From NCBI GenBank assembly GCA_014800815.1, contig JAAVFI010000039.1, positions 1 through 35,996 on the forward strand: a stretch of DNA of 35,996 bases, written 5' to 3'. Source of the DNA: Bacteroidales bacterium. Lineage in GTDB: Bacteria; Bacteroidota; Bacteroidia; Bacteroidales; Muribaculaceae. This document shows, piece after piece, positions 1-35,996 of the stretch. The notes beneath the pieces are model-generated. The model was not told where the DNA came from. It worked only from the letters and a program-made list of their open reading frames with translations, and did no database searches. Numbering within the stretch: position 1 is the first letter of the stretch; every line of letters begins with the position of its first letter. The translations under genes and the position numbers were made by a program.

Positions 1-268
1 ATACGAAAGTGATGGCTTTCTTATGACACCATTCTGACAACGCAATGGAGTATACACCTGTGTGCTCCATTGCTATCACAGCTTCCTTGATGTTGATCTT
101 GAAGGTTCGCAGCCACTTACGCATTGCCTGAAAACCTTCGGTACTATTGGGTACCTGGATGTGTTGGAACGTTCGGTAATCCTTGCCTTTCTCATAAATG
201 GCAAAGTCCAGGGTGGCTCTTGAAACATCACACCCTATGAAATGTTTGATATCTGATAAATCTTTCAT
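1..268 (-). CDS. IS110-family transposase, N-terminal part (cut by window edge)
   Basis: DNA recombinase of the IS110 family, which cuts and joins DNA with a RuvC-like DEDD catalytic domain. I translated 89 residues from an ATG at 268; the rest lies beyond the left edge. The fragment starts MKDLSDIKHFIGCDVS and carries the first family aspartate (D14, in IGCDVS) and the glutamate (E68, in IAMEHTGVY), with the spacing usual in the RuvC-like domain. The C-terminal Tnp_20 domain with the catalytic serine is not in view, so whether the gene is intact is unknown. About 200 bp upstream, on the same strand, lies a strongly structured leader. Family assignment is confident; the IS name is not known. 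Confidence 0.85.
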   Translation of the reverse strand, partial: MKDLSDIKHFIGCDVSRATLDFAIYEKGKDYRTFQHIQVPNSTEGFQAMRKWLRTFKINIKEAVIAMEHTGVYSIALSEWCHKKAITFV

Positions 269-294
269 ACCTTTGCGGTTGAAGTTTAACAATG

Positions 295-474
295 TGTTGA
301 ATGCATCCAAAACTTTTAGTAGACATGAAGGTCTAGAAATCTAGCTTGATGTGTTCAACAAATAAGACAGAGACGGACTTTAACCGGGTGTGGCCCTCAT
401 GGCTAGTTACTAGGATAGGTCACCGTCTCTGTCTTTCTATTTAACAATTCAGGGAGGGAATGTTAACTCTGAAT
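295..474 (-). ncRNA. Candidate bridge RNA of the IS110 element
   Basis: Immediately upstream of the transposase, and on its strand, three hairpins follow each other. In transcription order they are a 6-bp stem (447-452 with 469-474), a 13-bp perfect stem (364-376 with 423-435) enclosing a 46-nt loop, and a 7-bp stem (295-301 with 354-360) enclosing a 52-nt loop. IS110-group elements are known to encode a bridge RNA of about 180 nt in this position, with a 5' stem-loop followed by target-binding and donor-binding loops. Order, size and position fit. The loop of the third hairpin contains UAAAAGUU, complementary to the DNA strand at 488-495, near where the element end should be. The RNA assignment is inference. 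Confidence 0.55.
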
Positions 475-481
475 CACAGTG

Positions 482-489
482 CAAAGGTA
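482..489 (-). promoter_or_regulatory. -7 box for IS110 leader and transposase
   Basis: The minus strand reads TACCTTTG here, a perfect TAnnTTTG box, placing a start near 473-476, just before the first hairpin of the candidate bridge RNA. No TTTG/TTG element is visible at the usual upstream distance. That fits IS110 elements, which can assemble a full promoter only when their two ends join in the circular form, but it is also compatible with a weak or inactive promoter. Confidence 0.4.
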
Positions 490-500
490 AAAGTTATGCG

Positions 501-591
501 GTAATCGGTGTCCTGCCTGACACCACATAGACGCCCTGATAATGAGCCGATTACACGCAGCGGACACAGGGGTGTAGGACACCACATAGAC
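501..591. repeat. Palindromic repeat cluster beside the IS110 element
   Basis: GTAATCGG (501-508) pairs with CCGATTAC (547-554). Inside and after it lie GGTGTC/GACACC (507-512 with 519-524) and GGTGT/ACACC (571-575 with 579-583). The 14-mer GACACCACATAGAC occurs twice, at 519-532 and 578-591. From 592 to about 758 I see nothing recognisable. The short open frame at 508-714 has no protein-like composition. Confidence 0.45.
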
Positions 592-758
592 AGCTTAGCT
601 TGGCATATAGCTACTTACACAAATATAGCGCAGAGAATAGGAGGAAATCGATTTCCACGTACATACCGTAGCGGATGTGCGGGGATAGTCAACCCTCACA
701 CGCGCATAGCATAATGAATACGACCTCTCAGATTATTATCAAATTTTGCTCTATAAAA

Positions 759-790
759 TTTGGATATTCCAAAAACAATCATTTACTTTG
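759..790 (+). promoter_or_regulatory. Promoter of the C10 protease/serpin operon
   Basis: TTTG at 759-762, 20 bp, then TTACTTTG at 783-790, one base off the TAnnTTTG consensus. Transcription would start near 797, about 23 nt before the ATG at 820. Confidence 0.5.
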
Positions 791-819
791 CAGCGCTAAA
801 CCATAAAAGATTTATTAAT

Positions 820-2154
820 ATGAAAAAATGCGTATCTCTGCTGCTTGCGCTTTCTTTATTCAGCTGTGCGAATGAAGAACCCATTAAGCTTGACTCCCAA
901 AGCTCGCCAGATGATGCTATTGCCTCAGGAATTGACATCAATCGTCGTTCAGGAGAGGAAGCAATCGCATTAGCAAAAGCAATGACCAATCAACTCTATC
1001 CGCAGTCTGCAGTCTCTCGTTCTTCAGATGTAACGGTTTCATTGGAAGCCATTACCACTCCCAATAGTAGAGGAACTGATGCTGACACTCTCATCTATGT
1101 GGTTAACTATGAAGATAACCAAGGTTATGTATTAGTATCCGCACCCCGCCATGCAACTCCTATCCTGGCTGTCGTTGATAAAGGCAACTACAATCCTGAA
1201 ACTGGTAGTGATAATCCAGGATTGAACTTCTTCCTTGATGCCGCTCGTGAGTATGTGGCATCCACAAACTCAGGTAATATTTCTATAGGAGGGGATACAA
1301 TTCCACGTAAGCCGGATCCCGACGATATGCACCCGGCATTCGACGGTTACACTGAAATTGTGACTCATTGGGGTAGTCCTGACAACTGGCACCTTCGCTC
1401 TCAATGGGGACAAAAAAATATATATGGCCAATTTTGCCCCAATAAAATAGCCGGGTGTGCACCAGTGGCAATTGGTTCAATCTTAGCTTATTTCAATTTC
1501 AGGGAAGAAAACGCAAACGGGAGTATGAATTATAAAATGAACTATACTTTCCCTGAAAGAGATATAGACAGCGAAATTATTGACTGGATTGAGGTTTACA
1601 GACATTGGAGTATCTATTATCCTTATTTATATAAGCTCCCCGACGGAACTACTGAACTTCGAGAAATTGAAGAGGTGTGCTGGGCTCATGACAAAGAGTC
1701 GACTCACAATACGATAGGTCGCCTATTACGCCAGATTGGAGTAATGTGCAAAACAGATCATAGTAAACCTAACGAATCTTCAACAAAGAAGAGCAACGCA
1801 AAAAAAGCTATAGAGAAACTGTTTCCCGGTCTAATGATCAGCGGATACAATAAGTTTGATTCAAAGACTGTAATGAGAAGCATAGACTATGGTCTCCTAT
1901 TCATGGCAGGAAGCGACCATGCCTGGGTGGCTGACGGATATGAATATATTAAATGGCACTCATATAATGCAGAATGGGACTATACAAATAAAAAATGGAT
2001 AAACCAAACTAATAAATATTGGGAATCTTCTCTTACACACTTCCGCTGGGGCTGGTATGGTGTTGATGATGGTTTCTTTGAAGGGAACGTATTTAATGCT
2101 CAGGGCCATACATTCAAGGATCTTGAATATATAGCAATAATGTATAACCACTAA
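820..2154 (+). CDS. C10 family cysteine protease (streptopain-like), lipoprotein
   Basis: Predicted secreted papain-like protease of family C10 (relatives: SpeB, BfpA, interpain). I start at the ATG at 820 because it begins a lipoprotein signal with Cys at residue 16 (LSLFSC); an upstream in-frame ATG at 760 would bury it. The domains are a Spi-type propeptide (about residues 40-140, with YVLVSAPRHATPILAVVD) and then the peptidase. The nucleophile is Cys213 in AGCAPVAIGSILAYF, the general base His367 in SDHAWVADGYEY, and the WGW motif lies at 410-412 (FRWGWYG). The product is 444 residues, normal for lipoprotein C10 enzymes. The codons are more AT-rich than in the housekeeping genes downstream. 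The serpin gene follows after 13 nt, so the pair is probably co-transcribed. Substrates are unknown. Confidence 0.85.
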   Translation: MKKCVSLLLALSLFSCANEEPIKLDSQSSPDDAIASGIDINRRSGEEAIALAKAMTNQLYPQSAVSRSSDVTVSLEAITTPNSRGTDADTLIYVVNYEDNQGYVLVSAPRHATPILAVVDKGNYNPETGSDNPGLNFFLDAAREYVASTNSGNISIGGDTIPRKPDPDDMHPAFDGYTEIVTHWGSPDNWHLRSQWGQKNIYGQFCPNKIAGCAPVAIGSILAYFNFREENANGSMNYKMNYTFPERDIDSEIIDWIEVYRHWSIYYPYLYKLPDGTTELREIEEVCWAHDKESTHNTIGRLLRQIGVMCKTDHSKPNESSTKKSNAKKAIEKLFPGLMISGYNKFDSKTVMRSIDYGLLFMAGSDHAWVADGYEYIKWHSYNAEWDYTNKKWINQTNKYWESSLTHFRWGWYGVDDGFFEGNVFNAQGHTFKDLEYIAIMYNH

Positions 2155-2167
2155 AACGATAGTACTC

Positions 2168-3379
2168 ATGAAGAAATTACCAATTCTTTCTGCTATTGCG
2201 GTATGCACCCTCTTAGGTTCATGCAATAGTGATGACAGCAAATCAAAACTTGAAATCTGTCCGATAATGCTTTCTACCCCTGAAAGCCGCGCATCGGAGA
2301 CTCATTTCGACTTCAGCAACGAACTGCTCGGAGCCGTACTCTCGGAATATGACGACGATACAAACGTACTCATTTCACCCGTGGGTGTATCTATGGCACT
2401 CTCTATGCTCGCAAACGGCGAGAGCCAAAGCCTTGCTGCAGATATCTGCAACCTTTTAGGTGCTGACAATGTGGGTACTCTCAACAGTCTTGCCAAGAAA
2501 ATCGGTGAGGGTATGGTTCAGCAAGACCCTCAGATAGAACTCGCAATGGCAAACTCGATCTGGTACAAAGACGAGGAGAGTCTCACTTCAGGATTCACTC
2601 AGGCGATGACAGACTTCTATGGTGCGGACTTCCACGCTGTAGATTTCAGCGACAAGGCTACTACACAAGCTCTTATCGACAACTGGGCAAGCGACCACAC
2701 GGCAGGAAAAATCAAACATTACCCCTACACAAATCCCGACTTATTCGACATGCTTGTCAACGCTCTCTATTTCCACGGGTCATGGTATGCACCATATAGC
2801 GTAAAGAATACCACTACCGAAGAATTCTATGGAGCGGCAGCTACAACAGACGTTGCAATGATGCACGATAGCGATTTCTCGGCTTCGGGAACGGTGACAC
2901 GTGACGAATCTTGTGCTATTATCGAAAAATCTTTCGGCAGCGGTTCGATATACAGCGTCCGCTTCGTACTTCCCGACCCCGACTATACTCCCGCTCAACT
3001 CATCAACGATGTAAAATTTTATGAGCAGGATGCCCTAATGTTCGGAAACATCAAACTCAACATGCCCAAGTTCAATCTCGACGAACAGCCTAAGATCGAT
3101 CTTAGCGAGACTATGAAGAAACTCGGGGTAGATATGGCGAAGGAGACTACAATCTTCGAGAGCGGAGCAGCTCTCACTCACCAACTATATCAGAAATGCT
3201 CGGCTTCGTTTGATGAGGAGGGTGCGGTGATAGCATCAGTCAGCTCTGCCGAGGGGTGGGTGACATCTCCGGGTTGGGTCAACAAAAGCGAAATCACACT
3301 CAACCGCCCGTTCCTTTTCTATATCATGGATCATCGTCTCGGAATCGTACTTCTTGCAGGACGTATAGCTCAGCTTTAA
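2168..3379 (+). CDS. Serpin (protease inhibitor), lipoprotein
   Basis: Suicide inhibitor of the serpin superfamily, 403 residues, with a lipoprotein signal (lipobox LLGSC, Cys19), so probably surface- or periplasm-anchored. Serpin landmarks are the N-terminal NVLISPVGVSMALSMLANG helix region, the hinge FDEEGAVIASVSSAEG (about residues 345-360), and the C-terminal LNRPFLFYIMDHRLGIVLLAGRI signature. The small residues of the hinge suggest a working inhibitor. By hinge spacing the scissile bond may lie near W-V-T-S, giving a hydrophobic P2, which papain-like enzymes prefer. That register is an estimate. It follows the C10 protease by 13 nt in the same operon, so it may protect the host cell from that protease or target foreign proteases. 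Confidence 0.88.
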   Translation: MKKLPILSAIAVCTLLGSCNSDDSKSKLEICPIMLSTPESRASETHFDFSNELLGAVLSEYDDDTNVLISPVGVSMALSMLANGESQSLAADICNLLGADNVGTLNSLAKKIGEGMVQQDPQIELAMANSIWYKDEESLTSGFTQAMTDFYGADFHAVDFSDKATTQALIDNWASDHTAGKIKHYPYTNPDLFDMLVNALYFHGSWYAPYSVKNTTTEEFYGAAATTDVAMMHDSDFSASGTVTRDESCAIIEKSFGSGSIYSVRFVLPDPDYTPAQLINDVKFYEQDALMFGNIKLNMPKFNLDEQPKIDLSETMKKLGVDMAKETTIFESGAALTHQLYQKCSASFDEEGAVIASVSSAEGWVTSPGWVNKSEITLNRPFLFYIMDHRLGIVLLAGRIAQL

Positions 3380-3386
3380 TAATGGA

Positions 3387-3406
3387 GGACGCACCGAGGT
3401 GCGTCC
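3387..3406. repeat. REP-like perfect palindrome
   Basis: GGACGCACC, two bases, then GGTGCGTCC: a 9-bp perfect inverted repeat 8 bp after the serpin stop, without a T-tract. Short hairpins of this GGACGCACC type look like dispersed intergenic repeats; no second copy occurs in this window. Confidence 0.45.
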
Positions 3407-3515
3407 CTACATTGATAATCAAACACTTAAAGGTTTACTATCCGCTGAATAGTTACCCAAAATCTCTCTTTGTGCTAAAATCATTTAAAAGTAAGCACAC
3501 TCTAAAATATTCACA

Positions 3516-3546
3516 GCCTCGGTCCTTCATGCACCGAGGCTTTTTT
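3516..3546 (+). terminator. Rho-independent terminator of the protease/serpin operon
   Basis: GCCTCGGT (3516-3523) and ACCGAGGC (3533-3540) form an 8-bp stem with a 9-nt loop, followed directly by six T. It lies 137 nt past the serpin stop and just before the next promoter. Confidence 0.85.
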
Positions 3547-3568
3547 ATGCCGTTTTCAGTCATAGAGT

Positions 3569-3599
3569 TTTGTAGATTGGCGGATTATCCATAAATTTG
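3569..3599 (+). promoter_or_regulatory. Promoter of the 3.6-kb structured RNA
   Basis: TTTG (3569-3572), 19 bp, then TAAATTTG (3592-3599): a full-consensus Bacteroidetes promoter with no protein start downstream for almost 600 bp. The expected start is near 3602-3607. Confidence 0.7.
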
Positions 3600-3601
3600 C
3601 A

Positions 3602-3907
3602 AGCGATATTCTCTCGGGGATATCGCTACATACGGAATTATCATAGAGCGTTTCGCTTATCTTGCCGAAAGAAAACCTGAGAAATTTTCAAAGAATGCAA
3701 GAGATAAGAGAGCGGTTCTCATGCTATATAGCGTGGGCTCCACTTCACGTATCTCGCATTCAAGGTTTTCTCAGGACCGTCTTTCGGAGGTACAGTGAAT
3801 CAGTCCGCGCTTTTGCATTGTATCAACACGGTCTTCGGTGGACTGAAGAAGACTACGATATATCCACACTACGTGAAAAAATTTCTGGATTTTCTTCTCG
3901 CTTTTTT
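3602..3907 (+). ncRNA. Candidate structured non-coding RNA, about 300 nt
   Basis: No convincing protein is encoded here; a 148-residue open frame from a TTG at 3662 has no recognisable features. The sequence folds well. There is a 5' hairpin AGCGATAT/ATATCGCT (3602-3609 with 3620-3627). A long interrupted helix joins CCGAAAGA, CCTGAGAAA, GAATGC and GAGATA (3665-3706) to TATCTC, GCATTC, TTTCTCAGG and TCTTTCGG (3750-3787). A third hairpin is CAGTCC/GGACTG (3801-3806 with 3840-3845). A weak stem and six T at 3875-3907 could end it. The long bulged rod recalls 6S-type RNAs, and Rfam lists a Bacteroidales-1 RNA family, but I cannot match it to either by eye. A strong promoter lies upstream and a terminator isolates it from the serpin operon. 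Confidence 0.6.
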
Positions 3908-3926
3908 AATCATTATCCTGTTATTT

Positions 3927-4129
3927 TAAGTATGTGTTCAAAATTATTTAATGCATTGTCTCATAAACTCTGCGGCGAACTTCCGTATTCTTTCTCCGCA
4001 AAGCTACGAAAGCGCAGAGCGATTACGGCTTCAGTTGCTATGGAACCCCATAACGCCCTCTGCCGAATGCAAAATTTCATCCACATACTTCATAATCCTA
4101 TACAATAAATAATTTAGAACACATACTTA
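3927..4129. mobile_element. MITE-like element with 24-bp terminal inverted repeats
   Basis: The ends 3927-3950 and 4106-4129 are inverted copies matching at 23 of 24 bases, each carrying the TAAGTATGTGTTC end. The 203-bp element encodes no protein and holds an internal 7-bp inverted repeat (3968-3974 with 4013-4019). If the inverted ends start at AGTATG, both sides carry TA, as left by TA-targeting IS630/mariner-type transposases. No transposase is nearby, so it would be non-autonomous. It sits just upstream of the uvrB promoter. Confidence 0.5.
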
Positions 4130-4140
4130 GAATTGATTTG

Positions 4141-4172
4141 TTTGCCTGAGTACCGACTTTTCCGTATCTTTG
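4141..4172 (+). promoter_or_regulatory. Promoter of uvrB-ygiQ
   Basis: TTTG (4141-4144), 20 bp, then TATCTTTG (4165-4172), a perfect TAnnTTTG box 20 bp before the uvrB ATG. No LexA-like operator is evident. Confidence 0.75.
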
Positions 4173-4192
4173 TGGGTTATTAAGCGGAGATT

Positions 4193-6301
4193 ATGGAATT
4201 CAAGTTACACTCAGCATATCAGCCTACGGGCGACCAGCCGCAGGCTATCGCACAGATAGCCGAAGGTATCAGGGAGGGGCGCGAAGCCCAGACCCTGCTC
4301 GGCGTCACGGGCTCGGGTAAGACCTTCACTATGGCAAATGTCATACAGGAGGTGCAGCGCCCTACCCTCATCCTCAGTCACAACAAGACTCTGGCGGCTC
4401 AGCTATACAGCGAGTTCAAGCAGTTTTTCCCTGAAAACGCGGTACAATATTTTGTATCGTACTACGACTACTATCAGCCGGAGGCCTACATCCCCTCGGT
4501 AGACAAATATATCGAGAAAGACCTTATGGTCAACGACGAGATTGAGCGCCTGCGCCTTGCCACGGTATCGGCTCTCCTCTCGGGGCGCCGCGATGTGGTG
4601 GTGGTATCGTCGGTGTCGTGTCTCTACGGTATGGGCAACCCCAACGACTTCAACGAAACCGTGATTACGGTGAAGAAAGGTCAGCGCATAAGCCGCAACA
4701 ACTTTCTGCGCAAGCTCGTGACGGCTCTCTACTGCCGCAATGAGGTGGACTTCCGCCAGGGTACTTTCCGCGTGAAAGGCGATACGGTAGATATCCGCCT
4801 CGCTTACGAAGATATAGTGGTGCGCGTAGTATTCTGGGGCGATGAAATAGAGCAGATTATCACCGTACACCCCGACGACAACGCCCACCTCGGCACTCAC
4901 GATACTTTCAATATCTATCCTGCCAATCTCTTTGTGACGTCGCCGGCCCGTCAGGCCGCGGCGATAGCGCAGATTCAGCTCGACCTCGGCAAGCAGGTGG
5001 ATTTCTTCAATCAGGAGGCACGTCTGCTCGAAGCCCAGCGAATCGAAGAACGCGTCACCTACGACGTGGAGATGATTAAGGAGCTCGGATACTGCACGGG
5101 CATCGAAAACTACTCGCGATACTTCGACGGACGCCGCGAGGGCGAACGCCCCTTCTGCCTCCTCGACTATTTCCCCAAGGATTTCCTCACTATCATCGAC
5201 GAGAGCCACGTGACTGTGCCTCAGATACGAGCCATGTACGGCGGCGACCGCTCCCGCAAGGAAAATCTCGTGGAGTACGGCTTCCGTCTGCCTGCCGCTC
5301 TCGACAACCGCCCGCTGAAATTCGAGGAATTCGAAAGCATGACGCACCAGATGCTCTACGTAAGTGCCACCCCGGCAGACTACGAACTCGAGAAGTGCGA
5401 GGGCGTCATCGTCGAGCAGGTAATTCGTCCTACCGGCCTTCTCGACCCGCTCATCAAGGTAAAGCCCTCGCTCAATCAGATCGACGACCTCCTCGAAGAG
5501 ATTCAGCAGCGCATAGAGCGCGACGAGCGCACGCTGGTGACGACACTCACCAAGCGTATGGCCGAAGAACTCAACGACTACTTCCTCAAACTCAAGATAA
5601 AGACCGCCTACATACACAGCGATGTAGACACGCTCGACCGCATAAAGATTCTCGACGGACTGCGTGCGGGCGAATTCGACGTACTCATCGGTGTGAACCT
5701 TCTCCGCGAGGGTCTCGACTTGCCTGAGGTATCGCTCGTGGCTATTCTGGATGCCGATAAGGAAGGCTTCCTGCGCAGCCACCGCTCGCTCACTCAGACT
5801 GTAGGTCGTGCGGCTCGAAACCTCAACGGCGAGGTGATAATGTATGCCGACAAAATCACGGACTCGATGCGTCTTACTATCGACGAGACCGAGCGCCGAC
5901 GTGCCATTCAGCTTGAATACAATCAGGCCCACAGCATAACACCCAAGGCTATCGTCAAGGCCCGCAACACCATTGTCGGTCTCGACCGCGAGGAGGTGGA
6001 TATGGAGAGCACGGCACGCAGCACCCGCCGAGGCGAAAAGCAACTCAACGTGCGCGACAAACGCGACAAGGCCAAAGGAAAGGTGGCTATACCCTACTCG
6101 GAAGAGTTCAGTACGAGCGTGGATATAGCGGCCGACCCCGTGTACGCATACATGAACGCCGACGAGCTCCAGAGGAGTATAAGCCGACTGAGATCGGAGA
6201 TGCTCAAGGCGGCAAAGGAAATGGAATTTATGACCGCGGCAAAGCTGCGTGACGAAATAATCAAACTCGAGCTCAAGCTCGAAGCTATGAAACAGGCATG
6301 A
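4193..6301 (+). CDS. uvrB: Excinuclease ABC subunit UvrB
   Basis: DNA-damage recognition helicase of nucleotide excision repair; receives DNA from UvrA and recruits UvrC for incision. 702 residues, slightly long for the family. Visible motifs are the Walker A GVTGSGKT (37-44), the damage-probing beta-hairpin region YYDYYQPEAYIPSVDKYIEKD (about 92-112), the DESH Walker B box followed by the HVTVPQIRAMYGGD segment, helicase motifs through VGRAARN, and the C-terminal UVR domain that contacts UvrC (ISRLRSEMLKAAKEMEF). The ATG lies 20 bp after a consensus -7 box. Its TGA overlaps the ygiQ ATG as ATGA, suggesting coupled translation. Confidence 0.98.
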   Translation: MEFKLHSAYQPTGDQPQAIAQIAEGIREGREAQTLLGVTGSGKTFTMANVIQEVQRPTLILSHNKTLAAQLYSEFKQFFPENAVQYFVSYYDYYQPEAYIPSVDKYIEKDLMVNDEIERLRLATVSALLSGRRDVVVVSSVSCLYGMGNPNDFNETVITVKKGQRISRNNFLRKLVTALYCRNEVDFRQGTFRVKGDTVDIRLAYEDIVVRVVFWGDEIEQIITVHPDDNAHLGTHDTFNIYPANLFVTSPARQAAAIAQIQLDLGKQVDFFNQEARLLEAQRIEERVTYDVEMIKELGYCTGIENYSRYFDGRREGERPFCLLDYFPKDFLTIIDESHVTVPQIRAMYGGDRSRKENLVEYGFRLPAALDNRPLKFEEFESMTHQMLYVSATPADYELEKCEGVIVEQVIRPTGLLDPLIKVKPSLNQIDDLLEEIQQRIERDERTLVTTLTKRMAEELNDYFLKLKIKTAYIHSDVDTLDRIKILDGLRAGEFDVLIGVNLLREGLDLPEVSLVAILDADKEGFLRSHRSLTQTVGRAARNLNGEVIMYADKITDSMRLTIDETERRRAIQLEYNQAHSITPKAIVKARNTIVGLDREEVDMESTARSTRRGEKQLNVRDKRDKAKGKVAIPYSEEFSTSVDIAADPVYAYMNADELQRSISRLRSEMLKAAKEMEFMTAAKLRDEIIKLELKLEAMKQA

Positions 6302-8196
6302 CAAACTCTGAATACAAGGAAATAGATTACTCTGCTCTGCGCCCTACCGACTGGCTCCCGACTTCCGTCAAGGAGATGAAGGCTCTCGGCTGGGACTATG
6401 TGGATGTAGTGCTCTTCTCGGGCGACGCTTACGTGGATCATCCTGCATTCGGAGCCGCCGTCATAGGCCGCACGCTGCAGGCTGCGGGCTATCGTGTGGC
6501 TATTGTTCCGCAACCCAACTGGCAGGACGACCTGCGCGACTTCCGCAAATTCGGAGCGCCGCGTCTGTTCTTCGGTGTCAGCCCGGGTGCCATGGACTCT
6601 ATGGTCAACCACTATACGGCCAACCGCCGCCGTCGCTCCGACGACGCCTACACTCCCGGCGGACGCCACGGTGCGCGCCCCGACTACCCTACCATAGTTT
6701 ACTCCAAGATTCTGCGCGAGCTCTTTCCCGATACTCCGATTATCGGCGGAGGCATCGAAGCCTCGCTCCGTCGTCTCTCTCATTACGACTACTGGGAAGA
6801 CCGTCTGAGGCCGTCTATCCTCACCGACTCGGCACTCGACCTCATCATCTATGGCATGGGCGAGAAGCCTGTAGTAGAGCTTGCCAAGCGTCTTGAGGCC
6901 GGCGAGAAGATTGCCGATATCACCGATTTGGCGCAGACCGTAGTAGCTCGTCCGCTCTCTGAGATTCCCGAGGCTGACGAAGCGAACATAGTGCTCGCAC
7001 CTTTTGAAAAATGCCTGCGCGACAAGGCTTCGCAGTCGGCCAACTTCAAGCACATCGAGCAGCAGAGCAACCGACTCAACGGCGGGGCTACTCTCTGGCA
7101 GGCAACGGGAAACAAGGCCGTGAAGGTCAATCCGATGCTTCCGGCAATGTCGCAGGGCGAAATCGACGCCTCTTTCGACCTCCCCTATACGCGCCTGCCC
7201 CACCCCCGCTACAAGGGCAAGACTATCCCGGCTTACGAGATGATACGCCACTCGGTGAATATGCACCGCGGCTGCTTCGGCGGCTGCGCGTTCTGCACCA
7301 TATCGGCGCATCAGGGCAAGTTCATAGCCTCTCGCTCGAAGGAATCTATTCTGCGCGAGGCCCGTCAGGTAACGCGTATGCCCGACTTCAAAGGCTATAT
7401 CAGCGACCTCGGCGGTCCGTCGGCAAATATGTACGGTATGAGCGGCCGCGACAAAAATATCTGCGCCAAGTGCCTGCGCCCCTCGTGTCTGCACCCATCG
7501 CCCTGCCGCAATCTCAATACCGACCATCGTCCGCTCCTCGACATCTACCATGCTGTCGACGCGCTCCCGGGGGTAAAGAAATCGTTTATCGGTTCGGGCG
7601 TACGCTACGACCTCTCGATGCACCACACGGGCAACCGCGACATAGACCGCGCCAATGCCGAATACAACCGCGAACTCATTGAGAAACACGTGTCTGGCCG
7701 CCTGAAGGTAGCTCCCGAGCATACGTCGGATGCCGTGCTCAACATCATGCGCAAACCCTCTTTCGAGCTATTCAAGGAGTTCAAGAAAATATTTGATAAG
7801 GTAAATGCGTCGAGCGGCATGCGCCAGCAGCTCATCCCCTACTTCATATCGTCGCACCCAGGCTGCAGCCTCACCGACATGGCGCAGCTCGCCGTAGAGA
7901 CTAAGGCGCTCGACTTTCACCTCGAGCAGGTGCAGGACTTCACGCCCACCCCGATGACTGTCGCCACGGAGATTTACTACACGGGCATCCACCCTTATAC
8001 GGGCGAGAAAGTGGGCACGGCACACACTGCCGACGAAAAACTCAGGCAGCGCATGTTCTTCTTCTGGTACGACCCCGAGTACCGCGCGCGCATAACCTCG
8101 ACGCTGCACAGCATAGGCCGACCCGACTTAATAAAAAAACTTTTCGGCGACCGTCCTCCGCATCGCCGAAAAGTCGAAAGTAAAAAAAATCGATAG
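6298..8196 (+). CDS. ygiQ: YgiQ-family radical SAM protein
   Basis: Radical S-adenosylmethionine enzyme of the UPF0313/YgiQ family; the reaction is not established for the family. 632 residues. The [4Fe-4S] cluster motif is C326-FGG-C330-AF-C333 in HRGCFGGCAFCTISAHQGKFI. The N-terminal third (starting around DWLPTSVKEMKALGWDYVDVV) has the YgiQ-type B12-binding-like fold with IIGGGIEASLRRLSHYDYW. A second cysteine-rich stretch, CAKCLRPSCLHPSPC, follows the SAM domain. It starts 4 bp inside uvrB and ends 4 bp from the convergent ddl. Its last 65 bp also carry the terminator used by the opposite strand. No function in repair is implied beyond co-transcription. Confidence 0.93.
   Translation: MTNSEYKEIDYSALRPTDWLPTSVKEMKALGWDYVDVVLFSGDAYVDHPAFGAAVIGRTLQAAGYRVAIVPQPNWQDDLRDFRKFGAPRLFFGVSPGAMDSMVNHYTANRRRRSDDAYTPGGRHGARPDYPTIVYSKILRELFPDTPIIGGGIEASLRRLSHYDYWEDRLRPSILTDSALDLIIYGMGEKPVVELAKRLEAGEKIADITDLAQTVVARPLSEIPEADEANIVLAPFEKCLRDKASQSANFKHIEQQSNRLNGGATLWQATGNKAVKVNPMLPAMSQGEIDASFDLPYTRLPHPRYKGKTIPAYEMIRHSVNMHRGCFGGCAFCTISAHQGKFIASRSKESILREARQVTRMPDFKGYISDLGGPSANMYGMSGRDKNICAKCLRPSCLHPSPCRNLNTDHRPLLDIYHAVDALPGVKKSFIGSGVRYDLSMHHTGNRDIDRANAEYNRELIEKHVSGRLKVAPEHTSDAVLNIMRKPSFELFKEFKKIFDKVNASSGMRQQLIPYFISSHPGCSLTDMAQLAVETKALDFHLEQVQDFTPTPMTVATEIYYTGIHPYTGEKVGTAHTADEKLRQRMFFFWYDPEYRARITSTLHSIGRPDLIKKLFGDRPPHRRKVESKKNR
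8133..8173 (-). terminator. Terminator of the hydrolase-murF-ddl operon, inside the ygiQ coding end
   Basis: An 11-bp perfect stem, CTTTTCGGCGA (8140-8150) with TCGCCGAAAAG (8163-8173), with a 12-nt loop. Read on the minus strand it is followed by seven T (8139-8133), the classical arrangement. On the plus strand no T-tract follows the stem, so it should stop only the minus-strand transcript. Confidence 0.8.
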
Positions 8197-8200
8197 AAAC

Positions 8201-9388
8201 TTATTTCACGCCCTTGGCTCCTTTGGCACCTTTGATGCCTCCGCCGAGGGCGAAAATATTTGAGTCGTAGCTTACTGTCTTCGACGCCTGATCGCGCTTC
8301 CGCTTGAGGGCGAGACGCACGAGGCGCTCCATGAGGTCGGTAAACTTGATGCCTGCAGCCTCCCAGAGATAGAATGAGAGCGAGCCGGGGATAGTGTTGA
8401 TTTCGTTCACGTATATCTCGCGTGTATTGCCGTCGACCATAACGTCGACACGGCTCACACCGTGGCACGAAAGCACGCGGAAAGTCTCTCCGGCGAGGTG
8501 TCGGATGCGCTCTGTTTCGTTGGCGGGCAGATCGGCGGGGATACGCTTCTGTGCTGCATGCATGCCGCGGTTGTCCTTTGTGCCGCCCATATACTTGTCT
8601 GTGTACGAGAGTATTTCGCCGCTCTTAATAGGTTCTTCAAGCACTGAAGTGATATAGTCGTCGCAGTCGCCCAGTACGGCACAGTTTATTTCCTGCAGAT
8701 TTTCAACCATATCTTCCACGATGATGCGCGAAGAGTAGCGCTGAGCGTCGTCGACGCGCTCGAGGAGCTGCTCGCGGTTCTCGGCACGGCCTATACCCAC
8801 GCTCGAACCGAGGTTGGCGGGCTTTACAATCACGGGGTAGCCGATCTGATTTTCGATTTTTGCGATAAGTTCGTCGCGCTTGGCAAACCACTGTTTGTCG
8901 GTGAACCACACGTAGTCGACCACGGGGATACCGTCGGCAGCGAGAATCATCTTCATCGTAATCTTGTCCATACCGTTGGCCGAGGCAAGAGTGTTGCATC
9001 CGGCATAGGGCAGACCGATAGTCTCGAGCACGCCCTCGAAGATACCGTCCTCACCGTTGGAACCGTGGAGCACGGGGATAGCGAGGTCGAGCGTTGCCAC
9101 AACGTCGCTCTTGAAGAGCTTGCGGTCGGCGGCGTAGAGATTGTAGTCGCCGTAGATGGGCTTCATATACACCTCGCGGCACTGCTTGAGGAGCGCGGGG
9201 ATATCGCGGTAATTCTTTACATCGGTCAGAGCGTCGCCTGTGTACCAGCGGCCCTGCTTGGAAATATATACGGGTATTACTTCGTATTTATCGGCGTCGA
9301 TAGCCGCCATGGCCTGGTTGGCCGATATCACTGAAATTTCGTGTTCGGTGGAGCGTCCGCCGAAGAACACTGCTATTTTTGTCTTCAT
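8201..9388 (-). CDS. ddl: D-alanine--D-alanine ligase
   Basis: ATP-grasp ligase joining two D-alanines for the peptidoglycan stem peptide. 395 residues from the ATG at 9388 (MKTKIAVFFGGRSTEHEIS); a longer upstream frame only runs into murF. Motifs are HGSNGEDGIFEGVLETIGLPY, the ATP-binding VIVKPANLGSSVGIGRAE, the omega-loop region LSYTDKYMGGTKDNRG, and the Mg-binding EINTIPGSLSFYLWEAAG. The omega loop has the S-Y/K-Y pattern of D-Ala-D-Ala enzymes, not an obvious D-Ala-D-Lac type. The C-terminus adds a Lys/Gly tail (GGGIKGAKGAKGVK) unusual for the family. It is the last gene of a three-gene operon, starting 10 bp after the Mur ligase stop. Confidence 0.95.
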   Translation of the reverse strand: MKTKIAVFFGGRSTEHEISVISANQAMAAIDADKYEVIPVYISKQGRWYTGDALTDVKNYRDIPALLKQCREVYMKPIYGDYNLYAADRKLFKSDVVATLDLAIPVLHGSNGEDGIFEGVLETIGLPYAGCNTLASANGMDKITMKMILAADGIPVVDYVWFTDKQWFAKRDELIAKIENQIGYPVIVKPANLGSSVGIGRAENREQLLERVDDAQRYSSRIIVEDMVENLQEINCAVLGDCDDYITSVLEEPIKSGEILSYTDKYMGGTKDNRGMHAAQKRIPADLPANETERIRHLAGETFRVLSCHGVSRVDVMVDGNTREIYVNEINTIPGSLSFYLWEAAGIKFTDLMERLVRLALKRKRDQASKTVSYDSNIFALGGGIKGAKGAKGVK

Positions 9389-9398
9389 TATCTGAGAT

Positions 9399-10985
9399 TT
9401 ATCTGAAAGTATCAGGAAGGTCGTTTTCGTAGAGTACGGTATCGCCGGCAGCCGCCATTGATGTGAGGAGCTGCTGAGCCTGCGCGAAACTGTCGACGGG
9501 TCGGATAGCGTCGGCGGGCATACCGCCGTCCTGCAGACCCTTGAGGATTGCGTCGCGGTTGTACTCGCCCACCACAATTGCAATATCGCAGCTCGTTGCC
9601 GCTTTCTCGCCGAAAGCACGGTTGAGTTCGTACTGCTCGTCGCCAAGCTCTATCATACCGGGGGTGATGAGGAAGCGCTTGCCCTGAGTCATGGCAGCGA
9701 GTACATCGAGAGCCATTGCAGAACCTACGGGGTTGCTGTTGAAGGCGTCGTCGATTATGGTGAGGCCGCCGGGGACGCGCTTGATGCTGAGACGGTGCTC
9801 CACCTGCTCGATTTTCTCTACAGCGTAGGCAATGCGGTCGTCGCGCACACCGAGAGCACGCGCCATAGCTACGGCTGCAAGCAGGTTGGAGATATTGCAC
9901 TCGCCCACGAGGTGAGTGCGCAGTTCCAGACGGTGACCGGTAGCGGTCTCGACTGCTGTAAAACGTGTGCCGTCGGGAGCGTATTCGATATCTTCGGCCA
10001 CATAGTCGGCACCTTCGGTATTCTTCACCGCATAGCGCAGGCACTTGACATTGCTCACGGGGCGGTTGGCGATGTACTCGAAGTCGTTGTTCACCACGGC
10101 AAGGCCGTCGGCGGGAAGTGCGTCGACAAGTTCAAACTTCGTAGCCTGCACATTTTCAATGGTTTTGAACGACTCAAGGTGCTGGGGGCCGACGGCTGTG
10201 ATGATGCCGCCCCACGGCTCCACGAGGTCGCATATTTCCTTGATGTCACCGATATTTTTCGCGCCCATTTCCACGATAAATACTTCGTGGTAAGGCTTGA
10301 GCATCTCGCGTACGGTGCGGACCACGCCGAGGGTGGTATTGTACGAACCGGGCGTCATGAGCGTATCGAACTGCTCGGAGAGAATTCGGTAGAGATAGTG
10401 CTTGGTGGTTGTTTTGCCATAGCTGCCTGTAACTCCTATTATACGCAGGCCGGGCATCGAGCGGAGGATAGCCTTGGCTTCGTCGTAATAGCGGCGGGTG
10501 ATGCGTTTCTCGACGGGCGAGAGCACGGCATTTGCAGCTAAAATAAGTACGTGCGACAGGCACCAGCAGGCCATAAGTGCCTCACAGAGAGCAAGCAGAG
10601 GTGTTTTGAACGCTATCATGGAGAGGCCGCCGACGAGTGCCGCCATAACGAGTGCCGTGATGTAGATACGGCGGGCGCGCATGGTCATCACGAGCGGCTT
10701 CTTATATTTTTTGCGGACGAAAGTGAGTCCGCAGAAAAGGCCGAAGATACCCATGAGGGCAATTGATGCCGTGGCCGGGCTGAAAGGCGTGAGACCGATG
10801 AAGAATACTATAAGGCCGCAGAGGTGCCAGCCGGAAGTGGAGTCGCCCGACTCGCTCAGCCAGTGACGGTAGCGTTCGGGGCGATAGCTGTTCTGCTGGA
10901 ACATCATCAGGCAGCGGCGCAGCTCTACTCCGAGATTGAAGATGAGCAGCGCGAGCGAAACACAGAATATAATAATACCTGCCAT
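9399..10985 (-). CDS. Membrane-anchored Mur ligase, MurF-like
   Basis: Predicted ATP-dependent amide ligase of the Mur family, 528 residues. MurF adds D-Ala-D-Ala to UDP-MurNAc-tripeptide, and the neighbouring ddl makes this a natural guess. The N-terminus is not the usual soluble MurF domain. About 150 residues contain four or five hydrophobic helices (about 2-20, 52-90, 108-150). They precede the Walker A GVTGSYGKTTTKH (about 181-193), the central domain MTPGSYNTTLGVVRTVREML and VEMGAKNIGDIKEICDLVEP, and the C-terminal ligase domain with DDAFNSNPVGSAMALDVL. A canonical soluble MurF probably exists elsewhere in the genome, so this may be a specialised paralogue. It starts 1 bp after the hydrolase stop. 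Confidence 0.82.
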   Translation of the reverse strand: MAGIIIFCVSLALLIFNLGVELRRCLMMFQQNSYRPERYRHWLSESGDSTSGWHLCGLIVFFIGLTPFSPATASIALMGIFGLFCGLTFVRKKYKKPLVMTMRARRIYITALVMAALVGGLSMIAFKTPLLALCEALMACWCLSHVLILAANAVLSPVEKRITRRYYDEAKAILRSMPGLRIIGVTGSYGKTTTKHYLYRILSEQFDTLMTPGSYNTTLGVVRTVREMLKPYHEVFIVEMGAKNIGDIKEICDLVEPWGGIITAVGPQHLESFKTIENVQATKFELVDALPADGLAVVNNDFEYIANRPVSNVKCLRYAVKNTEGADYVAEDIEYAPDGTRFTAVETATGHRLELRTHLVGECNISNLLAAVAMARALGVRDDRIAYAVEKIEQVEHRLSIKRVPGGLTIIDDAFNSNPVGSAMALDVLAAMTQGKRFLITPGMIELGDEQYELNRAFGEKAATSCDIAIVVGEYNRDAILKGLQDGGMPADAIRPVDSFAQAQQLLTSMAAAGDTVLYENDLPDTFR

Positions 10986-10986
10986 A

Positions 10987-11736
10987 TCAGTTGTTTACAT
11001 TAAGGAAATTAGCGACTACAGCGGCTGTCTGAGCCGGGCGGTCGAGAAATGAGTAGTGCCCTGCCTCGGGATACGACACAAGGCCGGCATCGGGAATACG
11101 GCGCTCCATGAGCTTCGCGTCGCGCAGCGGTGTGGCCGTATCTTTTTCGCCCCAGATGAGCAGTGTGGGTGCCTTGATAGAGGTAAGAAGCGGGGTGAGA
11201 TCTTCGTTTACGGTACGGCTGAGGATAGCCCTCATCATGGGCGAGGCCTGAGCGTAGTCGCTCGAACCGGCCTTGGTGCGCCAACGGTCTATGACACTTT
11301 TCGGCAAAATGTGTTTTGCCAGTTTGAAGGTGTACACCCGCGCGTAGTACCATAGCGAACGGCGCGGCTTGATACCGGCGGCATCTACAAGGATGAGGCG
11401 GTCGACATCGTTGCGCGACGAGTACATGATACCTATGCGGCCGCCGAACGAATGGCCGATAAGCGACGGACGCTTGAGGCCGAGGCGGCGCACAAATTCC
11501 TCAATAAAAGCCGTGTAGCGCTCCACGCCCCACACTTCTGTCGGTTCGGTGGATTCGCCGAAGCCGGGGAGGTCGATATTATACACCGTAGTGCCGCTGC
11601 CGCAGGCTGCCTCGGCGAGCAACTGCACGGTCGAGCCCTTGCAGCCCCAGCCGTGCATCACTATCACGGGCCGCGGTCCGCTGCCAAGCACATCGTAAGT
11701 GGCTCTTACACCGTCGATTTCTATAGTCTCTTTCAT
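10987..11736 (-). CDS. Alpha/beta hydrolase
   Basis: Serine hydrolase of the alpha/beta fold, 249 residues, no signal peptide, probably cytoplasmic. Visible are the oxyanion strand HGWGCKGS (28-35), the nucleophile elbow GHSFGG with Ser96, the acid in WGEKDTATPL (about 198) and the histidine in EAGHYSFLDRP (about 229), so the triad is complete. A lid segment of about 60 residues contains a Trp/Tyr-rich helix (RRSLWYYARVYTFKLAKHIL). The substrate cannot be read from sequence. It is first in an operon with a membrane Mur ligase and ddl, which hints at an envelope-related ester or amide but does not show it. The ATG lies about 20 bp after a consensus promoter. Confidence 0.88.
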   Translation of the reverse strand: MKETIEIDGVRATYDVLGSGPRPVIVMHGWGCKGSTVQLLAEAACGSGTTVYNIDLPGFGESTEPTEVWGVERYTAFIEEFVRRLGLKRPSLIGHSFGGRIGIMYSSRNDVDRLILVDAAGIKPRRSLWYYARVYTFKLAKHILPKSVIDRWRTKAGSSDYAQASPMMRAILSRTVNEDLTPLLTSIKAPTLLIWGEKDTATPLRDAKLMERRIPDAGLVSYPEAGHYSFLDRPAQTAAVVANFLNVNN

Positions 11737-11755
11737 TTTAAGCCGTAAACTCTTG

Positions 11756-11786
11756 CAAAATTACTCAAACGCCGCGTACTGACAAA
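11756..11786 (-). promoter_or_regulatory. Promoter of the hydrolase-murF-ddl operon
   Basis: Minus strand: TTTG (11786-11783), 19 bp, TAATTTTG (11763-11756). The expected start is near 11750, 14 nt upstream of the ATG. Confidence 0.72.
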
Positions 11787-11841
11787 AGGTTTTGCCCTGT
11801 TTTCCGAAATAATCCGCTACTTTTTCGCCTGAAACAACGAA

Positions 11842-11872
11842 AGCCGACGAGCGGGGATTCCGTCCGTCGGCT
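11842..11872 (-). terminator. Probable terminator after the nucleoside phosphorylase gene
   Basis: AGCCGACG (11842-11849) pairs with CGTCGGCT (11865-11872), an 8-bp stem 20 bp past the phosphorylase stop. The following minus-strand sequence is only moderately T-rich (TTTCGTTGTTTC), so it is weaker than the other terminators here. Confidence 0.5.
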
Positions 11873-11891
11873 ATACTTGTCCGTTATCGTA

Positions 11892-12767
11892 TCATATACG
11901 TTCGAGCACGGTGGCTATCAGGTCGCGCACGCCCGACTTATAGTTGGGATTTGCCTCTGTATTGAAGCGGTTGGCAATGATTGAGCACACAGTCATGCAG
12001 CGGTGGCCCATGAGGCGGCCGAGACCGGCAAGAGGTGCGCTCTCCATTTCATAATTCGTCACCTTGCGGCCCTCGAATTCAAATTCTTCAATACGGCGGT
12101 TGAGGTCGGGATTGGAGAGGGCGAGACGCACTTCCCTGCCCTGCGGGCCGTAGAAGCCGACGGCCGAAATTGTATTGCCGCGCACCATGTCGTCACCGCC
12201 GATACGCTCTACAAGTTCATGGTCGGCATCCACTACGTAAGGCTTGGCCCAGAGTGGATTCCAACCGGTGTGCTCGCAGAGTGCTTTCTCGAAAGCGAGG
12301 TCGGCTACCTCATTGCGACCTGCATAATAGTTGAGTACGCCGTCGAAACCGATTGATTTTTCGGCGATTACAGGGGTGCCGAGCGACAGTTCGGGCTGAA
12401 GGGCTCCCGATGTGCCGATGCGTACCATTGTGAGCTGACGGTGCTTGTCGCGCACTTCGCGGGTCTTGAAGTCGATATTTGCGAGGGCGTCGAGCTCAGT
12501 CACAACTATATCAATATTGTCAGGGCCGATGCCGTGGCTGATACACATGATAGGTTTGCCCTTGTATGTGCCGCCGATAGTATGAAATTCGCGTGATGAT
12601 ACCTCGAAGGTTCGTGTGTCGAAGAACGAAGCCACCATATCCACTCTGGCAGGGTCGCCGACCATGATTATACGGTCGGTAAGCTGCTCGGGAAGCAGGT
12701 GCAGGTGGAAAATTGTGCCGTCGGGATTAATGATGAGTTCCGACTCCGGTATTATTTTTTTAGTCAT
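11892..12767 (-). CDS. Nucleoside phosphorylase (uridine phosphorylase-like)
   Basis: Enzyme of the PNP/UDP superfamily, splitting a nucleoside with phosphate into base and ribose-1-phosphate; cytoplasmic, nucleoside salvage. 291 residues. Family marks are IIMVGDPARVDMVASFFD, the phosphate and ribose site ISHGIGPDNIDIV, VRIGTSGALQPEL, and the nucleoside-binding TNYEMESAPLAGLG near the C-terminus. The NYEMES box is the MUP-type (methionyl) motif shared by uridine and purine enzymes. The base preference is undecided; uridine is my first guess from overall resemblance. It appears to be transcribed alone: the dprA stop is 57 bp upstream, no consensus promoter is clear in that gap, and a hairpin follows. 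Confidence 0.9.
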   Translation of the reverse strand: MTKKIIPESELIINPDGTIFHLHLLPEQLTDRIIMVGDPARVDMVASFFDTRTFEVSSREFHTIGGTYKGKPIMCISHGIGPDNIDIVVTELDALANIDFKTREVRDKHRQLTMVRIGTSGALQPELSLGTPVIAEKSIGFDGVLNYYAGRNEVADLAFEKALCEHTGWNPLWAKPYVVDADHELVERIGGDDMVRGNTISAVGFYGPQGREVRLALSNPDLNRRIEEFEFEGRKVTNYEMESAPLAGLGRLMGHRCMTVCSIIANRFNTEANPNYKSGVRDLIATVLERI

Positions 12768-12823
12768 GAATGTGTGGTATTATGTTAGTGTTTGTAAGGT
12801 TAACAATTGAGAAGGGAATATTG

Positions 12824-13948
12824 TCAGCGATTAGTGGCCGGAAGTGCATATTTTCCTCCCGGAAGCGCCACTATGAAATCTTCAAGCTCCATTTTGAAAA
12901 GCAGAGCCGTGAGGCGCGAATACGGCATTGAAAGACCTACGCACAGGTCGTTGACGGTCATGTCGGGCTTCTCTCTGAGGGCATCGAGCACGGGCACATA
13001 CGCCTCGGGGATATCGAACGTAAGCACCTTCTGCTCACCCGCTTTGGGGCGTGCCGTCCAGTTCATCAGCGAAATCACGTCGGAGGCATCGCGCACCATA
13101 GCAGCCGCTCCCGAGGCTATAAGTTCATTGCAACCGCGGCTGTAGGTATCTCCTACACGTCCCGGAAGAGCCATCACCTCGCGATTGTATGCACCGGCAA
13201 GACGAGCCGTAGCCATAGCACCCCCTTTCATATCGCTCTCTATCACGATAGTCACATCGGCAAGGCCGGCAACTATTCGGTTGCGCGCGAGGAAATTCCC
13301 ACGGTGAATCTGCTGCCATGAGCAATATTCTGTGGCGATAAAGCCGCCTTCGGCAATAATACGACGCGCGTCATTGCGGTGGTCGGCAGGATATATTGTG
13401 TTGAGTCCGTGCGCGAGTATCGCCGCTGTAGGCACACCCTCGGTCATTGCTGCGCGGTGTGAGCAGATATCCACTCCATAGGCGAGACCGCTTACTATCA
13501 GCAGACCGTCGAGGCTTTCGGCAAGGTCGTGCACAAGTCGCTTGGTGAAATCAGCGCCGTAAGGTGTACAATGCCGAGTGCCGACTATAGCTACGGAATG
13601 GGGCTCCGATGCTGCCGAAATATTTCCCGACACGAAAAGCATGGCGGGACCGTCGGCACACTCTTTGAGACGCGCGGGAAACTCCGGCTCATTGCAAAAA
13701 ACGGCGCCGATATTTTTCGAGCGCACAAATTCGGCCTCTACACGGGCCTTATCAAGAGCCTCGCTACGGCGTGCATCATCGAAATATTTGCGGTCGACAC
13801 CGCTTAGAGCGGCAAGTCGGGAGCCTGACAAGGTGAAAAATTCTTCGGGAGTAAGTCCGAGCGATGCAAACTGTTCCGCAGTATCTATAGTGATATTGCG
13901 GTAAGCTGCCATTGCAATTCTATATGTCAGCGCGTCAGTCTCCGTCAT
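12824..13948 (-). CDS. dprA: DNA-processing protein DprA
   Basis: Binds incoming single-stranded DNA and loads RecA during natural transformation; also common in non-transformable species. 374 residues from the ATG at 13948 (MTETDALTYRIAMAAYRN), chosen over an upstream start that would overlap the thioesterase. An N-terminal helical SAM-like region precedes the Rossmann DprA core: SVAIVGTRHCTPYGADF, VSGLAYGVDICSHRAAM, the FLARNRIVAGLADVTIVIES signature, and AGAYNREVMALPG. It ends with a winged-helix domain (PEAYVPVLDALREKPDMTVNDLCVGLSM). The ATG is 7 bp after the thioesterase stop, so the two are co-transcribed. Confidence 0.95.
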   Translation of the reverse strand: MTETDALTYRIAMAAYRNITIDTAEQFASLGLTPEEFFTLSGSRLAALSGVDRKYFDDARRSEALDKARVEAEFVRSKNIGAVFCNEPEFPARLKECADGPAMLFVSGNISAASEPHSVAIVGTRHCTPYGADFTKRLVHDLAESLDGLLIVSGLAYGVDICSHRAAMTEGVPTAAILAHGLNTIYPADHRNDARRIIAEGGFIATEYCSWQQIHRGNFLARNRIVAGLADVTIVIESDMKGGAMATARLAGAYNREVMALPGRVGDTYSRGCNELIASGAAAMVRDASDVISLMNWTARPKAGEQKVLTFDIPEAYVPVLDALREKPDMTVNDLCVGLSMPYSRLTALLFKMELEDFIVALPGGKYALPATNR

Positions 13949-13955
13949 GATGTTA

Positions 13956-14366
13956 TCAGTTGAGATAATCCTTGAAAGCCTCGGCAAGCTCGTCGCCGCG
14001 TGAAACACGTCCGTTTCTGAATGATGCTATCTCCACTACAGCCTTGGCCACGGCGTCACCCTCGGGTGTATAGATATCCTGTATAAATTCGAAGACGGGC
14101 CCGCGGCGCTTAAGCGCGAGCTTGCTCACCATTGACGAGCCGAGACCGAGAGGACGGATGTAGCGCACGGTGATGCATCTCACCACGGGGTCGAGACCGC
14201 GCTCGTGCATCTCTCGGAAAGTCAGTCCGGCCTGTTCACAAAATTCATGGCGCGTATGCTCGAAATAGTGAAGATAGTTGGCATTGTTCACGATTCCTTC
14301 GGCATCCACCTCATAGTCGCGTACCTTGATAGGTAACTCAAATATATATTTTACTGCTGTATCCAT
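13956..14366 (-). CDS. Acyl-CoA thioesterase, 4HBT hot-dog fold
   Basis: Small hot-dog thioesterase, 136 residues, cytoplasmic, expected to hydrolyse acyl-CoA or acyl-ACP. The segment VRDYEVDAEGIVNNANYLHYFEHTRHEF is the YbgC/FadM-like 4HBT signature, with the catalytic acid in the D-x-E-G-I-V-N-N-A-N-Y part, followed by the RCITVRYIRPLGLGSS strand pair. Length is typical. The chain length and the biological acyl group cannot be told. It heads the transcript with dprA and is preceded by a good promoter. Confidence 0.9.
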   Translation of the reverse strand: MDTAVKYIFELPIKVRDYEVDAEGIVNNANYLHYFEHTRHEFCEQAGLTFREMHERGLDPVVRCITVRYIRPLGLGSSMVSKLALKRRGPVFEFIQDIYTPEGDAVAKAVVEIASFRNGRVSRGDELAEAFKDYLN

Positions 14367-14375
14367 AAATCATTG

Positions 14376-14405
14376 CAAATATAGTGATTTTTACAGTTGA
14401 TACAA
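14376..14405 (-). promoter_or_regulatory. Promoter of thioesterase-dprA
   Basis: Minus strand: TTG (14405-14403), 19 bp, TATATTTG (14383-14376), a perfect TAnnTTTG box 9 bp before the ATG. Transcription would start at or a few bases before the ATG. Confidence 0.62.
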
Positions 14406-14439
14406 TTTCTATCTTCAAAAAAACTACTCCCCTATATCT

Positions 14440-14473
14440 AAAAAAGGCGGCCCGACAAAATTGCCGGGCCGCC
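14440..14473 (-). terminator. Rho-independent terminator of the exb-tonB operon
   Basis: GGCGGCCCG (14446-14454) pairs with CGGGCCGCC (14465-14473) in a 9-bp GC-rich stem; on the minus strand six T follow (14445-14440). It lies 26 bp past the tonB stop. Confidence 0.9.
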
Positions 14474-14498
14474 CTGAGTATGGAATTCAAAAGCGAAT

Positions 14499-15350
14499 TT
14501 ACTGGAGCTTGAAGGTGACGGGGAGAGTGTAAGTAACCTTAACGGGCTGACCGTTGTTACGGCCGGGAACCCACTTGGGCATAGCCTTTACAACTCGTAC
14601 GGCTTCCTTATCGAGAGCCGGGTGACGAGGACGGACAACCTTCACGTTAGTGATAGAACCGTCTTTGCCAACCACGAATTCAACAACTACGCGGCCTGAG
14701 ATACCTTCTTCAGAAGCAGCCGAAGGATAAACGATGTTATCGCTGAGCCACTTGTACATGGCAGCTTCGCCGCCTGCGAATTCAGGTTTCTGTTCAACCA
14801 TTGCGATGTTGACAGGCTGTTCGTCTTCTACCTTGGGAGCGGCGATAACCTCTTCCTTGATAGCGATTTTGTTAAGGTCATTAGTACCTTCAGTGATGTC
14901 TACCGCACCTACGGCAGCTTCATTTTCGAGTACGTCTTCCTGGTTCTTGACCTGCTTGTCTTCTTCGATTTTTTCGTCTTCGACGATAAGAAGGTCAGTC
15001 ACCTGCTGCTGGTTAGCTACTTCTTCGGGAGCGATGATTTCCTCAGGTTCGGGCATCTTGAATTCTTCAACCTGCTCTTCTTCCTCGGGCTCTTCTTCAG
15101 CCTCGAATGTAGCGATTTCCTGTTCTGTCGATGTCACCACCTGTTCTTCTTCGGGTTTGTCGAAAACACCGCTTACAGAGAGAATCAGGAGTACGAGCAC
15201 TACAGCGAGGGCAATGAGAACCCAAACTATAGCTTTGGTGTGGCGCTTTACAGAGGATTCGCGGAGCTTATAAGCACCGAAGTCCTTGTTTTTACCCTCG
15301 AATACTATGTCGCGCCACTCTTTTGAGGTAAGATCTACGTCTTTTGCCAT
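14499..15350 (-). CDS. tonB: Energy transducer TonB
   Basis: Carries the inner-membrane proton-motive force from ExbB/ExbD to outer-membrane TonB-dependent transporters. 283 residues: a cytoplasmic N-terminus (1-40), one membrane helix (about 41-60, IVWVLIALAVVLVLLILSVS), a long Glu/Pro-rich periplasmic spacer (about 64-190), and the TonB C-terminal domain (about 205-283). That domain includes SDNIVYPSAASEEGISGRVV, KDGSITNVKVVRPRHPALDKEA and a final YTLPVTFKLQ strand. The spacer is unusually acidic (runs of EEE) where proteobacterial TonB has Pro-Lys repeats. It is the last gene after exbB, exbD and exbD, 12 bp from the previous stop. Confidence 0.92.
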   Translation of the reverse strand: MAKDVDLTSKEWRDIVFEGKNKDFGAYKLRESSVKRHTKAIVWVLIALAVVLVLLILSVSGVFDKPEEEQVVTSTEQEIATFEAEEEPEEEEQVEEFKMPEPEEIIAPEEVANQQQVTDLLIVEDEKIEEDKQVKNQEDVLENEAAVGAVDITEGTNDLNKIAIKEEVIAAPKVEDEQPVNIAMVEQKPEFAGGEAAMYKWLSDNIVYPSAASEEGISGRVVVEFVVGKDGSITNVKVVRPRHPALDKEAVRVVKAMPKWVPGRNNGQPVKVTYTLPVTFKLQ

Positions 15351-15362
15351 TGCAGTAATGTA

Positions 15363-16151
15363 TTAAGAGTTAGCATTAGCCTCAGCAGATGCTGCAGCGG
15401 GAGCTGCCTGTGCCTTGGCGCGTACAGTAGGACGGATAATAGTTTCGCCGTTTGCCTGCTCGAAGTGACGCAGGAGCAAGGTGTCGGTGTGGGTAGGAAG
15501 CTCGATGCTGTAACGTGAAATCTGGTTGATGTTCATTTCGTCGATAGCATTGATAAGTCCCTCGTAAGTAGTGTTGGGACCGGGCTTGATAACCACAACA
15601 GGACGTGTCTTGAGTGAGTCCGAAGCATTTTTCTTAGCCAGCTTGTCAAACTCCTCTTTAGAGATTTCTTTGTTCTTCCACTGGTTTTTGAGCTGCTCGT
15701 ACTCTTTCATTACCTGTTCGTTCTTGCTGCGGAGGATCTTGCGGATACCCTGAGCTTCGTGGTTCACGTTACCGATGAACTGCTCTTTGCGGAGATATCC
15801 GGAAGTAGAGAACGTAGTATCGGCGATACCTTCATAATAATAGATATTGTGAACGGTCTTGCCGGTCTCGGCATCGGTAGCGGGCTTGTCGCCGTTGTAC
15901 TCGGTGTCGAGAATCAGTGTGATAGCTTCCGACTGCTTGGCCTGGCTCTGCTGCTCTTTCTTCACATCCTCATTGGTAGGGAGGACAATCTGAAGAGTCT
16001 GCGACTTGATCATAGTCGTACAGAGCATGAAGAAGGTGATCAGAAGCATGTTCATGTCAACCATGGGAGTAAAGTCCACATGGATAGACATCTTTTTCTG
16101 GGCGCCTTTTTTCTTTTTGCCGCCACCAGAATTCTGTTCTATTTGTGCCAT
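15363..16151 (-). CDS. exbD: ExbD/TolR biopolymer transport protein (second copy)
   Basis: Inner-membrane proton-channel partner of ExbB. 262 residues: a short Lys-rich cytoplasmic tail, one membrane helix (about 31-49) with the functional aspartate D32 in FTPMVDMNMLLITFFML, and a periplasmic domain that is larger than the usual 140-residue ExbD. The periplasmic part includes VVVIKPGPNTTYEGLINAIDEMNINQISRYSIEL, the ExbD fold near its end, and an insert rich in Lys and Glu between about 100 and 190. It lies between the other exbD and tonB, with short gaps, in one operon. Confidence 0.92.
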   Translation of the reverse strand: MAQIEQNSGGGKKKKGAQKKMSIHVDFTPMVDMNMLLITFFMLCTTMIKSQTLQIVLPTNEDVKKEQQSQAKQSEAITLILDTEYNGDKPATDAETGKTVHNIYYYEGIADTTFSTSGYLRKEQFIGNVNHEAQGIRKILRSKNEQVMKEYEQLKNQWKNKEISKEEFDKLAKKNASDSLKTRPVVVIKPGPNTTYEGLINAIDEMNINQISRYSIELPTHTDTLLLRHFEQANGETIIRPTVRAKAQAAPAAASAEANANS

Positions 16152-16168
16152 ATCAGTGAGACTTTACT

Positions 16169-16981
16169 TTAGTTACCAGGTTCATTTTCAGATTTCAGAG
16201 CTGTCATGAGGCTGAACTTGTTCAGCTTCATGGTCTGGAGGTTGTCGAATACCAGCTGCACGGTGGTGAAGGGGGTATCCTTGTCTGCCTTGATAGCAAT
16301 ACCCTGACCTTTACGCATAAGTGCAGTATAAAGGTTTGAGAGCTGAGAGCGTTCTTCGGCAGAGAGACCTTCCGACTGTTCGTTGTTGATGCGCTGAGCA
16401 ACATTATAGATAGCCTTGAGCCATACCTGGAAGTCGTTCAGGTGCTGGTCGCGGTTCTTGTTGCCGTCGATGGGTATACCGACCTTAGGATTGGTCATGT
16501 CGCCCAGGAACTTGTCGCGTTCAGTAACAGACATCGAGAGGACTTCGGGAAGTTCCGAGAAAGGAACACCAATCATGTTGGTGGTGCGGAATGCATCTTT
16601 CTGGGCTTCGTTGAGAGTGATGCGGTTGTTCTTGTGCTGCTCATTGTACACCGCAATAGCTTCGTCGAGCATCATGCCGCGAATTTTTTCGCTGGACAGG
16701 GTCGAGTCGGCATCGCCGGTGAACGAGATGAAGAGTTTACCTTCTGCAATTTCGGGATTGTCAAGCTTGCCTGACTTGTCGGCAGACGAAACGAGGACAG
16801 TCACGAGGTTGTTCATCGGCACTTTTTCTTCGGAAACCGAAGAAGGAGTGTAGACGATCGTGGGCTCCTTCTGCAGGAAGGTAGAAGTCAACATGAAGAA
16901 AGTAAGCAAAAGAACAGTCACGTCACTCATCGCAGTCATGTCGATGAGAGTACTTTTCCTTTTGATTTTTACTTTTCCCAT
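16169..16981 (-). CDS. exbD: ExbD/TolR biopolymer transport protein (first copy)
   Basis: Second inner-membrane ExbD-type subunit, 270 residues, only distantly like its neighbour. The membrane helix (about 17-36) contains TAMSDVTVLLLTFFMLTSTFL with the candidate proton-path aspartate D20. The periplasmic domain has an insert of roughly 100 residues before the terminal strand ISIKADKDTPFTTVQLVFDNLQTMKLNKFSLMTAL. Paired, divergent ExbD proteins downstream of one ExbB are common in Bacteroidetes and probably form a heteromeric motor; that arrangement is inferred from gene order. Confidence 0.92.
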   Translation of the reverse strand: MGKVKIKRKSTLIDMTAMSDVTVLLLTFFMLTSTFLQKEPTIVYTPSSVSEEKVPMNNLVTVLVSSADKSGKLDNPEIAEGKLFISFTGDADSTLSSEKIRGMMLDEAIAVYNEQHKNNRITLNEAQKDAFRTTNMIGVPFSELPEVLSMSVTERDKFLGDMTNPKVGIPIDGNKNRDQHLNDFQVWLKAIYNVAQRINNEQSEGLSAEERSQLSNLYTALMRKGQGIAIKADKDTPFTTVQLVFDNLQTMKLNKFSLMTALKSENEPGN

Positions 16982-17027
16982 ATTTACCTGTTGTTATTAT
17001 TTGGTTTATTAACGGATAAACAGGGGA

Positions 17028-17840
17028 TTAGTGTGTAGCGGCAAATGTTTGCACGATAGAGAAACCGATTTCGTCGATAGCGTAGGTGAGGTTATCGATC
17101 TTGTTGGTGTAGTAGTTGTAGAAGATTACAGCGAATGCACCGGTTGCGATACCGAAGGCGGTGTTGATAAGTGCCTCAGAGATACCGGTCGAAAGTTCGG
17201 TTGAGTCAGGAGCACCGGACTGAGAAAGAGCCTGGAATGATTTGATCATACCGATTACAGTACCGAGAAGACCGACGAGAGTACCGAGGGTAGTCATGGT
17301 AGCGATAATGGGCAGGTTCTGCTGGAGGGTAGGCATTTCGAGAGCGGTTGCTTCTTCTACCTGCTTCTGGAGGTTAGCGATTTTCTGCTCTTTGGTGAGA
17401 ACGGTGTTCTTGTCCATTTCCTCGTAGCGGATGAGGGCAGAGTCAACAACTGCTGCTACAGAACCCTGCTGCTTTGCGCAGAGAGCACGAGCGCCGGCGA
17501 TGTCCTTGTTTTCGAGGCATTTCTTAACGGCTGCAACGAAGTTTGCGATGTTGCCTTTACCTTTAGCAGCAGAGAGAGCGATACCGCGTTCTACTGCAAG
17601 CACGATTACAGTGAGGAAGAGAGTCTGGAGAATAGGCACGATGATACCACCTTTGTAGATAGTGCCCCAGAGGTTCTGAGGATGACCATCTTCGTCGAAG
17701 TGCATGTCGTTACCGAACCAGAAGATGAAGAGACATACTGCGATGCACAGGCAGATTACGATTACCCACGCGGCATTCTTGATACCGGGAGCGTTCTTCT
17801 TGCTGCTGGGCTGAGCAGCTTTGGGCTTTTGAGCTTCCAT
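17028..17840 (-). CDS. exbB: MotA/TolQ/ExbB proton channel protein
   Basis: Stator-like channel of the TonB energising complex, 270 residues. An extra N-terminal membrane helix (about 24-42) is followed by a second (about 64-84). After a cytoplasmic loop come the two channel helices, LPIIATMTTLGTLVGLLGTVIGMIKSF (about 178-205) and ISEALINTAFGIATGAFAVIFYNYY (about 221-246), the typical ExbB motifs. It heads the exb-tonB operon behind a leader of about 170 nt with striking inverted repeats. Confidence 0.94.
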   Translation of the reverse strand: MEAQKPKAAQPSSKKNAPGIKNAAWVIVICLCIAVCLFIFWFGNDMHFDEDGHPQNLWGTIYKGGIIVPILQTLFLTVIVLAVERGIALSAAKGKGNIANFVAAVKKCLENKDIAGARALCAKQQGSVAAVVDSALIRYEEMDKNTVLTKEQKIANLQKQVEEATALEMPTLQQNLPIIATMTTLGTLVGLLGTVIGMIKSFQALSQSGAPDSTELSTGISEALINTAFGIATGAFAVIFYNYYTNKIDNLTYAIDEIGFSIVQTFAATH

Positions 17841-17961
17841 AGTTTTGTTTAAAATGTACTGATAATAAGATTAATGTATTAGTTGATTAATATTTTTCTT
17901 TTCTCTGTTTTATGTTGAGCGATTGGTCGACAGACGCTGGTTAGATTAAGGATTCTGTGTC

Positions 17962-17981
17962 AATTAATACCGGTATTAATT
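17962..17981. promoter_or_regulatory. Perfect 20-bp palindrome in the exbB leader
   Basis: AATTAATACCGGTATTAATT reads the same on both strands. It lies about 35 bp inside the expected transcript and about 120 bp before the exbB ATG. An adjacent 7-bp inverted repeat (ATTAAGG 17979-17985 with CCTTAAT 17991-17997) overlaps its end. It could be a dimeric-regulator operator or an RNA hairpin. The rest of the 316-bp gap between exbB and the glycosyltransferase gene holds the promoter and nothing else I recognise. Confidence 0.4.
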
Positions 17982-18014
17982 AAGGGGGCACCTTAATCGA
18001 CGCCTATTTACACG

Positions 18015-18046
18015 CAAAATTAAGGAGTTGTTTCCAACTTTACAAA
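18015..18046 (-). promoter_or_regulatory. Promoter of exbB-exbD-exbD-tonB
   Basis: Minus strand: TTTG (18046-18043), 20 bp, TAATTTTG (18022-18015). It predicts a start near 18008 and a leader of about 168 nt. Confidence 0.65.
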
Positions 18047-18156
18047 TATTTCGGGATATTTTTTAATATCGCCTTGCATCCGTTAATCCTTTTTTTGACT
18101 TACCAACTACGGTTTACGTTAAGTATTGTTATTCATATTTAATTTATGAAAACAAT

Positions 18157-19209
18157 TTACTCCATTACACGTGAGTAGGTCTTGCGTCCCTTCAGATAGT
18201 AGGATGTAAGAATGTCCACTTTCGACTGCCTGTCCTTCCCGATAAGATTTTCTGTGGGGAAAGAAGTGTATGCTTTTAGCATCTTCGCAAAATCGCGGTG
18301 GGCTTTCAGCACGGCTTCTGCATTGACAAAGTCGAATGTCAACACAAACTTCGCCCACGCCACGGTGTCGAGCAGACGGCGCCGGAAAAGGAAGCCCTTG
18401 CGGACTCCGTCGGGCAGGTTCTTGTGCAGCATCAGGAGATTGTTACGGAAATTAAGGTATGTCTTTCGGGGATTGTCTGCCGGAAGCGACCCTCCGCCGA
18501 GATGATATACCACCGACGCGGGCACGGCAGCGAGGCTATAACCGGCCAGACGTATGCGCCAGCACAGATCTATCTCCTCCATGTGGGCGAAAAATCCTGC
18601 ATCAAGACCGCCGGCCTCGATATACAGCTGTCGTCTCACCATAAGACACGCACCCGAGGCCCAATGTATCTCCATTGGAGTATCGTACTGCCCGTGGTCC
18701 TGCTCGCATGTGGAGAATATTCGGCCACGGCAATAGGGATAACCGTTTTTGTCGATGAAGCCTCCGGCCGCGCCGGCATACTCGAACGACTCTTTATTAA
18801 GGTATGCCCTCAACTTGGGCTGACAACCGCCGCAGCGCGGGTGCGACTCCATGTAGTCGTAGAGCGCGCGGTCCCAACCCTCGGTAGTGGCCACGTCGGA
18901 GTTGAGCAGAACTACATATTCGTACTCATCGCTCACTGCGGCAATAGCCTTGTTGTAACCTTCGGCAAAGCCGTAGTTGCGGTCAAACTCCATAATCTCC
19001 ACCTTCGGAGCTTCAGGACTGCGAAGATAGGCCAGCGAACCGTCGGTACTGCCGTTGTCGGCCACAATCACGCGCGAGAGGGTGGCGTCGGTAGTGGCTG
19101 TCACCTGCGGCAGATACTCCCTGAGGAGCTTCTCGCCGTTCCAGTTCAGTATTATTACCGCTATTGCAGGGGAAGTTGAACGGGTATTTTCCATCTGTTG
19201 TGAGTCCAT
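18157..19209 (-). CDS. Glycosyltransferase family 2 (rhamnosyltransferase-like)
   Basis: Inverting GT-A glycosyltransferase, about 350 residues. The N-terminal fold shows AVIILNWNGEKLLREYLPQV, RVIVADNGSTDGSLAYL, RNYGFAEGYNKAIA and the metal-binding VLLNSD. The acceptor side has GGCQPKLRAYL, ASGACLMVRRQLYIEAGGLDAGFFAHMEEIDLCWRIRLAGY, the signature of WbbL/RfbF-like rhamnosyltransferases. The ATG at 19209 is my choice; 19194 is nearly as good, and both overlap the acyltransferase end by 30-50 bp. It is the last gene of the long operon that also makes an activated aminodeoxy sugar, which it may transfer, but no acceptor is identifiable. Confidence 0.88.
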   Translation of the reverse strand: MDSQQMENTRSTSPAIAVIILNWNGEKLLREYLPQVTATTDATLSRVIVADNGSTDGSLAYLRSPEAPKVEIMEFDRNYGFAEGYNKAIAAVSDEYEYVVLLNSDVATTEGWDRALYDYMESHPRCGGCQPKLRAYLNKESFEYAGAAGGFIDKNGYPYCRGRIFSTCEQDHGQYDTPMEIHWASGACLMVRRQLYIEAGGLDAGFFAHMEEIDLCWRIRLAGYSLAAVPASVVYHLGGGSLPADNPRKTYLNFRNNLLMLHKNLPDGVRKGFLFRRRLLDTVAWAKFVLTFDFVNAEAVLKAHRDFAKMLKAYTSFPTENLIGKDRQSKVDILTSYYLKGRKTYSRVME

Positions 19210-20066
19210 AGCCAAATTGAAGGATTTCTTAAAATGGTAGTCTGAAGCATTTCGGCATATCGTCGCGTGATATCTCCGTCAGCGACAGTCGAGGGGTCGG
19301 CACATATCTCGCGTGTGACTATGCGGTAGTGACCTCGCGAGGTCTTCTCCATGTCCCAGTACACGGCAGCATGTCCCAATCGGCGGCAGAGAGTCTCCGT
19401 GCCGCTTATAAAAGCTGTCGGTCGGTTGAGAAACATCAGCGGCACCGTAGGGTCGCCGTGACTCGGTTTCTGATCGCTCATAAAGCCCGTGACGGTATAA
19501 ACACCCTCGCGGGAGAGCTTGAAAAGGCTGCGGAAGACGGTAGCCTTGGGGAAGGATATTGAGCCGAAGCGCGATCGCACCTTGAGCATAAGCCTGTCGA
19601 ATACCTCGGAGCGCAGCGGGCGGTACACCTGGCAGAAGTCCACTGCCCTACCCTCGGTATGGTGCATGTGGAGGGTTACCGACGGCGCCCACTCCCAGTT
19701 TCCGGCGTGAGAGAAATACACGGTCACGCTACGGCCGGACGCAATATGTCGCTCAATGATATCGAGATTCTCGAATACCATGCGGCGCGACATCTCTTCA
19801 TCGGAGATATGAAGAAGTTTTACGGTCTCTACTATATAATCGGTGAAGTTGCGGTAGAATTTCCGCGCGATACGCTTCAACTCCTTTTCTTCTTTGTCGG
19901 GGAACGATGCCGCAAGATTACGTGCAACGAGGTCGCGACGATAACGTACTATATAATATACGAGCACGAAAAGGAAGTCGGATATCACATAGAGAACGCC
20001 GAGTGGCAGGCACGAGAGGAGCGTCAGCATCCCTGAAAGGGTGCGGAAGGCAAATTCTTTCATCAT
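19161..20066 (-). CDS. Lipid A biosynthesis acyltransferase, LpxL/HtrB type
   Basis: Membrane-associated lysophospholipid acyltransferase family, expected to add a secondary acyl chain to lipid A (LPS) or a related glycolipid at the inner membrane. 301 residues. An N-terminal hydrophobic segment (about 11-38) is followed by NLAASFPDKEEKELKRIARKFYRNFTDY, the catalytic H-x4-E motif in SHAGNWEW (about 118-125), FMSDQKPS and VPLMFLNRPTAFISGT. The ending RNPSIWLWTHNRWK is typical of the family. It overlaps mtaB by 4 bp (ATGA) and the glycosyltransferase gene at its 3' end. Which position on lipid A it acylates cannot be told. Confidence 0.92.
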   Translation of the reverse strand: MMKEFAFRTLSGMLTLLSCLPLGVLYVISDFLFVLVYYIVRYRRDLVARNLAASFPDKEEKELKRIARKFYRNFTDYIVETVKLLHISDEEMSRRMVFENLDIIERHIASGRSVTVYFSHAGNWEWAPSVTLHMHHTEGRAVDFCQVYRPLRSEVFDRLMLKVRSRFGSISFPKATVFRSLFKLSREGVYTVTGFMSDQKPSHGDPTVPLMFLNRPTAFISGTETLCRRLGHAAVYWDMEKTSRGHYRIVTREICADPSTVADGDITRRYAEMLQTTILRNPSIWLWTHNRWKIPVQLPLQ

Positions 20067-21385
20067 TCCGCCAATGTGGCCGCCACGGTCTCGCCGTCGC
20101 TGCCGAGGGTGTCGAGGCGCATTGCCACCAGATTATTATCGTATGCTTCGGGGAGGTCGGTCTCCACACGGAGATAGTTGTCGGTAAATCCTCCGAGCTT
20201 CTGTCCGGGACGCGAATGTTCGAGGAGTACGGGACGTGTCTGTCCGAGGAAACGCGAGGCGAAAGCGGCGTGCTTGGCGGCGCTCACCTCGAGCATCTCT
20301 GCCGAACGAAGATGTTTGTCGTGCTGTGATACCACATGCTCTATCTGCAGCGCACGTGTGCCGGGACGCTCGGAATATGCAAAGACGTGGAGGTGCGATA
20401 TGTCGAGACCTTCTATAAATTTCTTTGACGCGCGGAATCTTTCTTCCGTCTCGCCGCGCGCACCCACTATAAGGTCAACTCCGATAAAAGCGTCGGGGAG
20501 CACGGTGCGAACGCGTTCTACTTTCGATGCGAAAAGGGCGGTATCGTAGCGGCGGCGCATCAATGCGAGCACTTCGTCGCTACCGCTCTGCAGAGGTATA
20601 TGGAAGTGGGGCATGAAACGCTTCGACTCTCCCACGAAATCAATCAGAGAGTCGGTGAGCAAGTTGGGCTCAATCGAAGAGATGCGGTAGCGCTCAATAC
20701 CGTCTACTTCGTCGAGGGCCCGGCAGAGGTCTTCGAAATTGTCATCACGGCCACGACCGAAGTCACCGATGTTCACACCGGTGAGCACTATCTCTTTGCC
20801 GCCGGCACGGGCAACTTCCTCGGCCTGCGCCACAATCTGGGCGATACTGCCGGAGCGCGACCTGCCGCGGGCTGCGGGAATGGTGCAATATGTGCACCAG
20901 TAGTCGCATCCGTCCTGCACCTTGAGGAAATAGCGTGTGCGGTCGCCCCTTGAGCACGACGGCATGAAGTCGCGCAGGTCTTTGGCAAGAGGCACCGTCA
21001 CCTTGGCCTGACGGTCTTCAAAATATTTTTTGGCAAGTTCGACGAGCTTGAGCTTGTCGTTGACGCCCGCAACCACACCTACGCCGGCAAGTTCGGCCAC
21101 TTCCTCAGGCTTGAGCTGAGCATAGCATCCGGTCACGAGTATCAGAGCCTCGGGATAGCGGCGGTTGAACGAGCGTATGGCGCTGCGGCACTTGCGGTCG
21201 GCCTCGCCGGTCACGCTGCAGGTGTTCACTACTATAATATCGGGAGTTTCGCCGGCGGATACGGCATTTATACCCTCGCGCGCGAAAGCATCGGCAACGG
21301 AGGCGGTTTCTGCAAAATTCAGTTTACAGCCGAAGCTGTGGTAGAGAGCCTTCAGAGGCTTTGTAAAGACAGTATTGTCAATCAT
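20063..21385 (-). CDS. mtaB: tRNA t6A37 methylthiotransferase MtaB
   Basis: Radical SAM methylthiotransferase converting t6A to ms2t6A at position 37 of ANN-decoding tRNAs. 440 residues. The N-terminal MTTase domain carries C20 (SFGCKLN), C56 (NTCSVTGEAD) and C87 (VTGCYAQ), ligands of the auxiliary cluster. The radical SAM motif is C160-DYW-C164-TY-C167, followed by TGVNIGDFGRG and the IPLQSGSDEVLALMRRRY segment. A C-terminal TRAM-like region ends the protein. The TGVNIGDFG and DSL segments favour MtaB over MiaB. It overlaps its neighbours by 4 bp at each end. A tRNA-modification gene inside a sugar operon is unusual, though the coupling is clear. Confidence 0.93.
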   Translation of the reverse strand: MIDNTVFTKPLKALYHSFGCKLNFAETASVADAFAREGINAVSAGETPDIIVVNTCSVTGEADRKCRSAIRSFNRRYPEALILVTGCYAQLKPEEVAELAGVGVVAGVNDKLKLVELAKKYFEDRQAKVTVPLAKDLRDFMPSCSRGDRTRYFLKVQDGCDYWCTYCTIPAARGRSRSGSIAQIVAQAEEVARAGGKEIVLTGVNIGDFGRGRDDNFEDLCRALDEVDGIERYRISSIEPNLLTDSLIDFVGESKRFMPHFHIPLQSGSDEVLALMRRRYDTALFASKVERVRTVLPDAFIGVDLIVGARGETEERFRASKKFIEGLDISHLHVFAYSERPGTRALQIEHVVSQHDKHLRSAEMLEVSAAKHAAFASRFLGQTRPVLLEHSRPGQKLGGFTDNYLRVETDLPEAYDNNLVAMRLDTLGSDGETVAATLAE

Positions 21386-22506
21386 TTACTAAATCGGTTT
21401 ATGATTGAAGCTATAGCGCTGGCATCGTCTGCCGACGTACACGATGATATCGGCAGACTGAGCACGCTCGATGCGAGACGCTCTGCAACGGGCAACTGCA
21501 GCGACGCATATCGCTCATAGCAAGGCTGGAGATGCGGCGGGACAGGATAGTGAATATCCGTACCCACTCCATTATCAGTCAGATAGGCGGCAAGTTCATC
21601 GCGCTTATCACAAGTTATTACGTATTGATGCCACACGGCACGGTCGGGTGAGTCTACAAGGGGCTTGCTCACGGCAGGATTGCTTATCTCTGCGCTATAA
21701 ATCGCGGCAAGACGGCGCCGGTGAGCGTTCTCTTCTGCAAGGAACGGCATCTTCGTCCGCAGTATGGCGGCCTGCATGGGGTCGAGACGGCAGTTCAGGC
21801 CCTCATATATATTATGATAGCGTCGGTCTGAACCGTAGTTTGCGAGAGCTCTTACGGCAGCCGCGAGTTGGGGGTCGGAAGTCGTCACGGCACCGGCATC
21901 GCCGAGTGCTCCGAGATTTTTCGTCGGATAGAAGCTGAATGCGGCAGCGTCGCCGAGCGAGCCCGTACGATACGTTCCGCGTGGCGATGCGTAAGCCGAC
22001 TCCGCCCCTATCGCCTGGGCGTTGTCTTCCACCACTATCAAGCCGTATTTCGCAGCGACATCGGCAAGAGTCTTGTCGTAGCATGCACGTCCGTAGAGGT
22101 GTACGGTGAGTATGGCCTTGACATTTTGGGTAACAGCAGTCTCCAAAAGTTTCGTGTCAAGATTATGCGTATGCTCGTCAGGCTCGACAAAAACGGGAGT
22201 GAGCCCGCAGTCGGTCACGGCAAGAATGGAAGCGATATATGTGTTGGCCGGAACTATCACGCCGTCGCCTTTCCTGAGGCGTCCGAGCCGGATATAGGCA
22301 CGAAATATGAGCCTGAGAGCGTCGAGGCCGTTGCTAACGCCCACGGCATATTCGCTCTGCGAGAGTTCGGCGAGTGCCTTCTCAAACTCCGCCACCTCGG
22401 TGCCGCCGATATATCTGCCGGAGTCTACCACCCTGCAGGCCGCCTCCTTAATTATATCGGCATAAGGCGCATTGAGTTTTCCGAGATCAAGGAAAGGATA
22501 TCGCAT
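21382..22506 (-). CDS. DegT/DnrJ/EryC1 sugar aminotransferase (FdtB/QdtB-like)
   Basis: PLP-dependent aminotransferase that should aminate the 3-keto sugar made by the neighbouring ketoisomerase, giving dTDP-3-amino-3,6-dideoxyhexose. 374 residues. The N-terminal FLDLGKLNAPYADIIKEA and SGRYIGGTEVAEFEKALAE are typical. The PLP lysine is K196 in SFYPTKNLGALGDAGAV, and DNAQAIGAE holds the PLP-binding aspartate. The C-terminal YGSDRRYHNIYEGLNCRLDPMQAAIL and TDIHYPVPPHLQPCY segments are family hallmarks. The gene lies 1 bp after the ketoisomerase stop. Whether the product has galacto (Fuc3N) or gluco (Qui3N) configuration cannot be told from sequence. No sugar N-acetyltransferase is present in the operon. 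Confidence 0.9.
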   Translation of the reverse strand: MRYPFLDLGKLNAPYADIIKEAACRVVDSGRYIGGTEVAEFEKALAELSQSEYAVGVSNGLDALRLIFRAYIRLGRLRKGDGVIVPANTYIASILAVTDCGLTPVFVEPDEHTHNLDTKLLETAVTQNVKAILTVHLYGRACYDKTLADVAAKYGLIVVEDNAQAIGAESAYASPRGTYRTGSLGDAAAFSFYPTKNLGALGDAGAVTTSDPQLAAAVRALANYGSDRRYHNIYEGLNCRLDPMQAAILRTKMPFLAEENAHRRRLAAIYSAEISNPAVSKPLVDSPDRAVWHQYVITCDKRDELAAYLTDNGVGTDIHYPVPPHLQPCYERYASLQLPVAERLASSVLSLPISSCTSADDASAIASIINRFSK

Positions 22507-22507
22507 A

Positions 22508-22927
22508 TCAGTCTTCTACTCCGTAAGTTTTCAGAAATATATCCATATCGCGGATATAGTCGCTCTCCGAATACTTGTTCGACGCAAGCACCATACACAC
22601 AGAGCCTGACGAAAAGTCGTCCATTGTCCGCCAGTAACCCGGCGGAATATAAAGAGCCTGATACGGACGGTTGAGCACAAAGTGCTGCCACGAACGGCCG
22701 TCAAAAAGGTTTACCTTGAAACTTCCGGAAGTGGCTATGAGCAATTCCCCACCTTCTTTATGCGCATGTCCGCCACGGACTTCTCCGGCAGGCACGTCGT
22801 AGGTCCAGAAGACGCGCTCGATTGTAAACGAGAGTTCTTGATCGCCATTCTGAATAAAAGTGAGATTTCCCCGCGGGTCGTAGATACGGGGCAATTCTAC
22901 CATAAACGGTTTCTTAACCTTTTCCAT
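22508..22927 (-). CDS. dTDP-4-keto-6-deoxyglucose 3,4-ketoisomerase (FdtA/QdtA-like)
   Basis: Cupin-fold ketoisomerase of the WxcM/FdtA family, 139 residues from the ATG at 22927. It should turn the 4-keto-6-deoxy sugar made by RmlB into the 3-keto isomer. The active-site box is RGGHAHK (51-57, with H54 and H56), followed by [30 protein letters not shown] and the [15 protein letters not shown] terminus that families FdtA and QdtA share. FdtA and QdtA differ in product stereochemistry, and I cannot choose between them. The gene starts inside the 3' end of rmlA (14-bp overlap) and is followed after 1 bp by the aminotransferase. Confidence 0.9.
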
Positions 22928-23792
22928 TGGCAAGTTTCTTTAGGTATTGTCCATAATGAGTACCAAGCATATCATCGGCAAGCTCCGACAGCTTCTCGGC
23001 ACTTATGAATCCTCGGCGGTACGCAACCTCCTCGAGGGCAGCCACAAGCAGTCCCTGACGCTTCTGGATAGCCTCGATAAAAGCCGACGCCTCCATAAGC
23101 GAATCAATAGTGCCGGTATCGAGCCACGCGAATCCGCGGCCGAAAGGCTGCACGCGCAGGAGTCCTGCATTCATATATGCTTCGTTCACAGAGGTTATCT
23201 CAAGCTCGCCGCGGGCCGAAGGCTTCACGGCACCGGCCACGTCGGCAGCGCCTGCAGGATAGAAGTACAGGCCCACTACGGCGAGGTCGCTTTCGGGCTC
23301 GGAGGGTTTTTCTACTATCGACACGGGGAAGCCCTGCTCGTCGAGCGTCACCACACCGTAGCGGCGCGGGTCGTCTACGGGATAGCCGAATATTGTAGCC
23401 ACACCCTTCTCTGCGTCGGCGCAGGCCTGCTGCAGCATGGGGGTAAATCCTTGTCCGTAGAATATATTATCGCCGAGCACGAGGCACACTGCATCCTCGC
23501 CCACAAAATCGCGACCGATAGTGAGTGCCTGCGCCAATCCTTCGGGACGGGGCTGCTCAGCGTATTCAATTCTTATGCCGTATCGCGATCCGTCGCCGAG
23601 AAGTCGCTCGAAAAGCGGCAGGTCGGCGGGAGTCGATATAAGCAGTATATCTCTGATACCGGCAAGCATAAGCACCGACAGCGGATAGTATATCATCGGC
23701 TTGTCGTACACAGGCACGAGCTGCTTGGATATGCCGCGCGTTATCGGGTAGAGACGAGAGCCGGATCCGCCGGCAAGTATTATTCCTTTCAT
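22914..23792 (-). CDS. rmlA: Glucose-1-phosphate thymidylyltransferase
   Basis: Makes dTDP-glucose from glucose-1-phosphate and dTTP, the entry to dTDP-deoxy sugars. 292 residues, normal length. The nucleotide-binding N-terminus reads [38 protein letters not shown]; also visible are [13 protein letters not shown], the metal site [10 protein letters not shown], and [16 protein letters not shown] near the C-terminus. It starts 2 bp after rmlB and is followed by the ketoisomerase, so carbon flow follows gene order except that rmlB comes first. Confidence 0.97.
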
Positions 23793-23794
23793 AG

Positions 23795-24946
23795 TCAGCG
23801 GTTGGCGTACATCTTATTATAATATTCTCTGTATGAACCGTCTACGATATCCGACAACCATTTACGGTTGGCAAGATACCAGCGCACGGTAGCACGGAGT
23901 CCGTCGTCAAACGTTACCTCCGGGCGCCAGCCGAGCTCACGCACCGACTTCGAAGCGTCGATTGCATAGCGGAGGTCGTGGCCCGGACGGTCTCCGACAT
24001 ATGTTATCAGCGAATCGTCCACACCCGAATTATCCTCGAGTTCCTCTGCCACAATGGCTATGAGCCTATGCACGAGGTCGATATTGAGGCGCTCGTTATA
24101 TCCGCCGAAGTTATACACTTCACCGGCGACACCCTTACGCGCTGCAGCGAGCACTCCGCGGGCGTGATCGTCGACAAAAATCCAGTCGCGCACATTCAGG
24201 CCGCGTCCGTACACGGGCAGTGGTTTACGCTCGACTATATTGTTTATCATCAGCGGAATAAGCTTCTCGGGATACTGATAGGGGCCGTAATTATTGCTGC
24301 AACGTGTCACGGTCACGGGCAGTCCGAAAGAGTGACCGTAGGCGAGCACCATAAGGTCGGCCGACGCCTTCGACGCCGAGTAGGGCGACGACGGGCATAG
24401 CGGCGACTCCTCCGAGAAATATGCCGTTCCATAGGTCACGCCGGCTTCATCGCGTCCGAGCATCTCACGTGTGGCAGGGTCAAGCGCCTTGCCTTCAGGG
24501 ATATCGAGAGCCAACTGTCCGTAGACTTCGTCGGTACTTACCTGCACGAATTTGCGGAGCGTAGTTTCTTTTCCTGCCGCCAGCTGCTCACGGCGCTGAG
24601 CCAGAGCGCAGTCGAGCAGGCACAGAGTGCCTTCGACATTCGTACGCACAAAGGGGCGTGAATCCACCAGACTGCGGTCGACATGTGTTTCAGCCGCAAA
24701 ATTCACTATATAGTCGGGGGTATATTCGGCAAGAAGCTTTTCAACCAGGGCTTTATCGCCGATTTCGCCACGCACGAAGGTTACTTTACCCAACTCAATC
24801 TCTTCGGAGAGTGACGACAGGTTGCCGCAATAAGTCAGGGCATCAAGAACTACTATACGCACCGAAGGCTCCTCCCGCAGGAGAAGCTTCACGAAGTTTA
24901 CGCCGATAAAGCCTGCGGCACCGGTGACAAGAAATGTTTCTTTCAT
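23795..24946 (-). CDS. rmlB: dTDP-glucose 4,6-dehydratase
   Basis: Short-chain dehydrogenase-type enzyme turning dTDP-glucose into dTDP-4-keto-6-deoxyglucose with a bound NAD. 383 residues from the ATG at 24946 ([15 protein letters not shown]); a GTG one codon earlier is possible. Motifs are [30 protein letters not shown], the catalytic YxxxK in [16 protein letters not shown] and [20 protein letters not shown]. Its ATG overlaps the lipoprotein TGA by one base. Family identity is secure; the keto product could also serve a rhamnose route, but no rmlC or rmlD is present here. Confidence 0.97.
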
Positions 24947-25782
24947 CACTTACCTTCCTCTTCAGTTTGCGGGAGATTGGCGAGCTGGTCGCGGGCGGTG
25001 GCGAGCATGCGCTCGTACTTCTCGCGGTGCAGCGACGCAAGGCGCTGAGCCTGTAGAGCTTTGCTATATGAATAGCAGTCGGCGAGCTGGGTGCGCATCT
25101 TGTCGTCAACTTTCACGTTTACGCTGCCCTTCGAACCCTTGAGCACCAGTTTGGAAGTGCCGGGATGCTCGGTGAGCCACTCCCCTACTCCCTCGATTTC
25201 CTCGGGGTTGAACGATGCAGATTCCGAGCCCTCGACCTTGATAACTCTCACGGGGGAAATCTCGGAAGATGATATCGAGGTAGCGCCGTCGACAAATTCT
25301 ATTGCATTGAGGCCTATAGTCTTGCCCTGCACATTTGCCACGATATAGAAAAAGCCTTTCTCCGATACGCGCGGTTGGATGCCGGTTGCCGTCATAACTT
25401 TCTCGGCAGCGCCTTTGGGTATGAAATATCCTTCGAGACCCACGCTGCTGTCTACGTGTCTGAACTTGGCATCCCACTCTTCACGCGAGATAGTAGATGA
25501 GGCAAGGGCTGCGTCGGCCGCCTGAATACTGTCTATGGCAATTCCCTCCATAGCCTGGGCACGCAGGCGCAGAGCCTTGCGACGAAGCTCGGTCTGAGCG
25601 GGATAGCGGGCATTGAGAGTATCGAGCAGGGTGATAGCACCCGCGAAATTTCGGTTTTCGATAGCGGCATCGGCCTCCGACACGAGGCGGGTGGCACCGT
25701 CGCGCTCCTTGTCGGAGCACGAAGCCAGCGAAAGCAGGATGAGGCCGGCGGCGAGGAGTCGTTTACTTGTTGCGATGAACAT
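24946..25782 (-). CDS. Lipoprotein of unknown function
   Basis: I do not recognise this family. It encodes 278 residues from the ATG at 25782, starting with a signal peptide ending in a lipobox (LSLASC, Cys22), so the mature protein should be membrane-anchored on the periplasmic side. The N-terminal part after the Cys (about 30-90) is helical with a TPR-like pattern (ADAAIENRNFAGAITLLDTLNARYP). The middle (about 110-230) looks like a beta-rich domain, and the C-terminus (about 235-278) is a charged helical tail rich in Arg, Glu and Leu. Its start lies 20 bp inside the RelA coding end and its stop overlaps rmlB. A structural or sensing role for the operon is only a guess. Confidence 0.75.
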   Translation of the reverse strand: MFIATSKRLLAAGLILLSLASCSDKERDGATRLVSEADAAIENRNFAGAITLLDTLNARYPAQTELRRKALRLRAQAMEGIAIDSIQAADAALASSTISREEWDAKFRHVDSSVGLEGYFIPKGAAEKVMTATGIQPRVSEKGFFYIVANVQGKTIGLNAIEFVDGATSISSSEISPVRVIKVEGSESASFNPEEIEGVGEWLTEHPGTSKLVLKGSKGSVNVKVDDKMRTQLADCYSYSKALQAQRLASLHREKYERMLATARDQLANLPQTEEEGK

Positions 25783-27988
25783 TCTTAACACCTTTTACTG
25801 TTGCGATTTTCTTGATGAGCTGGTCAAGAGCCGCCGTGTCGGAAACGCCGACAACGAGCACGCCCTGGAAGAGCCCGTCGTTTGAATCTATTGATATACT
25901 CCGCAAAGATACGGATTTTTCTTTATTTATAATAGAGGTAATATTCGTTACGATACCGATATCGTCGCGGCCGAGCACCTTGATTGCAGCAGGGAACTCG
26001 CTGCCCTTATTGCCGCTCCAGCGAGTGCGTATCAGTCGGTAGGGATAGCGCTCGCGTATATTGGCCGCGTTCGGGCAGTCGTGGCGGTGAATCTTGATTA
26101 CGCCCTCCGACGATATGAAGCCGAACACGTCGTCGCCGTAGATAGGATTGCAGCACTTGGCAAGTTTATAGTTGATACCCTTGATGTTATCGCCGATAAC
26201 CACCACATCCGAGCTGCCGGCATCCGCCGCCACTTCTTCCTCGGAAGGTTGCAGCATATAGGAGGACGCCGATATCTTTTCGCCCGAGTCGTCGCCCTTG
26301 CCGTTATGGCGTGCGAGGGCTTCTATGTAGTTGTCCACCACATCGTTCACCTCAAGCTCGCCGCTTCCGAGAGCACTGAAGAAAGCTATCGCATTCTTAT
26401 AGCCCATACGGGTGACAGTACGCGATATATTGGCCTCGTCGTACTCAATTTTGCGGTTCTTGAACCGGCGCTGCAACAACTCCTTGCCCACATCGGCGCT
26501 CTTGTTCTCGTTCTCCTTGAGCACGGCGCGGATTTTGTTTCGCGCCTTCGACGTCACTACTATCGAAAGCCAGTCGCGGTTGGGCTCCTGCTGCGGCGAA
26601 GTAAGAATCTCCACAGTATCGCCGCTTGCAAGGCGGTAATTAATCTTGCGGTTACGACCGTTCACACGACCTCCGACGCATCGCTCGCCCACCTTAGTGT
26701 GGATATTGAAGGCAAAGTCGAGCACAGTGGCACCCTGCGGAAGTTTATAGAGGTCGCCGCGTGGAGTGAACACAAACACTTCGTGGGCATACACATCCAT
26801 CTTGAAGTTGCGCATCAACTCCATAGGCCCCGTATGCGCCGCCTCGAGGATATCGCGCACATTGGCCATCCAGGCATCAAGATTGTTCTCGCTCTTGATA
26901 CCCTTGTATTTCCAGTGGGCGGCAAGACCTTTCTCGGCAATGGCGTCCATGCGGCGCGTACGAATCTGCACCTCAACCCACTTCTCCTCAGGGCCATACA
27001 CCGTTATATGCAGACTCTCGTAGCCGTTGCTCTTTGGTATACTCAGCCAGTCCTTGAGGCGTCCGGGATTGGGGCGGTACATATCGGTGACTATCGAGTA
27101 CGCGAGCCAGCACTCGGGCTTCTCGCGCTCGGGCGGACAATCAATCACAACACGGATAGCGAAGAGGTCGTAGATATCCTCCACGGTATTGTGCTGCTTC
27201 TTCATCTTGTTCCAGATAGAATATATCGACTTCGTGCGGCCCTTGATTTCAAATTTCAGCCCCTCGGCTTCGAGTTTTTCCTTGACGGGAGCGATAAACT
27301 CGGCAATATATTTGTCGCGCTTAGCCTTGGTCTCGTTCAGTTCGCGGGCGATGCGGGTGTACATCTCACGGTTGCTGTACTTGAGCGACATATCTTCGAG
27401 TTCGCTCTTGATAGCATACAGGCCGAGGCGGTGAGCGAGAGGAGCATAGAGATAGTTCACCTCGTAGGCCGTCTCCTTCACAAGATTTTCGTTAGGATGA
27501 TGATTGATAGCGCGCATCAGAGCGAGGCGGTTCACTATCATTATGATTATCACCCTTATATCTTCGGCAAACGTAAGCAGAAGTTTACGGAAGTTGTCGC
27601 TCTCCACCGACGCGCTGCGGCTATACAGCCCCGCGACCTTGGAAATACCGCGGACGAGGGTGGCAACATCGTCGCCCCAACGATGCGAAATTTCTTCTTC
27701 GGGCAAGGTCTCAGTACCGCTGATCGGTGAAAGGAGAACGGCCAGCACCATATTGGGGTCGGGGTCGACACTGCTGCACAATGCTTCGGCAACCCTCATC
27801 GACTGCAAAACAGGATTGAACCCGAAGCGGTCGCGGTGGAGTACTCCAGCTCGGGCGGCCTCTCCGAGGGCCCGGCGCACACTCCGGCGAGCCTCGAAAT
27901 CTATCGATGCTCCGAGCATTCCGAGCAGACTGCGATGCAACGAACGTACCTCGCTGCGCTCTTCGGCTTTGAAAAAATTGTCTTCCAT
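25763..27988 (-). CDS. relA: RelA/SpoT homologue with degenerate hydrolase domain
   Basis: (p)ppGpp synthetase of the stringent response, 741 residues. The pattern is HD domain, synthetase, TGS and ACT. The synthetase has RTKSIYSIWNKMKKQHN, DLFAIRVV, the G-R-L-K-D form of the RXKD motif, SNGYESLH and EVQIRTRRMDAIAEKGLAAHW. TGS is VFTPRGDLYKLPQGATVLDFAF, and ACT is the last 75 residues or so. In the HD region the positions normally holding catalytic HD are SP (LLSPIS, 85-90), and the usual ADRLHN box reads VNRLALM (152-158), so I expect no hydrolysis. The gene heads a nine-gene operon with cell-surface sugar genes. The start is the ATG at 27988, about 30 bp from a promoter. Confidence 0.9.
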   Translation of the reverse strand: MEDNFFKAEERSEVRSLHRSLLGMLGASIDFEARRSVRRALGEAARAGVLHRDRFGFNPVLQSMRVAEALCSSVDPDPNMVLAVLLSPISGTETLPEEEISHRWGDDVATLVRGISKVAGLYSRSASVESDNFRKLLLTFAEDIRVIIIMIVNRLALMRAINHHPNENLVKETAYEVNYLYAPLAHRLGLYAIKSELEDMSLKYSNREMYTRIARELNETKAKRDKYIAEFIAPVKEKLEAEGLKFEIKGRTKSIYSIWNKMKKQHNTVEDIYDLFAIRVVIDCPPEREKPECWLAYSIVTDMYRPNPGRLKDWLSIPKSNGYESLHITVYGPEEKWVEVQIRTRRMDAIAEKGLAAHWKYKGIKSENNLDAWMANVRDILEAAHTGPMELMRNFKMDVYAHEVFVFTPRGDLYKLPQGATVLDFAFNIHTKVGERCVGGRVNGRNRKINYRLASGDTVEILTSPQQEPNRDWLSIVVTSKARNKIRAVLKENENKSADVGKELLQRRFKNRKIEYDEANISRTVTRMGYKNAIAFFSALGSGELEVNDVVDNYIEALARHNGKGDDSGEKISASSYMLQPSEEEVAADAGSSDVVVIGDNIKGINYKLAKCCNPIYGDDVFGFISSEGVIKIHRHDCPNAANIRERYPYRLIRTRWSGNKGSEFPAAIKVLGRDDIGIVTNITSIINKEKSVSLRSISIDSNDGLFQGVLVVGVSDTAALDQLIKKIATVKGVKNVHRNK

Positions 27989-28023
27989 ACTACATGTAAC
28001 GTTTTTTCATTGTCCTTCGTGTA

Positions 28024-28053
28024 CAAAGGTACGTAAAATTTCCATACCTCAAA
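28024..28053 (-). promoter_or_regulatory. Promoter of the relA-rml operon
   Basis: Minus strand: TTTG (28053-28050), 18 bp, TACCTTTG (28031-28024), a perfect -7 box. The expected start is near 28017, 29 nt before the ATG. Its upstream element overlaps the recQ terminator. Confidence 0.6.
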
Positions 28054-28087
28054 AATCAAGCCCCGATTCTTCGCGAGTCGGGGCTTG
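28051..28087 (-). terminator. Rho-independent terminator after recJ-recQ
   Basis: CAAGCCCCGA (28057-28066) pairs with TCGGGGCTTG (28078-28087), a 10-bp stem; on the minus strand a run of T (28055-28051) follows. It is 96 bp past the recQ stop. Confidence 0.85.
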
Positions 28088-28182
28088 CATTATTGAAAAA
28101 AGTTAGTCTTTACTGCTAATAATATCTTGTTCTGTGATTAAGACAACATACATCTGCGAAGGTTTAACGGCGCCTTTCATGT

Positions 28183-30174
28183 TTAACACCCTTTAACCTT
28201 AGCCACTCTGTAGCCGTCGGCTGTGAGCATCCCCTCCTCCACTTTCAGGCGTATGCGCTCCACCACCTTATCGTAGTGACGCGGATAGTGCGGGCGCAGC
28301 GAGGTGACATCCAGCCACTCGCAGGGAGCGATCAATTCAAAGAACTCCTCAAGCCTCTCGTCGAAGGCCGCAGCGTCGAACTCCACCACCTTTCGTCTGC
28401 GTCCGCGGCACACATCGCACGTACCGCAGTCGCCGGCATCCGCTTCGCCGAAGTATCGGAGCATCCCGGCCACGCGGCAATTGTCGTCGTCAAACATAAA
28501 GTCGGTCATCGCCCGCACCTGGCGCTCCATAGCCTCGCGCCTGTCTTCGTACGCCGAGCGCGGTATGAGCAATCTCTCGCCCGGCACACGGTTGGCTGTG
28601 AAATATATAAAAGGAGTGCTCCGGCGCGGGATAAACGCAATCATCCCCTCGTGCCTCCATATCTTCAGCTGCTCGTAGATATCATCTTCTTTCAGACCCG
28701 TATCGCGGGCTATATACGAAAGATTCACCGGCACAAGGTCGATGAACAGTCCCGTGAAGTTACGCAGAAGATAGTTGATAAGAGTCTCCTCATCTTCCGT
28801 AAACTCAATGTTATAGAGCTCGGAGCGTGTAAATTTTATCATCAGACGCGCCTCGATATCCACCGCCTCTGAAAACTCAAAATACCCGGCGCGTTGCAGT
28901 ATCGAGATTGCGCTCATCACCTGCTCGGGCGGCATCTTGTAGCGCACACACATCTTAGCAGGATCAAAGTCGAATATCGCACCGAATCCCTCGCCCATAG
29001 GCAACGAGAGGAAGCGGCAAATCTCATCGTAAGTGTGCCGCACAAAGTCTTTTTCGGGGAAAGCGTTTGCAAGGCGTCGCGCCAGCGTAGCCTTGTCGCG
29101 TCCGCTCACAAGCAGCACGGCAAGCGAAGGAAGCCCGTCACGCCCCGCACGCCCCGCCTCCTGATAGTACTCCTCAAGCGATGTCGGAGGGTCGTAGTGC
29201 ACCACCAGACGCACGTCGGGCTTGTCGATACCCATACCGAATGCCGTGGTAGCCACCATTATACGCACTTTGCCCGAGTTCCATTCATCCTGGCGCTCAT
29301 ACTTTTCGTGCGTCTCGAGGGCGGCATGATAGAAGAGAGCGGGAAATCCTTCGGCGGAGAGGACGGGTGCAAGCTCGGCGGCACGTTTGCGGCTGCGGGT
29401 ATAGATAATTGCAGGCCCTTCGGTACCGCGAAGCACTTCAAGCAGTTTACCGAATTTATCTTCGGTATGCCGTACCAAAAACGAAATATTTTTTCTCGTG
29501 AAACTCAGCGAAAAACGCTGTGGCGCTTTCATTTCGAGCCGCACTGCAATATCATCAACAACCTCGGGAGTCGCCGAAGCCGTCAGTGCAAGCACGGGAG
29601 CCTTGGGGAAAGCCTCGCGGAGAGCCGTCAGACGCAGATACGACGGACGGAAATCATAGCCCCACTGCGATATACAGTGAGCTTCATCTATCACTATCAG
29701 CGAGATATCCCAGTTGGCAATCCTTCGCAGGAAGTTATCGCCCGCGGCCCTCTCGGGAGCCACATAGAGCAACTTCGACCGCCCCTGCATACAGCGCTCG
29801 AGGGCGTAATCCGACTCCGTCTTAGTCATGCCCGAGTGCAGGCACGACGCATGCAGACCGCGGCGCCGCAGATTGTCTATCTGGTCCTTCATCAGCGAGA
29901 TAAGGGGCGTAACCACTATAGTCACACCCGGCAGCATCAGCGCCGGCACCTGGAAGGTTATCGACTTACCGCCACCCGTCGGCAGCAGACCTATAGTATC
30001 GTGCCCGTCGAGCACCGACCGCACAATCTCCTCCTGCATGGGGCGGAACGCCGTATAGCCCCAGTACCGCTCAAGCACCTCGTGCGGAGAGGCCGGCGAC
30101 TCTTCTTCCATGCACTCGAAATCATCGTCGTCATCGAAGCCGTACCAGCCGTAAGGTACGCCGTCGGAGCTCAT
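28183..30174 (-). CDS. RecQ-family ATP-dependent DNA helicase (without HRDC)
   Basis: 3'-to-5' superfamily 2 helicase, 663 residues. After an acidic N-terminal extension (DDDDDFECMEEE) come motif 0 (FRPMQEEI), Walker [10 protein letters not shown] with K70, DEAH at 163-166 followed by CISQWGYDFRPSY, and [15 protein letters not shown], then [14 protein letters not shown]. The zinc-binding cysteines follow in CRVAGMLRYFGEADAGDCGTCDVC, with a winged-helix segment around them. There is no HRDC domain. It overlaps recJ by 4 bp (ATGA), so it is co-translated with it. RecJ and RecQ act together in end resection in other bacteria. The second recQ in this window belongs to a different subfamily. Confidence 0.93.
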   Translation of the reverse strand: MSSDGVPYGWYGFDDDDDFECMEEESPASPHEVLERYWGYTAFRPMQEEIVRSVLDGHDTIGLLPTGGGKSITFQVPALMLPGVTIVVTPLISLMKDQIDNLRRRGLHASCLHSGMTKTESDYALERCMQGRSKLLYVAPERAAGDNFLRRIANWDISLIVIDEAHCISQWGYDFRPSYLRLTALREAFPKAPVLALTASATPEVVDDIAVRLEMKAPQRFSLSFTRKNISFLVRHTEDKFGKLLEVLRGTEGPAIIYTRSRKRAAELAPVLSAEGFPALFYHAALETHEKYERQDEWNSGKVRIMVATTAFGMGIDKPDVRLVVHYDPPTSLEEYYQEAGRAGRDGLPSLAVLLVSGRDKATLARRLANAFPEKDFVRHTYDEICRFLSLPMGEGFGAIFDFDPAKMCVRYKMPPEQVMSAISILQRAGYFEFSEAVDIEARLMIKFTRSELYNIEFTEDEETLINYLLRNFTGLFIDLVPVNLSYIARDTGLKEDDIYEQLKIWRHEGMIAFIPRRSTPFIYFTANRVPGERLLIPRSAYEDRREAMERQVRAMTDFMFDDDNCRVAGMLRYFGEADAGDCGTCDVCRGRRRKVVEFDAAAFDERLEEFFELIAPCEWLDVTSLRPHYPRHYDKVVERIRLKVEEGMLTADGYRVAKVKGC

Positions 30175-31901
30175 ACCTCGGCTGTACGTATCTGCTTCAC
30201 CATAAGTTGCAGAGGCGAGGACGCATTCTGGTGCTTGTTCTCCTCTATCGTGTAGCAGATGTTGAATGGTTTGCCTGAGTGTATGTGTTCGAAATACTGA
30301 GCCATATTGAAGGCAATACCGTTTATCACGCGACCCGACGTATCGTCCACGAGTTCAAGCTTGATATGCTCGAGGTTGCGGCCTACAAGGCGGCTCGTGC
30401 CGAAATCCTTTACTCTGCGCGTGCAGAAGGTCGGCATGCGGTTGCCGGGGCCGAAGGGGGTGAAAAGTCGGAGCGTGGACACAAACTCGGGCGTAATCTC
30501 GGAGAACGAGAGGAACGCGTCTATATCTATCTGAGGGGTAAGCTGTTCGGGCAGGATATTGGCAGCCACATACTCCTCGAAGCGTCGTGTGAATTCGGGA
30601 ATATTCTCCTCGCGGAGCGACAGACCTACGGCATAGGTATGGCCGCCGAAATTCTCAAGCAGGTCGCGGGTCGACTCCACAGCCTTGTAGATATCGAAGC
30701 CCTGCACGGAGCGCGACGAACCGGTAGCCAGACCGTTGGATAGTGTCAGCACCACCGACGGCTTATAGTAAAGCTCGGTAAGGCGCGAAGCCACGATTCC
30801 GATTATACCCTTGTGCCAGTCTTTATTATAGATTACTATCGACTTCTTGGGCGAGTGCATCTCGCCGCGTTCTTCAAGGATAGCGTTTGCCTCCTCGGTG
30901 ATGCGCTTGTCGAGCTCCTTGCGGTCTTTATTGTACTGGTCAATCTCGAGCGAACGGCGCGCCGCCTCCTTGGAGTCGCGGGCCACGAGAAGCTCTACGG
31001 CCTCGCTTCCGCTCTGCATACGTCCCGACGCGTTGATGCGCGGTCCGATTTTGAACACTATATCGTTGATAGTTATCTCCTTGCCGCCGAGTCCGCATGT
31101 ACGTATTATAGCTCGCAGACCCATGTTCGGGTTGGAGTTGAGTCGCTTCAGACCCATACACGCCAGCACACGGTTTTCATCCACCATAGGCACGATATCG
31201 GCGGCGATACTCACGGCCACGAGGTCGAGCATACACTCGAGTTCGGCCGTTGCTATACCGTTGCTTATCGAGAAAGCCTGCATGAACTTGTAGCCTACGC
31301 CGCAGCCCGACAGGTGCGGGCAGGGGTATGTCGAGCCCTCGAGCTTCGGATTGAGGATAGCCACGGCGGGCGGAAGCTCCGCATCGGGCATGTGGTGGTC
31401 GCAGATTATAAAGTCGATACCCTTGGTAGCCGCATATTCAATCTCGGCGTTGGCCTTGATACCGCAGTCGAGTATTATCACAAGTTTCACCCCTTGGTCG
31501 GCAAGGTCGTCGATTATCTTGTGCGATATACCGTAGCCCTCCTCATAGCGGGTGGGGATGTAGAAATCAAGCTCGGAGTAGAAGTTCTGCAGATATCTGT
31601 AAACGAGAGCGACGGCAGTAGTGCCGTCGACATCATAGTCGCCATAGACCAATATTTTCTCCTTGCTGCCCATTGCACGGTTGAGACGCTCTACGGCCTT
31701 ATCCATATCAGGCATAAGGAAGGGGTCGTGAAGGTCTCGCAGCGAGGGGTGGAAAAACTTCTCAGCGGCATCTATAGTGGTGATTCCCCGCTGTACAAGC
31801 AGGTCGCTCACCGGCGGACAGTTCGCAAACCGTCGTGCCAGCTCCGCGCCCAGGCGCTGTGCCTCAGTGGAGAGTGTGGGAAAGTTCCATTTTCTTGTCA
31901 T
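30171..31901 (-). CDS. recJ: Single-strand-specific 5'-3' exonuclease RecJ
   Basis: DHH-family exonuclease that degrades single-stranded DNA from 5' ends in repair and recombination. 576 residues, the usual length. Active-site motifs are the DYDVDG (88-93, D88, D90 and D92) and DHH (168-170, in FIICDHHMPDAELP). LDCGIKANAEIEYA, ASGRMQSGSEAVELLV and the GGHTYAVGLSL nucleic-acid-binding DHHA1 segment follow. The OB-fold C-terminus ends IRTAEV. The next gene is a recQ, overlapping by 4 bp. The ATG is about 24 bp after a consensus promoter. Confidence 0.97.
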   Translation of the reverse strand: MTRKWNFPTLSTEAQRLGAELARRFANCPPVSDLLVQRGITTIDAAEKFFHPSLRDLHDPFLMPDMDKAVERLNRAMGSKEKILVYGDYDVDGTTAVALVYRYLQNFYSELDFYIPTRYEEGYGISHKIIDDLADQGVKLVIILDCGIKANAEIEYAATKGIDFIICDHHMPDAELPPAVAILNPKLEGSTYPCPHLSGCGVGYKFMQAFSISNGIATAELECMLDLVAVSIAADIVPMVDENRVLACMGLKRLNSNPNMGLRAIIRTCGLGGKEITINDIVFKIGPRINASGRMQSGSEAVELLVARDSKEAARRSLEIDQYNKDRKELDKRITEEANAILEERGEMHSPKKSIVIYNKDWHKGIIGIVASRLTELYYKPSVVLTLSNGLATGSSRSVQGFDIYKAVESTRDLLENFGGHTYAVGLSLREENIPEFTRRFEEYVAANILPEQLTPQIDIDAFLSFSEITPEFVSTLRLFTPFGPGNRMPTFCTRRVKDFGTSRLVGRNLEHIKLELVDDTSGRVINGIAFNMAQYFEHIHSGKPFNICYTIEENKHQNASSPLQLMVKQIRTAEV

Positions 31902-31924
31902 ATTGCCGTTCTTCTTTTAGACCG

Positions 31925-31955
31925 CAAATTTAATAAATTTCCGCGACAACGACAA
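31925..31955 (-). promoter_or_regulatory. Promoter of recJ-recQ
   Basis: Minus strand: TTG (31955-31953), 20 bp, TAAATTTG (31932-31925), a perfect -7 box 23 bp before the recJ ATG. Confidence 0.6.
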
Positions 31956-31991
31956 GAGATTTCCGGGCCTAACGGCACCGTTAACATATAT

Positions 31992-33041
31992 TTATTCCTC
32001 GATTCCGAGAGCGCGGTCAATGGCACTTTCCACCATTGCGCCGAGCACGGCTCCGGCAAATGCCGCAAACCAGCCGGGATTATCCTCATCGGGAGCCTCA
32101 TACCTCGCAGGACGCTTGCGTCCGGCCGGCACGGTACCGCTCAGGGCATACTCCATATCGGAGGCAAGATGAGCCGCCCACACCGCTTCCGAGATTTCGG
32201 CTATAAGAGCCTCTGCTTCTGCAGCGCTGCCCTCGCGGTCGGCGAGGAAAACGGCTATCGAATAGAAGCCGAACGAACCGTCGGCACGCGGGTAGAATAC
32301 AAAGCCGGCGTCGTTGATATTGCCCGTGTGGCCGGTGGCATTGAAGCCCGTGCCGGTTTTATGCAGGACGGTAGCTTTACCCTCGGGAAATCCGGCGAGC
32401 AGACGCTTGGTGCCGAAGGGTGTGGGGCGAGCCATTATAGCCTGAACTGCAGCCGAATTGGGGTCGAAACAGAAATAATCGAACATCAGCGTTGCCGCAT
32501 CGGCAGGCGTAGCATTGTTGAACGTACACCGAGTTGTGTCGCCGTGCATCTCGTCCTCGGTATACCTGAGCGCGAAGTCACGGGCGCGCGACACGGCACG
32601 CACAACGCTGTCGAGTTTCGCAGGACTGCCATAGCGGTCAAAGAGGATGTCGGCGGCATTATTGTCGCTCATCTGCAGCGAGTAGTCAAGCAGGAAAGCG
32701 GGAGTCACCGTAATTCCGCCCTCGGGGTATCGCGCCCGAAGCGGGCTCCACGTACCTGCCTTGAGGTCGGAAGCCGTCACGTGCACACTATCGTCGAGCA
32801 CTCTTTCGCCGAGAATATGCGACAGTGCCACAGCCTGATAGAATTTCATCACGCTCTCGAGCGAGAACCGTTTATCGGCATTCACGCCCACGGTATCGCC
32901 GTCGGCAAGCACCACGGCAACGCCTATTGTCGGGTCTGCGCTATACGGTTCGAGAGCCTTACGCACCCGCGACGCCGTATCGGCCGACGCGCCGAGTATC
33001 GACATCACACTCAGGAGTATGGAAAGAAATAAACGGTTCAT
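31992..33041 (-). CDS. Class A beta-lactamase (CfxA/CblA-like), putative
   Basis: Serine beta-lactamase fold, 349 residues from the ATG at 33041; a GTG two codons earlier is less likely. A signal peptide (MNRLFLSILLSVMSILGASA) leads to the periplasm. Class A motifs are all visible: the nucleophile S63 with K66 in SVMK, SDN at 125-127, a glutamate in the omega-loop YTEDEMHG (162-164), and KTG at 228-230. The order and surroundings resemble the Bacteroidetes subclass A2 (CfxA, CblA). Unusually, about 45 residues follow the normal end, Pro/Arg-rich and then Ala-rich and hydrophobic (GWFAAFAGAVLGAM). It may therefore be a membrane-tethered or non-antibiotic relative. Drug resistance is not shown by sequence. 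Confidence 0.82.
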   Translation of the reverse strand: MNRLFLSILLSVMSILGASADTASRVRKALEPYSADPTIGVAVVLADGDTVGVNADKRFSLESVMKFYQAVALSHILGERVLDDSVHVTASDLKAGTWSPLRARYPEGGITVTPAFLLDYSLQMSDNNAADILFDRYGSPAKLDSVVRAVSRARDFALRYTEDEMHGDTTRCTFNNATPADAATLMFDYFCFDPNSAAVQAIMARPTPFGTKRLLAGFPEGKATVLHKTGTGFNATGHTGNINDAGFVFYPRADGSFGFYSIAVFLADREGSAAEAEALIAEISEAVWAAHLASDMEYALSGTVPAGRKRPARYEAPDEDNPGWFAAFAGAVLGAMVESAIDRALGIEE

Positions 33042-33067
33042 AGTCACGTGCTATTAATGATAGACAA

Positions 33068-33096
33068 CAAAATTACAAAATAATTTCGTAAATTTG
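33068..33096. promoter_or_regulatory. Divergent -7 boxes between beta-lactamase and recQ
   Basis: On the minus strand TAATTTTG (33075-33068) points to the beta-lactamase; on the plus strand TAAATTTG (33089-33096) points to recQ. They are 13 bp apart. Neither has a clear TTTG/TTG at the usual distance, so both may be weak, and the two polymerase sites would exclude each other. The plus box predicts a start near 33103, where a GTG begins the recQ frame. Confidence 0.5.
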
Positions 33097-33102
33097 CATC
33101 TT

Positions 33103-35247
33103 GTGAACACTATCGAACAAGAAACCGAACAGAAAGCCTACGGCATTCTGCGCCGATTCTACGGCTACAATTCTTTCCGCCCCGGGCAGCTCGAAACTAT
33201 CAAGGCTGTCGCTTCGGGGCGCGATGCTGTAGTACTCCTGCCTACGGGTGGCGGCAAGTCCATCTGTTTCCAGATTCCCGCCCTCCTCAACGATCAAGGA
33301 GTCGCCATAGTCATCTCACCACTGATTGCTCTCATGCAGGACCAGACGCAGGCCCTCGTAGCCAACGGTATACCTGCCGCAGCAATTCACTCCAATCAGG
33401 ACGAGGCATACAACCGCTCGGTAATGGATGCGGCGTTTGCCGGAAAAATCAAACTCCTCTACACCTCCCCGGAGCGGCTACTGCTCGAATTCGACCGTTT
33501 CAAGCGTCTGCGCATAAGCCTTTTCGCTATCGACGAGGCTCACTGTATATCGCAGTGGGGACACGATTTCCGCCCCGACTACACCCAGCTCTCCCTCATC
33601 AAAGAGTCGCTACCCAACGTCCCCGTAATAGCCCTGACGGCCACCGCCGACAAGCTCACTCGCGACGACATCATCGGCCAGCTGCGTCTCCGCAATCCCT
33701 TCTGCCTCCTCGGTTCTTTCGACAGACCCAACATCTCCCTCCGCGCCTACAGCAACCCCGGCATGAAGCCGCGCATCCAGTTCATTGCAGGGCTCGCACG
33801 CAAATATCCGCAGGACTCGGGCATAGCCTACAGCATATCGCGCGACGGCGCCGAGCGCACCTGCAACGCCCTGACAGCCTTAGGTATCCGTGCAGTTTGC
33901 TACCACGCAGGTATGTCGTCGGAGGCACGTTCACGCTCCATGCGAGCCTTCCTCGAAGGGTCGGCGCAGGTAGTTTGCGCAACCGTAGCATTCGGCATGG
34001 GCATCGACAAGAGCAACATCCGCTGGGTGGTTCACAACAATATGCCCGGCAACATCGAAAGCTACTACCAGGAAATAGGTCGTGCAGGCCGCGACGGTCT
34101 ACCCGCCGAAGCCGTACTCTTCTACTCATACGCCGACGTCATCACTCAGCGTAAATTCGCAGAAGATTCGGGCCGACAGACCCTCAACATCGAAAAACTC
34201 GGACGCATGCAGGCCTTCGCCGAAGCCCGTGTGTGCCGCCGCCGTATCCTCCTGAGCTATTTCAGCGAAGAAAGCACCGACGACTGCGGCAACTGCGATA
34301 TATGCCGCAACCCGCCCTCCCGCTTCGACGGCACTATCCTCGCCCAGAAAGCCCTGAGCGCCGTAATGCGCACGGGCGGTACGGCAATAGGCGTATTCAC
34401 GCTCATCAACATACTGCGCGGAATCCGTCGAGCCGACATAGTACGCGAGGGCTATCACAACATACGCACTTTCGGCGTCGGAGCCGACCTCAAGCACGAG
34501 GAGTGGACCGACTACATAGGACAGATGATACAGCTCGGAGTATTCGAGATCGCATACAACGACTCCAACCACCTCCGCGTCACCCCCTTCGGCATGCGCA
34601 TACTCCGTGGCGAAGAAAAACTCACCCTCTCCACCTACGTACCCGCTCAACCGAAAGCCGCCAAAGGCGCTGCTAAAGCACGCCCCGAAGCCCCCGCCGT
34701 ATCCACCGACCCCGTACAGCAGCTCTTCGAGCAACTCAAAGCCGTGCGCACCGAAGTGGCCCGCCGGGAAAACCTCCTGCCCTACCTCGTATTCAGCGAC
34801 GCCACCCTCCTCGACATGGCACGCCGACGCCCCTCCTGCCTCCCTGAGTTCCTTGAAGTCAGCGGCGTAGGCGAAAAGAAAGCCGTCCGATTCGGCAAGC
34901 AATTCATTGCCGCAGTACGAAAATTCGAAGGCCTCACCCGCACACAAAGCTCGGGCACAAGCCTGCGCGAGACCCTCGTACTGTTCAACGCCGGCGTCAA
35001 AGTCGCCGAGATAGCAGAAATCAAAGGCATCAAACCCGCCACAGTCTACGGCCACGTAGCCGAGCTCATCAAGCAAGGACTCATCACCACCTACGGCTCG
35101 CTGATATCGCGCAAAGACTTCGAAGACATCATCAATGCCTACCGCAATATCACCGACGACACCCGCCAGCAGTTCTACGACTCCTACCCCAAAGGCCTCA
35201 TAGGCATAGCACTTGCCATAGCCCGTGCAAAAGGCATGCTGGACTGA
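33103..35247 (+). CDS. recQ: ATP-dependent DNA helicase RecQ (with HRDC and C-terminal HTH)
   Basis: Full-length RecQ, about 714 residues. I chose the GTG at 33103 because an upstream TTG sits inside the -7 box; no ATG fits. Motifs are FRPGQLETI, Walker [10 protein letters not shown] (K52), DEAH followed by [31 protein letters not shown] and [17 protein letters not shown]. The zinc-binding part follows: [24 protein letters not shown]. After a winged helix comes HRDC (about 530-610: [17 protein letters not shown]-like segment) and a terminal helix-turn-helix ([27 protein letters not shown]). A second recQ (28183-30174) lacks these ends. The 5' end probably has almost no leader. A strong hairpin terminator lies 75 bp past the stop. 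Confidence 0.95.
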
Positions 35248-35320
35248 CACCCAAAATCAGAGGCCGCACCCCCGGGTACAGCCTCCACATTCAGTTATAA
35301 AGGTTTAGTAATAGAACGAC

Positions 35321-35372
35321 AAAAAGCGAGCGTTCATCGGTCCAATGATTAGAAGCCGTCAACGCTCGCTTT
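35321..35372. terminator. Bidirectional hairpin terminator
   Basis: AAAGCGAGCGTT (35323-35334) pairs perfectly with AACGCTCGCTTT (35361-35372): 12 bp with a 26-nt loop. It ends recQ on the plus strand with only a few T, and on the minus strand is followed by five T (35325-35321), the better terminator direction. That implies a minus-strand transcript arriving from the right. Confidence 0.7.
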
Positions 35373-35424
35373 ATAGCTGAACACATCCTCTTGCAACGAA
35401 TCACTCCGACCTCGACATCACCGC

Positions 35425-35503
35425 CGCTCTACGCAGCCGCAATATCACTGTCCAAAATAATTCTGCAAGACGGGATGCAGGTATGTTATACTTTATAGCC
35501 CGA
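35425..35503. repeat. 79-bp direct repeat, first copy
   Basis: Identical over 79 bp to 35918-35996. It starts CGCTCTACGCAGCCGCAATA and ends TATAGCCCGA, and holds a small hairpin CTGCAAGACGGGATGCAG (35463-35480). Outside the repeat the flanks of the two copies differ at once on the left; on the right the second copy meets the window edge, so the true length may be greater. Confidence 0.9.
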
Positions 35504-35917
35504 AGGCTCGGAAGAAGAGCCGTCCCATTTCTTTCAGCCGATAAGCCGAATTGCCGAGGAAATGTAATCTTCCGCAGAACTATCGTCCTGTTTGCGCTGC
35601 AAAATTAGCGAAAAAAAGTTACCCTCCCCGATTTTAACACACTTTAACATAAGAAATTTGTAAGCGACTTATCAATACGTCAATTTCCTCTTCGCTGCGG
35701 GGTGCCGACGGTAAAGTCAGTCGTGTGCGGGGCAGCTGCCGCTAAGGTGTAGAAGTCCAGACCCTCCATAGTAGGGCCCGAACCTCGATTCTCGGGTGGC
35801 GGCTTCTGAGGCGAAGAGACGGGGATGAGGAAAACGGTGGTCATGGGAGCGGCCTTCGCAGGCAGGTCTTCCATGGCCTTTCGGCGATATGCTCGGTATG
35901 CGCTGATAGAGATGTCG
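35504..35917. other. Region between the repeat copies, no confident gene
   Basis: I find no protein I can support. Two minus-strand open frames (about 35680-35874 and 35717-35941) are Pro- and Arg-rich, overlap in different frames, and lack any motif. A -7 box TAATTTTG is at 35607-35600 on the minus strand, and a short hairpin GGCTC/GAGCC at 35505-35521. This could be the promoter of a small RNA ending at 35321. Confidence 0.4.
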
Positions 35918-35996
35918 CGCTCTACGCAGCCGCAATATCACTGTCCAAAATAATTCTGCAAGACGGGATGCAGGTATGTTATACTTTATAGCCCGA
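35918..35996. repeat. 79-bp direct repeat, second copy (reaches window edge)
   Basis: Exact second copy of 35425-35503 in the same orientation, 493 bp downstream. It runs off the window, so its right boundary is unknown. Confidence 0.9.

What the first reader, a model, noticed from the sequence alone, without database searches (positions are those of the whole stretch)
1..500. IS110 element with a three-hairpin leader resembling a bridge RNA
The sequence shows three consecutive hairpins in about 180 nt upstream of an IS110 transposase: 6 bp, then a 13-bp perfect stem with a 46-nt loop, then 7 bp with a 52-nt loop. IS110-group bridge RNAs have a 5' stem-loop followed by target-binding and donor-binding loops and a length near 177 nt. 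The last loop's UAAAAGUU complements the DNA at 488-495, where the element end is expected; one 8-nt match could still be chance. If real, this is a programmable recombinase with a new guide.
Basis: partly seen in the sequence, partly recalled or inferred. Interest (0 to 1): 0.75.

Follow-up and report, generated by a model that had tools for sequence, protein, structure and literature searches.

The report
IS110 transposon with bridge RNA guide
The first 500 bases hold one end of a small jumping gene whose RNA appears to carry address labels both for the jumping gene itself and for the repeated hairpin sites it jumps into; this is a new example of a recently discovered kind of RNA-guided recombinase.

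Summary
In detail: the three hairpins, the 13-bp stem and the 8-nt match at 488-495 are there as described. The window starts at a contig edge inside an IS110-group element; the transposase ATG is at 268 (minus strand), the left end at 492/493. Relatives' ends include the whole RNA region. A covariance model built from seven close copies finds the same RNA upstream of five distant IS110 transposases and of one broken one; in the joint alignment 26 of 33 base pairs show changes on both sides. The long loops are internal loops with upper stems, as in IS621. The left target guide follows the left flank across 13 close elements (0 of 200,000 permutations reach the observed score), the right target guide the right flank across 7. 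Donor guides match both element ends. The genome carries three left and three right ends, at REP-like hairpins, plus unoccupied target copies. The joined ends would form a Bacteroidetes promoter. So this is a new member of a known kind: an IS110-group bridge RNA element of a Muribaculaceae-type genome. Less ordinary: one relative's remnant breaks exactly at the guide's own core, suggesting that guide DNA can be mistaken for target DNA.

The parts
1..268 (-). 5' part (89 codons) of the IS110-group DEDD transposase; runs off the contig edge at base 1
   Evidence: PF01548 E 5.4e-5, below its gathering score because truncated, while the intact relatives P0002 and P0003 match PF01548 and PF02371; 77% identity to P0002 over 90 residues
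269..492 (-). non-coding left end (LE) of the element; crossover point between 492 and 493
   Evidence: similarity to copies in other contigs and genomes stops at about 493-498; empty target paralogues share 493 onward
482..489 (-). TACCTTTG, a perfect TAnnTTTG -7 promoter box of the Bacteroidetes type; its -33 partner (TTG, 20 nt upstream) lies in the right end, so it would be complete only in the circular form
   Evidence: consensus from PMC7366714 (passages)
296..480 (-). predicted bridge RNA (about 185 nt)
   Evidence: model R1 208.5 bits (window is in the training set); covariation
447..474 (-). 5' stem-loop (ATTCAG/CTGAAT)
   Evidence: fold; stem shape varies among relatives and is not in model R1
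364..435 (-). target-binding loop: 13-bp lower stem 435-423/376-364
   Evidence: 5 of 13 pairs with changes on both sides in the close set, 12 of 13 in the wider set; fold
406..414 (-). left target guide CCTAGTAAC (core AC at its end)
   Evidence: matches left flanks of the C47 and C49 copies (CCAGTAAC) and, more weakly, of this copy (GCATAAC)
391..405 (-). upper stem of the target-binding loop (TAGCC/GGCCA; compensated TAGTC/GACTA in L017 and L118)
382..389 (-). right target guide ACCCGGTT, complementary to AACCGGGT
   Evidence: right flanks of this genome's three right ends read C|CGGGTACATG, C|TGGGTACATG, C|CGGGTACATG; intact TAACCGGGTACATGCCG at C6 and C24
296..359 (-). donor-binding loop: lower stems 359-354/301-296 and 351-348/307-304, upper stem 335-331/324-320
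336..344 (-). left donor guide CTAGATTTC, identical to the last 9 nt of the right end
   Evidence: right ends in L036, L041, L043, L050 read before any right-end pattern was made; guides; own right ends (pattern contains these letters)
493..504 (-). left target half TTACCGCATAAC, core AC at 494-493
507..524 (.). REP-like hairpin GGTGTC-CTGCCT-GACACC beside the target
   Evidence: like hairpins beside the C47 and C49 copies and at empty paralogous sites

Best explanation
Bases 1-492 are the left end and the start of the transposase of an IS110-group insertion sequence. Its left end encodes a bridge RNA on the minus strand. The RNA binds the encoded DEDD/serine recombinase. Its first internal loop pairs with both strands of a genomic site beside a REP-like hairpin (left guide with the left half, right guide with the right half, meeting at a core whose invariant letter is C). 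Its second internal loop pairs with the joined ends of the excised circle (left guide = right end CTAGATTTC, right guide complementary to the left end AACTTTTA). Top strands are cut after the core C, exchanged and resolved, so the element inserts with no duplication. Joining right and left ends builds a Bacteroidetes promoter that would transcribe the RNA. Shown here by sequence: ends, RNA structure, guide-to-DNA covariation, multiple copies, empty target paralogues. Inferred from IS621: RNA binding, circle formation, chemistry.
For: Transposase domains and catalytic residues aligned with IS621. RNA covariation and recovery of the RNA by a model built from 7 close copies in 5 of 10 distant IS110 loci plus L161, E 1e-7 to 1e-11. 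Left guide against left flank: 13 element types, 0 of 200,000 permutations; 19 types, 0 of 100,000; the 6 distant ones alone 299 of 100,000. Right guide against right flank: 7 types, 2 of 5,040, the two being the true pairing and the swap of two types with nearly the same guide. Left donor guide against right end: 9 of 9 letters in L036, L043 and G102 and, with a different sequence, 9 of 9 in L052, L044 and L039. Promoter halves. Three left and three right ends in this genome.
Against: The window's own left flank matches its guide only in part (GCATAAC against TAGTAAC); C47 and C49 fit better. For 4 of 13 close types (own, L011, L023, L059) another element's left guide scores higher than the true one, and the distant L052 matches 4 of 7. 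Right guides of G241, L044 and L045 (by eye) match weakly. The first core letter differs between target (A or G) and right end (T), unlike the shared CT of IS621. Model R1 matched nothing, or only weak pieces, at 5 of 10 distant loci. No full copy of the transposase was found in this genome, probably because repeats break the contigs. No RNA or protein experiment.
Confidence: 0.95

Rival explanations
1. IS1111-type element, with the guide RNA in the right end and long subterminal inverted repeats.
For: Same transposase superfamily.
Against: The conserved RNA is upstream of the gene in the left end in the copies where RNA and gene are both seen; I saw no long inverted repeat joining the ends: the shared TTGC letters are the two promoter boxes (by eye).
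Confidence: 0.02
2. The hairpins only regulate the transposase (leader or barrier to outside transcription) and do not guide recombination.
For: Long non-coding 5' region with strong stems; PMC11208160 (section 5) mentions earlier ideas of small RNAs modulating an IS110 recombinase.
Against: A mere leader would not change in step with the flanking DNA of each element nor contain the element's own two ends.
Confidence: 0.02
3. A decayed, inactive copy whose RNA no longer works.
For: Contig edge hides most of the gene; this copy's left flank is an imperfect match.
Against: Three left ends in one genome identical over 103 nt, open frame to the edge, guides intact.
Confidence: 0.15

Closest known systems
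IS621 of E. coli (IS110 group, bridge RNA; PMC11208160, PMC11208158)
   Same: DEDD + serine recombinase (phmmer E 2.8e-29 for the relative P0002), RNA of about 180 nt in the left end, 5' stem-loop then target loop then donor loop, split guides overlapping at the core, handshake letters, promoter split over the junction, REP-type targets
   Different: core is NC with an invariant C at the cut instead of CT; promoter is TTG/TAnnTTTG instead of sigma-70; guides differ; no Rfam family matches
ISCro4 (solved structure 9t56)
   Same: transposase homologue, phmmer E 4e-27
   Different: sequence distant; its RNA was not compared here
ISEc21 seekRNA, IS110 type (PMC11187229)
   Same: upstream non-coding region makes the guiding RNA; insertion without target duplication (passages read)
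   Different: RNA and ends were not compared here
IS110-group elements L052, L045, L044, L048, L039, L161 of Bacteroidota genomes
   Same: RNA recovered by model R1 just upstream of the gene; left guide matches left flank in 5 of 6 (6 or 7 of 7 non-core letters)
   Different: transposases 37-42% identical to P0002; L161 has only a broken start of one; other guides; the left end begins CTTTAG rather than TTTTAC in five of the six

Membership tests
IS110 group | N-terminal DEDD (PF01548) and C-terminal Transposase_20 (PF02371) | tested here: met
   met in intact relatives P0002 and P0003; the window shows only the N-terminal part, PF01548 at 5.4e-5, under the cut-off
IS110 group | catalytic D, E, D, D and serine of IS621 | tested here: met
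   P0002 D15, E69, D109, D112, S251 align with D11, E60, D102, D105, S241 (positions counted by me; IS621 residues from PMC11208158); in the window only D and E are present
IS110 group | structured RNA in the left end, upstream of the gene | tested here: met
IS110 group | target and donor loops complementary to target and to both element ends | tested here: met
IS110 group | core dinucleotide shared by target and donor | tested here: inconclusive
   only the C next to the cut is shared in the close set (AC/GC on the left, TC on the right); in L044 both letters are shared (GC). PMC11208158 says that the first core letter is less conserved
[quoted passage not shown]
   TTG - 20 nt - TACCTTTG for the own genome's ends; transcription not tested
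IS110 group | insertion without target duplication | tested here: met
   comparison with paralogous empty sites, not with an allelic empty site
IS110 group | circular intermediate; RNA-dependent recombination | not testable with these tools
   needs experiment or reads
IS1111 group | guide RNA in the right end | tested here: not met
   RNA is in the left end
IS1111 group | subterminal inverted repeats of 7-17 bp | tested here: inconclusive
   none seen on reading the 24 right ends and the left ends by eye; no program was run for it

The most novel reading that the evidence does not exclude
A bridge RNA gene necessarily contains DNA copies of half its own target and half its own donor (the left-guide DNA equals left target plus core; the complement of the right donor guide equals core plus right donor). 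The remnants suggest that the recombinase sometimes uses these copies. In G113 (L125/L165) a remnant runs left target-left end-5' stem-left guide and then joins, exactly after the guide's core, the right half of the target. In G034 (L127) a left target joins, exactly at the core, the complement of the right donor guide. Such self-recognition would kill elements, leave short scars at REP sites and set a limit on guide design.
Probability: 0.35. Interest if true: 0.6.

Novelty: new member of a known kind. Interest (0 to 1): 0.4.

Why it matters
It adds a Muribaculaceae-type branch with a Bacteroidetes promoter and an NC core to the bridge RNAs with documented guide-to-target agreement, and shows natural copies in one bacterial family programmed for different sites while sharing nearly the same donor loop. 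If the guide-mimic scars are real, they expose a built-in weakness of bridge RNA systems that matters to those who engineer them.

Tried and rejected
Rfam scan of the window: no match at gathering score. Plasmid DNA search with bases 1-700: nothing; plasmids by protein give 1,205 records, each under 60% identity, the best-ranked 32.5%. Viral contigs with the transposase alignment and with two DNA patterns: nothing. Palindromic miniature forms: the pattern finds only the two already known, G102:C49 and G142:C19, in 2 of 16 genomes; both flanks are of left-target type. I considered fold-back copying, but the flanks differ, so two convergent insertions followed by deletion fit better; not settled. 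A second IS110-family element in G034 ('IS-B', L127 2187-3260) is inserted between the two loops of a related bridge RNA gene in L118 and abuts a donor-loop fragment in L127; I considered a guide-directed hyperparasite, but at E 1e-30 only one copy of its transposase exists among 16 genomes plus a 43% relative in G083, so it stays a note. In one search my pattern for the 3' arm of the lower target stem caught the wrong place in several rows; those counts were dropped and replaced. Alignment A4 held two antisense matches (L036, L010), left out of A5 by a stricter E-value. A5 keeps L013, whose 3' part is the inserted IS-B sequence, so some of its donor-loop cells are not meaningful. L002, L003, L068, L076 and L083 are sites of two element types and were averaged within type. 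The left-end pattern misses known left ends in G006 and G083.

Against the scar reading: L119's left guide is a poor match to its own left target (3 of 6 non-core letters, as L023) and what follows is not a right target; a deletion through the 8-9 bp likeness between guide DNA and target DNA, without the recombinase, would give the same L125 junction. The site comparison for L125 comes from 387,272 bases of G113, about 15% of that genome; one paralogous cluster was found, and it holds three target units where L125 has one.

Full report
What is in the window. The window begins at a contig edge (contig C39 of a 79-contig, 2.77-Mb genome). On the minus strand an open frame runs off base 1; its ATG is at 268-266. 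The 103-residue frame matches DEDD_Tnp_IS110 weakly (5.4e-5, under the gathering score because truncated); an intact relative, P0002 from L010 (G134), and P0003 from L012 (Duncaniella, 64% identical to P0002) match both IS110 domains and the NCBIfam IS110 RNA-guided transposase model. P0002 aligns over nearly its whole length with IS621 (8wt6, E 2.8e-29) and ISCro4, and D15, E69, D109, D112 and S251 sit on the five IS621 catalytic residues (IS621 numbers from passages of PMC11208158; positions counted by me).

The hairpins. The 185-nt strand 480-296 folds with z = -2.93, none of 200 shuffles as good. Both long loops are internal loops: the target loop has an upper stem TAGCC/GGCCA, the donor loop TAGAC/GTCTA. 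In 12 close sequences 8 of 33 pairs show changes on both sides, 12 cells, against 2.2 pairs and 3.3 cells on shuffling, 0 of 500 (one other measure, further pair types, does not exceed its shuffles). RNAalifold on seven sequences gives mostly the same helices, with changes on both sides in 5 of its 40 pairs but almost no covariation term (0.17 kcal/mol), because the seven are alike. A covariance model (R1) built from those seven then found the RNA in 5 of the 10 distant IS110 loci searched (L052, L045, L044, L048, L039; E 1.4e-7 to 1.6e-11; transposases 37-42% identical to P0002), each just upstream of the gene and in its direction; L042 and L047 gave only weak partial matches and L046, L049 and L051 none. 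Among 393 genomes of the order it matched two at E 0.001, the own genome and G484 (L161, strict filters, 6 candidates scored per genome). Behind the L161 RNA stands only the start of an IS110-like frame (MIFTETIGIDVSK), which meets a stop after 64 codons; its family was judged by eye. With these six added (17 sequences) 26 of 33 pairs show changes on both sides, 73 cells against 18 on shuffling, 0 of 500. That alignment is fitted to the model, which favours the structure; the slid controls reach at most 7 pairs.

The ends. Similarity to other copies and to empty paralogous sites switches at 493. A left-end pattern found 39 sites in 14 of 397 genomes of the family (it misses known left ends in G006 and G083); a right-end pattern found 23 sites in 9 of 16 genomes given. 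The latter was written from four right ends read beforehand in L036, L041, L043 and L050, all ending TTGC-6 nt-CCTAGATTTC. The own genome has three left ends (C39, C47, C49) and three right ends (C27, C42, C68); which belongs to which cannot be told. Left flanks end in A(A/G)C (GAC in L043) and usually carry a hairpin shortly before: 32 of the 38 left flanks that are 60 bases long have a stem of 5 bp or more ending 8-18 nt from the cut, against 30% of letter-shuffled flanks. Right flanks often begin at the first base of another hairpin (not counted, and some, such as L088 and L091, do not). Empty paralogues in the own genome read, for example, CATAAC|CGGGTACATGCCG (C24); the exact string TAACCGGGTACATGCCG occurs twice, at C6 and C24.

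Guides and DNA. Left target guide: the letters before the upper stem, compared with the nine letters left of the cut, three core letters left out, register free by one: 58.3 of 78 letters match for 13 element types against 39.5 on permuting guides among types, 0 of 200,000 as high; the true guide is best or joint best for 9 of 13, not for own, L011, L023 and L059. Examples: L010 ATTGATAGC with the identical flank; L043 GTACGGAC; L014 CCAGTAAC. With six distant types: all 19, 0 of 100,000; the six alone 299 of 100,000; L045, L044 and L048 match 7 of 7 non-core letters, L039 and L161 6, L052 only 4. The cut in L039 is uncertain by about 3 nt. Right target guide: 7 types, 33.2 of 35 letters against 20.9 permuted, 2 of 5,040 as high, the two being identity and the swap of own and G102, whose guides are nearly alike; G006 matches over GACGTGCCTT. 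Among distant elements the right guide fits well by eye in L052 and L039 and weakly in L044 and L045; no right end is held for L048 and L161. Left donor guide CTAGATTTC equals the right end; in L052 (TTAGAATTC), L044 (TTAGAATGC) and L039 (CTATAATAC) guide and right end change together (there I found the right end by looking for the guide's letters within about 500 bases of the gene).

Core and promoter. In the close set the cut follows a C shared by target and right end; the letter before it is A or G on the left and T on the right. PMC11208158 reports that in IS621 relatives the second core letter is nearly invariant and the first is not, so this looks like an NC version of the same rule. The left end starts with TACCTTTG and the right end carries TTGC, giving TTG-20 nt-TAnnTTTG in the joined form, close to the Bacteroides sigma-ABfr consensus TTTG/TAnnTTTG quoted in PMC7366714 (passages). 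No transcript data were available.

Known or new. Papers seen: PMC11208160 (abstract, sections 5, 6, 7, 12, first part of 43, passages), PMC11208158 (passages), PMC11187229 (passages), PMC7366714 (passages). IS110 with bridge RNA, REP targets, left-end RNA and junction promoter are all in print, and PMC11208160 predicts such RNAs in 85.7% of the ISfinder IS110s. Searches pairing IS110 with Muribaculaceae (1 paper), with bridge RNA and self-targeting (1 paper) and with miniature elements (10 of 14 listed) showed no paper on this element or on guide self-recognition as far as titles and abstract starts tell; I did not read those papers. Only the held open-licence library was searched.

Remnants. 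L043 is the one copy with both ends inside its contig; L036 starts at a contig edge and L010 lacks its right end for the same reason. Broken copies away from contig ends: L125 (left end to left guide, then CCCACGCTCGCAGCC, which is the right half of a target: the paralogous cluster in L169 reads AGTAAAC|CTCACGCTCGCAGCC); L119 (break right after the left guide's core, followed by TTTTTAG); L120 (right junction at TTTTAAC in the complement of the 5' loop, beside an inverted left target); L127 (left target joined to TTTTAGTAGAC, the complement of the right donor guide); L112 and L126 (palindromic left ends, both flanks left-target type); L118 (interrupted by IS-B); L116 has a run of N. So 3 of 6 breaks (L125, L119, L127; IS-B and the N run left out) lie at the core position of a guide. 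This was noticed after the fact and only L125 is clean. It is my boldest reading, not the main finding.

Verdict. It is a real, well-supported and ordinary member of a young and interesting class.

Noticed in passing
window 820-2154 (+) and 2168-3379 (+): A C10 family peptidase with its Spi-type propeptide (PF01640, PF13734) lies directly before a bacterial serpin (PF00079); protease and protease inhibitor side by side next to the element.
   Followed up: no
L125 (G113:C4:31500-35500) and L169 8040-8560: Remnant that joins the left guide's core directly to the right half of the target; the paralogous cluster shows three target units.
   Followed up: partly
L127 (G034:C5:60500-64500) around 2005-3700, and L118 (G034:C69): A second IS110-family element (358 aa) sits between the two loops of a related bridge RNA gene in L118 and abuts a donor-loop fragment in L127; possibly an element that targets bridge RNA genes.
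   Followed up: partly
L112 (G102:C49, about 225-292) and L126 (G142:C19, about 1738-1803): Palindromic miniature elements of about 66-68 bp made of two inverted left ends, with left-target type flanks on both sides.
   Followed up: partly
window 493-620: Repeated extragenic hairpins (GACACCACATAGAC twice, 59 bases apart) form a REP-like family that recurs in the own genome and serves as target.
   Followed up: partly
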